A stretch of DNA of 59,134 nucleotides from an uncultured Mycoplasmatales bacterium (GCA_937936465.1 CALDDH010000001.1:1-59134), one strand, 5' to 3'. Counted from the stretch's first letter, positions 1 to 59,134 are shown. Notes: generated by a model not told the origin, from the letters alone. A program made the numbers and translations.

Positions 1-631
1 TAGTAAGCCTTTAAGTGCATATCAAATACTTAAAATAATGAAGTATTTAAATTTTGAATCAAATTATCATAAAAAGCAAAATAAACAACAAAAGCAAACA
101 AAATCAAATAATGGTAGATATGCAGATAATATTTTAAATCGCAAATACAATGCTACTATCAACAGTGTAATTACAAGTGATTTAACTGATGCTTCAACAA
201 GTAGCGCAATGCACTATGTTTGTTTTATAGTTGATTTATGGAATAAGGAAACAGCCTAAGCTAATATTTCAAACAAACATAATACAAAATGTGTGTTAAA
301 TGCGATAGACAGCAAGACAATACCTATAGATAAATATCAAATGTTTCATTCAGATCGATGAGGTGAGTTTGCTTCAGAGGTTTTACAAAATAAACTAGAC
401 GATTTAAATATACAAATATCAATGTCAAATCCAGGGTGTCCCTGTGTTAATGCAATAAGTGAAAATATTTTTAAATTATTAAAGACAGAATGTTTAAAAG
501 ATTATTATAAAGATGTATATGAATTATATGTTGATGTTGATAAATGGATTAAATGTTATAACAATGCGCGTATCCATTAAGGTCTTAATTACAAATCACC
601 ATCACAATTCAGATTAGAACAAGCAATTTAA
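1..631 (+). pseudogene. IS3-family transposase OrfB, decayed and 5'-truncated by the window edge
   Basis: One continuous reading frame encodes the integrase core of an IS3-family OrfB but is broken by three in-frame stops: TAA at 257, TGA at 359 and TAA at 578. The frame ends at TAA 629-631. Landmarks of the DDE fold are still readable: SDLT (first Asp), HSDR (second Asp), and ISENIFKLLKTEC (the Glu). The typical C-terminal YNNARIH and LNYKSPSQF also remain. There is no frameshift, only nonsense changes, so inactivation looks recent. The N-terminus and OrfA lie outside the window. A second IS3-type gene begins at 58986, but the two do not overlap in the parts visible, so they cannot be compared. 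Confidence 0.9.
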
Positions 632-643
632 ATTCTTATGTAG

Positions 644-940
644 TTTTTAGTCAAAGTCAAACTTGACAATCCAGATGGTGATTTAACAAGTGATATAAAA
701 GTAGAATTTAATAATGTAGATTCAACAAAAGAAGGGATGTATAATGTTGTTTATAGTGTAGAGGATAGTGATGGTAATAAAACAACTCAAGAAGTTCAAA
801 CTGAAGTGGTTTCAAGTTTGAGTGTTCAAAAAGGTTCAATCAGTAATACAGGTAAAACAATACCAATAGTATTTATTTTATCTATCATAATATTTATACC
901 TCTTATTACATATAAACTTAACAAAAAAAAATTAAAATAA
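644..940 (+). pseudogene. C-terminal fragment of an Ig-like surface protein
   Basis: Open frame from just after a TAG at 641. It encodes the end of a bacterial Ig-like (Big_3/DUF5011-type) repeat, DNPDGDLTSDIKVEFNNV followed by GMYNVVYSVEDSDGN. A linker, SISNTG, precedes a hydrophobic segment and a KLNKKKLK tail. That tail has the layout of a sortase-type anchor, but the motif is ISNTG rather than LPxTG. An internal ATG exists at 737 but has no convincing ribosome binding site and would start inside the domain. The fragment abuts the end of the IS3 remnant, so the likely history is insertion into, or deletion next to, a larger surface-protein gene. Fragment status is inferred; the domain family is recognised by eye. 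Confidence 0.7.
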
Positions 941-963
941 AACTGTATATATACAGTTTTTTT
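941..963 (+). terminator. Intrinsic terminator, probably bidirectional
   Basis: Perfect 18-base palindrome AACTGTATATATACAGTT at 941-958 followed by a T tract to 963. It sits between the surface-protein fragment and the convergent tag pseudogene and could serve both. Confidence 0.75.
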
Positions 964-973
964 GCTAAGTTAT

Positions 974-1659
974 TTAATAATCTAAATTTAATTTAATTCT
1001 TGTTTGAATTAATTTTTCAAAAGATGACATTTCATTTGTTGGTGTTTGCATTATATTATTATTTATATATTTCTTTTCAATAATTTTAAAGTTATTGTGT
1101 TGTATGCTTAGCATACCATCTTCTGTATTTACCTTAAAAGATCCTTTCGTTTTAAAATTATTTTGACAGTCTTTTTGATGGGGATCAAGAAGTCCGATTG
1201 ATTTAACAAATGAAATTATAACGCTGTATCCAATGAATTTAAAACCTGTTTTTTTAAAAACTTTTAAAAGATTATTAATCATGTCTTCTTCAGTTAAGTT
1301 GTAATCAACATTAGATATAATAAAGTCCCAAAAATCTATTTTATTGTTAATCATTGTTAGTAAAATTTGTGAATTGTGAATAGTTCCTTCTATTTTTTTC
1401 TATGTCTAATAATGTCACTATTATTTAATCCAAGTATAATATTTGATTCATTCATCTCACTTATTTTTAATAAATTATAATTTTTAAAAAAAGATTTTAA
1501 GCCTTCTCTTTTCTTTAAAACTATTTTAAAGCTTAAGCCTGGCTGAAATAATTCAAGTGTCAGTCTTTCAAATAATATATTATTTTTTGTTTCAATATAA
1601 CCATGCTCATTATCATGGTAGCTAGTTATAATTTCTTCATTAGCTCACAAGCATTTCAT
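974..1659 (-). pseudogene. tag: DNA-3-methyladenine glycosylase I, two inactivating changes
   Basis: Minus-strand remnant of Tag, which excises 3-methyladenine from alkylated DNA. From an ATG at 1659 with GGAG upstream the frame reads MKCL, then TGA (1647-1645), then AN...SYHDNEHG, LFERLTLELFQPGLSF and LKKREGL. The family pattern is C-x-W-A then YHDxEWG then ExFQAGLSW, so the TGA replaces the conserved Trp. At 1393-1399 a run of seven A (minus strand) shifts the frame; one more A would restore KIEGTIHNSQILLTMINNKIDF. The downstream part (974-1354) keeps DPHQKDC, matching the C-terminal His/Cys zinc ligands. Two lesions make it a pseudogene unless the A run slips and the stop is read through. 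The promoter element is shared with manA. Confidence 0.85.
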
Positions 1660-1668
1660 AAATTCTCC

Positions 1669-1687
1669 TTGTATTAGTATTATACAA
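1669..1687 (-). promoter_or_regulatory. Palindromic promoter element upstream of tag
   Basis: Minus strand reads TTGTATAATACTAATACAA, a palindrome with 6-base perfect arms (TTGTAT/ATACAA) and a 7-base centre. It contains the -10 hexamer TATAAT and stands just before the GGAG of tag. The identical 19-mer precedes manA at 4508-4526. Confidence 0.6.
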
Positions 1688-1720
1688 TAATAATATATTA
1701 ATATATTATTATATTAAACT

Positions 1721-1748
1721 TTGAAAACGCTTATAAATATGTTATGAT
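1721..1748 (+). promoter_or_regulatory. PTS promoter with overlapping cre-like site
   Basis: A -35 TTGAAA (1721-1726) and -10 TATGAT (1743-1748) are 16 bases apart. Overlapping the -35, TGAAAACGCTTATA at 1722-1735 matches the CcpA catabolite-responsive consensus TGWAANCGNTNWCA at 13 of 14 positions. Its position predicts repression of the PTS when better sugars are available. Ribosome binding site GAGGAGGG lies at 1761-1768. Confidence 0.65.
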
Positions 1749-1771
1749 ATCAATAGAAAAGAGGAGGGAAT

Positions 1772-3613
1772 ATGTTAAAAAAAGAAAATGTTTATTTGAA
1801 GCAAAAATTTAGTGGGAAAGATGAGATTCTAAAGTTTATTGCTCTTGAAATGAATAAAATATATTCAATTGATGAAAAACAATTATATCAAAATTTAGTT
1901 CAAAGAGAAGAGGCTGTTTCAACTGGTTTTGAAAATGGGATAGCTATACCTCATGCAAAAATAAAAGGGATTGATGAGCCGGTGATAATTGTAGTGCAAA
2001 ATAAAGGAATTGATTGGCCAAGTATGGATACAAAGTTAACAGATTTCATTATTTGTATAATTGTTCCAGAAGGTGCAGAAACTGAACACTTGAAAATACT
2101 TGGTAGTTTAACAAGGAAATTAGCATCTGTTAATTTTGTTGATAAATTAAAATCATGTAATGAAGAACAAATAGTTACTTTTTTAACTGATAATAGTCAA
2201 TTTAAAAAGGAAGTAGTAAATGATTATAATAATTTTTATGTTGCAGTAACTAAGTGCACTGTTGGAATTGCTCATACTTATTTAGCAGCTGAAAAAATTG
2301 AGAAATTAGCTGAAAAAAAGGGATATACTATTAAAGTTGAAACACAAGGTTCTGCTGGGGTTGAAAATAAATTAACAAAAGCAGATATTGATTCAGCTAA
2401 AGGAGTTATTATAGCAGCTGATGTATCGATTGAGGGTATTGAAAGATTTGGAAATAAACAAGTATTAAATGTGACTATTAAAAAAGCACTTGATAGTAGT
2501 CAAAATGTCTTTGATTTATTAAAGGATGCATCGATTCAAAAAGAAAGTGATGTTAATCAAGACAATGTACAACAAGATGGATCAATAATTAAATATTTAA
2601 TGAATGGTGTATCACACATGATTCCCTTTGTTGTATTAGGTGGGTTATTAATTGCTATTTCTCTTTCATTTGGATCAGTTGCTACTGCAGATGGCTTAAT
2701 TATTGAACCAGATTCATTTTGGATGAAAATTAATCAAATAGGTGTAATAGGATTTACTTTAATGATTCCGATATTAGCGGGATATATTGCATATGCGATG
2801 GCAGGCCGTGCAGCACTTGCACCTGCTATGATTGGAGCAATGGTTGCAAATAGTCCGGAAATTTTAGGAACAGAAGCAGGAACTGGATTTTTAGGTGCAA
2901 TTGCTGTTGGTTTAATTGCTGGTTATTTAGTTAACTATATGAATTCATGGAATATAAAGAAAGAATTAAAACCAATAATGCCTATTTTTGTAATTCCAAT
3001 CTTAGGAACATTAGTAATTAGTTTTATTTTTATTTATATTTTAGGACAACCAATAAATTGGATTATGGATATTTTAAATAATTTCTTAATGTTCTTATCA
3101 TCAAATGTTTACATGCAAGTATTCTTAGGGATGGCTTTAGGTGCAATGGTTGCAATTGATATGGGTGGACCAATTAATAAAGTTGCTTTTGTATTTGGAG
3201 TTGTATCAATTACATCAGGTAATCCAGAAATAATGGGAGCAGTAGCGGCAGCAATTGCGGTTCCACCTTTATCGATGGGATTAGCAACTTTAATTAGACC
3301 TAAAAAATTCAATGAAGAAGAACGAGGAGCTGGAATTGCCGGTATACTAATGGGAATGATTGGTATTACAGAAGGAGCAATTCCTTTTGCAGCTGGTGAT
3401 CCAAAAAGAGTAATACCAAGTATTATGGTAGGTTCAATGGTTGCTTCGACATTAGCATTAACTTTTAATGTAACAAATATGGTTCCACATGGTGGACCAA
3501 TAGTTGGATTATTAGGGGCAACATCTAACCCATTAATTTATTTTGGATGTATTACGATTGGAACAATTGTATCAGCTTTATTAGTTATTTATTTAAAAAA
3601 AGATGTTGCATAA
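1772..3613 (+). CDS. fruA: PTS fructose-type transporter, fused IIA-IIB-IIC
   Basis: Single-chain phosphotransferase permease that imports and phosphorylates a hexose, by homology fructose. Domain order is IIA (residues about 1-150, phosphorylated His61 in GIAIPHA), IIB (about 155-250, phospho-Cys162 in KCTVGIAHTYLAA) and IIC (about 265-613, multi-spanning, with GAIPFAAGDP). At 613 residues it is normal for FruA. The IIB loop reads C-T-V-G where CPTG is usual; the Cys is kept, so activity is expected, but the local change is unusual. A cre-like site overlaps the promoter. manA is convergent, only two bases downstream, and a fructokinase lies at 9702, so mannose as an alternative substrate cannot be excluded. 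Confidence 0.92.
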   Translation: MLKKENVYLKQKFSGKDEILKFIALEMNKIYSIDEKQLYQNLVQREEAVSTGFENGIAIPHAKIKGIDEPVIIVVQNKGIDWPSMDTKLTDFIICIIVPEGAETEHLKILGSLTRKLASVNFVDKLKSCNEEQIVTFLTDNSQFKKEVVNDYNNFYVAVTKCTVGIAHTYLAAEKIEKLAEKKGYTIKVETQGSAGVENKLTKADIDSAKGVIIAADVSIEGIERFGNKQVLNVTIKKALDSSQNVFDLLKDASIQKESDVNQDNVQQDGSIIKYLMNGVSHMIPFVVLGGLLIAISLSFGSVATADGLIIEPDSFWMKINQIGVIGFTLMIPILAGYIAYAMAGRAALAPAMIGAMVANSPEILGTEAGTGFLGAIAVGLIAGYLVNYMNSWNIKKELKPIMPIFVIPILGTLVISFIFIYILGQPINWIMDILNNFLMFLSSNVYMQVFLGMALGAMVAIDMGGPINKVAFVFGVVSITSGNPEIMGAVAAAIAVPPLSMGLATLIRPKKFNEEERGAGIAGILMGMIGITEGAIPFAAGDPKRVIPSIMVGSMVASTLALTFNVTNMVPHGGPIVGLLGATSNPLIYFGCITIGTIVSALLVIYLKKDVA

Positions 3614-3615
3614 GT

Positions 3616-4497
3616 TTAACTATCTGCAATTATAACTGATCCAACTCCATTTATTTGGATCGGTTGATCTTTAGTAATTAAGAACCCTTCATATTGTTTC
3701 ATTTTTTGATTGTTAATTAATAAATTACCATCAATTAAAATTATTAACATATATGTTGGATGGGCAGTAATAGTATATTCATTTTTAATATTCACTTTGT
3801 TTACAGTAAAAAATTGATTGCTAGTTAATTCAATTAATTGATAATTATCATTATTTATTTTCTCAATTTTCTTATTCAAACTATCAGGCATTAAATTATA
3901 ATTAATAACATCTAAAGACTTACTTATATGTAAGTCTCTTTTATGTCCTTGATCATCAGTTCTATTATAATCATATAGTCTGTATGTAATATCAGATGAT
4001 TGTTGCACTTCAAGTATTTTAGTGTCTTTCTTAATAGCGTGAACACACCCTGCAGGTATATAGAAAAAATCACCATTATTTATTGTTTCTTGATTTAAAT
4101 AATCAATTAATTTTTCTCTATTTATAATTTCTTTTAATTCTGTTTTGTTTTTAGTTTTTTGACCAATTATAATATCATTATTATTAGCTTCTAAGACATA
4201 CCAGCATTCAGTCTTGCCAAGTGAATTTTCATGTTCAAGGGCATAATTATCATTAGGGTGAACTTGGACAGATAAATCATCTTTTGCATCAATTATTTTA
4301 ACAAGTAATGGAAATTGTTTAGTTGTATCATTAACTCCTAATAATTGTTTATTACTATTGAAAAAATCTTGAAGTGTCATCCCTGAATATTTTCCTTCAG
4401 ATATTATTGACATTCCATTTGGGTGAGCTGAAATTATCCAATCTTCTTGCCCCCATATTTTTTGTTGATTAACTTTAGTTAATTTTATAACAGCCAT
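3616..4497 (-). CDS. manA: Mannose-6-phosphate isomerase, class I
   Basis: Cytosolic zinc enzyme interconverting mannose 6-phosphate and fructose 6-phosphate. The short Firmicutes-type form (293 residues) shows the cupin zinc motifs VQVHPND, KTECWYVLEA and IPAGCVHAIKK, and the substrate-loop motif VQQSSDITYRLYDYNR. ATG at 4497 is preceded by AAAGGAG at a good distance. It converges on the PTS gene and carries the same promoter palindrome as tag, suggesting shared control or shared origin of the promoter rather than co-transcription with the PTS. Confidence 0.93.
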   Translation of the reverse strand: MAVIKLTKVNQQKIWGQEDWIISAHPNGMSIISEGKYSGMTLQDFFNSNKQLLGVNDTTKQFPLLVKIIDAKDDLSVQVHPNDNYALEHENSLGKTECWYVLEANNNDIIIGQKTKNKTELKEIINREKLIDYLNQETINNGDFFYIPAGCVHAIKKDTKILEVQQSSDITYRLYDYNRTDDQGHKRDLHISKSLDVINYNLMPDSLNKKIEKINNDNYQLIELTSNQFFTVNKVNIKNEYTITAHPTYMLIILIDGNLLINNQKMKQYEGFLITKDQPIQINGVGSVIIADS

Positions 4498-4507
4498 TGT
4501 AACTCCT

Positions 4508-4526
4508 TTGTATTAGTATTATACAA
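4508..4526 (-). promoter_or_regulatory. Palindromic promoter element upstream of manA
   Basis: Minus strand TTGTATAATACTAATACAA, identical to the element at 1669-1687, again placed directly before the ribosome binding site. The -10 is embedded in the left arm, so a bound repressor would block polymerase. Confidence 0.6.
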
Positions 4527-4592
4527 TATAACTATAAGAAATAATTAAAATAAGTAATTTTATATAATATTGGAAAAAAAACAAGAAGTATC

Positions 4593-4621
4593 TTGCAATT
4601 ATTTTTAAATTATGTTATACT
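4593..4621 (+). promoter_or_regulatory. tRNA-Tyr/tRNA-Gln promoter
   Basis: -35 TTGCAA (4593-4598), 17-base spacer, extended -10 TG-T-TATACT (4613-4621). About 45 bases separate it from the mature tRNA-Tyr end. The tRNA-Gly promoter at 14352 has the same -35. Confidence 0.75.
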
Positions 4622-4665
4622 AAAAAAGTAAATGTGTTTAAATAAAATTTACATTTAGTATATGT

Positions 4666-4749
4666 GGAGGGGTAGCGAAGTGGTTAAACGCGGCAGACTG
4701 TAACTCTGTTCCTTTTGGTTCGGGGGTTCAAATCCCTCTCCCTTCACCA
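4666..4749 (+). tRNA. tRNA-Tyr (GUA), CCA encoded
   Basis: Cloverleaf read by eye. Acceptor GGAGGGG pairs with TCCCTTC using two to three G-U pairs. D arm is GCG/CGC, and anticodon loop CTGTAAC gives GUA. There is a long variable arm (class II) and a T loop TTCAAAT. CCA is encoded at 4747-4749. Confidence 0.95.
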
Positions 4750-4756
4750 TTTTTAT

Positions 4757-4831
4757 AGGGCTATAGCCAAGCGGTAAGGCATCTGGTTTTGATCCAGTCA
4801 TGCGTAGGTTCGAATCCTGCTAGCCCTGCCA
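4757..4831 (+). tRNA. tRNA-Gln (UUG), CCA encoded
   Basis: Acceptor AGGGCTA pairs with TAGCCCT. The anticodon loop TTTTGAT between CTGG and CCAG gives UUG, the T loop is TTCGAAT, and the terminal CCA is encoded. It lies seven bases after tRNA-Tyr, so both are on one transcript. Confidence 0.95.
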
Positions 4832-4849
4832 TTAAGAAATTCGAACAAA

Positions 4850-4987
4850 ATGGTGTTACTAATTTGCGATAAGACTATGAGTCTTAGTGGAGGTTACGTA
4901 GCCAGTTGCACTGTTAGTGCATGAGAGAGTAACAATTTAGTTTAGAAGTTGAGTATAAGTTTGTCCTTTATGGACAGACTTTTTTTA
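4850..4987 (+). ncRNA. Candidate structured small RNA downstream of tRNA-Gln, family unknown
   Basis: No reading frame of note, but a dense set of perfect helices. A closing stem GTTACT/AGTAAC (4855-4860 with 4928-4933) encloses three hairpins. These are TAAGACT/AGTCTTA with a 3-base loop (4870-4886), GGTT/AGCC with loop ACGT (4892-4903), and TGCACT/AGTGCA with a 3-base loop (4907-4921), together a four-way junction. A single-stranded A/T-rich stretch then leads to a strong terminator ending at 4987. The tRNA promoter at 4593 is the nearest upstream. The region is richer in G and C than nearby intergenic DNA. I do not recognise SRP RNA, tmRNA, RNase P, 6S or a known riboswitch. The neighbouring protein gene is on the other strand, so it is not a leader. 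Confidence 0.6.
4958..4987 (+). terminator. Intrinsic terminator of the tRNA/small RNA unit
   Basis: Nine-pair stem AGTTTGTCC/GGACAGACT (one G-U pair), loop TTTAT, then a run of T to 4986. The T run is only on the plus strand, which fixes the direction of the transcript. Confidence 0.85.
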
Positions 4988-5015
4988 TTTATTAAGTTAT
5001 TACTTTAAAAGTATA

Positions 5016-5663
5016 TTAAAAAGGCAATATAGATATCAATGATTCAACTAGTTTAAAACTATAATATAAAACACCTGTTAGACCAAAAGGAAGTAAAGAC
5101 GATTGTAAAAATGATAAATAATTAATTCTTTTAGTTGGTTTATCTAAGAAAATAATAATATTTAAAATTATAATTGTATCAATAATTGGTTTAAATATTA
5201 AAGTTAAATTAAAGAAGTCAATAAAGACAAAATTTAAATTTATTATATTATGAAATATGATAATAAATTGATCTATAAAAATAAAAAATTTATCAATTAA
5301 AGATGTGTTGATAAATATTGCTAAGGCATTAGTTACTTGTAGTAATTGATAAGTATAAATAATAAGTAGTAAGCATGAAGTTAGAAAGATCAGATTTAAT
5401 AATGAAATTTTTTGTTTGTTTTTCAAATATAAACCAAATAAAATAAATAATAATATTGAGAAGATAACTGTTTTATAAGTAATGAATAATTCATAAAAAG
5501 CAATAGTAAAAATAATTATAATTAATACATTTATTAGTTTATAAGATTTGATGAATTTTGGGATATAAAATGAAAAGGTATATCTATTTGTTTTAGTAAT
5601 TTTTTTGATAATGAAATTCAAGATGATGAGTATTGCACCGATGAGTAAAATATAAGATGACAT
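5016..5663 (-). CDS. Multi-spanning membrane protein, function unknown
   Basis: Product of 215 residues, made almost wholly of Ile/Leu/Phe-rich hydrophobic stretches; I count about six to seven likely membrane segments. It has short Lys-rich loops such as KKITKTNRYTF and KNKQKIS. ATG at 5663 is preferred over an upstream TTG because GGAG sits eight bases before it. An extended -10 (TG-T-TATAAT, minus strand, 5699-5707) gives it its own promoter. No family recognised; the fold could be a CvpA-like or other small integral protein. It stands next to the bacteriocin cassette but faces away from it, so a link to immunity would be a guess. Confidence 0.7.
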   Translation of the reverse strand: MSSYILLIGAILIILNFIIKKITKTNRYTFSFYIPKFIKSYKLINVLIIIIFTIAFYELFITYKTVIFSILLFILFGLYLKNKQKISLLNLIFLTSCLLLIIYTYQLLQVTNALAIFINTSLIDKFFIFIDQFIIIFHNIINLNFVFIDFFNLTLIFKPIIDTIIILNIIIFLDKPTKRINYLSFLQSSLLPFGLTGVLYYSFKLVESLISILPF

Positions 5664-6049
5664 ATTTAATTGCTCCAATTTAATTTTATAGTAATAATAT
5701 TATAACATTAAATTAATAAAAGGGAGTAATACAAATAAATAGAAAGGAATATACTGTGAGAGTTCATAAAAGAAATAAACCTTGTAATGATATAACAACA
5801 AATAAAAAAATAAAAAAGATAATCAAAATCAAGTGGGACACGTTGATTTATATTCATTTAACACATGTTATATGCATACAAATGATGATTATATTTAGTT
5901 TTTAAAATATGTATTTAAGGATAAGGATTTATGATAATCAAAATTATGAAATAGTATTATAATGAAAAAGGGATTGAAGATAATAGGCGAAAAATTTTTG
6001 ATTTACTTTTTTTTGAAAACTGTTATAATAGCTAATATAAAGGGAGATT
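5664..6049. other. Intergenic gap between the membrane protein and the bacteriocin
   Basis: About 390 bases holding divergent promoters and no gene I can support. A GTG-started frame at 5756-5905 (49 codons) follows a weak GAAAGGA but encodes a Lys/Ile-rich peptide without a recognisable family. A second frame around 5830-5885 reads VGHVDLYSFNTCYMHTNDD before a stop and may be gene debris. Confidence 0.5.
6021..6029 (+). promoter_or_regulatory. Extended -10 of the bacteriocin cassette
   Basis: TG-T-TATAAT at 6021-6029, 12 bases before AAAGGGAG of the bacteriocin gene. A -35 is weak (TTTACT at 6002-6007, 16-base spacer). The same TG-N-TATAAT recurs before many genes in the window. Confidence 0.6.
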
Positions 6050-6400
6050 ATGAAAAAAATAGCAATTAATATATTTTTATTAGTAATATTAAGTACTACA
6101 TTGATTTTTATGACTAATAGTAAATTTGAGGCAAAAGCAATATTTACTCAAACAGTTCAATGGTATACACAAACTGATGAAACTTCACACTATAAATTAT
6201 ATAGTCATTTTTCAGATGAAGGTAGTTATGATTGTTTGCACTCACATGCTAAGTCAAAAGATGGAACAGATGCTCAAGCTTCATCTAAAGATGGTGGAGG
6301 GCAATGGGTTAATGGTAATTGGGCATTAAATACAGGAGATATATCATGGGCGGATCAAGGTGCACAAAGAGGATCTGATCATGCATACATGTATCATTAA
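6050..6400 (+). CDS. Lactococcin 972-family bacteriocin precursor
   Basis: Secreted 116-residue precursor. A typical signal peptide (residues 1-30, KK then a hydrophobic core, ending FEAKA) leaves a mature chain of about 86 residues. That chain is rich in Gly, Ser, His, Trp and aromatic residues: VQWYTQTDETSHYKLYSHF, a central SHAKSKDG, a GGGQWVNGNW patch and a C-terminal HAYMYH. This spacing of YSH, H-S, Gly-rich and final aromatic residues resembles lactococcin 972, a non-lantibiotic that binds lipid II. The two following genes are exactly those that accompany this family, which is the strongest support. One Cys remains in the mature chain, so no internal disulfide is possible. Confidence 0.85.
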   Translation: MKKIAINIFLLVILSTTLIFMTNSKFEAKAIFTQTVQWYTQTDETSHYKLYSHFSDEGSYDCLHSHAKSKDGTDAQASSKDGGGQWVNGNWALNTGDISWADQGAQRGSDHAYMYH

Positions 6401-6416
6401 ATAAAATAGGGGGTTT

Positions 6417-8537
6417 ATGAATAGGATATTAAAAAGCTCGATAATTATAAATCTAATAATCTTTTCGATTATTGGATTTTTAACTTTTTCTTATTATCAA
6501 GGATACAGTATAATTAAAGAGGCACAAATAATTGATATTTACCAAGATCCAGAAAATGAAATAACAAATAAACAATACATTGAAATTTTAAAAACAGAAG
6601 CAAGTAATAGTAATATTGAATTAATTTATATGCATAAAACAATTGAAAATAATATTACAAACTTAAATTATTATACAACTAATAATTTAAATACATATAC
6701 AGACTATACAGAAAAATTAACAAAAAATAATTTAATGCCTTATCCAAGTGTTTTTACACAGTCAACAATCAATTTATTTGATGAAATAGATAAGTATACA
6801 TTATCAGAATTACAATTATATGTAGTTGGTGATGATGAAGATATTTATCAATTTACTCAAGAAATGAATAAGAATGGTTATAAGTGTGAACAAGTAATAT
6901 CTGATCAAATATATTTAGTTCCTCTTAAAACATTTAATATGAAAATGATAATATTTTTACTATTGTTAGTTACGTTTTTTATCTTTTTATTTTATCAAAT
7001 ATCTAAATCTAAAAAGATGATGTTAAGAAAATTAAATGGTTACTCATTAATGGATTCAATTAAAGAAGATTTAGTTAAATTTAATAACTTTTTATTTAAA
7101 ATTCTATTATTGATAATTATGTTAACAATAATCTTGTTTATTGGTGAAATAACCAATTATATATATTATTTACCTTTTTTATTAATTTTCAATATAAAAT
7201 TTTTCTTAGTAGTTAATTTGTTTTATATAATAACTTTATTAATTATTTATAATAATATATCAATTAAGTCTTTGAAAAATAATATTAGTAATAAAGGATT
7301 TAGTCTATTTATTCATTTATTTAAATTAGGCTTATTAATTATTTTAATTATTACAGTGTCTAAATTACCAAAAGAATTTCATAACTACGTTGTAACTAAA
7401 GATGAATACAAGCAAATTGAAGGAACTATTGACTATAGTTATTTAAACACTTATACAACAACTTTAGTTAGTGATCCACAAATTGAAGAAAAAATTTCTG
7501 AAAATATGAATGATCAAATGAAAAATTTATATTATTTAACCGTAGATGATTTAGAAGGAATACTTGGATACTTTCTGATACCTGAAAATGATGATGATGA
7601 TTTTGAAGATGTTCCACTTCAAGCAAAAATACCACATGGGGTCATAAATGCAAATTATTTAAGTTATAATCCGATTTATGATATCGATGGTAATAAAATA
7701 AATGTTGATCAATTACCAGATGATAAAATAACTTATTTAGTTCCTCAAAAATACCAAAGTGATCAAGATGTAGAAAATTATTTAATGATGAATTCTCAAA
7801 ATTATTGTGACAATCAATGTATAAATATTATTTATGTAGAAGACAATAGTCAATATCAATTAATTAGTGATGATTTAATTAAATTAAATGATAATCAATA
7901 TATAATTGATCCAATTGTATCTATTGTTAATCAAGATAGTGTTGAAGAAATTAATCAGTTTGGAGCATATGGAATAAATTTTTCAGCGTATATATCATCA
8001 CATTCATATATTGTGAAAACAAACCAAGAAAATCCATATGATATAGTTCAACCATATATGCAAGAAGCTGGTTTAGAAAAAACAATTATTGAAGCTCCGC
8101 TTATTACAAGCAGTAAATTAAATGATTTTATTTATACAAAAAAAGTATTGGTTAGTACAATTATGTTCATTTCAATTGCATTGGTTGGGATATTAATCAG
8201 TAGTTATTATTTAATTAAAACAACAATAAATATAAATTCTAAGAAATATAGTTTGAGTGTAATGTCAGGAGAAAAAACAAATAGAATTATTAAATTGGAA
8301 TATTTAAAATTGATTATTACTTATACGTTATTATTTATATTTGGTCTTTATTTAGAAACTTTAAGTAATCAAATTATTTTAGGTGGACAAGTCAAATTAG
8401 ATCAAATTAATGTTATTTCAAATATATCGATTATAATAATTGCCATTATAATTGTTATAGAAATTATATTATATTTATTGATTTTTAATAATGATATTAT
8501 TAAGCAATTAAATAAAAATATTAAAGGAGGTCGATGA
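6417..8537 (+). CDS. Bacteriocin-associated integral membrane protein (DUF1430 type)
   Basis: Product of 706 residues with an N-terminal membrane segment (about 8-28), a first extracytoplasmic region (30-175) and a membrane cluster (about 178-330). A second external domain of about 230 residues follows, containing the acidic patch NDDDDFEDVP. Three C-terminal spans (about 580-700) complete it. This FtsX/MacB-like layout is that of the membrane partner in lactococcin-972 export/immunity loci. It starts 16 bases after the bacteriocin gene, behind GGGGG, and its TGA overlaps the ATG of the ATPase gene. Whether it secretes the peptide, protects the host, or both is not settled by the sequence. 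Confidence 0.85.
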   Translation: MNRILKSSIIINLIIFSIIGFLTFSYYQGYSIIKEAQIIDIYQDPENEITNKQYIEILKTEASNSNIELIYMHKTIENNITNLNYYTTNNLNTYTDYTEKLTKNNLMPYPSVFTQSTINLFDEIDKYTLSELQLYVVGDDEDIYQFTQEMNKNGYKCEQVISDQIYLVPLKTFNMKMIIFLLLLVTFFIFLFYQISKSKKMMLRKLNGYSLMDSIKEDLVKFNNFLFKILLLIIMLTIILFIGEITNYIYYLPFLLIFNIKFFLVVNLFYIITLLIIYNNISIKSLKNNISNKGFSLFIHLFKLGLLIILIITVSKLPKEFHNYVVTKDEYKQIEGTIDYSYLNTYTTTLVSDPQIEEKISENMNDQMKNLYYLTVDDLEGILGYFLIPENDDDDFEDVPLQAKIPHGVINANYLSYNPIYDIDGNKINVDQLPDDKITYLVPQKYQSDQDVENYLMMNSQNYCDNQCINIIYVEDNSQYQLISDDLIKLNDNQYIIDPIVSIVNQDSVEEINQFGAYGINFSAYISSHSYIVKTNQENPYDIVQPYMQEAGLEKTIIEAPLITSSKLNDFIYTKKVLVSTIMFISIALVGILISSYYLIKTTININSKKYSLSVMSGEKTNRIIKLEYLKLIITYTLLFIFGLYLETLSNQIILGGQVKLDQINVISNISIIIIAIIIVIEIILYLLIFNNDIIKQLNKNIKGGR

Positions 8538-9166
8538 TGATTAGACTTGAAAACATCTCAAAATCATTTGGAAATATAAATGTATTAAATGAGGTTAATA
8601 TAAAAATTAATGATGGTGAGTTTTACTTAATTAAAGGAGAAAGTGGTAAAGGTAAAAGTACTATTTTAAATATTATTGGAATGCTTGAACAACAAACTGA
8701 TGGTAATTTAATAATTGATGGGAATAAAAATCCAAAAATTAATAAAAAGAATGGAAGAGTTTTATTGCAAGAAAAAATATCATATTTATTTCAAAATTAT
8801 GGACTAGTAGATAATGAAACAATTGAACAAAATTTAAATATGGCTTTGAAATTTAAAAAAATAAGTAAAAAAAATAAGCAGATTAAAATTGAAAAAGTTC
8901 TTAGTGAAGTTAATTTAGATAAAGAATTAAACACTAAAATTTATTCTTTAAGTGGAGGAGAACAACAACGTGTTGCTATTGCTAAAGTTTTACTCAAGGA
9001 AAGTCAAATAATTTTATGTGATGAACCAACTGGATCACTTGATGCAAATAATAGAGATGATGTTATTAAAATATTATTAAAGTTAAAAGAATCAAAAAAA
9101 ACTATTGTTATTGTATCACATGATCCATTGATGGAGCAATATGCAGATCAAATATATAGTTTATAA
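8534..9166 (+). CDS. ABC transporter ATPase of the lactococcin 972 export/immunity group
   Basis: Cytosolic ATPase of 210 residues with Walker A GESGKGKST, Q-loop YLFQNYGLV, signature LSGGEQQRVAIAK, Walker B IILCDEPTGSLD and switch His in VSHD. All catalytic elements are intact. The gene overlaps the membrane protein by four bases (ATGA), implying translational coupling, with AAAGGAGG just upstream. It is short, as usual for this group and for the MacB/LolD class, and powers the preceding membrane protein. Confidence 0.92.
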   Translation: MMIRLENISKSFGNINVLNEVNIKINDGEFYLIKGESGKGKSTILNIIGMLEQQTDGNLIIDGNKNPKINKKNGRVLLQEKISYLFQNYGLVDNETIEQNLNMALKFKKISKKNKQIKIEKVLSEVNLDKELNTKIYSLSGGEQQRVAIAKVLLKESQIILCDEPTGSLDANNRDDVIKILLKLKESKKTIVIVSHDPLMEQYADQIYSL

Positions 9167-9239
9167 TGATTTTTTTAAAATAAAATAAATTTTTAAAAAC
9201 TTAAAGAAGAAAATAATTAAATATTAAATTAAAAGAATT

Positions 9240-9267
9240 AGAAAGTGTAAATTGTACTTTCTTTTTT
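9240..9267 (+). terminator. Terminator of the bacteriocin cassette
   Basis: Stem AGAAAGT/ACTTTCT (9240-9246 with 9256-9262), nine-base loop, then six T. It closes the three-gene transcript. Confidence 0.75.
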
Positions 9268-9506
9268 CAATGATCTGGAATATTTACTAAAAATGGATAA
9301 AATAAATAAGGATAAATTATAAGTTATCCACAAGCTCAAATTTATAATCAAAGTCATCCTGAATATAAAGATGATCAAGCAGAAGTTATAACGGAAGATT
9401 ATTTATCAACTGCAAATCTATTGCCATTTAATGAAACATTAATAAGAAATGAAAATTGTATTGAAGAATGTTATAATGTAGTTATTATCATTTGAAGGGA
9501 GATAAA
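9268..9506. other. Gene debris and promoter between the bacteriocin cassette and the small membrane gene
   Basis: From about 9313 one frame encodes about 58 residues without a start codon: YPQAQIYNQSHPEYKDDQ..., then EDYLSTANLLPFNETLIRNENC, ending at a TGA. This reads like an internal piece of an extracytoplasmic protein; family not recognised. A perfect DnaA box TTATCCACA is at 9324-9332 but isolated. An extended -10 TG-T-TATAAT at 9469-9477 serves the next gene. Confidence 0.5.
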
Positions 9507-9689
9507 ATGAAAAAAAAGATTAAAATTGTTAGCATTATAATTATCGTAATACTAATACTTTTATTGATTACTAAGTTATTTATTAATTTTCAGACATCAA
9601 ATGAATATAAAGTCAATGAAGAGGACAATGTAACATATGGTGAGCAAAATGCATATTTCTTTTCTAAAGCTGAAATATTAGATAGATAA
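9507..9689 (+). CDS. Small single-pass membrane protein, unknown
   Basis: Product of 60 residues: MKKKIKIVS, a membrane segment of about 20 Ile/Leu/Val residues, then a short external tail NVTYGEQNAYFFSKAEILDR. ATG 9507 is chosen over TTG 9492 because GGGAG lies seven bases before it. It has its own extended -10 at 9469 and ends 12 bases before the fructokinase gene. The tail is so short that this may be the 5' remnant of a larger surface-protein gene, or a small regulatory membrane peptide. No function assigned. Confidence 0.55.
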   Translation: MKKKIKIVSIIIIVILILLLITKLFINFQTSNEYKVNEEDNVTYGEQNAYFFSKAEILDR

Positions 9690-9701
9690 TAAGGTGAAAT
9701 A

Positions 9702-10640
9702 ATGAAAAAGGTATTATGCCCTGGAGAGGCTCTAATAGATTTAGTATCAGATGATTCTCATGCTAATTTATCTAAAACAGAAAAATTTATTAAAAAAGCT
9801 GGAGGTGCTCCGGCTAATTCAGCTTGTGCGATGAGTAAATTCGGAGTAAAGTCATACTTTTTAGGAGCAGTAGGAAGTGATCCTTTTGGACACTACTTAA
9901 TACAAGAAATGAAAAAATATAATATAGAAACTGATTATGTATATAAATCTAACAAACCTACTACATTAGCTTTTGTTGCTTTAAGTTCTGATGGAGAAAG
10001 AGACTTTGAATTTGTAAGAGGATCAGATCAGGATATTGAAATAGAAGATTATAATCAATTTGCTGATTTTTCATGTTTTCATTTTGCTTCAGCTACAGCT
10101 TTTTTAGGTGGTAAATTAGAAGTAGTATATAATCAGCTACTTGAATATGCAGTTGATAATCAAAAGTATATAACATTTGATGCCAATTATCGTGATGCTC
10201 TATTTGGCGATAAAAAAGAGATGTTTATAGAAAAATGTCAAAAGTTTATTTCTAAAAGTAATTTAGTTAAATTAAGTGAAGAAGAAGCTCGCTTGATTTC
10301 TGGTAAAAATGATTTAAGTGAAGCTGGGTTATTTATTAAATCTTTAGGATGTGAACATTTAGTAATAACTTTAGGTAAAAAAGGAACATTATATTTTTAT
10401 CAGGATAAAGAATATTCAATACTAACACAAGAAGTTAAAATGGTCGATGCAACTGGAGCAGGAGATGCATACATTGGCTCTTTAATAGCACAAATAATAA
10501 ATGAAGAAAAGATTGATCATCATAAAATGATGAACTTTATAAAGATATCATCAAAAGTTGGGGCTATAACCACACAAAAGAAAGGGGCTTTGTCATCAAT
10601 ACCAAAAATGGAAGAAGTATTGAATAACAATCAAATTTAG
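9702..10640 (+). CDS. scrK: Fructokinase, PfkB/ribokinase family
   Basis: Cytosolic ATP-dependent sugar kinase of 312 residues, most like the fructokinases that make fructose 6-phosphate. The N-terminus has PGEALIDL and KKAGGAPANSACAMSKFG, the sugar-binding motif of PfkB kinases. The C-terminal signature DATGAGDAYIGSL carries the catalytic Asp and anion hole. VITLGKKGTLYF forms the typical strand before it. AAGGTG precedes the ATG. No sucrose hydrolase or sucrose PTS is visible nearby, so the free fructose source is unknown; another PfkB sugar kinase specificity is possible. Confidence 0.85.
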   Translation: MKKVLCPGEALIDLVSDDSHANLSKTEKFIKKAGGAPANSACAMSKFGVKSYFLGAVGSDPFGHYLIQEMKKYNIETDYVYKSNKPTTLAFVALSSDGERDFEFVRGSDQDIEIEDYNQFADFSCFHFASATAFLGGKLEVVYNQLLEYAVDNQKYITFDANYRDALFGDKKEMFIEKCQKFISKSNLVKLSEEEARLISGKNDLSEAGLFIKSLGCEHLVITLGKKGTLYFYQDKEYSILTQEVKMVDATGAGDAYIGSLIAQIINEEKIDHHKMMNFIKISSKVGAITTQKKGALSSIPKMEEVLNNNQI

Positions 10641-10684
10641 TTAACAATCACACTAAAAGTTTACATACACTTTTCTGTTATATG

Positions 10685-10693
10685 TGATATAAT
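10685..10693 (+). promoter_or_regulatory. Extended -10 of the nitroreductase gene
   Basis: TG-A-TATAAT at 10685-10693, about 17 bases before GAAGGAG. No good -35 at 16-18 bases; the extended -10 probably compensates. Confidence 0.6.
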
Positions 10694-10721
10694 TACATAA
10701 GAGTAAAAAGAAGGAGAAACT

Positions 10722-11324
10722 ATGAATGTAAAAGATGCAATTGAACTACGTTATTCAACAAGGTATTTAGACCCAGTAAAGAAAATATCTGATCAAGATA
10801 TTAATACAATTATTGATGCAGCGAGAAGGGCTCCAAATGGATTAGCATTAGAAGCTTGGAAATTTTATGTTATAGATGGTAATAAAGAAGAACTTGCAAA
10901 AGCAGCTTATAACCAAAAGCATGTTTTAGATAGCTCACATGTTATAGCTTTAGTTGCTTATAAGGATCATTATATTCAAAATAACCCAGAGTTAATAACT
11001 GAAAGATTAGATATGATGGGGTTAGATGAAGAGAAGAAATTACAATATAAAGATCGAATATTTAATCATATGAATATTAATGAATATGCTAATTCACAAA
11101 ATCATATAGCAGCTGGATATATTGCTCTTCAAGCTACTGAACTTGGAATTGGAAGCGTAATAGCAGGTGGAATTGACCGTGATGCTATAGCTAATGTTCT
11201 TGGTTTAAATACAGATGATTTAGGAGTTACATTATTAGTATCACTTGGATATTCATTAGATGAAAAACCTAAAAAAAGAAAAAATCGTGATATAAATACT
11301 GTTGTTCAAAAAGTTACATTATAA
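10722..11324 (+). CDS. Nitroreductase-family FMN oxidoreductase (NfsB-like)
   Basis: FMN flavoprotein of 200 residues that reduces nitro compounds, quinones or similar acceptors with NAD(P)H. Family features are the N-terminal RYSTRYLDP, which binds the FMN phosphate, and AARRAPNGLALEAWKFYVI. The helix QNHIAAGYIALQATELGIGS precedes the Gly-rich FMN loop, and LLVSLGYSLDEKPKKRKN is the usual C-terminus. It is a monocistronic unit with its own promoter and terminator. The true substrate cannot be told from sequence. Confidence 0.9.
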   Translation: MNVKDAIELRYSTRYLDPVKKISDQDINTIIDAARRAPNGLALEAWKFYVIDGNKEELAKAAYNQKHVLDSSHVIALVAYKDHYIQNNPELITERLDMMGLDEEKKLQYKDRIFNHMNINEYANSQNHIAAGYIALQATELGIGSVIAGGIDRDAIANVLGLNTDDLGVTLLVSLGYSLDEKPKKRKNRDINTVVQKVTL

Positions 11325-11358
11325 TATATATCTAATTTTTAGATTAAATTTAAAGGAT

Positions 11359-11390
11359 AATCAAATTAATTGATTTTCTTTTTATTTTTT
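11359..11390 (+). terminator. Terminator after the nitroreductase gene
   Basis: AATCAA/TTGATT stem with loop ATTAA followed by a long T-rich tract interrupted by single C and A. AT-only stem, so moderate strength. Confidence 0.6.
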
Positions 11391-11506
11391 TAAACAATTA
11401 AAAATGTAAAAAACTGATTTTTTTAATTTAAAGTGTTAATATATAATATATATAAATTTACAATAAACTAAGATGATTTAAAATAAAATTAATTAAAAGG
11501 AGAATG

Positions 11507-11677
11507 ATGGCAGGATTAATTAGAAAAGTAGCAATTGCTAAAAAAGTAAAAAATAATGATGAGGTTAGTGCTGTTGATGGTTTAGTTGCTAATAGATTAC
11601 TTAAGAATTCAAAAGGAAAAGGACCTGTTAGAAAAGTAGCTAGATATAAAGCTGCAACAGGAAGACTAAATAAATAA
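11507..11677 (+). CDS. Small basic protein, 56 residues, unknown
   Basis: Short gene with good translation signals: AAAAGGAG, then ATGATG; the second ATG (11507) gives the better spacing. The product is strongly basic (13 Lys/Arg against 2 acidic residues): MAGLIRKVAIAKKVKNNDE then RLLKNSKGKGPVRKVARYKA. It begins with an amphipathic helix and has a Gly-Lys turn. It has its own upstream A/T-rich promoter region and a dedicated terminator, so it is probably expressed. A nucleic-acid or ribosome-associated role, or a membrane-active peptide, is possible; I recognise no family. Confidence 0.65.
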   Translation: MAGLIRKVAIAKKVKNNDEVSAVDGLVANRLLKNSKGKGPVRKVARYKAATGRLNK

Positions 11678-11710
11678 ATTTTAATTAAATTATTACTAAA
11701 TAATTTTAGA

Positions 11711-11735
11711 AAGAAGCTTTTTAAGTTTCTTTTTT
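11711..11735 (+). terminator. Terminator of the small basic protein gene
   Basis: AAGAA-g-CTT / AAG-t-TTCTT stem with a TTT loop and following T tract. Confidence 0.65.
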
Positions 11736-11869
11736 ATTTGTTTTAATTAAAAGATATTTATATATTAAAATTTTTGTTATAATATAAGTTAATTACTTTT
11801 AAATTTGAAAGATAATATAATAATCATTTGGACTAAAAGAAATAGACTATAAATATTTGGAAGGTAAAT

Positions 11870-13153
11870 ATGTATGATCAATATAAGATATATAAAAAGA
11901 TAATTTGCATTGATATTAAATCATTCTTTGCCTCAGTAGAAGCAAATGAACGTGGCCTTAATATTTTTAAAGATTTCCTTGTTGTGGCTGATGAATCAAG
12001 AGGAGATAATGCAATTACTTTAGCAATTACACCAGCACTTAAAAAGTATGGTGTAAAATCAAGAGGTAGGATGTTTGAAATACCTAAAAAAATTAAAGAA
12101 AAAACAATTATTGCCAAGCCGCAAATGAATAAATATATTGAAGCTTCAAGTATGATGTATAATTTTTATTTGAATTATTTTTCAAAAGATGATATTTTAG
12201 TTTATTCAATTGATGAAGTTTTTATTGATGTGACAAATTATCTAAGTTTATATAAAACAACTACGTTTAAATTATCACGTGCTTTGCAAAAAAAAGTTTT
12301 AGAGCTTTTCAATATTCATATATGCATTGGGATAGGTCAAAATATGCTGATGTCAAAAATTGCTTTAGATATTGAAAGTAAAAAAACTAAGTATCAAATT
12401 GCAGAGTGGAGTTATCAAACGTATATTCAAAAATTAACACAAGTAAAACAATTTACAGATTTTTGGGGAATAGGTAAAGCAACAGCTAAGCGATTAAATA
12501 AAATAGGTGTCTACTCAATGATCGAGTTACAACAAACAAGTTTAGAAATATTATATAAAGAATTTGGTCAATCTGGTATTGAGTTATCTTTTCATGCAAA
12601 TGGGGTTGATCCATCAATCCTTCAAGAAAAGGATAAAGTGATCAGACAATCAAAAAGTATTGGGCATAGCCAAGTTTTATTTCGTGATTATGATTCAATT
12701 GAAATCAAGACTATATTGTCAGAGATGTTATTAGAAGTTATTTTGAAAATGAGAAGTTTAGATTTAGTTGCTAATGGGTTATCATTAAGTATTGGAGAAA
12801 GTAAAACATCTTACATTAAAGGTTTTGCAACTAGGAAAAAAATAATTGGAAATCATTCGTCTTATCATATGTTAAGTAAATTCATGATCGAAATGTTTGA
12901 TCAAAACATTGGATTTGGAATTAAAATTAGAAATGTTAGTATTACATTATTTAATTTATCAAAAGCACAAGAACAAACTTACGAGCAACTTGATTTATTT
13001 AATGATAAACCTAATTATAATTACCAATTAGAAGATAGTATATTGAAATTAAAAAATAAATATGGAAAAAATAAAGTGCTATTAGGTAGCTCGCTGAAAG
13101 ATGAAAGTAATCAAGTTAGAAGAAATGGAACTATAGGAGGTCATAATGCATGA
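11870..13153 (+). CDS. Y-family DNA polymerase, UmuC/UvrX type
   Basis: Translesion DNA polymerase of 427 residues. The palm begins with CIDIKSFFASVEANERG, which carries the first catalytic Asp and the steric-gate Phe region. Next come VVADESRGDNAITLAITPA, then YSIDEVFIDVT with the DE pair, and KIALDIESKK. A helix-hairpin-helix FWGIGKATAKRLNKIGV comes next, followed by the little-finger domain. It belongs to the plasmid/phage/UvrX-type branch that travels with a YolD-like partner, which here follows with an eight-base overlap. ATG 11870 follows GGAAGG. No LexA-type operator was recognised upstream. Confidence 0.92.
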   Translation: MYDQYKIYKKIICIDIKSFFASVEANERGLNIFKDFLVVADESRGDNAITLAITPALKKYGVKSRGRMFEIPKKIKEKTIIAKPQMNKYIEASSMMYNFYLNYFSKDDILVYSIDEVFIDVTNYLSLYKTTTFKLSRALQKKVLELFNIHICIGIGQNMLMSKIALDIESKKTKYQIAEWSYQTYIQKLTQVKQFTDFWGIGKATAKRLNKIGVYSMIELQQTSLEILYKEFGQSGIELSFHANGVDPSILQEKDKVIRQSKSIGHSQVLFRDYDSIEIKTILSEMLLEVILKMRSLDLVANGLSLSIGESKTSYIKGFATRKKIIGNHSSYHMLSKFMIEMFDQNIGFGIKIRNVSITLFNLSKAQEQTYEQLDLFNDKPNYNYQLEDSILKLKNKYGKNKVLLGSSLKDESNQVRRNGTIGGHNA

Positions 13154-13505
13154 AAATGAATTGTTTTTATTAAATAAGAAGCTACAACCAAAGGGCGTTG
13201 TAAAATGGTCTCCATTTGATGCATTAGATCGATTTAATAAAAGTATTAAAGAATATGATGAAAGTCTTAGTAATACTGATATGATTACATTATCAGATGA
13301 AAAAGCTCAAGAGATAAATCTTGTTTTAAGTAATATTAAATCTGACCAAATATATGAAATAAAATACTATAATAATTCATCATATATAACAATTGATAGT
13401 CATATTAAAAAAATTGAAAATAATCAATTGTTTTGTAATAATGATTTAATAATTAAATTTGATTTATTATATTCAATTAGAAATAAAAATGAATATAATC
13501 AATAA
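13146..13505 (+). CDS. YolD-like protein
   Basis: Product of 119 residues with the YolD-family start KGVVKWSPFDALDRF and a following beta-rich half (IYEIKYYNNSSYITIDSHIK). YolD proteins are found next to UvrX/UmuC-like polymerases and are thought to act with them, possibly as a UmuD substitute; their mechanism is not established. It overlaps the polymerase gene by eight bases, with AGGAGG inside the polymerase end, so the two are translationally coupled. Confidence 0.85.
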   Translation: MHENELFLLNKKLQPKGVVKWSPFDALDRFNKSIKEYDESLSNTDMITLSDEKAQEINLVLSNIKSDQIYEIKYYNNSSYITIDSHIKKIENNQLFCNNDLIIKFDLLYSIRNKNEYNQ

Positions 13506-13551
13506 ATTATTTTAAATATATTAGTAAATTATTATGTAAGCAATTTAAATG

Positions 13552-13572
13552 TTGTATAATATATATGTACAA
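13552..13572 (+). promoter_or_regulatory. Promoter and inverted repeat before dps
   Basis: TTGTATAATATATATGTACA(A) has TTGTA/TACAA arms around the TATAAT -10 (13555-13560). It resembles the tag/manA palindrome in sequence but is two bases longer. Given the Dps neighbour, a PerR/Fur-type peroxide or metal regulator is a plausible ligand. Confidence 0.45.
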
Positions 13573-13599
13573 TAAAAAAAGATACATAAAGGAGATATA

Positions 13600-14004
13600 A
13601 TGGATAAATTATTAGCTAATTTAAATATTATGTATACAAAGATTCATAATTTTCATTATAATATAATTGGAGTAAATGCGCTTGCTTTTCATGTTCAACT
13701 TGAGGGTGAATATGATTTTATGCATGAAACAATTGATTTGATAGCTGAGAGGATGAAAGCAATTGATCATTATCCAAAGGCATCATTAAAAGAATATTTA
13801 CAATTATCAACAATTAAAGAAGTTGAGTCAAAGGATTATAAATCAACAGTTGTTTTACCGATTTTAATTGAAGATTATAATGAATTAATTAATAATATTG
13901 AAGAAATACGTAGAACTGCAGATGGTGTAACTTGCTCTGTATTAGATGGTATTCAAGAAAACTTAGAAAAGAAATTATGGTTATTTAAAATAGCAAGCAA
14001 GTAA
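13600..14004 (+). CDS. dps: Dps-family ferritin-like protein
   Basis: Iron-storing, DNA-protecting mini-ferritin of 134 residues, slightly short for the family (usually 145-170). Intersubunit ferroxidase ligands are readable: His19 in HNFHYN, His31 in AFHVQLEGEYDFMHE, Asp46 and Glu50 in ETIDLIAERM. Dps usually has Trp after the first His; here it is Tyr. There is no Lys-rich DNA-binding tail. The upstream inverted repeat overlapping the promoter suggests oxidative or metal control. Confidence 0.9.
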   Translation: MDKLLANLNIMYTKIHNFHYNIIGVNALAFHVQLEGEYDFMHETIDLIAERMKAIDHYPKASLKEYLQLSTIKEVESKDYKSTVVLPILIEDYNELINNIEEIRRTADGVTCSVLDGIQENLEKKLWLFKIASK

Positions 14005-14032
14005 AATAATTTAAGTTTTCAATAAAAATAAG

Positions 14033-14056
14033 TCTCTGATTTTTCAGAGATTTTTT
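14033..14056 (+). terminator. Terminator of dps
   Basis: Perfect 7-pair stem TCTCTGA/TCAGAGA, loop TTTT, then six T. Confidence 0.9.
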
Positions 14057-14069
14057 AATGAGGAAAAAG

Positions 14070-14327
14070 ATGAAGTTAATAATAGATTATTTAATAATAA
14101 TTAATATATTAGTTTTCTTAACTTATGCAGTAGATAAAAGAAGAGCTAAAACGAATAAGTTTAGGATACATGAAAATAAAATATATACTTTAATATTCTT
14201 AGGTGGATCAATTGGTAGTTTATTAGCTATTAATGTATTTAATCATAAAAAAAGAAAAAAAAGCTTTAAAATAATATCATGGATAAGTCTTATTATATGG
14301 TTATTTATAATTTTTTATATCAAATAA
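14070..14327 (+). CDS. DUF1294 small membrane protein
   Basis: Product of 85 residues with about three membrane segments and the family pattern: YAVDKRRAKTNKFRIHE near the first span, LGGSIGSLLAINVFNHKKRKKSF after the second, and a hydrophobic end. ATG 14070 is preferred to ATG 14058 because AGGA lies just before it, while the first ATG abuts the dps terminator. No own promoter is obvious, so expression may depend on read-through. DUF1294 has no established function. Confidence 0.85.
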   Translation: MKLIIDYLIIINILVFLTYAVDKRRAKTNKFRIHENKIYTLIFLGGSIGSLLAINVFNHKKRKKSFKIISWISLIIWLFIIFYIK

Positions 14328-14351
14328 TTTTCAAAAAACTATTTAAAAAAC

Positions 14352-14379
14352 TTGCAATTTATTAAATCTTTGATATAAT
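14352..14379 (+). promoter_or_regulatory. tRNA-Gly promoter
   Basis: TTGCAA (14352-14357), 16-base spacer, TG-A-TATAAT (14371-14379); about 20 bases to the mature tRNA. Confidence 0.75.
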
Positions 14380-14399
14380 ATTTATGTTGTTAAATAACT

Positions 14400-14473
14400 G
14401 CGGGTGTCGTATAATGGTATTACCTCAGCCTTCCAAGCTGATGACGTGGGTCCGATTCCCATCACCCGCTCCA
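14400..14473 (+). tRNA. tRNA-Gly (UCC), CCA encoded
   Basis: Acceptor GCGGGTG pairs with CACCCGC. The anticodon loop CTTCCAA gives UCC, T loop TCCGATT is slightly unusual at its first position, and CCA is encoded. Confidence 0.95.
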
Positions 14474-14493
14474 ATAATTAAATATTATTACTA

Positions 14494-14570
14494 GTTTTCA
14501 ATAAAAAATATTTTTATTAAAGATTATGTAAATAAAGCATCCAATTATGGGTGTTTTTTTATTGGAAAAC
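14494..14570 (+). repeat. Nested inverted repeats with terminator downstream of tRNA-Gly
   Basis: Outer arms GTTTTCAATAAAAAA (14494-14508) and TTTTTTATTGGAAAAC (14555-14570) are complementary with one extra G. Inside, GCATCC/GGGTGT (around 14537-14553) followed by seven T is an intrinsic terminator. The outer pair makes it a longer structure than the tRNA terminator needs. Confidence 0.65.
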
Positions 14571-14709
14571 ATTTATAAACTTGATCTTGTAACTAATATT
14601 ATTTATTTAAGAGTAAAGTGTTTTAAAAATTTAATAATTGATATCTTTTTCTTATCCATGTTCAATAGTAGATGTGTTATAATAGATATGATAAATAATG
14701 GAGACTAAA

Positions 14710-15015
14710 ATGACTGAAAAAAAATATAGTAAAAACATATTGATTATTTTTAAACCAATTATAAATAATTATAAATTAATTATTCTAATCCTTTCTCAAA
14801 TTTATATTATATATTATACGATTCAAGCAATATTTAATACATTTTATATTGTAAGTAATTATGAGTTGTTGAATGTCAGTGGTAATCTAATTAACACAAT
14901 ATTTATTTTAATTAGTAATTTATTAATTATTTCCTTAACAGTTTTAGGTTTAATTAAATTTAGAAATTTAAGTTTAGTAGTTTTAATACTATTAATAATC
15001 CAATTAGTTTATTGA
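14710..15015 (+). CDS. Small membrane protein, unknown
   Basis: Product of 101 residues with about three hydrophobic helices (LIILILSQIYIIYY, FILISNLLIISLTVLG and LVVLILLIIQ) and a basic N-terminus TEKKYSKN. ATG 14710 is preferred over ATG 14698 because GGAG at 14700-14703 is correctly spaced. An extended -10 TG-T-TATAAT (14675-14683) drives it. It ends 17 bases before obg and likely shares its transcript. No family recognised. Confidence 0.65.
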   Translation: MTEKKYSKNILIIFKPIINNYKLIILILSQIYIIYYTIQAIFNTFYIVSNYELLNVSGNLINTIFILISNLLIISLTVLGLIKFRNLSLVVLILLIIQLVY

Positions 15016-15032
15016 TAGAAAGAAAGGATATA

Positions 15033-16301
15033 ATGTTTATAGATCAAGTAGTAATTAAATTGGCTTCAGGTAATGGTGGAGATGGAATGATCGCCTTTAG
15101 AAGAGAGAAGTATGTACCTCTAGGAGGACCTGGTGGAGGAACTGGAGGAAATGGTTCTGATATTATTTTCCAAGTTGACTCAGGTCTAAGAACTTTATTA
15201 GATTTTAGTTATAATAAAAGATATAAAGGAATTGATGGAGAAAATGGTAAAAGAAATTCAATGCATGGAAAGAATTCTGATGCTTTAATTTTAAGAGTAC
15301 CAATGGGGACAATGATTTATGATGATCAAACAGGTGAACTTTTAGCAGATTTAATTTATAATGGACAAGAAAAATTAATTTGTAAAGGTGGACGTGGCGG
15401 ACGTGGAAATGCTGAACTTGCTGTTTCTGGTAAAGCAGGATTAGAAATATCAGAAAAAGGTGCACCTGGAAAAGAAATAGTTGCAAGATTAGAATTGAAA
15501 CTTATTTCTGATGTTGGATTAGTTGGTATGCCAAGTGTTGGTAAGTCAACAATTATTTCTGCAGTGTCTAAAGCAAAACCAAAAATTGCAGCTTATCACT
15601 TTACAACATTGACACCAAAATTAGGTGTTGTAAAAACAAGTGATGATCGTAGTTATGTCATAGCTGACTTGCCAGGACTAATAGAAGGAGCATCGCTTGG
15701 TAAAGGACTTGGCTATAAGTTCTTACGTCATATTGAAAGAACTAAAATTATTTTACATGTTTTAGATATGGCAGGACTTGAAGGTAGAGATCCAATTGAT
15801 GATTTTGAAACAATTAATAAAGAATTATTTGCATATAAATATAGTTTAGAAAATAGAAAGCAAATTGTTGTAGCAAATAAAATGGATGTTCCATCAGCAA
15901 AAGATAATTTAGAAAAGTTTAAAGAAAAATTTCCTGAATTAGAAGTTGTTGAAATATCAGCTTTAACAAAAAGTGGATTAGACAGGTTGTTAATTCAGAC
16001 AGCAGATTTATTAGAAACAGCAGAAGATGAAATTTTTGAAGAATTGAAAAAAATTAAAGTATATAAATTTGAAAAAGAAGAAGATTTCAAAATTGAAGTT
16101 CTTGAGGAAGGTCAGTTTCTTATGACTGGATCTAAGATTGAAACTTTATTATATATGACTAACTTTTCAACTTATGATAATACTAGGAGATTTGCCAATC
16201 AATTAAGAAAAATGGGTGTAGATCAAGCACTAAGAGATAAAGGCGCTCTAGATGGAGATATTATTATAATTAAAGACTTTGAATTTGAATTTGAAGATTA
16301 A
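15033..16301 (+). CDS. obg: Obg-family GTPase
   Basis: Ribosome-assembly and stress GTPase of 422 residues. It has the Gly-rich Obg fold (IDQVVIKLASGNGGDGMIAF, GGPGGGTGGNGSD, GGRGGRGN), the G domain (P-loop GMPSVGKST, G3 DLPGLIEGAS, G4 NKMD, G5 SALTK) and a C-terminal OCT domain. ATG 15033 behind AAAGGA begins exactly at the conserved MFIDQV, so earlier in-frame starts are rejected. It is followed by yebC after 14 bases. Confidence 0.96.
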   Translation: MFIDQVVIKLASGNGGDGMIAFRREKYVPLGGPGGGTGGNGSDIIFQVDSGLRTLLDFSYNKRYKGIDGENGKRNSMHGKNSDALILRVPMGTMIYDDQTGELLADLIYNGQEKLICKGGRGGRGNAELAVSGKAGLEISEKGAPGKEIVARLELKLISDVGLVGMPSVGKSTIISAVSKAKPKIAAYHFTTLTPKLGVVKTSDDRSYVIADLPGLIEGASLGKGLGYKFLRHIERTKIILHVLDMAGLEGRDPIDDFETINKELFAYKYSLENRKQIVVANKMDVPSAKDNLEKFKEKFPELEVVEISALTKSGLDRLLIQTADLLETAEDEIFEELKKIKVYKFEKEEDFKIEVLEEGQFLMTGSKIETLLYMTNFSTYDNTRRFANQLRKMGVDQALRDKGALDGDIIIIKDFEFEFED

Positions 16302-16315
16302 TTTTAGGAGGATAG

Positions 16316-17047
16316 ATGGCTGGACATTCAAAATGGAAAAATATTCAACATCGAAAAGGAAGACAAGATGAATTAAGATCAAAGGAATTTGCTAAACTAG
16401 CAAGAGAAATTTATATAGTAGCAAAAAGTGGAGGAACTGATACTTCGATTAATGCTGCTTTAAGATTATCAATTGATAAGGCAAAAACTAAATCTATGCC
16501 AAAAGAAAATATTCAAAGAGCTTTAGATAAAGCAGATGGAAATCAAGCAGGCGTTGACTACCTTGAAGTTGTATATGAGGGGTATGGACCATCAGGTGTC
16601 GCTATATTGATTTATTGCCTTACAGATAATAGAAATAGAACAGCGCCTTCTGTTAGAAGTATATTCTCAAAAAAAGGTGGTAACTTAGGCACTGAAGGTT
16701 CAGTCAGTTATTTATTTAATCGTCAAGGAAATATTTTAATTGAAGAAGATAAACTTCAAAATATCAGTTATGAAGATTTTGCATTAGAAGTTATGAATTT
16801 AGATATTGATGATATTGAAAATGAAGATAATATTATTCAAATTTCAGTAGATCAAAAGAATTTTGAAGAAGTTAAGCAAAAATTAGATCAATCAAATTTT
16901 ATTTCAGAATATTTAGAAGCTGAAATAACAATGGTTCCAACAATGAAAATTGAACTTGATGATGAAGCCCAAGAAAATATATTAACTTTAATTGATCAAC
17001 TAAATGATGATGATGATGTCCAAAATGTATATCATAATATGGCATAA
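16316..17047 (+). CDS. YebC/PmpR-family protein
   Basis: Product of 243 residues, full family length, beginning MAGHSKWKNIQHRKGRQDE with the conserved AKLAREI and the central VYEGYGPSGVAILI. Members of this family (YebC, TACO1) were called transcription regulators and are now linked to translation of difficult, especially proline-rich, stretches. It is preceded by TTAGGAGG. Its TAA overlaps the ATG of ruvA by one base, a gene pairing seen in many bacteria. Confidence 0.94.
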   Translation: MAGHSKWKNIQHRKGRQDELRSKEFAKLAREIYIVAKSGGTDTSINAALRLSIDKAKTKSMPKENIQRALDKADGNQAGVDYLEVVYEGYGPSGVAILIYCLTDNRNRTAPSVRSIFSKKGGNLGTEGSVSYLFNRQGNILIEEDKLQNISYEDFALEVMNLDIDDIENEDNIIQISVDQKNFEEVKQKLDQSNFISEYLEAEITMVPTMKIELDDEAQENILTLIDQLNDDDDVQNVYHNMA

Positions 17048-17610
17048 TGATTAATTATTTAAAAGGGGCTGTGTCAGAAATTCAACCATCATCAATTAGT
17101 TATGAAGTAAATGGAATTGGCTATCAAGTTTTTGTTTCAAATTCATATTCATTTGATAAAAAAATTAATAAAATATATATTTATCAACATATTAAAGAAG
17201 ATGAAAATACTTTATATGGATTTAAAAGTGAAGTAGAAAAAGCAATGTTCATTGATTTAATATTAGTTAAAGGAATTGGACCTAAAACTGCATTAGCAAT
17301 TTTAACAACAGGTGAAATAGAATTTATTAAGCAGGCAATTGTAAATCAGGATAGTGTATATTTACAAAAGTTTCCTAAGATTGGAAAAAAAGCTGCTCAG
17401 CAAATTATTATTGATTTATCAGGTAAGTATGATCAAAGTGCAATCAATACAATAAATCAAAATCAATTTAATACTGATAATGAAGTCATTGAAGCTTTAG
17501 TTGTTTTAGGATATAAACAAAAAGAAATAACTAAATCACTTGATCAAGTTGACCAATCTTTATCAACAGAAGATAAAATTCGACAAACACTTAAAAAAAT
17601 GATTAAGTAA
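17047..17610 (+). CDS. ruvA: Holliday junction branch-migration protein RuvA
   Basis: DNA-binding subunit of the RuvAB branch-migration motor, 187 residues. It has the N-terminal OB fold (MINYLKGAVSEIQPSSISYE), helix-hairpin-helix motifs LVKGIGPKTALAIL and FPKIGKKAAQQIIIDL, and the C-terminal domain EVIEALVVLGYKQKEI that binds RuvB. ruvB does not follow as it does in most Bacillota; the next gene is convergent and overlaps the ruvA end by eight bases. Confidence 0.94.
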   Translation: MINYLKGAVSEIQPSSISYEVNGIGYQVFVSNSYSFDKKINKIYIYQHIKEDENTLYGFKSEVEKAMFIDLILVKGIGPKTALAILTTGEIEFIKQAIVNQDSVYLQKFPKIGKKAAQQIIIDLSGKYDQSAINTINQNQFNTDNEVIEALVVLGYKQKEITKSLDQVDQSLSTEDKIRQTLKKMIK

Positions 17611-17980
17611 CAACAAAAGATGATTGAAATAGTTGACTATTTGAATCATCTTTTATTTCAACGTTTATTAAGTACTCACCAGTATAATTAGGAACATAAA
17701 TAATTTGGTATTTACCTTCTTCATATGGACTAACAGTAAATGAAATTTGTTCATTAGAATTATACTTGTGTGCAATGTTAACATCAATACTTTCAAAGGA
17801 ATATGGTTTTAAATGCATTGATGTATTAATATTTATGCTGATGGCATTATCTACTTTTGGGTTACTTGAAGTTTGAATATCGACACTTAAAGGATTGTGG
17901 AAGTTATAAAATGATGCAGCAATTAAACCAAATGAAATAATTGCAATAATATAGATTCTTATTTTTTGTTTTTTGGGCAT
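17603..17980 (-). CDS. Membrane-anchored beta-rich extracytoplasmic protein, unknown
   Basis: Product of 125 residues: basic start, one N-terminal membrane segment (about 9-26), then an external domain of alternating beta-type sequence ending YTGEYLINVEIKDDSNSQLF. The shape resembles FixH/YtkA-like or small Ig-like domains, but no diagnostic residues are seen. ATG follows AGGAG. It is convergent with ruvA and overlaps its last eight bases. Confidence 0.65.
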   Translation of the reverse strand: MPKKQKIRIYIIAIISFGLIAASFYNFHNPLSVDIQTSSNPKVDNAISININTSMHLKPYSFESIDVNIAHKYNSNEQISFTVSPYEEGKYQIIYVPNYTGEYLINVEIKDDSNSQLFQSSFVVT

Positions 17981-18041
17981 ATTATCTCCTAGTAAGTATA
18001 TTTTACCACAATAAAGCTTTGAAAGAATAAAAAAAATATGA

Positions 18042-18047
18042 TATAAT
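18042..18047 (+). promoter_or_regulatory. Extended -10 of dprA-topA-gltX
   Basis: TATAAT at 18042-18047, preceded by TG-A (18039-18041); 60-base leader to the dprA ATG with GGGAGG. Confidence 0.55.
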
Positions 18048-18109
18048 TAATATATTTAAAAATAAGTGATTTTCCAACCAAATATTAATAATATATATGG
18101 GAGGTAAAT

Positions 18110-18856
18110 ATGTTAAGAAATAAATTAATCTATCTACATAGTAATAATTTAACGCATCAACAAATAATGGCTGAATTGAAAATTAATCCAAATTTAGATA
18201 ATATTGATCAAGTAAATGCTGATCAATATGTAGAGAAATTACAATGCAATGTTTTAACTATTTTAGATTTAAAATATCCACAAAAATTAAAACTAATGGC
18301 AAATCCACCGTGGATAATTTATTATATCGGAGATTTAAAATTACTTGAACAAAGACTAGTTTATATTACAGGTGAACATTATCCAAGTGATTATGGAATG
18401 ATTGCAACAGCTGATTATATTAAGAATATAAATGATAAAGTTATAATTAGTGGTTTAACTTATGGAATTGATTATCAAGCTAATTTAAAGGCATTACAAA
18501 ATAACTTGAAAACAATTGCAGTAGTATCACAAGGATTGAACTTTGTATACCCACCACATGCTATTAATCTTTATCAAAAAATTAAAGAGGACCATCTTGT
18601 TTTAAGTATCTATCCACCAATGCAAAGGCTTAAAAAAAATATGTTTGCTCAAAGAAATGAAATATTAGTTAATTTAGCTGATGAAGTATGTATAATGGAA
18701 GCGAAAGAGAATTCATATTTAATAAAGATAGCTGAATATGCCCAAGAACAAGTAAAAGAAGTTTATGCATTGCCTGGTAGTATTTATAGTGTTAAATCAC
18801 AAGGCACTAATTTATTAATTCAAGAAGGTGCAAGTGTTATTTATCTAGAAAAGTAA
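18110..18856 (+). CDS. dprA: DprA/Smf-family DNA-processing protein
   Basis: Rossmann-like protein of 248 residues, shorter than typical DprA (about 280-370). In transformable bacteria DprA loads RecA onto incoming single-stranded DNA. Family signatures are IISGLTYGIDYQANLKAL, TIAVVSQGLNFVYPPHA, NMFAQRNEILVNLADEV and VYALPGSIYSVKSQGTNLL. The glycine-rich GSR motif normally near the start of the Rossmann domain is replaced by ITGEHYPSDYG, so ligand binding may differ. It lies 13 bases before topA, the usual Bacillota order. No com genes are seen here, so a role in transformation is unproven. Confidence 0.9.
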   Translation: MLRNKLIYLHSNNLTHQQIMAELKINPNLDNIDQVNADQYVEKLQCNVLTILDLKYPQKLKLMANPPWIIYYIGDLKLLEQRLVYITGEHYPSDYGMIATADYIKNINDKVIISGLTYGIDYQANLKALQNNLKTIAVVSQGLNFVYPPHAINLYQKIKEDHLVLSIYPPMQRLKKNMFAQRNEILVNLADEVCIMEAKENSYLIKIAEYAQEQVKEVYALPGSIYSVKSQGTNLLIQEGASVIYLEK

Positions 18857-18869
18857 AAGGAGTTAAAAT

Positions 18870-20837
18870 ATGAAAAATTTAATAATAGTTGAATCGCCTG
18901 CTAAAGCTAAAACAATTGAAAAATACTTAGGTAAAGATTATCAAGTGTTGAGCAGTGTAGGTCACATTAGAGACCTTGCTACAGTTGGAGAAGGTGGGCT
19001 TGGAATAGATGTCAATGATCAATTTCAAACAACATACAAATATATAACTGGTAAGAAAAAAATTGTTAATGAAATTAAGAAGGCTGCAAAAGATGTAGAT
19101 TTTATTTATTTAGCAACCGATCCTGACCGTGAGGGAGAAGCAATTAGTTGGCATTTAGGTCAAGAACTAGAGTTAGATTTTTCAAAGCTTAATCGTGTTG
19201 TTTTTAATGAAATAACAAAAGATGGAATTGAATCAGGGATGGATAATGCAAGAGTGCTTGATATTGATCTTGTAAATTCACAAGAAACACGTCGAATAAT
19301 TGATCGAATAATTGGATTTAAATTATCAAAATTAATGCAGAAAAAAATTAAAGAAAAAAGTGCTGGTCGTGTTCAATCAGTTGCACTACGTTTAATTGTT
19401 GAGCGAGAAAATGAAATAAGAGCATTTGTTGCAATTGAATATTATAAAATAGTTGGACTATATCAAGATATTACTTTAGACTATATAAAAAATGATAAGC
19501 AAATTTCTAAAGAAGAGGCATCAATTATATTTGCTAGTTTAGAAAGTAATAAAAAATTAGAAGTATCTGATAAAAAGGAAAAGGAAAAAAAACAAAATCC
19601 TTATTTACCATTTACAACATCAACTTTTCAACAAACATCTGTTAATTCACTTGGATACAGCTCTAAAAGAGCGATGCAAATTGCTCAAAAATTATATGAA
19701 GGTATTGAGATAGATTCAGGTTTTACAGGTCTAATAACATATATGAGAACAGATTCAACAAGAATGTCAGACCAATTTGTTCTAGAGACACAAGGCTATA
19801 TTACATCTGAGTATGGAAAAGAATATTTAGGTTTTAATCGAAAGACTAAAACAAAAGAAAGTGTACAAGATGGACATGAAGCAATACGACCTACTTCAAT
19901 TAAACATCATCCTGATAAAATTAAACAATTTTTAAATGAAGAACAATATAAAATTTATAAATTAATTTATGAGCGCGCCTTATCTTCACTAATGAAGTCA
20001 GCAATTATTAAAACAGTCACCTATAAGTTTATTCATCAAAGTGATGTTGAACTTAAAGCAAGTTATAGCTTACTTAAATTTGATGGATATAAAAAGGTTT
20101 ATAAGGTCGATAAAGAAGAAGAAATCAAATCATTTGAATTTACAGTTGGAGAAATAATTGAAGTTGATAAATTTGATTTAACTCAACATTTTACAAAACC
20201 ACCTGCTCGCTTTAGTGAGGCAAAGTTAATTAAGGAAATGGAAGAAAAAGGAATTGGACGACCATCTACATATGCATCAACAATTGATGTTTTGAAAAAT
20301 AGAAATTATGTAATAATTGAAAAGAAAAGATTTATCCCAACTGAATCAGGTGAACTTGTAATTAATAAGTTATTAGAATTTTTTGATAGTTTCATTAATG
20401 TTAATTATACAAAAGAAATGGAAGAAAAATTAGATTTAATTGCAATTGGTAAAGAAGATAAGTTGGAATTGTTAAAAGATTTTTATCAATTATTTATTGA
20501 TTTAATGGATAAAGCTAATGAAAATATGTTGCAAATTGAGGCTAAATTGATTGGTGAAAAATGCCCTGAATGTGGCAATGAACTTGTTGAGAAAAAAGGA
20601 AAATATGGACTGTTCATTGGATGCTCTAATTTTCCTGATTGTAAATATATTAAACAGGAACCAAAAGAAACAATTGCTTCATGTCCACAATGTAAAGAAG
20701 GAAATATAATTGAGAAAAACACACGAAAAGGAAAAATATTTTATGCATGTGATAGATATCCTAAATGTAAATATGCAGTTTGGAATATTGATGATATTGG
20801 TAAAGATATAACACCAAATAAAAAGGAGAAGAAATGA
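18870..20837 (+). CDS. topA: DNA topoisomerase I, type IA
   Basis: Relaxes negative supercoils; 655 residues. Toprim domain has IVESPAKAKTIEKYLG and the acidic DPDREGEAISWHL. The catalytic Tyr291 lies in LITYMRTDSTRMS, followed by DGHEAIRPT and EKGIGRPSTYAS. The C-terminus carries two four-Cys zinc modules (CPECGNELVEKKGKYGLFIG... and CPQCKEG...CDRYPKCKY), fewer than the three or four in many relatives. Preceded by AAAAGGAG; its TGA overlaps the gltX ATG. Confidence 0.96.
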   Translation: MKNLIIVESPAKAKTIEKYLGKDYQVLSSVGHIRDLATVGEGGLGIDVNDQFQTTYKYITGKKKIVNEIKKAAKDVDFIYLATDPDREGEAISWHLGQELELDFSKLNRVVFNEITKDGIESGMDNARVLDIDLVNSQETRRIIDRIIGFKLSKLMQKKIKEKSAGRVQSVALRLIVERENEIRAFVAIEYYKIVGLYQDITLDYIKNDKQISKEEASIIFASLESNKKLEVSDKKEKEKKQNPYLPFTTSTFQQTSVNSLGYSSKRAMQIAQKLYEGIEIDSGFTGLITYMRTDSTRMSDQFVLETQGYITSEYGKEYLGFNRKTKTKESVQDGHEAIRPTSIKHHPDKIKQFLNEEQYKIYKLIYERALSSLMKSAIIKTVTYKFIHQSDVELKASYSLLKFDGYKKVYKVDKEEEIKSFEFTVGEIIEVDKFDLTQHFTKPPARFSEAKLIKEMEEKGIGRPSTYASTIDVLKNRNYVIIEKKRFIPTESGELVINKLLEFFDSFINVNYTKEMEEKLDLIAIGKEDKLELLKDFYQLFIDLMDKANENMLQIEAKLIGEKCPECGNELVEKKGKYGLFIGCSNFPDCKYIKQEPKETIASCPQCKEGNIIEKNTRKGKIFYACDRYPKCKYAVWNIDDIGKDITPNKKEKK

Positions 20838-22291
20838 ATAAATCAAGAGTAAGGTATCCCCCGAGTCCAACAGGTTATTTACATATAGGAAATGCAAGAA
20901 CTGCATTATTTAATTATTTGTTTGCTAAAAAATATAATGGTGACTTTATTATTAGAATTGAAGATACAGATTTAGAAAGAAATATTGCAGATGGTGTATC
21001 ATCACAAATGGATAATTTAAAATGGTTAGGTATTGAATGGGATGAATCATTTGATAAAGAAGCTGAAGGATATGGGCCATATTTTCAATTAGAAAGACAT
21101 AAAATTGGTGTCTATCAAAAAGTTATTGATCAATTATTAGAAAATAATAAAGCATATCGATGTTATTGTACACATGAAGAATTAGAGATTGAAGCTGAAG
21201 CACAAAAATCTGCTGGATTAATTCCTAAATATAATGGAAAATGTCGTGATTTAGAAAAGGATATAATTGAAGAAAATCAAAAAAACAATTTAGACCATAC
21301 AATCAGACTACGTGTACCTGAAGATACAGATTATACATGGAATGATATTGTTAAAGGCAATGTTACATTTAATAGTAAAGATGTCACAGGTGATTTTAAT
21401 CTTTTAAAACAAAATACAATTCCAACATATAATTTTGCAGTTGTTGTTGATGATTATCAAATGGATATAACAGATGTTTTGCGTGGTGAAGATCATATTT
21501 CAAATACACCAAAACAATTGATGATTTATGATGCATTAGGTTGGAAGAGACCTAACTTTGGACATATGACATTGATTGTTAATCAAGATGGTAAAAAACT
21601 ATCTAAAAGAGATACTAATATTATTCAATTTATTGAAAAATATAAAGACTATGGTTATTTGCCTGAGGCACTATTTAACTTTATTGCTTTACTTGGATGG
21701 TCACCACCAGGAGAAGAAGAAATATTTAGTAAAGATGAATTAATTGAAATGTTTACAACAGATCGATTAAGTAAATCATCTGCTAAATTTGATGTTAATA
21801 AATTAAATTGGATTAATAATAAATATATAACTAAATTGACAGATAACGAGTATACTGATTTTGTTTTACCATTTCTAAATAATAAATATAAAATTGATAA
21901 TCAATCATGGGCAAAAGAAATTACATTACTTTATAAAGAACAAATGACTTATGGAAAAGAAATAGAAGAGCTTGCAATATTGTTTTTCCAAGAAGAATTA
22001 ATTTTAAATGATGAGTGTAAAGAATTTTTAATGCAAGATACAATAACTGAAACATTAAAAGCAGTTGCTCATAAGTTTGATAACATAGATTCATTTAATC
22101 AAGAATTAATTAAGTTATCAATCAAAGAAGTTCAAAAAGAAAATCAAGTAAAAGGTAAAATGATATTTATGCCAATTAGAATTGCAACTACTGGACAAAT
22201 GCATGGACCTGATTTAATTAAAACAATTGAACTATTAGGAAAAGATAAAATAATTAAAAATATTAATAGTGTAATTAATCATATTTCTTAA
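20834..22291 (+). CDS. gltX: Glutamyl-tRNA synthetase
   Basis: Class I synthetase charging tRNA-Glu; 485 residues. The HIGH-type motif is PTGYLHIGNARTALFNYLF, the KMSKS equivalent is GKKLSKRDTN, and RGEDHISNTPKQ is conserved. It overlaps topA by four bases. No glutaminyl-tRNA synthetase is visible in the window although tRNA-Gln is present; if none exists elsewhere, this enzyme would mischarge tRNA-Gln for GatCAB, as in most Bacillota. Confidence 0.96.
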   Translation: MNKSRVRYPPSPTGYLHIGNARTALFNYLFAKKYNGDFIIRIEDTDLERNIADGVSSQMDNLKWLGIEWDESFDKEAEGYGPYFQLERHKIGVYQKVIDQLLENNKAYRCYCTHEELEIEAEAQKSAGLIPKYNGKCRDLEKDIIEENQKNNLDHTIRLRVPEDTDYTWNDIVKGNVTFNSKDVTGDFNLLKQNTIPTYNFAVVVDDYQMDITDVLRGEDHISNTPKQLMIYDALGWKRPNFGHMTLIVNQDGKKLSKRDTNIIQFIEKYKDYGYLPEALFNFIALLGWSPPGEEEIFSKDELIEMFTTDRLSKSSAKFDVNKLNWINNKYITKLTDNEYTDFVLPFLNNKYKIDNQSWAKEITLLYKEQMTYGKEIEELAILFFQEELILNDECKEFLMQDTITETLKAVAHKFDNIDSFNQELIKLSIKEVQKENQVKGKMIFMPIRIATTGQMHGPDLIKTIELLGKDKIIKNINSVINHIS

Positions 22292-22366
22292 TGATAAATA
22301 TAAATGATATAACTATTCTTTGTATAATTAAAAAAAGCATGATACAATATTACTTGGGGAGGGAAT

Positions 22367-22612
22367 ATGAAAATTAGAGAGAATATAGGATTTGTAATTA
22401 AACTAATTATAATCAACTTACTTGTTATTTTAATTAGTTTATGGACTTACGATACTTATTTAAATAATAGTCTACTTGATGACGCTAATGATTATGTAAA
22501 TAACTTAGAAGAAAGTACGATGGAACTTGTTGATGAAGCGCAGGAAAACATCACAAATTATTTAGATGAAAACAATTTATCAATTCCAGAATTTGAATTA
22601 CCAAGTTTATAA
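22367..22612 (+). CDS. Small membrane-anchored acidic protein, unknown
   Basis: Product of 81 residues with one N-terminal membrane helix (about 9-28) and an acidic, probably helical external part rich in Asp, Glu and Asn (DDANDYVNNLEESTMELVDE). It ends LSIPEFELPSL. GGGGAGGG precedes the ATG, a very strong ribosome binding site, and a clear terminator follows, so it is likely well expressed. Topology suggests an external coiled-coil or oligomer. No family recognised. Confidence 0.7.
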   Translation: MKIRENIGFVIKLIIINLLVILISLWTYDTYLNNSLLDDANDYVNNLEESTMELVDEAQENITNYLDENNLSIPEFELPSL

Positions 22613-22621
22613 TTGATTAAT

Positions 22622-22652
22622 AATTAAAGGCATTTATGTCTTTAATTTTTTT
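22622..22652 (+). terminator. Terminator of the small acidic membrane protein gene
   Basis: AATTAAAG/CTTTAATT stem with inner CAT/ATG pairing and trailing T run. Confidence 0.8.
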
Positions 22653-22682
22653 ATTGCTTATATAAAATAAATTGCTTAAAAA

Positions 22683-22736
22683 TTAATTAGATTACATATA
22701 TAATTAGTGTTATAATAAGTTATGTAATCTAATTAA
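22683..22736 (+). promoter_or_regulatory. 16-base perfect inverted repeat bracketing the MBL promoter
   Basis: TTAATTAGATTACATA (22683-22698) and TATGTAATCTAATTAA (22721-22736) are exact reverse complements. The 22-base centre contains an extended -10, TG-T-TATAAT (22708-22716). The left arm covers the -35 position and the right arm starts near the transcription start. This is either a two-site operator or a cruciform-forming element. Confidence 0.7.
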
Positions 22737-22768
22737 AAGTTAATTTGGATATATAAAAAGGAGATATA

Positions 22769-23410
22769 ATGAATCAAGTTAGGTGTTTAAATAATAATAT
22801 GTTATCAACTAATACATATTTAATAACAAATGAAAAGTTTGAGACAATAATTATAGATCCAAGTTTTAATAAGTATGAAATTGATAATGCAATTAAAAAA
22901 AATAAATTAAAAGTAGTTGCAATTCTTTTAACACATGCACACTTTGATCATATTGCATCACTTGAATTTTTTCATAAGCAGTATCCAAAAGCAGCAGTCT
23001 ATTTTACGGAAGTCAATGAAAGAATTTTGAAAGATCCTGATCAAAATTTAAGTAAGTGGGCAAGTCAAAGTCAACCAATTGATATTATTTCATTAAATAT
23101 TGATTATCAGACAATAAAATCTCAAAATACATATAATATATCTGATATGGCATTTAATGTTTATGCAACACCTGGACATAGCCTTGGGTGCACAATCTTT
23201 GAATTTGATGATTTCATAATTACAGGAGATTTTATTTTTAAATCTACTATTGGAAGAATTGATCTTCCTGGATCTGATAAGAAAAAAATGGATAACAATT
23301 TAAAGTGGTTTAGAAATAAATATCAATCAATTGATAAGATATTGTATCCAGGTCATGGAAGTGAAACAAATATCCAAGTTGAGTTACAAGACAATTCATA
23401 TTTACAATAG
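22769..23410 (+). CDS. MBL-fold metallo-hydrolase (glyoxalase II-like)
   Basis: Product of 213 residues with the metallo-beta-lactamase fold: THAHFDHIASLEFF (HxHxDH), TPGHSLGCTIFEFDD (third His), ITGDFIF (bridging Asp) and LYPGHGSETN (last His). It resembles the YcbL/glyoxalase II-like group that hydrolyses thioesters such as S-lactoylglutathione, though the substrate is unproven. Since a glutathione synthetase is encoded at 53421, a glutathione thioester is plausible. Translation starts behind AAAGGAG; the promoter is held in a long inverted repeat. Confidence 0.9.
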   Translation: MNQVRCLNNNMLSTNTYLITNEKFETIIIDPSFNKYEIDNAIKKNKLKVVAILLTHAHFDHIASLEFFHKQYPKAAVYFTEVNERILKDPDQNLSKWASQSQPIDIISLNIDYQTIKSQNTYNISDMAFNVYATPGHSLGCTIFEFDDFIITGDFIFKSTIGRIDLPGSDKKKMDNNLKWFRNKYQSIDKILYPGHGSETNIQVELQDNSYLQ

Positions 23411-23443
23411 GTTGATTTAAAAAATCAATTAAAAGGGGAAGAA

Positions 23444-25537
23444 ATGCAAACTAATATCAGTAATTTGGTAAATGATGTATTGAATAATGGGAGAATGTTT
23501 TTAATTCCAGTATATCAAAGGAATTATTCATGGAGAGAGCAAGAGTGTAAAGTATTATTTGATGATATAATGGAAATATATAATGGTAATTATAAAAAGC
23601 ATTTTATTGGATCAGTAGTTTGGAAACCAGAAAATGGTAATTCAAATAATTTAAATATAATTGATGGTCAACAAAGAATCACAACAATGTTTTTAATATG
23701 TAAAGCCTTATTAGATATAAGTGATGATCAAAAGACAAATGATAAATTAAAAGGTATTTTAATTGATGATTACAAAGAAGTTAATAGATTAACTTTAATA
23801 AAATCAGATAATATTACATTTGAAAAAATTCTAAATAATAAATTAGATCAAATTGAAAATAAAAATAGTCGTGTTTATCAAAACTATCAATATTTTAAAA
23901 GAAGATTAATTGCAGAAAAAGTTAATTTTAGAGATTTCTTTTTAACATTAGATGAATTGCAAGTAATTAGAATTGAACTAGCACATGAAGATGATGCTCA
24001 AATTATTTTTGAATCAATTAATTCAACTGGTTTAAGTTTATCAATTGCTGATTTAATTAGGAACTTCTTACTAATGAATGAAAATTATGATCATCAAAAG
24101 TATTTATTTGAAACATATTGGTATCAATTTGAAGAAAAATTAGGACTTGAAAAATTAGTTATGTTCTTTGAACATTATTTAAATATAAAAACTAAAAAAA
24201 CAAATGTTAATCGCGCTAATATGTATACTATTTTTAAAGAGCATTATGTTACTAATAATTTTCAAACAGAAGTTATTTTAAAAGAATTTGAAAGATATAT
24301 TAAACAATATCAATTTTTAGTAAACCCTGAAATTGATTATCAATTAGAAGATATAAAATTATCGAAAAGATTAAATCAGTTAAAGCGTGAATTAATTACA
24401 TTAGATAATAATGTTGTAAACATGTTTCTAATGCAAATATTGTACAATCATCAAGAGGGTGATATAAATCAAGAAGAAGTAGTATATACTTTTGAACTAG
24501 TCTTAACTTATATATTTAGAAGGGGGATAGTAGGACTAGCAAATAGTAGTTTGCAAAAGGTATTCAGATATTTATATAATCAAGTTAATGATAATTTACA
24601 TAATTTTGGGTTCAATAAATCATTAAATTATGCATTAATAACTAGTAAAGATAATTCTGTTTCTAGGTTCCCAAGAAATGAAGAATTTTTTGATAGCTTA
24701 TCAACAAGAAATTTATATGGTAAATATAAAAAATTAAATTATTTGCTATCAAAACTTGAAAATTATAATAATAAAACTATTATAGACATAGAACAGTCTG
24801 AAATTACAATTGAACATATTATGCCACAAACATTAAATAAAGAATGGAAAGAACAGTTAGGTGAAAACTATAAACAATTACAAGAAGAAAATGTTAATGA
24901 TTTAGGCAATTTAACTTTAACTAGTTATAATTCTAAATTATCTAATAATTATTTTGATCGAAAAAAAGAAATATTAAATAGTGAAAGTCATTTAATGTTG
25001 AATGAATCTTTAAAAAATATTGATCAATGGACAGTTGCTGAAATTGAAAAAAGAGGAAAAGAACTTGCATCGATTGGATTAGAAATTTGGTCATATCCTG
25101 GAGTTGATCAAAATATATTACAAGAAGTTGAAAATAATAAGTATAATCAAATTACATTTGGGGAATTAATTAATAATTATATGTCAATTAAATTTATAAA
25201 AATGATTATAAATAATGATATTGATCAGATAATATATAAGATAAAAACTTTTAGAGATCTTTTCAGTGCAATAATAAGTTATGCATATGGATTAGACTCA
25301 ATAAAGTTTGAAGATCTATTTGTTGATAATATTGAATATCAAAGAACAAGATTAGGCAATAAGTTTTATATATTTTCTAAAGATAAATCTAAAGTTAATG
25401 AACCAAAATTATGTATTAATAATATTATATATTTTGCTGCTCATGGATCTGGACCTGATATATTAAAACAAAGTTTAGAAATACTTGAAGAGTATGATAT
25501 TGATCCAGAATCAATAACTTTTAAATATTATAAGTAA
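23444..25537 (+). CDS. DUF262/DUF1524 protein, GmrSD-like type IV restriction enzyme
   Basis: Single chain of 697 residues. The N-terminal DUF262 (GmrS-like) domain shows PVYQRNYSW and the nucleotide-motif IDGQQRITTMFL (DGQQR at 74-78), plus FESINSTGLSLS. The C-terminal DUF1524 (GmrD-like) domain has the His-Asn nuclease motif IEHIMPQTLNKEW (458 on), NDLGNLTLTSYNSKLS and a final RK. After about residue 560 comes an extra domain with AHGSGPD near its end, possibly for recognition. Such enzymes cut phage DNA carrying glucosylated or otherwise modified cytosine and need no methylase; none is nearby. A short hairpin stands just before GGGG and the ATG. Confidence 0.88.
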   Translation: MQTNISNLVNDVLNNGRMFLIPVYQRNYSWREQECKVLFDDIMEIYNGNYKKHFIGSVVWKPENGNSNNLNIIDGQQRITTMFLICKALLDISDDQKTNDKLKGILIDDYKEVNRLTLIKSDNITFEKILNNKLDQIENKNSRVYQNYQYFKRRLIAEKVNFRDFFLTLDELQVIRIELAHEDDAQIIFESINSTGLSLSIADLIRNFLLMNENYDHQKYLFETYWYQFEEKLGLEKLVMFFEHYLNIKTKKTNVNRANMYTIFKEHYVTNNFQTEVILKEFERYIKQYQFLVNPEIDYQLEDIKLSKRLNQLKRELITLDNNVVNMFLMQILYNHQEGDINQEEVVYTFELVLTYIFRRGIVGLANSSLQKVFRYLYNQVNDNLHNFGFNKSLNYALITSKDNSVSRFPRNEEFFDSLSTRNLYGKYKKLNYLLSKLENYNNKTIIDIEQSEITIEHIMPQTLNKEWKEQLGENYKQLQEENVNDLGNLTLTSYNSKLSNNYFDRKKEILNSESHLMLNESLKNIDQWTVAEIEKRGKELASIGLEIWSYPGVDQNILQEVENNKYNQITFGELINNYMSIKFIKMIINNDIDQIIYKIKTFRDLFSAIISYAYGLDSIKFEDLFVDNIEYQRTRLGNKFYIFSKDKSKVNEPKLCINNIIYFAAHGSGPDILKQSLEILEEYDIDPESITFKYYK

Positions 25538-25572
25538 AAAAAAGCTATCTCAAAATTGAGATAGTCTTTTTT
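25536..25572. terminator. Strong bidirectional terminator
   Basis: Nine-pair perfect stem CTATCTCAA/TTGAGATAG with a two-base loop (25545-25564), T run on the plus side (25566-25571) and A run on the other side. It serves the GmrSD-like gene and the convergent helicase gene. Confidence 0.9.
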
Positions 25573-25579
25573 ATTATTA

Positions 25580-27082
25580 TTATTTACTGTAATTGCTACT
25601 GCGGTTACTACGGTTTCCACCACCACTTTTGCTACGGTTTCCACCACTGTTGTTTCTATTTCTATTTCTATTATATGAACCATTTCCATTTGATCTATTT
25701 CTTGAATTAGAACCAGATCTAGAGTTAGAATTTGAACTGTTTTTTTCTTTACCTTTGTTAGCTTGTTCTTGTTGTTTAACAAATTCTTTTCTTTTTTTAA
25801 GAGATAATTCGGGATAATGAGTAGATAAAGTTGTTGCTAATAATAATCTTAAATCTTCAGGACTGAACATATCCACTGTTTGGAAGTATACATCTTCAAC
25901 TGTTTCATTTTTCATGTTAGTTTCCAATTTAGTATATAAAGCTGTTTGTAATCTTTCGATAATTTTTTCATCAGAAAGAGCTGACAACTTAGCTATTTTA
26001 CAATTTAATTTTTTTTCATAATATTTAAATGTTTTATCATATTCACGTGGTGATACTAATGTTATAGCTTCACCTTTTTCAGCTGATCCACGACCAGTTC
26101 TTCCGATACGGTGAATATAATATTCGATATCTTGAGGAAGTTCATAATTTATTACTAAATCAACATTATCAATGTCAATTCCACGTGCAACAACATCAGT
26201 TGCAACAATAATATCTGTTCTTCCATTTTTGAAGTTTGAAATAGTTTTTAATCTATTTGTTTGGTGTAAATCACCATGTATTTTTTCAATGCTATAGTTT
26301 AATGCAAATAAGAAATCAAAAATTTCATCTGCACGACGCTTTGTTGTTGTGAAAATAATTATTTTTTGTTCATGTTTAAAATCAATAATATTTTTCAACA
26401 TTTCATTTTTACGACTACTTTTAGCAACTGCATAAAATTGTTTAACTTTATCAACAGTTAATGATTTACTTGCAACTTTAATAACTTTTGGACTTCTTAA
26501 AAAGGTATCTGCTACAGACATAATCTTTTTAGACATTGTTGCTGAGAAGAATAATACTTGTTTATCACGAGGCATTTTTTTCTCTATTTTAATGATGTCA
26601 TCAATGAATCCCATATTTAACATTTCATCAACTTCATCTAATGAAAAGAATCGAATTTCATCTAATTTTATTTTTTTTCTCTCTATTAAGTCAATAACTC
26701 TACCAGGCGTTCCAATTATCATTTGTGGTTTTTGCTTTAATAGTTTCATTTGAGTTGTAATTGGATCACCTCCATATACACTAACAGATTTTAAATTTAA
26801 ATGTTTTGCTAATTTATTGAATTCATTATTTATTTGAACCGCTAATTCTCTAGTTGGTGCTAGAATTAGTGATTGCATATTATCGTTATCTTCTAATTGC
26901 TCAATTATTGGGATTAGAAATGCAAGTGTTTTTCCTGTTCCTGTTTGAGATTGAGCTAAAATATCTACTCCATTAACCGCGTCAGGTATTGCACTAGCTT
27001 GTATTTCAGTTGTTTCTTCAAAACCTAAGTCTTGAATTGCTTGATGTATTTCTTTCTTAATTTGTAAGTCTTTAAATTTCAT
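25580..27082 (-). CDS. cshA: DEAD-box RNA helicase (CshA-like)
   Basis: ATP-dependent RNA helicase of 500 residues, probably in RNA decay or cold adaptation. It has motif I QSQTGTGKT, Ia PTRELAVQ, GTPGRVIDL, motif II as DEVD rather than DEAD, SAT, TDVVARGIDI and HRIGRTGRG. A CshA-like dimer/CTD part follows, then a low-complexity tail of Ser, Asn, Arg and Gly (about 50 residues), an RNA-binding tail of RGG type. ATG 27082 is preferred to ATG 27088, because AAAGG is immediately adjacent to the first and correctly spaced for the second. The promoter carries an extended -10 on the minus strand. Confidence 0.93.
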   Translation of the reverse strand: MKFKDLQIKKEIHQAIQDLGFEETTEIQASAIPDAVNGVDILAQSQTGTGKTLAFLIPIIEQLEDNDNMQSLILAPTRELAVQINNEFNKLAKHLNLKSVSVYGGDPITTQMKLLKQKPQMIIGTPGRVIDLIERKKIKLDEIRFFSLDEVDEMLNMGFIDDIIKIEKKMPRDKQVLFFSATMSKKIMSVADTFLRSPKVIKVASKSLTVDKVKQFYAVAKSSRKNEMLKNIIDFKHEQKIIIFTTTKRRADEIFDFLFALNYSIEKIHGDLHQTNRLKTISNFKNGRTDIIVATDVVARGIDIDNVDLVINYELPQDIEYYIHRIGRTGRGSAEKGEAITLVSPREYDKTFKYYEKKLNCKIAKLSALSDEKIIERLQTALYTKLETNMKNETVEDVYFQTVDMFSPEDLRLLLATTLSTHYPELSLKKRKEFVKQQEQANKGKEKNSSNSNSRSGSNSRNRSNGNGSYNRNRNRNNSGGNRSKSGGGNRSNRSSNYSK

Positions 27083-27282
27083 TACCATCCTTTATTTAAC
27101 CACTTTAACATTATAACACAATCTTGCGTTTAATATTAAGAAATTGTGTAATCAAATTTTAATTTGCTATAATATAAATAAATAACTTTACGTTTATTTT
27201 ATTTATTTATCAATAAATATTAAATTTTAAAAGATATTAAAGTAATCAACTTGTTTTTACTTGTTGCAATAGAAAGGAAATA

Positions 27283-30200
27283 ATGAATAAAACAGAATCT
27301 TTATTTGAGCAAGTAGGTATAATATATGATCAAAATCAAAAAGTTGAACTACTGAAAGTTGATGTCAATATTAGTCAAAAAAAATGGAATGTTTATTTTG
27401 CTGCCAAATCTATTATTTCATCTGATTATTTTGAAGAAATAGAACATAAAATAAGATTATTTTTCAAAGGACAAGTAGAAAAAATTGATATTTACTTAAC
27501 TTGCATAAACCAAAGCTATGAAAATACAGATAAAGGTATTTTATTACATTATATGAATTACTTTAAAAAAGATAATATGAAGATTGATAATGTTTTTAAT
27601 TTAATTTCAATTAATGCAGATCTTGATGCAATTAATTTTGTTGTAAGTAATAAGTTTGAAGAAAATTTAGTTGATAACTCGGTTGATGAATTTAAAAAAG
27701 CTTTTAAGCGTATTGGTTTAGATACATTTAATTATAGTATAATTAAAACAGAAGAAAAAAAAGGTCTTGAACTAATGGAGAAAAAAGATTTTGAGCTAGA
27801 AGAACAAGTTAAAGAAAAGAAAATAACTACGTTATTTAAATTATGGGGTGATGATTTAACAAATAAAAAGATAATTAAAATTTCAGAAATTATCAATCCA
27901 GAAAATGTGCTTAAGCATGTAATAATTGAAGGAACTATCTATGATCTTGAAGTTAGAAAATTAAAGAATTCATCATTATTGACAATTATGATTTGTGATG
28001 ACTTTGGCTCAACTGTAATTTGTAAAACATTTACTGAGTATGGTGGAAAAGCTCCAACTAGAAGTCATTTGTTGAAAGTTGAAAATGGACAACGTGTTAA
28101 GTTATCAGGTAAGAAAAATTTTGATAAGTTTATTAATGATGAAATAATTGAAATTAATAGTATATCAGTTGTAAGTGAAGTTCCTGAAGATTTGCAAAGG
28201 TCTGATACATTTAAAGATAAAAGATTTGAATTACATTTGCACTCTAAGATGAGTAAAAACAATGGGATAAGCTCTGTTGATGATTATGCTAAATTAGCTA
28301 AACAATTTGGTCATAGTGGATTTGCTATTACAGATCATCATGGTGTTCAAGGTTTTGTTGAAGCAGAAAAAGTCAGTAAAAAATATGACTTGAAAATTGT
28401 TTATGGCGTGGAAGCGGTAATTGTAGAAGATTCAACAATTGTTTTTAATCAGCAAGATAGAAATATTGAGAGTGAAACATATACAGTTTTTGACTTGGAG
28501 ACAACAGGATTAAGTGCAAATAATAATCATATAATTGAAATTGGAGCTGTTAAATTAAAAGATAATGAAATTATCTCAAGATTTCAAACGTTTATTCAAA
28601 TTGATGAAAAAGTAAGTGACTTTACAACTCAACTAACGGGGATAACTAATGGTGATTTAAAAACAGGATTAACACTTAAAGTTGCCTTGGAAAAATTCAA
28701 AGAATACTCTGAGGATACAACTCTAGTTGCACATAATGCAATTTTTGATATGCAATTTTTAGCACGTAATTATGAAAAAGTATTAAATTATAATTTAGAT
28801 CAACCGGTCTTAGATACATTAGAATTATCTAAATTTTTAAATCCAGAAAAAACATATCATTCTTTAAAAATATTATCTAAACATTATGGTGTGGCTTTAG
28901 ATAGTAAATCACATCACCGAGCTGATTATGATGCAGAGAAATTAACTGATATCTTCTTGAAAATGAAAAAAGAAATTTTAGAAATAAATGTTACAACATT
29001 ATCTGAACTTAACTCTGCAAATAATATTAATAAAAAAAGAGGTAACCATTGTTTAATATATGTAAAAAACCAACAAGGACTAAGTGATCTTTATAAACTA
29101 ATTAGTGATGGTAATGTTAAGAATTTCTATTTAGAATCAAGAATTCTTAAAAGTGAATTAATTAAGTTAAGAGAAAATTTAATTGTTGTATCAACAGGAT
29201 GTCAACATAGTGCTGTAATAGATGCATTTTTAAATAAAAACCACCAAGGAATAATCGATACATATAACTTTTACGACTACATTGAAATTTTACCAACTGA
29301 GCAATTAATTGAACTTGTCAACAATGGAAGTTTTAAAAATATCGATCATATTAAAGAATTGTATGCTTTGATGATAAAATATGCCAAAAAAACAAATAAA
29401 CCTGTTTTAATTAACTCAAATGCACACTTTACTAATCCAAATTTATATACTTCAAAAGAAGTATTACTTGCTAAAGATTTTAAACCTGCTAAAGTTAAGA
29501 AAAATAAAGATGGAATTGAAGAGTTTATTGATATTAAGAGATTTACTAAATTAATAGAAGAAAAAAAAATCAAGATTAAAGATCAATATTTCAAAACAAC
29601 AGATGAAATGTATGCTAGTTTTGATTTCTTATCAGAAGTTCAAAAAGAAGAATACATTATAACTAATCCAAATTTATTACAAACATCAATAGATAAAATA
29701 CAAATTATTCCAACAGATTTATATACACCAGAAATAGAAGGTGTTGATGATAAATTAAGAGATATAGTTAATAAAATAGCCTGCGATAAATATGGTAATA
29801 ATATTCCAGAAATAATAACTAAAAGATTAAACAAAGAAATGAATAGTATCATTAAATATGGATTTAGTGTGATATATTATATTTCACATAAATTAGTTAA
29901 ATATTCACTTGATAATGGTTATTTAGTTGGGTCGCGTGGTTCTGTTGGATCATCACTAGTTGCTACATTTATGGAAATTACAGAAATCAACCCACTACCT
30001 CCTCATTATGTTTGTCCAAATTGCTATCAAGCTGATTTTATTGAAGATGGTAGTTATGGTTCAGGATTTGATTTGCCTAAAAAAGAATGCCCTAATTGTA
30101 AAAATCAAATGATTCGTGATGGTCATGATATTCCATTTGAAACTTTTTTAGGTTTTGAAGGGGATAAAGTACCAGATATTGATTTGAACTTTTCAGGTGA

Positions 30201-31626
30201 TTTTCAAAATAAAGCACATGAATACGTTAGAAGTAAAGATAAACTTGATGATCCAGAGTTGTTTGATTATACACACGCCTACCGTGCAGGTACAATTGGA
30301 ACGATTGCTGAAAAAACTGCTTTTGCTTATACGAAAAACTATTTTGATTTATTACAAAAATCACAAAGAAAAAGTGATATTAAATATTTAGCTAAAGGTC
30401 TTGAAGGAATTAAGCGAACAACTGGTCAACATCCTGGGGGAATAATTGTTATTCCGAGTCATCGTGACATCTACCAATTTACAGCAGTTGGATATCCGGC
30501 AGATGATCAAAAACAAAGTTGGCAAACAACCCATTTTGATTTTCATGCAATCCATGATAATTTATTAAAACTAGATATCTTAGGACATGATGACCCAACG
30601 ATGCTTAAAAAATTAAAAGATTTAACAGGAATCGATCCAAAGGATATTGATACTTCAGACCCACAAATTTTAGAGTTATTCTTATCAACTAAATCACTTG
30701 GTGTGGAACCTGAGCAAATTTTAAATGATGTAGGTACTTTAGGAATACCAGAATTTGGAACTGGATTTGTTATGGAAATGCTTAAAGATACAAAACCGAC
30801 TAAATTTAGTGATTTAGTGCAAATTTCTGGGCTTTCACATGGGACTGATGTTTGGCGTGGAAATGCCAAAGAGTTAATTGATGATGGTGTATGTGAACTT
30901 AAGGACTTGATTGGTTGTCGTGATGATATTATGGTTTATTTAATGTATCAAGGTATTGAATCATTATCAGCTTTTAATATAATGGAAAATGTTCGTAAAG
31001 GTCGTGGGTTATCTGATGATGACATAAAACTTATGAAAGTAAATAAAATTCCTGATTGGTATATTCAATCTTGCCAAAAGATAAAGTATATGTTCCCTAA
31101 GGCCCATGCGGCAGCATATGTTTTAATGGCATTAAGAATTGCATATTATAAAGTATATTACCCATTAGAGTATTATTCAGCATATTTTTCATCGCGTGTT
31201 GACGAATATGATACAGATAGCATGTTAAGAGGTAGTGAATCTTTAAAAAGTAAAGTTAATTTACTGGAAGAATTTGATCAAGATATGAGTGAAGTGAAAA
31301 GAAAGAATATGGTTAATAGTTTGAAGATGTCAATTGAAATGGTTGAAAGAGGGTACAAGTTTTTGAAATTTGATTTATATAACTCTGATGCATATCATTT
31401 TATCCCATCAAGTGATGGTAAAGGATTAATAATGCCATTTTTGATAATTGATGGTTTAGGAGAAAAAGAAGCATTAGAAATTATTAAACAAAGAGAAATA
31501 AAAGAATTCCAAACAAAAGAAGACTTTAAAATCAGAACTAAACTTAAGAAAAAAAGTTTTGAAAAATTAGAGTTATATAATGTTTTTGAAGATTTAGAAG
31601 AAGATAATCAAATTACATTGTTTTAA
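27283..31626 (+). CDS. polC: DNA polymerase III alpha subunit, PolC type
   Basis: Replicative polymerase of low-GC Gram-positives with built-in proofreading; 1447 residues. There is an N-terminal domain, an OB fold (about 205-300) and a PHP domain (ELHLHSKMSKNNG) split by the DEDDh exonuclease. The exonuclease motifs are FDLETTGLS near 400, HNAIFDMQFL and HHRADYDAE. Next come a zinc module (CPNC...CPNC), the palm PDIDLNFSGDFQ near 965, the FRAGTIGT-like YRAGTIGTIAEKT, and C-terminal helix-hairpin and tail. It has its own leader of about 100 bases with several AT hairpins. Confidence 0.97.
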   Translation: MNKTESLFEQVGIIYDQNQKVELLKVDVNISQKKWNVYFAAKSIISSDYFEEIEHKIRLFFKGQVEKIDIYLTCINQSYENTDKGILLHYMNYFKKDNMKIDNVFNLISINADLDAINFVVSNKFEENLVDNSVDEFKKAFKRIGLDTFNYSIIKTEEKKGLELMEKKDFELEEQVKEKKITTLFKLWGDDLTNKKIIKISEIINPENVLKHVIIEGTIYDLEVRKLKNSSLLTIMICDDFGSTVICKTFTEYGGKAPTRSHLLKVENGQRVKLSGKKNFDKFINDEIIEINSISVVSEVPEDLQRSDTFKDKRFELHLHSKMSKNNGISSVDDYAKLAKQFGHSGFAITDHHGVQGFVEAEKVSKKYDLKIVYGVEAVIVEDSTIVFNQQDRNIESETYTVFDLETTGLSANNNHIIEIGAVKLKDNEIISRFQTFIQIDEKVSDFTTQLTGITNGDLKTGLTLKVALEKFKEYSEDTTLVAHNAIFDMQFLARNYEKVLNYNLDQPVLDTLELSKFLNPEKTYHSLKILSKHYGVALDSKSHHRADYDAEKLTDIFLKMKKEILEINVTTLSELNSANNINKKRGNHCLIYVKNQQGLSDLYKLISDGNVKNFYLESRILKSELIKLRENLIVVSTGCQHSAVIDAFLNKNHQGIIDTYNFYDYIEILPTEQLIELVNNGSFKNIDHIKELYALMIKYAKKTNKPVLINSNAHFTNPNLYTSKEVLLAKDFKPAKVKKNKDGIEEFIDIKRFTKLIEEKKIKIKDQYFKTTDEMYASFDFLSEVQKEEYIITNPNLLQTSIDKIQIIPTDLYTPEIEGVDDKLRDIVNKIACDKYGNNIPEIITKRLNKEMNSIIKYGFSVIYYISHKLVKYSLDNGYLVGSRGSVGSSLVATFMEITEINPLPPHYVCPNCYQADFIEDGSYGSGFDLPKKECPNCKNQMIRDGHDIPFETFLGFEGDKVPDIDLNFSGDFQNKAHEYVRSKDKLDDPELFDYTHAYRAGTIGTIAEKTAFAYTKNYFDLLQKSQRKSDIKYLAKGLEGIKRTTGQHPGGIIVIPSHRDIYQFTAVGYPADDQKQSWQTTHFDFHAIHDNLLKLDILGHDDPTMLKKLKDLTGIDPKDIDTSDPQILELFLSTKSLGVEPEQILNDVGTLGIPEFGTGFVMEMLKDTKPTKFSDLVQISGLSHGTDVWRGNAKELIDDGVCELKDLIGCRDDIMVYLMYQGIESLSAFNIMENVRKGRGLSDDDIKLMKVNKIPDWYIQSCQKIKYMFPKAHAAAYVLMALRIAYYKVYYPLEYYSAYFSSRVDEYDTDSMLRGSESLKSKVNLLEEFDQDMSEVKRKNMVNSLKMSIEMVERGYKFLKFDLYNSDAYHFIPSSDGKGLIMPFLIIDGLGEKEALEIIKQREIKEFQTKEDFKIRTKLKKKSFEKLELYNVFEDLEEDNQITLF

Positions 31627-31638
31627 GAGAGGTAAAGA

Positions 31639-32115
31639 ATGAAAGATGCTATATACTTTGGAACCTTTGCACCTATGCACAAAGGACACCTTTATGTTAT
31701 TGATCAATTATTAAATAAATATCAGAAAATTTATATAGTTGTCAGTGGATATACAAATGATCGTGGTGATGATATTAATATTCCACTTGATTTAAGATAT
31801 AAAACAATTAAGAAGATGTTTGAAAAACAAAAAAGAATCAAAGTTATTATAATCAATGAAGATCAAATAACTAAATACCCAAATGGTTGGGATCAGTGGC
31901 TATGTTTGATAAGTGAGGAAGTAGATAATATAATTAATTATACTTTCATAACTTCAGAAGATAATTACCAAGAAGAGTTAAATATTAGAGGGTATAAAGT
32001 AGATAAATTTAATCGCCAAGATTTAATAATAAGTGGAACACAAATTAGAAGTAATCCAAGTTTATACTCAGATTATATTGCAGATTTATTTAAACCTTTC
32101 TTTGATAATGTTTGA
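31639..32115 (+). CDS. NadR-type nicotinamide-nucleotide adenylyltransferase
   Basis: Nucleotidyltransferase of 158 residues: GTFAPMHKGHLYVID is the HxGH-type ATP site, followed by VVSGYTNDRGDD, YPNGWDQWL, TFITSED and the C-terminal ISGTQIRSNP. The PNGW and ISGTxIRxNP motifs are those of the NMN adenylyltransferase domain of NadR. The C-terminal ribosylnicotinamide kinase domain of full NadR is absent. It would make NAD from NMN. It lies 12 bases after polC with GAGAGG before the ATG. Confidence 0.8.
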   Translation: MKDAIYFGTFAPMHKGHLYVIDQLLNKYQKIYIVVSGYTNDRGDDINIPLDLRYKTIKKMFEKQKRIKVIIINEDQITKYPNGWDQWLCLISEEVDNIINYTFITSEDNYQEELNIRGYKVDKFNRQDLIISGTQIRSNPSLYSDYIADLFKPFFDNV

Positions 32116-32243
32116 TAAAAGATTATAAACAAGATATAATATTAAATGTATGATAAAAATACTATCAAGTTCACAATATTAATTTTTAATAAGACTATGC
32201 TATTAATATAATAATAATTTGATTTATAAATTAAAGGAGTAAT

Positions 32244-33905
32244 ATGGATGTAAAATTTGAAGATGAAAGACAAACAGAAAAAGAAACAGAAAAGAAAAAA
32301 CCAACCCAAGGCCTTGGGTTAAACAAAACTATAAGTAAAGGTAATATAAGAAAGTTATTAATATTAGTTATTCCATTAATTGTTATTTATGCAATTTTTA
32401 GGATGCCAATTATTAATCCAATTTATGTAAGTGGATTTACATTCTTTTACTTTGTTTTTTCTTTAATAATTGTATTAGCAATTGGTAACTTTAAGTATGC
32501 TAAACATTTCTTAGTTGGGTATGTTATTGCATTGTTCTTAATTTTCCTAGCAACTACACCAATTTTTTGGTCTCAAAAATATTATGATTTAATTGGTGAT
32601 GTACCAACTGTTGATTATTATGAGGAAAAACCAAATATAGATGAAGAATTAATTCCTGTAGTTGATGAAGCTTTAGCGCAAAATTTAGGAGATAAAAAAC
32701 TAGGTGAAGATATTGGTTTAAGTTCTCAATTTGAAGCAGGTGAGTATTATTTTGTTAACACTGAAGAAGATTTAGCTTGGGTTGCACCATTAGAGCCAAC
32801 AAGTTTCTTTAAGTGGTTTCAAAATAGAGCTGGTTCTCCAGGGTATATATATGTATCAGCAACTGATCCTAATGATGTTAGATTAGTTCAAGATATAGAT
32901 GGTGAAGAACTGAACTTAAAATATACAAATAGATCATATTTCTTCTCAGATATACAAAGACATTTATATGTTAATGGATACTTTTCAAAAGGGTTAATGG
33001 ATTATTCATTTGAAATAGATGATCAAGGGAATCCATATTGGATTATTACTGAGTATAAACCCTCTTTTAATGTGTGGGCAGGTAATCAAGCTGAAAATAT
33101 TATTATAGTGGATGCTCAAACTGGTGAAATGCAAGAATATCCAGTTGATTCAGAAGATATTCCAAGTTGGGTTGAAAGAGTATGGCCTAAAGAAATGATT
33201 ATGGAACAAATAAGCTATTGGGGTGCATATGAAAATGGTTGGTTAAATACAAAACTTGCTCAAAAAGAAGTAATTCAACCGACTGAAGGTAATTCTTTTG
33301 TATTTATTGAAGGACAACCATATTTATACACTGGGTTAACTTCTATTCAAGGTGATGAATCAACTGTTGGATTTATCTTATCATCTGTTAAAGATAAAAG
33401 TACAACTTTCTATAAATTAACAGGTGCAACAGAAGTTGCAGCAATGTCAAGTGCTGAAGGGCAAGTTCAACAGTTTGAATATCAAGCAAGTTTTCCTATC
33501 CTATTAGATATTTATGGTAAGCCAACATATTTCATGACTTTAAAAGATAAACAAGGATTAATTAAACAATATGCATTTGTTTCAGTAGAAAATTATAATG
33601 TAGTTGGAATTGGTGATACAATTAGTAAAGCCCAAAGCGATTATTACACTAAATTAAAAGAAAATAATTCAATTGATAAAGATGCACAAGAAACAAATGA
33701 TGCAAGTGGTGTAATAGATAGGATAAACTATGTAGATGGAAACTACTTTATTAAATTAGAAGGTAGTCCAGAAATTTATATTACAGATAAAGATATATCA
33801 AATGATATTGTTTTAACTGAGTCTGGGGATAGTGTTAAATTAAGTTATATTGATTATAATGATAATTATAAAGAATTGACATCTTTTAATAATAGCACAA
33901 TTTAG
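32244..33905 (+). CDS. Membrane-anchored protein with large PepSY-like external domain
   Basis: Product of 553 residues. A charged cytosolic start (about 38 residues) is followed by three to four membrane helices (about 40-117) and then a long external region. That region has segments like AENIIIVDAQTGEMQEYPVD and SWVERVWPKEMIMEQISYWG, the rhythm of PepSY-type domains, and NFDP-free aromatic beta stretches. The architecture is that of a conserved Bacillota family whose function I do not know. It has its own promoter region (128-base gap) and AAAGGAG. Confidence 0.75.
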   Translation: MDVKFEDERQTEKETEKKKPTQGLGLNKTISKGNIRKLLILVIPLIVIYAIFRMPIINPIYVSGFTFFYFVFSLIIVLAIGNFKYAKHFLVGYVIALFLIFLATTPIFWSQKYYDLIGDVPTVDYYEEKPNIDEELIPVVDEALAQNLGDKKLGEDIGLSSQFEAGEYYFVNTEEDLAWVAPLEPTSFFKWFQNRAGSPGYIYVSATDPNDVRLVQDIDGEELNLKYTNRSYFFSDIQRHLYVNGYFSKGLMDYSFEIDDQGNPYWIITEYKPSFNVWAGNQAENIIIVDAQTGEMQEYPVDSEDIPSWVERVWPKEMIMEQISYWGAYENGWLNTKLAQKEVIQPTEGNSFVFIEGQPYLYTGLTSIQGDESTVGFILSSVKDKSTTFYKLTGATEVAAMSSAEGQVQQFEYQASFPILLDIYGKPTYFMTLKDKQGLIKQYAFVSVENYNVVGIGDTISKAQSDYYTKLKENNSIDKDAQETNDASGVIDRINYVDGNYFIKLEGSPEIYITDKDISNDIVLTESGDSVKLSYIDYNDNYKELTSFNNSTI

Positions 33906-33949
33906 TTAAATGTGTTATAATCTAATATATATATTTAAAGGGAGGTAAC

Positions 33950-34276
33950 ATGAAAATGAAAAGTTTTGTATCAGGAGCTTTTTTAGGAGCGATTGTATCA
34001 GGAGTTGCAGTTGCACTGAGTACACCGAAAAGTGGTAAACATTTACGTAAGGATCTTCAAGAAGGTGCAGAAGGTGCATATGAAAAAGGTAAATATACAA
34101 TAGAAAAAAATTATGAAGATAGTAAAGTGAAAACTGATGAAATAAAAACTAAGGCTAATGGTTATGCAGAAGAGAAAAAAGAATTAATTAATCAAAAAAT
34201 TGAGAGCCTTAGAAAGAACAAAGAACAAGAGAAATCAAAAGATGTAGAGTTAAATGAAGAAGAAACAAATAAATAA
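33950..34276 (+). CDS. YtxH-domain protein
   Basis: Product of 108 residues: the YtxH start FVSGAFLGAIVSGVAVALS (one glycine-rich membrane helix), then TPKSGKHLRKDL and a long charged coiled-coil tail ending EEETNK. YtxH proteins are general-stress membrane-anchored proteins of unclear mechanism in Bacillota. An extended -10 TG-T-TATAAT (33913-33921) and GGGAGG precede it; a terminator follows. Confidence 0.88.
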   Translation: MKMKSFVSGAFLGAIVSGVAVALSTPKSGKHLRKDLQEGAEGAYEKGKYTIEKNYEDSKVKTDEIKTKANGYAEEKKELINQKIESLRKNKEQEKSKDVELNEEETNK

Positions 34277-34289
34277 ATTTGAAGAAATT

Positions 34290-34312
34290 GAGCTAGTTTA
34301 CTAGGTCTTTTT
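34290..34312 (+). terminator. Terminator or attenuator after ytxH
   Basis: GAGCTAG/CTAGGTC with one mismatch, loop TTTA, five T. Only 22 bases separate it from ireB and no promoter is seen between, so it may be partial. Confidence 0.6.
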
Positions 34313-34334
34313 CTATTTTTGTGAAAGGAATACT

Positions 34335-34583
34335 ATGGATTCAAATACAATTAAAATGAATAATAATCATGGTAATAAAAATGAGATTAAAGAAAATTTA
34401 ATCAAAGTATGTGATTCTATGAATTTAAAAGGATATCATTCTAAAGATCAAATAATTGGATATTTAGTATCAGGGGATCCTTCTTATATACCAAGAGTTG
34501 ATAATGCCAGAAATATGATTAGAGAATTTTCTCGTGAAGAAATCTTAATGGAATTATTAGAAAAATACTTAGAAAATGAGTAG
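34335..34583 (+). CDS. ireB: IreB-family regulatory phosphoprotein (DUF965)
   Basis: Small cytosolic protein of 82 residues with the family core LIKVCDSMNLKGYHSKDQIIGYL, SGDPSYIPRVDNARNMI and REEILMELLEKYL. In enterococci IreB is phosphorylated by the PASTA kinase IreK and tunes cephalosporin tolerance; no PASTA kinase is in this window. It is first of the ireB-ruvX-yrzB trio that is conserved across Bacillota, and overlaps ruvX by eight bases. Confidence 0.92.
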   Translation: MDSNTIKMNNNHGNKNEIKENLIKVCDSMNLKGYHSKDQIIGYLVSGDPSYIPRVDNARNMIREFSREEILMELLEKYLENE

Positions 34584-34977
34584 ATATCTTGCAATTGATT
34601 ATGGTGAAAAAAGAATTGGATTAGCGATGAGTGACCCACTAAAGATGTTTGCATCTCCTTATAAAATATTAGAAAATAAGGGGATGGATCAGTTGATTTT
34701 AGATTTAAATTATATTATTGAAGAAAATGACATAAATAAAATAATTTTAGGGTTACCTTTGAACATGAATGGATCACATGGATTTCAAGCTGATATTGTA
34801 ATGGAAGTATTTTGTTTAATTAAATCTAAGATTAAAATAAAAATTGATTTAATTGATGAAAGAGAATCATCAGTAAAAGCTAGGAAATTAATGAAAGTAT
34901 TAAAAATTAAAGATAAAGCAATTGATGATCGAGCTGCATCTTTCTTTTTACAAGAATATTTAGACATCTATAATTAA
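34576..34977 (+). CDS. ruvX: Putative pre-16S rRNA nuclease / Holliday junction resolvase RuvX (YqgF)
   Basis: RNase H-fold protein of 133 residues: LAIDYGEKRIGLAMSDP (catalytic Asp), IILGLPLNMNGSHGFQA, IDLIDERESSVKA (Glu) and DDRAASFFLQEYLD (Asp). In E. coli YqgF matures the 16S rRNA 5' end; the older name is Holliday junction resolvase. It is translationally coupled to ireB. Confidence 0.94.
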   Translation: MSRYLAIDYGEKRIGLAMSDPLKMFASPYKILENKGMDQLILDLNYIIEENDINKIILGLPLNMNGSHGFQADIVMEVFCLIKSKIKIKIDLIDERESSVKARKLMKVLKIKDKAIDDRAASFFLQEYLDIYN

Positions 34978-34986
34978 GGAGTAATT

Positions 34987-35289
34987 ATGAAAAAAGAAGA
35001 AAATTATATTACACTATTAGGTGAAGATAATAGTGAAGAATTAGCAGAAGTACTATTTACATTTGAAAACCATGGAGAAAATTATGTATTATTAACGCTT
35101 GTTGAACAATTAAAAGAAATGGACTCTCTTGATGATGAGTACAATATTATTGCATATAAATATGAAGAAACTGAAAATGGTGGAATTGGTAATTTAATTG
35201 AAATTGGTGATAAAGACCAAGGTGAATGGGATATGATTGAGGAAATGTTAACTACATTTGAAGAAACTAAATTTGAAGAAGGTAAATAG
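34987..35289 (+). CDS. DUF1292 protein (YrzB-like)
   Basis: Product of 100 residues, strongly acidic, with the family start ITLLGEDNSEELAEVLFTFE and YVLLTLVEQL, then YKYEETENGGIGNLIEI. Third member of the conserved ireB-ruvX-yrzB cluster; function unknown. AAGGAG precedes the ATG, and the stop TAG shares its G with the GTG of the next gene. Confidence 0.88.
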   Translation: MKKEENYITLLGEDNSEELAEVLFTFENHGENYVLLTLVEQLKEMDSLDDEYNIIAYKYEETENGGIGNLIEIGDKDQGEWDMIEEMLTTFEETKFEEGK

Positions 35290-36137
35290 TGGAACAAAAT
35301 ACACATAAAAAAGATGTTGAAACTTTTTTTATTGATTATTTAAATAATAAAGAAATCAACTTAGAGTTGAAAAACGCACTGGAATATAGTTTTATTAGTG
35401 ATGGTAAAATGTTTAGAAGTTTACTACTTTTTCATTTGTTAGAAGACTTTAATTTAAACTACAAAGATTTTTTAGAGTTTGGATGTGCAATTGAAATGAT
35501 CCATACATATTCATTAATTCATGATGATTTGCCTGCAATGGATGATGATGATATGCGACGTGGTAAGGCAACAGTTCATAAAAAATTTAGTGAGCATATA
35601 GCTATTTTAACAGGAGATGGACTACTTACCCATGCCTTTGAGATTGTTGCACAAAGTGAACTTGAGGCAAATAAAAAAATTGAGATCATTAAATTAATGA
35701 CTGATTGTGCAGGGTTTAATTATGGAATGATTAATGGTCAAGTTTTAGATATGGAAAACAATCAAAACCTAACTTTAGAGCAATTGGAAAATATTCACAT
35801 TCAAAAAACATCTCGTTTAATAGAACTTCCAATTCAAATAGCATTAATATTAGCAGGTAAAGAGGATTATTTCAAAGAAATGAAGACTATCGCATATAAA
35901 ATTGGATTACTATATCAAATTCAAGATGATTACTTAGATAAATATGGTAAAAGTTATGAATTAGGAAAGCCACTCAATTCAGATCAAAAAAACAATAAAT
36001 TTACATACGCTAGTTATTTAAATCAAACTGATCATTTAATTAAGATAAGTAAGTTAATGGATCAAATATTAATAAGTACAATTGATTTACCTAAATTTCA
36101 TAATCAAATAAAAAAAATTGATGAGCGTACAAAATGA
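35289..36137 (+). CDS. ispA: Polyprenyl (farnesyl/geranylgeranyl) diphosphate synthase
   Basis: Short-chain prenyltransferase of 282 residues condensing isopentenyl diphosphate units. The first Asp-rich motif is HDDLPAMDDDDMRRGKATVHK and the second IQDDYLDKYG. KMFRSLLLFHLLEDF replaces the more usual GKRLRP start. It starts with GTG inside the yrzB stop. In Bacillus it follows xseB; here it has moved into the dnaG-rpoD operon. It supplies precursors for undecaprenyl phosphate and other isoprenoids. Confidence 0.92.
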   Translation: MEQNTHKKDVETFFIDYLNNKEINLELKNALEYSFISDGKMFRSLLLFHLLEDFNLNYKDFLEFGCAIEMIHTYSLIHDDLPAMDDDDMRRGKATVHKKFSEHIAILTGDGLLTHAFEIVAQSELEANKKIEIIKLMTDCAGFNYGMINGQVLDMENNQNLTLEQLENIHIQKTSRLIELPIQIALILAGKEDYFKEMKTIAYKIGLLYQIQDDYLDKYGKSYELGKPLNSDQKNNKFTYASYLNQTDHLIKISKLMDQILISTIDLPKFHNQIKKIDERTK

Positions 36138-36946
36138 TTTATTTAAAAATAGAAAATTTTAATAATAATAACTTAACTAATTTAACAATAGCTGAAATAG
36201 GCTTCATTCATTTACTTGAAAAATATAATAATCAAGGATTGATTAGATTAATAGATTTTAATGAATATATTGACCTTGAGAATTTAAAACAATATTTAAT
36301 TGATTTACAATTTAAAAGTATCATTAAATATGATTTGAAAATTGAATTAGATAATTTTTTCTTTATTGTATCCCAAAATAAAGATGATGTTATTGTTGAT
36401 TATAATCGAATCCAAAAAATTTTCAATTTAAATGTCAAACAATATCAAAGTATAATTGATGAATATAAAGATGACCATGTTAAGCAGTTAATCATCAAAG
36501 CTTATCATAAATATCCAATTAACCAATTAGCTGAAATTAATATTAGTAATAAAAAAGAATACTTATCTTTTTTAAAAAATAAAAATCCATTACAAGTACT
36601 TGAATATAATCAACAAAAATTAAAAATAAAAGATTTTGAAAAGGTTTATCAATATTTAATCGAAAATAAATTTGAAGAACAGTTAATATCATTTGCATAT
36701 GATTATGCAATTAATAACTCAATATATAATAATTTAAGTTATGATTATGTTGAATCTATATTAATAAATTGGCAAAAAAAATCAATAACCTCTATTGAAG
36801 ATGCAATGAATTATATTGAAGAAAATAAAGAAAAAATAATTAATCAAAAAAATAAATTTGTTGATCCAACATACAAAAAAAGTGAAAATACATATGATCA
36901 GAAAAAAATAAGTAAATTAATTAATAAGGAGATTGAATTTGAATAA
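36134..36946 (+). CDS. DnaD/DnaB-like replication initiation protein
   Basis: Product of 270 residues. The N-terminal half looks like a winged-helix unit (LTIAEIGFIHLLEKYNNQGL). Residues about 180-240 match the DnaB_2/DnaD C-terminal domain: FEKVYQYLIENKFEEQL, YAINNSIYNNLSYDYVESI and LINWQKKSITSIEDAMNY. DnaD and DnaB help load the replicative helicase in Bacillota. It overlaps ispA by four bases and dnaG by eight, so it sits directly with primase and sigma factor. It is too diverged to say whether it replaces DnaD or DnaB. Confidence 0.78.
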   Translation: MIYLKIENFNNNNLTNLTIAEIGFIHLLEKYNNQGLIRLIDFNEYIDLENLKQYLIDLQFKSIIKYDLKIELDNFFFIVSQNKDDVIVDYNRIQKIFNLNVKQYQSIIDEYKDDHVKQLIIKAYHKYPINQLAEINISNKKEYLSFLKNKNPLQVLEYNQQKLKIKDFEKVYQYLIENKFEEQLISFAYDYAINNSIYNNLSYDYVESILINWQKKSITSIEDAMNYIEENKEKIINQKNKFVDPTYKKSENTYDQKKISKLINKEIEFE

Positions 36947-38573
36947 AAATTCTAACCATGAATTACTTGTCAATGAAATTGATATTGTTGATGAGATAAG
37001 TAAATATATTGATTTAGAAAGAAAGGGTAACAACCATCTTGGTGTTTGCCCTTTTCATTCTGATAATAACCCTTCTTTAAGTATTAATTCAGAAAAGAAA
37101 ATATTTAAGTGCTTTGTTTGTTCAACAGGTGGAGATGTAATTAAATTTCATAGTTTAATTAATAAACTTCGTTATCAAGATTCAGTCGAACAATTAGCTT
37201 CAATTTACAAAATACCAATAAAAGTTGAAAAAAATTATGTTACAGAAATAAAAGCAGAAAATTTAGTACTTAATGATATTAAGGTGTATTATATTAGCGC
37301 ATTATTTTCATCCTTAGAAGGTAAGGGTGCATTAGATTATTTAATAAAAAGAAAATTAAATATTGAAACAATCAAAGAATTTGAAATTGGATTTTCATAT
37401 CCAGATGCAAAGCAATTGTATAAATATTTAGAGTTGAAAATTGAAAAAAATTCAAATTATTCACATGTTAATATTGAAAAGTTAAATCATTTTACTAATA
37501 CTATTGATAATTTTAGAAATAGAATTATGATCCCAATTTATCAAAACAGACAATTAGTTGCTTTTGCTGGTCGGTCAATTGGAGAAGATAAAATAAAATA
37601 CTTAAATTCACAATCGGGAAATATTTTCAATAAAAGTGATGTGTTATATAATTTTGATAGAGCAATAAAACATGCTATAAATAAAGATTTAATTATTGTT
37701 GAAGGTTATTTCGATGTGGTGCGAGCCTATCAAAATGGTATTAAAAATGTTGTTGCAATAATGGGTTTAAATATTAGTCAAAAACAAATTGAAACATTAA
37801 AAGCCAATAAAATTGAAAACATATATTTAGCTTTAGATAATGATAAAGCGGGAGATGATGGAAAGTTATTAATTGGTGAAATGTTATACATCAATAAATT
37901 TAAAATAAAGGTAATTAATTATGGTGAAGCAAATGATCTTGATGTTTTTTTCAATGCAAACAATAATCAACAGTTTATTGAGTTAGTCAATAATAGTCAA
38001 GATTTCAAAATGTTTCAAATAAAGCATTTAGTTAAATCATATAACTTAAATAATTTAGAACAAAAAGAATCATTTATTAAACAAATAATGAAAAATATTA
38101 ATTTTGAAAATCAATTTATGCAGGAAGAAATTTTTAGAAAATTAAGTGAATTAACAAGTTTAGATATTAATTTTTTTAAAAATAAGAATATTATTAAGGC
38201 TACTGCCAGTAGAAAGCCTAATAATAAAATAAAACATAATGGTATTCACTTTTCAAACAATGAAGATTTAATTATTGAATATTGTTTAGAAAGCCCAGAT
38301 AATTATAAAGAAATAGAAAATAAACTTAAAGTTAAAAATAAAAAAATGATTCAATATGTTGATTTATTTAATAATATTGGTATTTATTATGAACAACATC
38401 CAACATATGATTATGTTTCTTTTTTAAATTTATTCCCTAACCAAGGGCATTTATTAGATACAATTAGAGAAAAAGAAGTTAAGGTACTTTTCAATGAAAA
38501 TGAAAATTTCATTGATGAAATGATTGATAGTTTAAATAAAAAAACATGGTTAATTTTAAAGGGAGAAAAATGA
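36939..38573 (+). CDS. dnaG: DNA primase
   Basis: RNA primer synthase of 544 residues. Zinc-binding domain [14 protein letters not shown]...KCFVC (Cys-His-Cys-Cys); toprim domain [29 protein letters not shown] and [13 protein letters not shown]. An active-site RNA polymerase core has FAGRSI. TTG 36939 is chosen because AAGGAG at 36926-36931 gives seven-base spacing, while TTG 36933 would have one. Overlaps the DnaD-like gene and rpoD. Confidence 0.95.
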
Positions 38574-40438
38574 ATTTAGATAAAATGAAAATCAAAGAAA
38601 TTAGAGAACTTGCAAAGGAAAAAAATATTAAAAATATTCATGAATATAAAAAGGATCAATTAATTAGTCTTTTAAAAGAGGAATTAAATCAAGAGATAAT
38701 TAATAGTTTGGAAAAAGAAGAAACTGAGAATGATTATAAAAATGAAACAGTTACTAATTTAAAAAAAATAGCTAAAAAATATAAAATTAAAAAAACAACT
38801 AAAATGAAAAAACAAGATTTAGTGGATGCAATTGTGCAACATGAAAAACAACCTAATTTTATTGAAAGTGATAATCTATTAGTTGAAGAATCTGATGATG
38901 AAAAGAACTATGTAAATAAATTAGACAAAAATAAACTAGATAAAATTTTTGTAAACTTACTTGAAATTGGAAGGGGTAATAAAAATTTTATTCAAGATGT
39001 TACTGTTGAGATAGAACTAAGTAGTATCTTTGGAATTAATTATGATAAGCAGTATTTTATTTTACTAGAAGAGTGGCTTGTTAAAAGAGATGTCATTATT
39101 GAATATACATCTGAAGAATTTATGCAACAAATAATTATGTTAAAAGGTGAAGATAAAGAGTTTTTAATAGATTATAACTTAGAAAGTTTAACAATGGGTG
39201 TGGAAAAAAGAAAAAACCGTGATTTAGTTAAACAATATTTAATATCTGTTAATGACTATCCATTATTAAATAAACAAAAAGAAATGGAATATGGTAAAAC
39301 TATTCTTGATACAAGGGAACTTGGGGAAGAAGCATCAAAAAAACAAAAAATAAATGCTCAAAAAGCAAGAGAAGAATTACAGTTATCAAATAAAAGATTA
39401 GTTATTTCAATTGCTAAAAAATATATTAATCGTGGACTTGATTTAATTGATTTAATTCATGAAGGAACGATTGGTTTAATTAGAGCAATTGATAAATATG
39501 ATTATCGAACAGGTTTTAAATTCTCAACATATGCAACATGGTGGGTAAGACAAGGAATAACACGAGCAATCGCTGATAAATCAAGGATGATTCGTGTACC
39601 TGTTCATATGGTTGAAACTATTAATAAAGTTATTAAAGTACAAAGAGAGTTATTACAAAAATATGGACAAGAGCCAACTTATGAACAAATTGGATTAAGT
39701 ATCAATCCACCAATGAGTGAAGAACAAGTTGAAGAAATTTTCAAAATTGCTAGAGACCCAATTTCTTTAGAAATGCCAGTTGGAGAAGATAATTCATCAT
39801 TAGAATCATTTATTGAAGATGATAAGAATGAAAAACAAGAGAAATATAGTGAAAAAAATGAATTAAAAGATAAAATTTTAGAAATCATTGATGAGATCCC
39901 AACAAGAGAAGGTGAAGTAATTAAATATAGATATGGATTATATACATTAGATACGATCATTCTTGAAAAAAGATCTCAAGAATTAAAATTAATTATAAAA
40001 AATTTAAAAAACAATAAATTACAATTTGAAGACTTAGAAGAAAAAATAATTAATCTTGAAAGTTTCAATCAAAAACAAAAAGATAAATATAGTAAAAGAA
40101 TTGAACAAAGTGTTGATAAATATATTGTTAAGAAAAAACAAACAGCAAATACACTTGATACACGTGTTGAGAAAATTGAAAAAAATAATATGGCTTTGAA
40201 TTTAATAGTATCAAATGCATTAATTTATTTAGAGGCCATTATCTCTCAAATTGATGAAGAGATAACTGTTTTATCTAAAATAAATAAACTTACTGGTGGA
40301 GTTGTTAAAACATTAACTTTAGAAGAAGTTGGAGAACTTTTCAATGTAACTCGTGAGCGAATAAGACAAATTGAAAGCAAAGGACGAAGAAAGTTAAAGT
40401 CATATGCTGAGAAAAAAAGATTGGACTTATATATATGA
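38570..40438 (+). CDS. rpoD: Primary sigma factor RpoD, with N-terminal SAP-like repeats and split region 4
   Basis: Housekeeping sigma-70 of 622 residues against about 350-400 in most Bacillota. Residues 1-40 and 58-92 each resemble a SAP/Rho-N helix-extended-helix ([15 protein letters not shown] and [13 protein letters not shown]). Region 1.2 is near 217-250. Region 2 includes [17 protein letters not shown] and the -10-reading [19 protein letters not shown]. Region 3 is 350-405. Region 4.1 starts [16 protein letters not shown] (445-459), but region 4.2 [20 protein letters not shown] comes only at 581. The roughly 120 residues between are charged and coiled-coil-like. ATG 38570 behind AAAGGGAG overlaps dnaG; earlier starts are rejected. 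Confidence 0.93.
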
Positions 40439-41121
40439 TTAAAGAGCGTCTTTTAACTGTTGCAAACTATATTGAGGAAGGTAGCTTAATAGATATTGGA
40501 ACAGATCATGGGTATTTATTAATATATTTATTAAAAAATAATAAGTTAAAATATGGATTAGGCGTAGAAGTAAGTAAAGGACCCCTTGATAATTTAAAAT
40601 TAAACTTAAATAAATATGGATTTAATAACGAAATTAAATCAGTATTAAGTGATGGTCTTAAGAATATTTCACAAAATGAAATTGATATGTATCATGCAAT
40701 TAGTATATGTGGAATGGGTGGAGTTTTAATTTCTAATATATTATTCAATAGTAAAGAAAAATTAGTTAATAAAAAGTTATATTTACAACCAAATAATCAT
40801 TCGGATAAACTTAGAAGAACATTAAATGAGTTGAATTTTATTATTAAAGATGAAAAGATAATTTTAGATAACAATATATATTATGAAGTATTAGTATGTG
40901 AGTATTCAGATAATAATATTGATCAGTTAACTCGTGAAGAATATTATTTTGGGCCAATTAATTTAATTAATAAAAGTGATCTTTTTATTGCTAAGTATGA
41001 AAAGCATTTACAACACTTAATGAAAATTAACCAATCACTTATTGATAACAATTTAAATAATGATTTATTAATTAGTGAAATAAACCAAATTAAAGGAGTA
41101 ATTAATTATGAAAACAAATGA
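40435..41121 (+). CDS. trmK: tRNA (adenine22-N1)-methyltransferase TrmK
   Basis: SAM-dependent methyltransferase of 228 residues that makes m1A22 in tRNA. Motifs are [17 protein letters not shown] (SAM loop), [31 protein letters not shown] and [13 protein letters not shown]. The order rpoD-trmK-nif3-like is the normal Bacillota one. Its ATG overlaps the rpoD TGA. Confidence 0.93.
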
Positions 41122-42175
41122 CTTAATTGAAATAATTGAATTTTTTTATCCACTTAAACTAGCAGAGAAATGGGATAATGTTGGTTTGTTAATTGGTGAT
41201 AAGAATAAAGAAATTAAAAAAGTTTTAACTTGTTTAGAAATTACAGTTGATGTGATTGAAGAAGCTCAAGAAAATCAGATTGATTTAATAATTTCTCATC
41301 ATCCAATTATTTTTAAACCAATTAGTAATTTAAATTATCAAAATTCTAATAATCAGAAAATAGTTCAATTAATTCAGTCAAATATTTCAGTATACTGTGC
41401 TCATACTAATTTAGATGTTGCTTATAATGGCTTAAATGATTGGCTTTGTGAGTTTTTAGAAGTCAATCAACAAAAAGTATTGAAAAAAACTTATACTGAT
41501 TATTTTCATTTTATGTTAGTTGAAACTAAACCTGGTGAATTAAATAAAATAATTGAACTATTAACTAAACTTGGTATCGGTCAACAATTTGATACAAAGC
41601 AAAGATTTAATATTATTAAAAAGAAAAACATTGAAATTGATAATAATAAAGAAATTGAAAAAGAAATTTTAGAAATACAATGCTATGTAGCTGAAGACCA
41701 AATAAAAACATTAAAGTATCAAAGTCAAATATTAAAAAAAGAAGAAAACATTTCATTGATTTTCAATACAGTTAAATCATCTTCATTATCATTAGATTTT
41801 GGAATTGGTCGCTATGGAATTGTTAAACCTCAAAGCTTAGAAGAGCTTGCTAGTAAAATTAAGGAATTATTTGCGTTAGACCATGTTAAAATAGTTGGAA
41901 GTAGAGAAAAGATAATTCGTAAAGTAGCTATTGTAGGTGGGGCAGGTCAAGATTGTATTGAAGAAGCAATTAATAATAATTGTGATGTATTAATTACTGG
42001 TGATACAACTTTTCATGATGTTCACTATGCAATTGAAAATGGATTATGTATTATTGATGCATCTCATGCAATTGAAATAATTTTCAATGATGTTATGAAA
42101 GATTTATTATCGCTATTTAATGAAGTTGAAATAATTTCATCTGATATTGATGTAAATCCATATGAGGTAATTTAA
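41108..42175 (+). CDS. Nif3-like dinuclear metal centre protein (YqfO type)
   Basis: Product of 355 residues. N-terminal PLKLAEKWDNVGLLIGD and IDLIISHHPIIFKP give His metal ligands, YCAHTNLDVAYNGLNDWL more, and C-terminal VAIVGGAGQDCIEEA, DTTFHDVHYA and IDASHAIE complete the dimetal site. The middle insertion is the CutA1-like domain of YqfO, the longer Bacillota form. Annotated by some as GTP cyclohydrolase I type 2; true activity unclear. Overlaps trmK by 14 bases; its stop overlaps the next ATG. Confidence 0.92.
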   Translation: MKTNDLIEIIEFFYPLKLAEKWDNVGLLIGDKNKEIKKVLTCLEITVDVIEEAQENQIDLIISHHPIIFKPISNLNYQNSNNQKIVQLIQSNISVYCAHTNLDVAYNGLNDWLCEFLEVNQQKVLKKTYTDYFHFMLVETKPGELNKIIELLTKLGIGQQFDTKQRFNIIKKKNIEIDNNKEIEKEILEIQCYVAEDQIKTLKYQSQILKKEENISLIFNTVKSSSLSLDFGIGRYGIVKPQSLEELASKIKELFALDHVKIVGSREKIIRKVAIVGGAGQDCIEEAINNNCDVLITGDTTFHDVHYAIENGLCIIDASHAIEIIFNDVMKDLLSLFNEVEIISSDIDVNPYEVI

Positions 42176-43047
42176 TGAAAATAGAACTTGCAAAATTAAA
42201 TGCAGAAAAATTATGTAGTTCAGTTGAAGTTACAAGTCAAATGAGTTCACTTGCAGATATTGAAAAAAGTATTATAAAGCAATATCGTAGTAAGTTATGG
42301 TCACCTTTTATTAAAGGAATTCAAGAATTTAAAATGATTTCTGAAGGAGATAGGATAGCTGTTTGTATTTCTGGTGGTAAAGATAGCCTCCTTTTAGCCA
42401 AGGTAATGCAAGAGATGCAAAAATATTCAGAAGTTAATTTTGAATTAAAATTTATTGCAATGAATCCTGGTTATAATAAAAAAAATTATGAAATGCTTGA
42501 AAAAACATCAAAAGAATTAGGAATTGAACTTGAAGTTTTTGATACTAAAATTTTTGAAATAATTGAAGAAATATCAAAAGATTATCCATGTTATATGTGT
42601 TCAAGAATGAGGCGTGGTGCACTTTATGATTATGCCCAAAAATTAAATTGTAATAAGATTGCTCTAGGGCACCATTATAATGATTTTATTGAAACGATTT
42701 TACTTAATGTTTTATATGCAGGTAATTATCGAGCAATGATGCCAAAAATAAAGGCTAAAAATTATGATGGAATTGAACTTATAAGGCCACTTGTTTATGT
42801 AAGAGAAGATGACATAATTAAGTATACAAAACAAAATAATATTCATGCAATGGATTGTGGTTGCGTTGTAGCTGCAGCAAAGACTTCATCAAAAAGAAAA
42901 GAAGTGAAATTATTAATTGAGCAATTAAAACAAGTTAATCCTAATATTGAAAAATCAATTTTTGCTTCATCAAAGAATGTTAATATTTCTTCAATAATTG
43001 GTGGTAGTGAAGATGGCATTAATTTTAATTTTTTAGATAAGTATTAA
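42175..43047 (+). CDS. TtcA-family tRNA thiolation protein
   Basis: PP-loop ATPase of 290 residues: ISGGKDSLLLAKVMQEM (PP-loop), PCYMCSRMRRGALYDYA (CxxC pair near 140), LGHHYNDFIETILLNVLYAG, and a lone conserved Cys-Gly-Cys in MDCGCVVAA. TtcA makes 2-thiocytidine 32 in tRNA using an iron-sulfur cluster. The motif pattern excludes TilS. The exact target may differ, since this Bacillota branch is not well characterised. Last gene of the ten-gene run; followed by a new promoter. Confidence 0.85.
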   Translation: MKIELAKLNAEKLCSSVEVTSQMSSLADIEKSIIKQYRSKLWSPFIKGIQEFKMISEGDRIAVCISGGKDSLLLAKVMQEMQKYSEVNFELKFIAMNPGYNKKNYEMLEKTSKELGIELEVFDTKIFEIIEEISKDYPCYMCSRMRRGALYDYAQKLNCNKIALGHHYNDFIETILLNVLYAGNYRAMMPKIKAKNYDGIELIRPLVYVREDDIIKYTKQNNIHAMDCGCVVAAAKTSSKRKEVKLLIEQLKQVNPNIEKSIFASSKNVNISSIIGGSEDGINFNFLDKY

Positions 43048-43071
43048 ATTATAGAAGTTAATAAATAATCA

Positions 43072-43080
43072 TGATATAAT
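43072..43080 (+). promoter_or_regulatory. Extended -10 of the efp operon
   Basis: TG-A-TATAAT at 43072-43080, 28 bases before AAAGGAG of efp. Confidence 0.6.
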
Positions 43081-43115
43081 ATTAAATAGTTAATAAACTA
43101 GATAAAGGAGATTAG

Positions 43116-43673
43116 ATGATTGGTGTAAATGAGTTAAAAAATGGTTTGACAATGAAGTATAAAGGTACATTATATCAAGTAATTGAGTTTCAACATGTTA
43201 AACCTGGTAAAGGGCCTGCATTTGTTAGAACTAAATTAAGAAATTTAGATAGCAGTGCTATTCAAGACATTACATTTAATTCAAATGAAAAAGTTGAAAA
43301 AGCACACATTGAAAAGAAAGATATGCAATATTTATATTCTAATGGTGATAACTATTCATTTATGGATATGGAAAGTTATGAACAAATGGATATTGATAAA
43401 AAGATTATTAAAGACCAATTAAAATTTTTAGTAGAGAATACTATTATTCAAATTGCTTTTTATGAGAATCGAATAATTGGTCTTACATTGCCTGAAAAAA
43501 TGACTTTTTCAATTAATAGTTGTGAACCTGGAATAAAAGGTGATACTAAATCAGGTGGAGATAAAAATGCAGAATTAGAAACAGGTCATACAATCAGAGT
43601 ACCATTATTTGTTGAAGAATCTGATCAAATAATTGTTAATACACAAACAGGACAATACGTTTCACGAGTATAA
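43116..43673 (+). CDS. efp: Elongation factor P
   Basis: Relieves ribosome stalling at polyproline; 185 residues, normal length. KOW domain start GVNELKNGLTMKYKGTLYQV, loop HVKPGKGPAFVRTKLRN with Lys32 at the tip as in B. subtilis, and C-terminal GDTKSGGDKNAELETG with IVNTQTGQYVSRV. No EpmA/EpmB or rhamnosyltransferase is seen nearby, consistent with the Bacillota type with Lys at the tip. Confidence 0.96.
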   Translation: MIGVNELKNGLTMKYKGTLYQVIEFQHVKPGKGPAFVRTKLRNLDSSAIQDITFNSNEKVEKAHIEKKDMQYLYSNGDNYSFMDMESYEQMDIDKKIIKDQLKFLVENTIIQIAFYENRIIGLTLPEKMTFSINSCEPGIKGDTKSGGDKNAELETGHTIRVPLFVEESDQIIVNTQTGQYVSRV

Positions 43674-43682
43674 GGAGCTAAT

Positions 43683-43949
43683 ATGGTTATTATCGAACAA
43701 AATAAAAATGGGCGAGTATATATAGATCAATTTGAAATAAAAAGATTATCAATGTTGTTTTTAAAAGAAAATTTTCCGAGTATAAAAGATCTATTCATTG
43801 GATTTGATGGAAATAAAATGAAACTAAATTTTTCAAATGATAGCAATTTAAACATTGATGATTTAGGAAAAATAAGGCATGATTTAATTATTTTTTTACA
43901 AACTAATGTTCATTTTGATTTAAAACAATTAGATATCAATGTTATATAA
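43683..43949 (+). CDS. Small protein in the yqhY position, family uncertain
   Basis: Product of 88 residues between efp and nusB, the slot that holds the Asp23/YqhY gene in Bacillus. The start VIIEQNKNGRVYIDQFEIKR loosely recalls Asp23 (GKVEIAPEV), but the Gly-Val signature is missing and the chain is shorter than YqhY (about 135). AAGGAG precedes it and a terminator follows. Best viewed as a positional and possibly highly diverged Asp23 relative. Confidence 0.6.
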   Translation: MVIIEQNKNGRVYIDQFEIKRLSMLFLKENFPSIKDLFIGFDGNKMKLNFSNDSNLNIDDLGKIRHDLIIFLQTNVHFDLKQLDINVI

Positions 43950-43979
43950 ATAATAGCAAATTTTTGCTATTATTTATTT
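43948..43979 (+). terminator. Strong terminator between the yqhY-slot gene and nusB
   Basis: AAATAATAGCAAA pairs with TTTGCTATTATTT over 13 bases (43948-43960, 43963-43975), followed by TATTTT. No promoter is obvious before nusB 22 bases on, so it may attenuate rather than stop. Confidence 0.75.
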
Positions 43980-44000
43980 TAAAAGGAGGTGTAATTAATT

Positions 44001-44426
44001 GTGGATAAGAAAGAAATTACTCAAAGAAATATAGTTGAAAAGAAAGTTATTGAAAAAGAAAGACAAGAGTCTGAAGATATAATTAAAATATTATATTCAA
44101 AAATGATAGCAAATAAAATGAATTTAGAATTTGATCAAGCAATTCATGATCCAGAAATTATTCAAGTGGTCTATCTAATAGATCAAGATGTTGATTTAAT
44201 AAATCAAAAAATTAAAAAGAATTTAAAAAAATGGTCATTTCTTGAGATGAATCCTGTTAATATTGCAATATTGCAATTGGCAATTTATCAAATGAAAGAA
44301 AATAAGTTACCTGTTTCAGTTATCATAAATGAAGCATTAAATTTTACAAAAAAATATAGTGATGTTAAATCTAAAAATTTTATTCATCATGTTTTATCAA
44401 ATGTAAGTAAGGAATACTATGAGTAA
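44001..44426 (+). CDS. nusB: Transcription antitermination protein NusB
   Basis: Product of 141 residues of helical NusB fold: ILYSKMIANKMNLEF, the central LKKWSFLEMNPVNIAILQLAIYQM, and C-terminal VSVIINEALNFTKKYSD. NusB with NusE binds boxA in rRNA transcripts. The start is GTG 44001 behind AAAGGAGGTG, with somewhat long spacing (about 11). Overlaps xseA by eight bases. Confidence 0.9.
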   Translation: MDKKEITQRNIVEKKVIEKERQESEDIIKILYSKMIANKMNLEFDQAIHDPEIIQVVYLIDQDVDLINQKIKKNLKKWSFLEMNPVNIAILQLAIYQMKENKLPVSVIINEALNFTKKYSDVKSKNFIHHVLSNVSKEYYE

Positions 44427-45699
44427 TCAAAAGCAATCCTTAACACCAACGGCTGTTAATAAATATTTGAAAACAATATTGGAAAAAGATAAGTTTTTAA
44501 TCTCCTTTTATATTAAAGGAGAAATTTCTAATTTAAAGTATCATAGTAATGGTAATATGTATTTTTCAATCAAAGATAATAATGCCTCAATTAGCTGTAT
44601 TATGTTTGCAAATGCTGTCAAATTAATAAGTTTTAAAGTAATTGAAGGTGATAAAGTTCAGTTGCAAGGAGCTATTTATTTATATGTAAAGGCTGGACAA
44701 TATAATATTAATGTTAAAGCCATTGAAAAAATTGGAATGGGTGATTTATATTTAAAGTATGAGGAACTTAAGAAAAATTTATTATTATTAGGATATTTTG
44801 ATCAAGAAAATAAACAAAATATTCCTAGATTTCCACAAACAATTGGAGTTATCACTTCACAAACTGGTGCTGCTATTCAAGACATCATTACAACAATTAA
44901 AAGAAGGTATCCAATTTGTCAAATAATAGTTTTTCCAACGACTGTACAAGGAACTAAAGGAACAAAAGAAATAGTAGATAACATCTTCTTGGCAAATCAA
45001 AAATATCAATGTGATGTATTAATTGTTGGTAGAGGTGGAGGGTCAATTGAAGACTTATGGAATTTTAATGAAGAAGAAGTTGTTAAAGCTGTTTATGAAT
45101 CAAAGATTCCAATTATTTCTTCTGTTGGACATGAGACAGATACAACTTTAATTGACTTAGTGGCTGATATGCGAGCACCAACTCCTACAGCAGCAGCAGA
45201 AATAGCAACACCAAATATTGATGAGTTAAATCAAATTATTTTAACTAATAAAAATAAAATGATAATGTTACTTAAAAATAAAATTGAAAGTAATAATTTA
45301 AAGCTAAATATTATTGAACAAAATCAATATTTTCTCGATCCATTATTAAATAAGCGAACATCATTTGATCAAACTTTACAAGAGTTTGAATATCAAGAAC
45401 AAGAAATTCAAAATATTATTAAAAATAGTTTTTTACAAATAAGTAATTTGAAAAAAGAATTAAATAGTGCTGTTACAAATAAAATAAATATAACTAATAA
45501 AAATATTGAATATAAAAAAGAGTTACTTGATTATTTGAATCCTTTAACAATTCTTTCTAAGGGTTATAGTATAAGTAAGGTAGATGGAAAAGTTATTAAA
45601 AGTATTAATCAATTAAAAACTAATGATTCAATAAATATTATGTATAGTGATGGTCATGTTGAAGCGAATATCAAAGCAATTAAGGAGAAAAATGAGTAA
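44419..45699 (+). CDS. xseA: Exodeoxyribonuclease VII large subunit
   Basis: Single-strand exonuclease subunit of 426 residues: N-terminal OB fold (LTPTAVNKYLKTILE, ISFYIKGEISNLKYHSNGNMYFSIKD), then catalytic core IGVITSQTGAAIQDII, VLIVGRGGGSIEDLWNFNEE, ISSVGHETDTTLIDLVAD and RAPTPTAAAE. A coiled-coil stalk leads to SKGYSISK. Coupled to xseB by an eight-base overlap. Confidence 0.95.
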   Translation: MSNQKQSLTPTAVNKYLKTILEKDKFLISFYIKGEISNLKYHSNGNMYFSIKDNNASISCIMFANAVKLISFKVIEGDKVQLQGAIYLYVKAGQYNINVKAIEKIGMGDLYLKYEELKKNLLLLGYFDQENKQNIPRFPQTIGVITSQTGAAIQDIITTIKRRYPICQIIVFPTTVQGTKGTKEIVDNIFLANQKYQCDVLIVGRGGGSIEDLWNFNEEEVVKAVYESKIPIISSVGHETDTTLIDLVADMRAPTPTAAAEIATPNIDELNQIILTNKNKMIMLLKNKIESNNLKLNIIEQNQYFLDPLLNKRTSFDQTLQEFEYQEQEIQNIIKNSFLQISNLKKELNSAVTNKINITNKNIEYKKELLDYLNPLTILSKGYSISKVDGKVIKSINQLKTNDSINIMYSDGHVEANIKAIKEKNE

Positions 45700-45895
45700 T
45701 CAGAAAAAAACATTTGAAGAGAATTATAATGAATTATTAGAAATAATTGAAGTTTTGCAAGATGAAGATAAAAGTTTAGATGAATCAATTGAGAATTTTA
45801 AAAAAGGAATTGAATTACATCAGCTTTGTAAATCAAAATTAGATGAAGCACAAAATACAGTTATTAAAATAATTGGTAATAGTAATGAGAATTAA
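45692..45895 (+). CDS. xseB: Exodeoxyribonuclease VII small subunit
   Basis: Product of 67 residues: TFEENYNELLEIIEVLQDE, then LDESIENFKKGIELHQLCKSKLDEAQ, the standard helical hairpin that coats the XseA stalk. ATG 45692 follows AAGGAG; upstream in-frame ATGs lack a ribosome binding site. It ends inside the next gene. Confidence 0.94.
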   Translation: MSNQKKTFEENYNELLEIIEVLQDEDKSLDESIENFKKGIELHQLCKSKLDEAQNTVIKIIGNSNEN

Positions 45896-46901
45896 ATTAA
45901 TTTTAAGTTTTTTTATTATTTTAATTAGTTTATTAATTTTTTGGATATTAATTTTATCAAATCAAAAAACTGAAGATATTTATTTTACTGTTAATAGTGG
46001 TGAAAATATATCTGATGTTCTAACTAGATTAGATGATCAAAAATTAATCTCTAATTATAATAAAGCAATTAAATTAGCAGATGAAAAGGAATTGATTTTA
46101 TATCCAAACACTTATGTTTTGAATAAGAAGATGTCTGATCAAGAGGTTATTGAAATCTTGAACAATCCACAATCTAATAGCGATGATATTGAGATGCTTA
46201 TTGTCCCTGAAGGTTCCAAACTTATAGATATAGCACAAGAGATTGAGTTGAAGAGTAATGGTAAATATAGTCAAACAGAAATTTTAAATAAATGGTCTGA
46301 TAAGCAATATTTAAATCAATTAATTGATGATTACATTATATTAACAAATGAAATATTAAATCCAAGCATTAAATATCCACTGGAAGGTTATATGTATCCA
46401 GCAACATATCCAATAAATGAAAGCATGAGCATTGATGATATAACAAGGATGATGTTAGATCAAATGGAAAGTAAATTAATAGACTATAAATTAGTAGGTG
46501 ATCTTACATATCATCAATACTTAACTTTAGCATCAATTGTAGAGCGTGAAACATTGCATGTAGAAGATAAAGCAATCGTTGCTCAAGTGTTTATTAATCG
46601 CCTTGAATGTGATATGTTAATCCAATCTGATATTACTGTTTTATATGCTGAGCAAAGAAATGGTCCGCAAGTATTATATAGTGACCTTGAGTATGACGAT
46701 CCTTATAATACTTATATTTATAAGGGTTTACCACCGGGGCCAATTGCTTCCCCATCAATTGAATCAATCGATGCTGTCTTTAATCCTAATAGCAATAATT
46801 ACTTGTATTTCTTTGCGGACCAAGATTCAGGAGAAATATATTATTCAGAAACATATGAAGAACATCAAGAGGTAGCTGAAAAAAATGCATGGATTTTTTA
46901 A
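45885..46901 (+). CDS. mltG: Endolytic murein transglycosylase MltG
   Basis: Membrane-anchored enzyme of 338 residues (one helix near residues 3-24) that cuts nascent glycan strands and helps set their length. It has a LysM-like part (VNSGENISDVLTRL, VPEGSKLIDIAQEI), YPLEGYMYPATYPI, the catalytic Glu in LASIVERETL, and PYNTYIYKGLPPGPIASP. ATG 45885 lies inside xseB (11-base overlap) with a poor Shine-Dalgarno, so coupling to xseB is likely. Its presence argues for peptidoglycan. Confidence 0.93.
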   Translation: MRIKLILSFFIILISLLIFWILILSNQKTEDIYFTVNSGENISDVLTRLDDQKLISNYNKAIKLADEKELILYPNTYVLNKKMSDQEVIEILNNPQSNSDDIEMLIVPEGSKLIDIAQEIELKSNGKYSQTEILNKWSDKQYLNQLIDDYIILTNEILNPSIKYPLEGYMYPATYPINESMSIDDITRMMLDQMESKLIDYKLVGDLTYHQYLTLASIVERETLHVEDKAIVAQVFINRLECDMLIQSDITVLYAEQRNGPQVLYSDLEYDDPYNTYIYKGLPPGPIASPSIESIDAVFNPNSNNYLYFFADQDSGEIYYSETYEEHQEVAEKNAWIF

Positions 46902-46957
46902 AAAAATATTCTAAATGTGTTAAGATTGATTATATAAAATAGAAAATGAGAGGTATT

Positions 46958-48277
46958 ATGAAAAAAATTAAAAATATATTTAAAAAGAAAAATACAAAAG
47001 AAATAAAAAAAGAAGAAACAAATAAAGTCAAAAAGAAAAAAATTAAAAAAGAAATAAAAGTAAAAAATATTGAAAAAATTAAGTATAAAAAGAAAAAAGT
47101 TGATTTAAGAGCGAATAAAGTTGAAGAATTTGAAAAAGTTAATACGACTATTCAAGTTGAAGAAATAAATAAATCAAAGATAGAAAATAAGTCTAAAGAA
47201 GAACCAAGAATTAGAAGAAAGAAACATAATTTTAAAACTAAAAAAGTCCAAGAAGATTTAAATTTATTTGGAATCGATATTCAAGATGTAAAAATAGGTG
47301 ATAAAGTTAAAGTTAAAATTATTAAAGAAGAAATTGATTCATATATTGTTGGAATAGTTGGTAATTACAATGAGGCAATATTGAAAAAAGAAGAATTAAT
47401 AGATAAGGTATCAGTTGGACAAGAGATTGATGCTGTTATTTATTATTACTATGATCATATGTATCATGTTTCTCAATCAAGAATTGAATATTTCAATTCT
47501 CTTAATAGCTTAGAGGAAAAGATCGCAACAAAAGAAGTTGTAAGTGCTAAAGTTTTAAGTTACAAAAATTATAATTTTCATGTTTTAATTGATCAAAGAG
47601 TAAATGCAATGGTTTATATTAAAAATATCGATTTATCTTTTGTTAATAATCCAAATGCATATGTTGGTAAAACATTTGACTTCTTAGTAATTAAGAAATC
47701 TGATGATAAAAAATTTAAATTTGAATTATCACGAGTAGATTTACTATTAAAAGAACAAAGTGATATAATCGAAAACTTAGCTGTTGGAGATAAAATAGAA
47801 GTAAATAATTTGAATGTCAATAAAGGTGGTCTTGATTTTAGTTACAAAGGATTAAGAGGATTTATTCCAATGAGTGAAATATCATATCATTATATTAATG
47901 ATACAAATGATATTAAAGATTTAATTGATTTAGATGGTAATCAAGAAGTTGAAATAATTGAAATAAAAAAACAAAAATCAAGATTAGAAGTTGTTTGTTC
48001 AATTAAAAAAACTAAACCATCATTATTTAGTCAATTTATTGAAGTTCATAAGCCATTAGAAACTATTGAAGGTCAAATATTTGATGTAAGGAAATATGGA
48101 TTTATTATTGAATTTGAATTTCATCAAAGAGCATTATTACATGTTAATGAAATGAGCCAAGAAATGTCAGCAACAATCAAAGAATATAAGAAAAATGATT
48201 TAATTAATGTAATTATCAAAGATATTGATATTGAGAATGAAAAAATTTCATTAACAACTATTGCCGAAAGTGAGTAA
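46958..48277 (+). CDS. S1-repeat RNA-binding protein with Lys-rich N-terminus
   Basis: Product of 439 residues. The first 90 or so are dominated by Lys (FKKKNTKEIKKEETNKVKKK). Then come four S1-like OB repeats: IGDKVKVKIIKEEIDSYIVG, a degenerate second (EVVSAKVLSYKNYNFHVLI), a third AVGDKIEVNNLNVNKGGLDF with YKGLRGFIPMSEIS, and a fourth ETIEGQIFDVRKYGFIIEF with RALLHVNEM. This resembles ribosomal protein S1 homologues of Bacillota. ATG 46958 behind GAGAGG is preferred to ATG 46946. Confidence 0.85.
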   Translation: MKKIKNIFKKKNTKEIKKEETNKVKKKKIKKEIKVKNIEKIKYKKKKVDLRANKVEEFEKVNTTIQVEEINKSKIENKSKEEPRIRRKKHNFKTKKVQEDLNLFGIDIQDVKIGDKVKVKIIKEEIDSYIVGIVGNYNEAILKKEELIDKVSVGQEIDAVIYYYYDHMYHVSQSRIEYFNSLNSLEEKIATKEVVSAKVLSYKNYNFHVLIDQRVNAMVYIKNIDLSFVNNPNAYVGKTFDFLVIKKSDDKKFKFELSRVDLLLKEQSDIIENLAVGDKIEVNNLNVNKGGLDFSYKGLRGFIPMSEISYHYINDTNDIKDLIDLDGNQEVEIIEIKKQKSRLEVVCSIKKTKPSLFSQFIEVHKPLETIEGQIFDVRKYGFIIEFEFHQRALLHVNEMSQEMSATIKEYKKNDLINVIIKDIDIENEKISLTTIAESE

Positions 48278-48278
48278 A

Positions 48279-49055
48279 ATGAATGAAAAAATGAATATTG
48301 AAGAAACATTAAAAAATCGTCGATCATATCGTAATTATACTAATCAAAAAGTTGATTTGGATATTGTAAAAAATGCGATTATAAGTGCACAAAGAAGTGC
48401 TACTTCAGTTAATGGACAACAAATTAGTGTTGTTATAACAGAGGATCAAGATAAATTAAATAAAATGTCAGATATTAATTGGGGACAAAAAACTTTAAAA
48501 GAGTGTAGTGTCTTATTAACTTTTGTTGTTGATTATAACCGCTCTGATGAAATGGTTGAAGATGGAAAGATGATTCATCAAGATGATATTGAATCAGTTA
48601 TTGTTGGTGCTGTAGATGCTGGTTTAGTTGCACAAAGTGTTGAGCTTATTTTACAATCTAAAAAGATTGGAACTTGCATGATTGGTGGTATTAGACAAGA
48701 TATGAAGAAAGTGTCAGAAGTTCTGGGAATAACTGGTTTAGCATTTCCAGTATTTTCAATGACAGTTGGTTATCCAAAAGAATTTATGAATAAAGAAGAT
48801 GATATAAGACCAAGAGTTAATAAAGATTCATTTTTATTCATTGATCAGTACAATGAACAAAAAGTCCGCGATGGTGCTCAGGAATACAATTTAAATTTAA
48901 ATAAATGGTGGGAAAAAAGAGGATATACAGAGTATAATACATATAAAGATAGTATGAATAGGTTCTATAGTTCATATTATTTACCAAATGAATTTTCTGA
49001 ATTATTAGAAATGGGATTTTTAAGTAAATATGAGGAAAAAAATAGGAGAAACTAA
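48279..49055 (+). CDS. NfsA-like FMN nitroreductase
   Basis: Oxidoreductase of 258 residues: LKNRRSYRNYTNQKVDLDIVK and AQRSATSVNGQQISVVIT (FMN site), DAGLVAQSVELILQSKKIG, CMIGGIRQDMKKVSEVLG, FSMTVGYPKEFM. Longer than the NfsB-like protein at 10722 and of the NfsA/FRP branch that prefers NADPH. ATG 48279 is one base after the S1 gene stop with only GTGAG upstream, so the start is not certain (ATG 48291 is an alternative). Confidence 0.88.
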   Translation: MNEKMNIEETLKNRRSYRNYTNQKVDLDIVKNAIISAQRSATSVNGQQISVVITEDQDKLNKMSDINWGQKTLKECSVLLTFVVDYNRSDEMVEDGKMIHQDDIESVIVGAVDAGLVAQSVELILQSKKIGTCMIGGIRQDMKKVSEVLGITGLAFPVFSMTVGYPKEFMNKEDDIRPRVNKDSFLFIDQYNEQKVRDGAQEYNLNLNKWWEKRGYTEYNTYKDSMNRFYSSYYLPNEFSELLEMGFLSKYEEKNRRN

Positions 49056-50152
49056 TGATTAAGAAATTATTTATATTATTTATTATCATTGGAATTAGTT
49101 TGTTTTTCTTTAGTAATTCAAATATATTTTTCCAAATTACACATGATAAGTTAGAAATTGATCAAGCTAATGTTTATGGAGAAAGTTTAAATATTAGTTT
49201 TAATGATAGTTTTGAAAATAAAATTAATTTATATGATCAAAATGGTAATGTGTTTGATCAGGAAATTGAAACTAACGAAGAAATTGACCATGGTATAGAT
49301 CCGCTTGATATAAAAAGTGGTAAATATTTTTTATTAGATGAAAATGATCAATTATTGACTTCAGAAGAAGAAATTAATATAGATTACTATACTGTTACTA
49401 GAGATAATAAAAATTATAATATTAAATTAACTAATCCGCATGGATATTTAGAACTGGAAAAAAGTAAGGAAAAATTACCAGACGGATACTATGATATTTT
49501 AATTGATCCAGGTCATGGTGGACAAGATGTTGGCTCAACCGGTTCTCAAGGAGCAGAGGAATCAAATTTAAACCTAGAAGTTAGTCTGAAATTAAAATCT
49601 GAATTGGAAGAAATGGGTTATACTGTTGGATTAACAAGATCTGATGATTCTTTACCTGGTGATGAGTGTGATGGTATTTCATCATACTGTGAAAATGGAC
49701 GTGTATCACAGGCTTATGAGAAGCATGCAAGGTTATATATTTCATTACATCATAACACTGGTGGAGGAAGTGGATTTGAAGTTTATTCATCACTGCATTC
49801 ATCAGATGATTTAGCAAGTGAGATAGTCAATCAATTATCAACTGAGTTAACTCCATCATCAAAAGAAACTGGAATGATAGACTTAGGTTTATATAACTAC
49901 ACATTTTATGATGAAGAATATATGTTTGAAAGTGATTATTATTATGTAATTCGTGAAACAGGTGGATTAGCAACAAAAGGAACATCAGAAGAAAATTTAA
50001 CTAGAAGTCAATCTCCAGTTGGATCTGAAAGTATTTTAATTGAACTAGGATACATTGATAATTTAAAGGATGAATCATTTCATAGTAGTCAAGAAGTTCA
50101 ATCACTAGAAGCTAATTTAATTGCAAAAGCAATTGATAGTTATTTAAATTAA
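49055..50152 (+). CDS. N-acetylmuramoyl-L-alanine amidase (Amidase_3)
   Basis: Cell-wall hydrolase of 365 residues. An N-terminal membrane helix (4-22) is followed by an external linker domain (about 25-145) and a catalytic domain. Zinc ligands are ILIDPGHGGQD (His), GAEESNLN (Glu) and YISLHHNTGG (His). The catalytic Glu is in ILIELGYIDN. The active-site loop carries DECDGISSYCENGR with two Cys that could form a disulfide. Overlaps the nitroreductase stop by one base. Confidence 0.93.
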   Translation: MIKKLFILFIIIGISLFFFSNSNIFFQITHDKLEIDQANVYGESLNISFNDSFENKINLYDQNGNVFDQEIETNEEIDHGIDPLDIKSGKYFLLDENDQLLTSEEEINIDYYTVTRDNKNYNIKLTNPHGYLELEKSKEKLPDGYYDILIDPGHGGQDVGSTGSQGAEESNLNLEVSLKLKSELEEMGYTVGLTRSDDSLPGDECDGISSYCENGRVSQAYEKHARLYISLHHNTGGGSGFEVYSSLHSSDDLASEIVNQLSTELTPSSKETGMIDLGLYNYTFYDEEYMFESDYYYVIRETGGLATKGTSEENLTRSQSPVGSESILIELGYIDNLKDESFHSSQEVQSLEANLIAKAIDSYLN

Positions 50153-50560
50153 TAAATAAGTAATAAGATGATTTACTTTACTATAAAAAATTATAATATC
50201 ATTGCTATGGTTGAAAGTTAAAACACCACCCTTTTTATTGCCATAATAAATGGTATAAATTTCATAGTAAAATCTGCATATAAAGTTATGAGATAATACT
50301 TTTGTAAGAAACTTGATAATTTGTATTATTATGTAATTGATTAATATTATATATCCGCATCTAGATGTTTACTTAAAGTATTTAATATGAATCTTTTTTG
50401 GTTAATTTATATTATTATTTCAAAAAAGAAGATTACAGATTCTTGACTTTAAATTACAATGTATATTTAGAAAATAAAACATGGATATATGTTATAATTA
50501 GTTTAATTTATATTACTATTTCAAAAATAGATAAATTATATAAATATAAAGGGAGTATAT
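50153..50560. other. Intergenic region with repeat pair and possible element relic
   Basis: 408 bases without a supportable gene. It contains CCACCCTTTTTATTGCCATA (from 50226), similar to CCACCTTTCTTTATTGTCGC at 58886 upstream of the right-hand IS3 gene. It also contains two near-identical 25-base repeats and an extended -10 TG-T-TATAAT (50490-50498) for the GLUG gene. Confidence 0.5.
50402..50527 (+). repeat. Two 25-base direct repeats flanking the GLUG-gene promoter
   Basis: Copies at 50402-50426 and 50503-50527, 101 bases apart, differ at one base (TTAATTTATATTA then T or C, then TATTTCAAAAA). The second lies in the 5' leader between the -10 and the start codon. Confidence 0.75.
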
Positions 50561-51697
50561 ATGATAAAAAAAATTATGTTTGTATGTGTTTCAATTGTTA
50601 TATTATATAGTAGTAGTTTAAATTTGTTGGCAGATCAAAAAAGTGAACATATAATTACTACATGTAAAGATTTAGAGAGTATTGGACATGGAGAAAACTA
50701 TTTAGGGGCAACTCATGATGAAGCATGGGCATTGTCTGATGATTATATAGTTGTAAATAATATTGACTGTTCTGCAACTAATCCCAATAATTCCAACCAC
50801 GACACTACGCCTGAAAATACCTATGGATCAGATGGATTTGAATCGATTGGTACAGAAGAAAATCCATTTACAGGAACATTTAATGGACAAATGAATACAA
50901 TTAATAATTTATATATAAATGTTGTAGAAAATTATTTTGAACAAGGTTTATTTGGATATGTCAGTGGTGGTCAAATAACTAATATCAATATGGTTAATGT
51001 TGATATATCAGGTTGGGTTAAAGTTGGCTCAATTGCTGGTAATGCTGTTAATGGAACATCAATTTCTAATTGTGCTGTTCAAGGGGTTGTTAATGGGCAT
51101 GCTGAAACAGGTGGGATTGTTGGTATTATGAGAAGTGGATCAATAGACAATGTTTATTTTAATGGAACAGTATCAAGCGGTGCACATTTAGGTGGAATTG
51201 TTGGGTGGATACAAAATTCTATAATCTCTAATTCATATAGCACAGGTGAAGTTAAATCTGTAGCAAATAATTATGAACCAATGGGAGGACTAGTTGGATC
51301 AACTATTGGTGATATGACCATTTCAAATAGTTATTCATCATCTGATGTTACGGGGATGTATGTTTCAGATGGGACAATAGGAGGATTAGTAGGACTAAAT
51401 GAGGACAATTTACAATTGATAAATAGTTATAGTTATGAAGATCAAGTTATTACAAGTAATGGAGAAAGTAATATTGTAGATGAGAGTTCAATTATAGGAG
51501 CAGGCGATGAAAAAGTAAATGGTAGTTTAAATATATGTACAAAGGATAATATTTCTAATATTAATAATTGGTATACAGATGTATTGAAATGGGATACAGA
51601 TAATATTTGGGATGTTGGAATTCAAGGAAGTAATGGTAATATAATATATCCTCATTTTAAAAATATGGATAATCAAATAAATAAAGATATTGAATAA
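50561..51697 (+). CDS. Secreted GLUG-repeat surface protein
   Basis: Product of 378 residues with a signal peptide (about 1-25, ending NLLA). A beta-solenoid follows with GLUG-type repeats: GLFGYVSGGQITNINMVNVD, VGSIAGNAVNGTSISNCAV, TGGIVGIMRSGSIDNVYFNG, LGGIVGWIQNSIISNSYSTG, and MGGLVGSTIGDMTISNSYSS. The lead-in FESIGTEENPFTGTFNGQM and NTINNLYI are typical. There is no LPxTG or C-terminal membrane helix, so it is probably released or held by non-covalent contacts. GLUG proteins are often adhesins or protease-like surface proteins; no peptidase domain is seen. GGGAG precedes the ATG. Confidence 0.85.
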   Translation: MIKKIMFVCVSIVILYSSSLNLLADQKSEHIITTCKDLESIGHGENYLGATHDEAWALSDDYIVVNNIDCSATNPNNSNHDTTPENTYGSDGFESIGTEENPFTGTFNGQMNTINNLYINVVENYFEQGLFGYVSGGQITNINMVNVDISGWVKVGSIAGNAVNGTSISNCAVQGVVNGHAETGGIVGIMRSGSIDNVYFNGTVSSGAHLGGIVGWIQNSIISNSYSTGEVKSVANNYEPMGGLVGSTIGDMTISNSYSSSDVTGMYVSDGTIGGLVGLNEDNLQLINSYSYEDQVITSNGESNIVDESSIIGAGDEKVNGSLNICTKDNISNINNWYTDVLKWDTDNIWDVGIQGSNGNIIYPHFKNMDNQINKDIE

Positions 51698-51709
51698 TAT
51701 GATAAAATA

Positions 51710-51732
51710 AAATTCTTAATTGAATTTTTTTT
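51710..51732 (+). terminator. Terminator of the GLUG-protein gene
   Basis: AAATTC/GAATTT stem with loop TTAATT, then T run; AT-rich and short. Confidence 0.55.
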
Positions 51733-51739
51733 ATATCTT

Positions 51740-51766
51740 TGTTATAATATGAATAAGCGTTCATAT
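51740..51766 (+). promoter_or_regulatory. Promoter and ArsR/SmtB-type operator of the arsR-MATE-gshF operon
   Basis: Extended -10 TG-T-TATAAT (51740-51748) overlaps ATATGAATAAGCGTTCATAT (51747-51766). That is a perfect inverted repeat with 7-base arms (ATATGAA/TTCATAT) and 6-base centre. TGAA-N6-TTCA is the half-site arrangement of SmtB/CzrA/ArsR operators. It would cover the transcription start and give autoregulation. Confidence 0.8.
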
Positions 51767-51798
51767 GAATGAATAGGAATATAAAATGTGAGGTATTA

Positions 51799-52074
51799 AT
51801 GGAAAACAAAATTAATTTATTTAAGTTATTAAGTACAAATTCAAGGTATTTAATTTTTACAGCATTAATAGAACAAGAGTTATGTATTTGTGAAATTGAA
51901 GAGTTAGTTGGTCTAACCCAGTCAAATGCATCAAAACAAATGAATATATTTAAACAATTAAATATTGTTACACAAAGAACAAGTGGTCCACATAAGTTTT
52001 ACAAAATCAATAATCAATTTATAATTGAAAATAAAAAGTTAATTGATTATATAAAGGATACAGATGATAAGTAA
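51799..52074 (+). CDS. arsR: ArsR-family repressor with ELCxC metal(loid) site
   Basis: Winged-helix repressor of 91 residues: STNSRYLIFTALIEQELCICEIEELVGLTQSNASKQMNIFKQL and the wing VTQRTSGPHKFYKI. Cys29 and Cys31 in ELCICE match the alpha-3 ELCVCDL site of ArsR and CadC, which binds As(III)/Sb(III) or Cd/Pb and releases DNA. The third Cys of E. coli ArsR (position +3) is Glu here. ATG 51799 behind GAGG is preferred to ATG 51769, which would lie in the operator-proximal leader. Overlaps the MATE gene by 11 bases. Confidence 0.88.
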   Translation: MENKINLFKLLSTNSRYLIFTALIEQELCICEIEELVGLTQSNASKQMNIFKQLNIVTQRTSGPHKFYKINNQFIIENKKLIDYIKDTDDK

Positions 52075-53419
52075 ATATTTTAAATCAGAAGAGTATATTT
52101 TCAATATCTTTTGGCCAATTGCTATTTCAATGTTTCTACAAACAGTTATAGCGCTAATTGATACTTTAATTTTAAGTTATTATTCAATTGATGCATTTAC
52201 TGGTGTAAGTGTTGCTTCGCAAGTAACAGCAATTATAGGACCAATGTATTTTGGAGTCCTAAGTGCTTTATCAATTTATACATCACAGTCAATTGGTAAT
52301 AATGACTCAAAAAGAATAAGGCAAATATTTGGACTTGGTATTATTATTATGAGTATCATGTCGATTGTAAGTGTTATATTGATGGTAACTTTAAATGATC
52401 AAATAATTGGTTTTTATGCAGAGTTAAATAGCGTTATGGGTGCTAATGCATTAATTTATTTAAATTGGACAATGCCAGCTAAACTATTTTGGCCAATCTC
52501 AATGTTATTTATGTTTCAATTTAGAGCAATTAAAGAAACTAAAATACCAATGTATATTAATAGTGGTATGTTAGTTTTAAATAGTGTTTTAAGTTTAATA
52601 TTAGTATATGGAATTGGATTTTTTCCAGAACTTGGAATAATTGGAGTTGCGGTTGCAACAGATTTAAGTATAATTGGTGTAGTTATTGTTTATATTTATG
52701 TTTGTTTTAAAAAAAAAATTATATTCTTTAATAACTTTGCTGATTTAATTGACTTTGATTATCCATTATTGAAAAAAATTTTAATTAAGGCGGCACCATT
52801 AGTATTAGTTGAATTTTTATTTGGTTTTGCAAGAACCTTGTATATAAAGATGTATATTGATTATTCTCCAATAATTTTCGCACTAGATAAATTAGCTACA
52901 TCAATTGTCTTTACGATTAATGGTCTTGTAATGGGAACAGCTGCATCTGTAGGAGTAGTATTTGGGGAAGCCTTAGGGAAAGATTCTGAAGAAACACTTG
53001 AAAAAAATCGGAAAATGTCTTTTTCTTTTATTAAAAAGATGACAGCATTAATTTTAATTATAAGCATTTGTATTTTACCTTTATTTATATTATTATTTCA
53101 AGTTGAAGATTTAAAAAGTATTAATAATTATTTTTTGATTATGTACTGTTTAATTATAATTAATGGAATATATATGTCAATTAGAATTTGGTCATCATCA
53201 TTCGTATCTATTTTACGTAGTGGAGGAGATACAAATTTTATAATTTTAGCAGATCCAATTTCCTCATACTTAGTAGGTCTACCATTAACATTTATTGCTA
53301 TCTATTTTCTAGATGTTAATTTCTTAATTATCAAATCTCTGTGGATAACAGAAGTAGTTGGTAAACTATTAATATCATATTATCGTTACAAACAAAAAAA
53401 ATGGATGAGAAAGGTTTAA
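52064..53419 (+). CDS. MATE-family efflux transporter
   Basis: Product of 451 residues with about 12 membrane helices in two homologous halves. The first half opens FNIFWPIAISMFLQTVIAL with DTLILSYYSIDAFTGVSVASQ; the second opens ILIKAAPLVLVEFLFGFAR with DKLATSIVFTINGLVMGTAAS. MATE proteins expel cationic drugs or conjugates using Na+ or H+. Location between an ArsR and GshF genes suggests the cargo is a thiophilic toxicant or its glutathione conjugate, which is inference. The gene starts inside arsR, and its stop is one base from gshF. Confidence 0.92.
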   Translation: MISKYFKSEEYIFNIFWPIAISMFLQTVIALIDTLILSYYSIDAFTGVSVASQVTAIIGPMYFGVLSALSIYTSQSIGNNDSKRIRQIFGLGIIIMSIMSIVSVILMVTLNDQIIGFYAELNSVMGANALIYLNWTMPAKLFWPISMLFMFQFRAIKETKIPMYINSGMLVLNSVLSLILVYGIGFFPELGIIGVAVATDLSIIGVVIVYIYVCFKKKIIFFNNFADLIDFDYPLLKKILIKAAPLVLVEFLFGFARTLYIKMYIDYSPIIFALDKLATSIVFTINGLVMGTAASVGVVFGEALGKDSEETLEKNRKMSFSFIKKMTALILIISICILPLFILLFQVEDLKSINNYFLIMYCLIIINGIYMSIRIWSSSFVSILRSGGDTNFIILADPISSYLVGLPLTFIAIYFLDVNFLIIKSLWITEVVGKLLISYYRYKQKKWMRKV

Positions 53420-53420
53420 G

Positions 53421-55508
53421 ATGAAAATTAATGACGTACAAATTGCAATTGAAAAAGAAAGTTTAGTTTATAAAGAGAACTGGGATAATGCAAATTTCAA
53501 GTTAGATGATTTACATCCACAAATGGAAATAGATTTTGCTAATAATCAAATGGAAATAATAAGTAGTATAAATGATTGTGAATATTGTTTAACTCGTGAA
53601 TTGAAATCAATACAAAACCAAAGTGTTTTGCAAAATAAAATCATATGGCCATTTTCAATAGCTCCAACACATAAGCAAGTATATAATTATGATTTAAAAG
53701 ATTATACATATCGTAAATATTTATTGGATAAATATGGACAAGAAAAAATGCTGATGAGTGGTATTCATTATAACTATAGTAATGATTTACTTAAAACACA
53801 AGCTGATTATTTTGATTTACTTAAGAAAAGCTATGAGTTCTTACCAATCTTAATTCAATTTATTTCTTTTTCTCCATATTTAAATGAAAATTTATTAGGA
53901 CTTGAAAAGTTTGGAAATAGTTATGGATTAAAAGATGCTATTAGTCTAAGAAATTCAATTGAATATGGTTATTCAAATGAACAATTCTTAGAACTTCAAT
54001 ATCATGATTTAAATGTTTATAATACATCAATAGAAGATGCAGTTGATAATAATTTAATTATAAATAATCGTGAAGTATATTCAAAGATTAGATTAAAAGA
54101 TGGTTATATTGAACTAAGAGCAATTGATTTAAACCCTTTTAGTAAAGTAGGAATTACAAAAGATATTATTTTATTAATTAAATTATTTTTTAATTACTTA
54201 AGTAAAACCGAAAATATTATACAAGTAGATGAAGATAATTGGTTGAAAAACATTGATTTAGTTACTTTAAAAGGTCAAGATAAAACAAATAAGTTAATTA
54301 TAAATAATCAAGATAAAACTATTCATGATCATACAGTCGACTTTTTAAACATATTAATAGAAAAAGAGTGTTATGATGAATCAGAAAAAGATGTCATAAA
54401 TAAATTGAAAATGAACTACATAAATAATAAATTAGATATAAATACATTAATTGAAGGACTAGCTGATTCACAATATTCATATGACAAATATTATCCAAAA
54501 ATTAAGAAATTAAATAATAATGATAAGTTCGCTTTATATCCAAATCTAAAGATGGAATTATCAACTAAATTAATTATTAAAGAAGCAGAAAAGCGTGGTT
54601 ATCAAGTTGAGATTGAATCTGAATCTGATAATATTATTAAAGTTAGTCACAATAATCATTTTGAATATATAATTCAAGGATCTAAAACTAATTCTGATAC
54701 ATATGCTAATGTTTTATTAATGAACAATAAATATATGACAAAGAAAATACTTGATGAAGTAAATATTAATACTCCAAAAGGAATTTTAATAAATAAAGAT
54801 AGTAAGTTAGATCTTGATCTCTATCTTAATAAAGATGTCGTAATTAAACCACTTGATACAAATTTTGGTCAAGGAATTAAGATTTTTAAAGTTAACAATA
54901 TATTACAGTTAGAAAAAGAAATCAAGAAGTCATTGGAAGATCAAGATGTCTTGATTTTAGAGGAGTATATTAAAGGTGAAGAATTTAGATTCCTAGTTAT
55001 TGATAATCAATTAGTTAGTATTTTAACCCGAAAAAATGCAAGTGTAATTGCCGATGGTATTCATAGTATTGAAAAGTTAATAGAAATAAAAAATCATTCT
55101 TCAATGCGAGGGACTAATTATCAAAAACCCCTGGAAAAAATTATTATTGATGATGACTTGTTAAATAATTTAAAAGAAAAAAATTATCAGTTATCTGATG
55201 TTATTAAAAGAGGAGAAAAAATAAACCTTAGAAAAGCATCAAACGTATCTCAAGGTGGAGATACACATGAAGTATTAGAAAAAATACCTGATTTTTATAA
55301 AAAAATTGCTTTGCAAGCTGCAAAACAATTAAATGTAAAAATTACAGGTATTGATATGATTATTGATATGGATAGAATAAATGAAAATAATTATTCTATC
55401 TTAGAAGCTAACTTTAATCCAGCATTACATATTCACACATTCCCTTATAAAGGAATTGGTAAAAATGTTGCTGAAAATATATTAGATTTATTATTTGAAA
55501 AACTATAA
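53421..55508 (+). CDS. gshF: Bifunctional glutamate-cysteine ligase/glutathione synthetase
   Basis: Two-domain enzyme of 695 residues making glutathione from Glu, Cys and Gly; slightly shorter than most GshF (about 750). The ligase half has the family pattern: EKESLVYKENW, MEIDFANNQMEIISS, IIWPFSIAP, YRKYLLDKYGQEKMLMSGIH with HYNYS, and LRNSIEYGYS. The ATP-grasp half has VVIKPLDTNFGQGIKIF, ILEEYIKGEEFRFLVID, SQGGDTHEVLEKIP, ITGIDMIIDMD and ILEANFNPALHIHTFPYKG. AAAGG in the MATE end serves as ribosome binding site. It ends in a six-base convergent overlap with the aminopeptidase gene. Confidence 0.93.
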   Translation: MKINDVQIAIEKESLVYKENWDNANFKLDDLHPQMEIDFANNQMEIISSINDCEYCLTRELKSIQNQSVLQNKIIWPFSIAPTHKQVYNYDLKDYTYRKYLLDKYGQEKMLMSGIHYNYSNDLLKTQADYFDLLKKSYEFLPILIQFISFSPYLNENLLGLEKFGNSYGLKDAISLRNSIEYGYSNEQFLELQYHDLNVYNTSIEDAVDNNLIINNREVYSKIRLKDGYIELRAIDLNPFSKVGITKDIILLIKLFFNYLSKTENIIQVDEDNWLKNIDLVTLKGQDKTNKLIINNQDKTIHDHTVDFLNILIEKECYDESEKDVINKLKMNYINNKLDINTLIEGLADSQYSYDKYYPKIKKLNNNDKFALYPNLKMELSTKLIIKEAEKRGYQVEIESESDNIIKVSHNNHFEYIIQGSKTNSDTYANVLLMNNKYMTKKILDEVNINTPKGILINKDSKLDLDLYLNKDVVIKPLDTNFGQGIKIFKVNNILQLEKEIKKSLEDQDVLILEEYIKGEEFRFLVIDNQLVSILTRKNASVIADGIHSIEKLIEIKNHSSMRGTNYQKPLEKIIIDDDLLNNLKEKNYQLSDVIKRGEKINLRKASNVSQGGDTHEVLEKIPDFYKKIALQAAKQLNVKITGIDMIIDMDRINENNYSILEANFNPALHIHTFPYKGIGKNVAENILDLLFEKL

Positions 55509-56735
55509 AACAAAGTTTCCATTTTCAAACAATAATGTTTCATTGTTATTTTGATCAATTGCAATGATATTCATTGTACTGTCACCAAACATAAAATCAA
55601 CGTGTGTATCTGATGTATTAAACCCAATTGCTTCACGATCTTCTTTTTTAATTTGATCTGCATTTTCAATACAAAATGAATATGCTTGACCAAGTGCTAA
55701 ATGACATGATGCATTTTCATCAAATAATGTATTGAAAAAAGTAATGTTAGAATTAGATATTGGACTATCGTTATCAACAATTGCAACTTCACCAATACGA
55801 CAACTATTTTTATCAAAATTAATGATATTACTTAATGCTTGTTTACCTTTTTTAGCATCAAAGTCAACAGCTTTACCATTTTCAAATTTAATCCAGAAAT
55901 CTTCAATTAAAACTCCTTGATGATTAAGTGGTTTTGTTGAATAAACAATACCATTTGTTTCAAGTGCATGAGGCATTGTGAAAACTTCTTCAGATGGAAT
56001 ATTAGCAATGAAATTATTTTTCAATACTTCATTCATTGATTCAGCTGAATTCCAAATGTGATTTTGGACTAATCCGACATGTAAATCAGTTCCTTTATCA
56101 TTTTTAAATTTTAAACTTTTAAATTGTTTTGAATTAAGAAAATCACTATATTTATTTAATCTTTCAATATGATTATCCCAGTTAGTAATAGGACTACTAT
56201 CTTCATCAACTTTAGTTACTTTAAAGATTGCTGCCCACAGATCATCAACTGGTGTTTCTGATTTTGGGAATACTTGCTTAGCCCATTGTAATGTTGGAAA
56301 TGCAGCGATTGACCAAGATATGTGATTTTTCATTTGACTTTCTTGGAATCCTTTTAATTTACTATTAAATGTTTTACTTTCTAAAATCATTTTTTCTGGA
56401 TCTGAGTTTTGAAATAAAGTTGGATTATTTCCTGAAATTTTAAGTAATGCAGCTTTTTCTTCAACAATTGTTGAATAACGATCAACAACCCATTGATTTA
56501 TTGTAGAAAATGTATCTAAATCTTGATATTCATAAGATAATTTTTTTAAATTCTCATCGCTGTAATTAACAACAACACTTCCTGCTCCGTGTTTATAAGC
56601 AATTTCAACTAACTCTTGCATAATTGGATAAAGTTCAACTGGTGAAAAGATATATAACTTTTGTTTAGGTTGAATATTAACACCTTTAGTAATGATTAAA
56701 TCTGCATATTTCTCAAATAATTTATTATTTTTCAT
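55503..56735 (-). CDS. M29-family aminopeptidase
   Basis: Metallo-aminopeptidase of 410 residues, AmpS/PepS type: NNKLFEKYADLIITKGVNIQ, GAGSVVVNYSDENLKK, GNNPTLFQNSDPEKM, SWSIAAFPTLQWAKQVFP, AESMNEVLKNNFIANIPSEE with TMPHALETNGIVYSTKPL, GEVAIVDNDSPISNSN and NTSDTHVDFMFGD. It cuts N-terminal residues from peptides in the cytosol. AAAGGAG precedes the ATG. Monocistronic and convergent to gshF. Confidence 0.93.
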   Translation of the reverse strand: MKNNKLFEKYADLIITKGVNIQPKQKLYIFSPVELYPIMQELVEIAYKHGAGSVVVNYSDENLKKLSYEYQDLDTFSTINQWVVDRYSTIVEEKAALLKISGNNPTLFQNSDPEKMILESKTFNSKLKGFQESQMKNHISWSIAAFPTLQWAKQVFPKSETPVDDLWAAIFKVTKVDEDSSPITNWDNHIERLNKYSDFLNSKQFKSLKFKNDKGTDLHVGLVQNHIWNSAESMNEVLKNNFIANIPSEEVFTMPHALETNGIVYSTKPLNHQGVLIEDFWIKFENGKAVDFDAKKGKQALSNIINFDKNSCRIGEVAIVDNDSPISNSNITFFNTLFDENASCHLALGQAYSFCIENADQIKKEDREAIGFNTSDTHVDFMFGDSTMNIIAIDQNNNETLLFENGNFVL

Positions 56736-56840
56736 AAATCTCCTTTATGTTTATTGTAGCATTATTTAACTAAAAAACAAATAATTATTTTTCGCTTACT
56801 TATTATTTAATTTAAATCATAATTTATTTTTAAAGCCTAC

Positions 56841-56883
56841 TTGACAACTAGTTAAGTATTTGCTACAATAACTATGTTGTCAA
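56841..56883 (+). promoter_or_regulatory. tRNA-Leu promoter within an inverted repeat
   Basis: Near-consensus promoter: TTGACA (56841-56846), 17-base spacer, TG-C-TACAAT (56861-56869). TTGACAAC at 56841-56848 and GTTGTCAA at 56876-56883 are perfect 8-base inverted repeats bracketing it. Confidence 0.75.
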
Positions 56884-56893
56884 TTAGATGTAT

Positions 56894-56981
56894 GCCGGAG
56901 TGGTGGAATTGGCAGACACGCAGGACTTAAAATCCTGTGGGGGTTAACCCCGTGCCGGTTCAAGTCCGGCCTCCGGTACCA
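56894..56981 (+). tRNA. tRNA-Leu (UAA), CCA encoded
   Basis: Class II tRNA: acceptor GCCGGAG pairs with CTCCGGT, including a terminal G-T. The anticodon loop CTTAAAA between AGGA and TCCT gives UAA, with a long variable arm GGGGTTAACCCC, T loop TTCAAGT and encoded CCA. Confidence 0.95.
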
Positions 56982-56989
56982 TTTCATTT

Positions 56990-57038
56990 AAAAATAGTAT
57001 TTAAGTCTTTAAATAAAAGATTTAAGTACTATTTTTTT
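56990..57038 (+). terminator. Terminator of tRNA-Leu
   Basis: Long stem: outer AAAAATAGTA/TACTATTTTT, inner TTAAGTCTTT/AAAGATTTAA with one G-T, then T run. Confidence 0.85.
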
Positions 57039-57182
57039 ATATTTTTGCAATTTATATAATATTTAATGTATTTAAAAAGGTATTAATGTTAAAATTTATT
57101 ATAAAGTACAAAGGATTAAAAATTAGAAAAAAAATTTGTAAATGTTTTAAATAAAAATATGATTTAGAAATAAAGGAGATTT

Positions 57183-58625
57183 ATGAATATTACGGATAAA
57201 AATGCAAAAGAAATTTTTATATATGAAAAAGAAAGTACATTCTTAGATTTTAAAATGGAATATATTATTAATAAAAAGAACTCAAATAATATAGTGAAAG
57301 ATATAATGAGTTTTGCAAACTGTCATGAAGAAGGGGATAAAAATATTGTTATTGGGATAAAAGAAATCATAGGTAAAAATGATAATTTAATTCATGGTAA
57401 TAATGAAAAAATTGATATATCAAACATAGAAAATTTAATTCATTCAAATATAGAGCCAGAAATAAAAATAGAATTAAAGGAGTTTAATATTGATGAAAAA
57501 AATATATCAGTAATTATAATAAAAAGAGAAAATTATAAGCATAGACCATTTTTAATGAAAAAAAAAACAGATAAATACTTTGAAGGTCAAGGATTTATAA
57601 GGAAAGGTGCGTCTAATAGAAGTTTTGTAAGAGATGATTTTATTAGAATACAAAAAACAGATAAATATAATGGTGAAATTACCCTTCATCTTTTTGATGA
57701 AAACAAAAATGATTATAATATTGAGTTGGAAGAAAATAAAAATGAATTAGAAAAATTAATAGTAAAATTCAATACATATATGAAAAAATTAAATGGAATT
57801 AAAAAACAACAAATTCATGAAAAAGAAGCTAAATCTTCTGAGGTTGAAAATTCAATATATAATTCAATACTAGGTTCATTAAATGAACAAAACAAAAACC
57901 CTTTGGATATGTTTCAGTCTGATTATGAAATATCAGATGAACGAATTATAAAATTAGAAAGAATGATACCGAGAAATTCAATTCCTAATATGAGAATTCC
58001 ATTATTAAAATGTAAAAAAGAATTTGGTGGAGGGCCTTTGGGAACAGAATTATATATAAGTGAAATTTTTTCACATTACAGTGAAGCAGAAGAAGCATAT
58101 GATATCTTTAAAAACATTGAATATCTTATAGGGGAAATTGAAGTGGAATCATATTTCAATGGTAAAGAAGCAAAATTATTCTATTTAACAACAACAAATA
58201 ATGCAACTAATATTGAAATTCACATTAATAATTTTAAAATATCATATTCTATTGATAATATTGAACAGATAATTGAAAAGATAGAGTCTGAAATGATGAA
58301 AATAGTGAAAGTTTTAAATATTAAAACATTTAAAGAAGAAGTAGATATTGTAAAAGACCAGAGGCGTAGAGAATTAAATAAATTACCAACTTATTATAAT
58401 AATTTTGAAGGAGAAAAAAATTTTGATGATTTAGTATATTGTTTTGAACCATTTGATAATACTGAATATGACTATGAACAAGAACTACTAACATTAAAAA
58501 TTTCTAAGATGAACAAAAATGAAAAAATATTTTTACCCTATTATTTATTTATTAATGAAAAAATGGAATTTCATATATCTTCATCTTTTGGAGAAAGTAC
58601 AGGTCTTTTAAATAATATAAATTAA
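57183..58625 (+). CDS. AlbA_2/Schlafen-domain protein, possible defence gene
   Basis: Product of 480 residues. The first 160 match an AlbA_2 (Schlafen-type) domain: ESTFLDFKMEYIINKKN, KDIMSFANCHEEGDKNIVIGIKE, then RPFLMKKKTDKYFEGQGFIRKGASNR, ending in the typical RKG-S turn. The rest is unrecognised, with GGGPLGTELYISEIFSH and an acidic end. It is even more A-rich and Lys/Glu/Asn-rich than its neighbours and sits between a tRNA gene and an IS element, which suggests acquisition by transfer. AlbA_2 proteins include defence and regulatory NTPases, but the usual ATPase domain is not obvious here. AAAGGAG precedes the ATG. Confidence 0.75.
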   Translation: MNITDKNAKEIFIYEKESTFLDFKMEYIINKKNSNNIVKDIMSFANCHEEGDKNIVIGIKEIIGKNDNLIHGNNEKIDISNIENLIHSNIEPEIKIELKEFNIDEKNISVIIIKRENYKHRPFLMKKKTDKYFEGQGFIRKGASNRSFVRDDFIRIQKTDKYNGEITLHLFDENKNDYNIELEENKNELEKLIVKFNTYMKKLNGIKKQQIHEKEAKSSEVENSIYNSILGSLNEQNKNPLDMFQSDYEISDERIIKLERMIPRNSIPNMRIPLLKCKKEFGGGPLGTELYISEIFSHYSEAEEAYDIFKNIEYLIGEIEVESYFNGKEAKLFYLTTTNNATNIEIHINNFKISYSIDNIEQIIEKIESEMMKIVKVLNIKTFKEEVDIVKDQRRRELNKLPTYYNNFEGEKNFDDLVYCFEPFDNTEYDYEQELLTLKISKMNKNEKIFLPYYLFINEKMEFHISSSFGESTGLLNNIN

Positions 58626-58935
58626 TAATTGATGGTAAATAATTTAACAAGGAAAATAAATGAATAAATTACTAACTAATATTCATAAAGTAAGTAATTT
58701 TTTAATGTACACTTAAAGTATAAAATTATTTAATACATTAATAATATTTGAATAATAATTAATAAATGCTATAATTACAATGTATATAAATTGATGAGGA
58801 AAGTAAATGATTAATTTATTTTCTAATTCTTTAATATAATAAAAAATTAATAATTATCTTTATTATCAACATAAATGTATACATTCCACCTTTCTTTATT
58901 GTCGCATAAGGAATAGCTGGATAGTCTATAATATA
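58626..58935. other. Non-coding stretch with truncated gene starts
   Basis: No gene supported. Two ribosome-binding-site plus ATG combinations (AAGGAAAATAA-ATG at 58660 and GAGGAAAGTAA-ATG at 58807) open frames of 17 and 11 codons only. They look like the 5' ends of lost genes. CCACCTTTCTTTATTGTCGC from 58886 resembles a stretch at 50226. Confidence 0.5.
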
Positions 58936-59134
58936 TGTGACACAAAACTCTATTAATATTGATACAATATTATAAAGGAGAGATTATGTCAAAAAGAAAA
59001 ACATATTCAAAAGAATTTAAGTTAAAAATTGTGCAATTAAAAGAAAGCGGTGTACCTAGAAAACAAATACTACAAGATTATGATTTGAAACACCAAACAT
59101 TTGATCGTTGGTTAATGGAATATCGCAGACCAAG
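58936..59134 (+). mobile_element. Left end of an IS3-family element (runs off the window)
   Basis: TGTGACAC at 58936-58943 is a candidate left terminal sequence (IS3 ends are usually 5'-TG), about 50 bases before the transposase start. The right end is outside the window, so the boundary is tentative. Confidence 0.5.
58986..59134 (+). CDS. IS3-family transposase OrfA, partial
   Basis: The first 49 codons of OrfA: MSKRKTYSKEFKLKIVQLKE, then GVPRKQILQDYDLKHQTFDRWLMEYR, a typical IS3 helix-turn-helix that binds the element ends. Start ATG 58986 behind AAAGGAG. No disruption is seen in the visible part, so this copy may be intact, unlike the one at the left edge. Truncated by the window end. Confidence 0.9.
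   Translation, partial: MSKRKTYSKEFKLKIVQLKESGVPRKQILQDYDLKHQTFDRWLMEYRRP

Follow-up and report, generated by a model that had tools for sequence, protein, structure and literature searches.

Bacterial ars operons, such as those of the arsRBC, arsR-acr3-arsC and arsRB types, begin with a gene of the ArsR family, carry an inverted repeat at their own promoter and encode an exporter downstream. Among other members of the ArsR/SmtB family, CadC-type cadmium and lead sensors have extra N-terminal cysteine ligands besides a CxC pair, and zinc sensors of the SmtB/CzrA type use aspartate and histidine ligands in a C-terminal helix; in eukaryotes, conjugates of glutathione are exported by ABC pumps. 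The R773-type (Type 1) ArsR coordinates As(III) through three ligands, Cys32, Cys34 and Cys37, and ArArsR has no equivalent of Cys37 (PMC11868830). The arsRB arrangement of Terribacillus is an ars operon without arsC (PMC8755942), and a survey that covered over 700 transporters of ars operons recorded ArsY/Acr3, ArsB, ArsP, MFS, MIP, ABC and rarer types, with no MATE protein (PMC4435449). Exiguobacterium strongly raises the expression of gshAB in response to As(III) and As(V) (PMC7374977).

We have analysed a stretch of 59,134 nucleotides from an uncultured Mycoplasmatales bacterium (GCA_937936465.1, CALDDH010000001.1:1-59134), here called the window, in which arsR is followed by genes for a MATE-family transporter and for GshF. 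The locus shares with ars operons the three features given above, but its exporter is a MATE protein rather than ArsB or Acr3, and its third gene encodes an enzyme of glutathione synthesis. A first-pass annotation had known of no ars-type operon with this trio; our literature search, with most subscription journals outside its scope, likewise found no published description of an arsR-MATE-gshF association, and the transporter survey points the same way. On balance we think that this is probably an ars-like detoxification operon directed against As(III), Sb(III) or another agent that reacts with thiols in a similar way, in which glutathione would serve as the ligand and the MATE protein as the exporter.

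Organization of the operon

All features of the operon lie on the plus strand. A consensus scan and inspection of the sequence locate a sigma-A type promoter at 51720..51748 (TTGAAT-N17-TATAAT with an extended -10 TG), the -35 TTGAAT beginning at 51720 and the -10 TATAAT occupying 51743-51748 with the TG directly 5' of it. On the 3' side of this promoter, positions 51747-51766 (ATATGAATAAGCGTTCATAT) form a perfect 20-bp inverted repeat, ATATGAA-N6-TTCATAT, which is the putative ArsR operator; it is the single exact site in the window and was found in none of 100 shuffles. The core at its centre, TGAA-N6-TTCA (51750-51763), is not in itself rare in such an AT-rich window, with six found and 4.35 expected. 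The first-pass annotation had set a TGAA-N6-TTCA operator over the extended -10, and while the perfect repeat is present, its overlap with the -10 is confined to the final two bases, and it lies mostly over the expected transcription start.

The arsR gene (51799..52074, 91 aa) is taken to begin at ATG 51799, with a longer in-frame ORF beginning at 51769. As the first reading of the locus had described, the MATE gene (52064..53419, 451 aa) starts inside arsR, its ATG at 52064 and the arsR stop codon at 52072-52074 giving an overlap of 11 nt, and gshF (53421..55508, 695 aa) starts at ATG 53421, one base past the MATE stop codon at 53417-53419. The three genes thus constitute one overlapping operon behind one promoter, and by eye each is preceded by a plausible ribosome-binding site. 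A convergent M29 peptidase gene 3' of gshF closes the unit; a terminator was sought after gshF and none was found.

Just 5' of the operon (50561-51697) is a gene for a secreted-looking protein with GLUG repeats that resembles the N-terminal region of M26 proteases, and before it (48261-50152) are genes for an NfsA-like nitroreductase and then a cell-wall amidase (Amidase_3). At 57183-58625 the window encodes a protein with a Schlafen/AlbA_2 domain and a C-terminal part without assignment.

The ArsR repressor

Profile matches and alignment place the 91-residue product in the ArsR/SmtB family: it scores 61.5 bits against NCBIfam NF033788 (cut-off 55) and also exceeds the Pfam HTH_5 cut-off. It is the sole HTH_5 match in the genome to which the window belongs (G000, 87% complete), so that no other ArsR would compete for the operator site. 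The ELCxC motif reported earlier reads ELCIC, with Cys29 and Cys31 at the alpha3 position, and this CxC stands at the same place relative to the DNA-binding helices as in R773-type repressors. Position 34 is Glu, however, and the window protein has no Cys37 equivalent, as is also true of ArArsR (PMC11868830) and of the aligned relatives. No Cys precedes Cys29 anywhere in the protein and the C-terminal helix region (NNQFIIENKKLIDYIKDTDDK) contains no His; because the cysteines of CadC and the C-terminal histidine of SmtB-type sensors are both absent, the CxC pair is the likely sensor.

Across the ArsR alignment the first Cys is kept in 10 of 10 proteins and the second in nine of 10, and the window ArsR shares only 23-29% identity with the other proteins. 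Inverted repeats lie just 5' of arsR in the clusters of relatives too. We considered a single operator sequence common to the clusters and rejected it, each group having its own inverted repeat.

The GshF enzyme

The third gene encodes a predicted bifunctional gamma-glutamylcysteine ligase / glutathione synthetase (GshF or GshAB), with a score of 451.9 bits against NF002688 (cut-off 425) and the motifs of both halves kept. It aligns over its full length with the solved GshAB proteins 3ln6 and 3ln7, and like them it is a full-length fusion with its catalytic motifs retained: the metal-binding Glu pair, GIHYN, LRNS, ExRxxDxNPF and the C-terminal ExNFNP. Residues retained include Glu11, Glu13, Asp38, Glu45, His116, Arg177, Glu231, Arg233, Glu662 and Asn664. 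Where it departs from other GshF proteins is in its length of 695 aa, its long branch and its sequence at 24 of the 107 positions that are invariant in 17 others; since the remaining 83 and the catalytic motifs are kept, the enzyme is probably active. Its branch in GshF trees is very long and its exact origin accordingly uncertain, and a scan of genome contigs with GshF returned distant ATP-grasp proteins only, with no close relatives.

Recurrence of the gene cluster in relatives and on plasmids

A search for GshF over 395 genomes of the class found about 17 with a full or nearly full protein, for which, along with a few partial ones, we read the gene neighbourhoods. Adjacency of arsR, MATE and gshF, a prediction attached to the first-pass annotation, does recur, often together with an arsenate reductase. 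The order ArsR-ArsC-MATE-GshF is present in G022, G046 and G034, all of family f11, and in G344 (f19), ArsR-GshF-ArsC-MATE in G028 (f17), and ArsC-MATE-GshF in G005 and G016 (f5); in G011 and G064 an ArsR, a CoA-disulfide-reductase-like protein, MATE and the C-terminal part of GshF are found together. In G198 (f9) the cluster is ArsR-Acr3-ArsC-GshF, the Acr3 passing the curated Acr3 model, and no MATE was matched anywhere in that genome, as though Acr3 and MATE could stand in for one another. Seven further genomes (G055, G002, G297, G073, G082, G153, G263) have gshF genes with no ars gene nearby.

The ArsC proteins of the relatives are low-molecular-weight (LMW) arsenate reductases whose best score is against TIGR02689, the glutathione/glutaredoxin type, although below its cut-off. 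This affinity would give GshF a second role in those clusters, as electron supplier, for which the Synechocystis arsenate reductase, with electrons supplied by glutathione, offers a parallel (PMC6205960).

Similar arrangements occur on plasmids and in more distant genomes. Plasmid pAZOPL1 of Paenibacillus lautus carries ArsR-trxB-MATE-gshAB directly 5' of arsR-arsR-arsB-arsC-arsD-arsA, and pBNS11 of Ligilactobacillus salivarius carries an ArsP-like permease (identified by eye), acr3, MATE and gshAB. Ilyobacter polytropus has MATE-gshAB without ars genes, and other plasmid gshAB genes are without MATE. In all, gshF-MATE(-ArsR) clusters are found in three places beside Acr3/ArsB or with replacement by one of these. 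The window operon and the ArsR-ArsC-MATE-GshF clusters of relatives and Bacillota plasmids, in which MATE and gshF often overlap, have the same three families in contiguous and co-directional genes, with a CxC ArsR; the window differs in having no ArsC, in the subfamily of its MATE protein, and in the absence of an arginine characteristic of the others.

Some of the gshF genes show alterations of their own. In G011 and G064 (L083, L084, L162, L163) the gene is split, with an N-terminal ligase half of 480-483 aa located elsewhere and a C-terminal part of about 625 aa remaining in the ArsR-MATE cluster. Directly past the intact gshF of the G046 ars cluster is a gshF-like fragment of 80-99 aa (L072 7878-8120).

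The genome of the window and its sister

The MATE-gshF pair has persisted in the two genomes of the window's family, G000 and G001. In the latter, one contig (L067 1-3388) has Hsp33, an EamA-like transporter, MATE and the start of gshF at the contig end, and another (L068 1-5381) has the end of gshF and then a ZnuA-like, zinc-type ABC transporter unit; with stop codons near the contig end, this gshF may not be intact. No ArsR adjoins this pair, and the only ArsR-like match in G001 is elsewhere, so ArsR is not a fixed neighbour of MATE-gshF in the family. That ArsR-like gene (L069 1341-3017) keeps only the first Cys, is located 5' of broken-looking multicopper-oxidase-like frames, and carries an inverted repeat of its own, of the GAATATTC type.

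The absence of ArsB, Acr3 and ArsC from the operon was noted at first pass, and family searches of G000 (87% complete) found no ArsB, Acr3 or LMW-type ArsC either. With neither the exporter nor the reductase of a canonical ars operon, the locus should not be filed as one, and its arsenic link rests on the relatives. An operon that does without ArsC, as that of Terribacillus does, would fit a habitat where arsenite dominates.

Phylogeny of the MATE transporters

The window MATE belongs to its family by PF01554 (1.4e-24; 87.1 bits, cut-off 24.9) and keeps the conserved TM1 Asp33, and falls under the stricter cut-off of NCBIfam TIGR00797 (132 vs 147.4). A tree of 77 MATE proteins unites the nine from gshF clusters of relatives in one clade (100/99), with MATEs that do not adjoin gshF falling outside, and in a second tree with plasmid proteins added all twelve cluster MATEs are again one clade (SH-aLRT 95). 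The window MATE groups with the gshF-linked MATE of G001, and the two make up a clade of their own (100/100). Descent of the window protein from the ars-linked clade was rejected, an AU test rejecting the one-clade tree, with long branches noted; because the branches of the window pair are long its exact place is uncertain, while the separation is strong. The two clades imply that MATE and gshF were joined at least twice.

Members of the ars-linked clade have an invariant Arg252 and Lys278 (numbered on the L074 ORF), found in 1% and 3% of other MATEs respectively. These residues and the lack of a conserved Cys would suit a negatively charged substrate, for example a glutathione complex. The arginine signature is missing from the window MATE, which has Glu250 at that position. 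We also considered and rejected an As(III) site built from cysteines of the MATE proteins, there being no Cys conserved in the gshF-linked clade and none at all in the L. salivarius protein.

Discussion

In the ars-like reading that we favour, ArsR bound to the inverted repeat over the transcription start would keep arsR, MATE and gshF off until Cys29 and Cys31 capture a trivalent metalloid that reacts with thiols, As(III) or Sb(III) being the likeliest. ArsR would then be freed and all three genes derepressed; GshF would raise glutathione, complexing the metalloid and buffering oxidative damage, and MATE would carry the metalloid out, probably in the form of its glutathione complex or along with it. 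Comparison with other bacteria gives good support to the arsenic link of this type of operon; for the window copy the mechanism is inferred, including use of the operator, the ligand, the exported species, and a role like that of its relatives despite the other MATE subfamily. The ars-like reading draws on the operon anatomy, the promoter and its unique palindrome, the sole HTH_5 protein, recurrence in ars clusters, retention of CxC among the ArsRs, the induction of Exiguobacterium gshAB, and the joining of two MATE lineages to gshF. Against it are the lack of ArsC, Acr3 and ArsB, a MATE outside the ars-linked clade with Glu250, the G001 pair without ArsR, the missing third ArsR Cys and the 23-29% ArsR identity. 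The earlier proposal of metal(loid)-controlled glutathione synthesis and export is therefore supported for the operon type, in which gshF, MATE and ArsR recur, often with arsenate reductase and in three places with Acr3/ArsB alongside or substituted, but carries over only in part to the window copy, with its separate MATE, no ArsC, two of the three R773-type cysteines, and a sister pair that has no adjacent ArsR.

Cys29 and Cys31 could instead answer to another thiol-reactive or redox signal, such as cadmium, zinc or lead, hypochlorous stress or electrophiles, with glutathione as a general antioxidant, MATE expelling an organic toxin, and arsenic not the physiological trigger. The incomplete cysteine set, the position of the window MATE, the proximity of the G001 pair to Hsp33, a redox chaperone, with neither ArsC nor ArsR, and the lack of any arsenic-specific gene (LMW-type ArsC, Acr3, ArsB) found in the window's genome are all consistent with this; yet the ArsR lacks both the N-terminal cysteines of CadC and the C-terminal His/Asp helix of SmtB/CzrA, and similar ArsR-MATE-GshF units elsewhere come with ArsC, Acr3 or ArsB, and we regard such a signal as rather unlikely. 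More improbable still is that ArsR controls glutathione homeostasis only, with MATE exporting glutathione, gamma-glutamylcysteine or glutathione S-conjugates of organic electrophiles. MATE with gshF is the most constant pair, found also without ars genes in G001 and Ilyobacter, and the Arg and Lys of the gshF-linked MATEs, with no conserved Cys, suit an anionic substrate over a thiol-coordinated metalloid, but the pair occurs repeatedly inside arsenic clusters and the window MATE does not have the clade Arg.

It could also be that the three genes came to lie side by side by coincidence, with nothing but a transcript in common, as might happen in a small, AT-rich, reduced genome with tight gene packing, and ArsR has indeed not stayed in place in G001. 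However, MATE-gshF is kept in both family genomes and formed independently elsewhere, ArsR-MATE-GshF recurs, and, as G000 has only about three MATE genes, we estimate chance adjacency at about 1% or less; coincidence is thus a very poor explanation.

The ars-like reading also admits a broader and more tentative proposal, which we regard as possible but somewhat doubtful: that MATE proteins represent an additional class of arsenic (or antimony) exporter acting on glutathione complexes, one clade accompanying gshF and ArsR/ArsC across Bacillota and Fusobacteriota, and the window lineage having rebuilt ArsR-MATE-GshF from another subfamily. If this is true, a single repressor would turn on the pump together with its ligand, glutathione, in a self-contained bacterial counterpart of the export of glutathione conjugates by eukaryotic ABC pumps, and MATE would be added to the known types of ars transporter.
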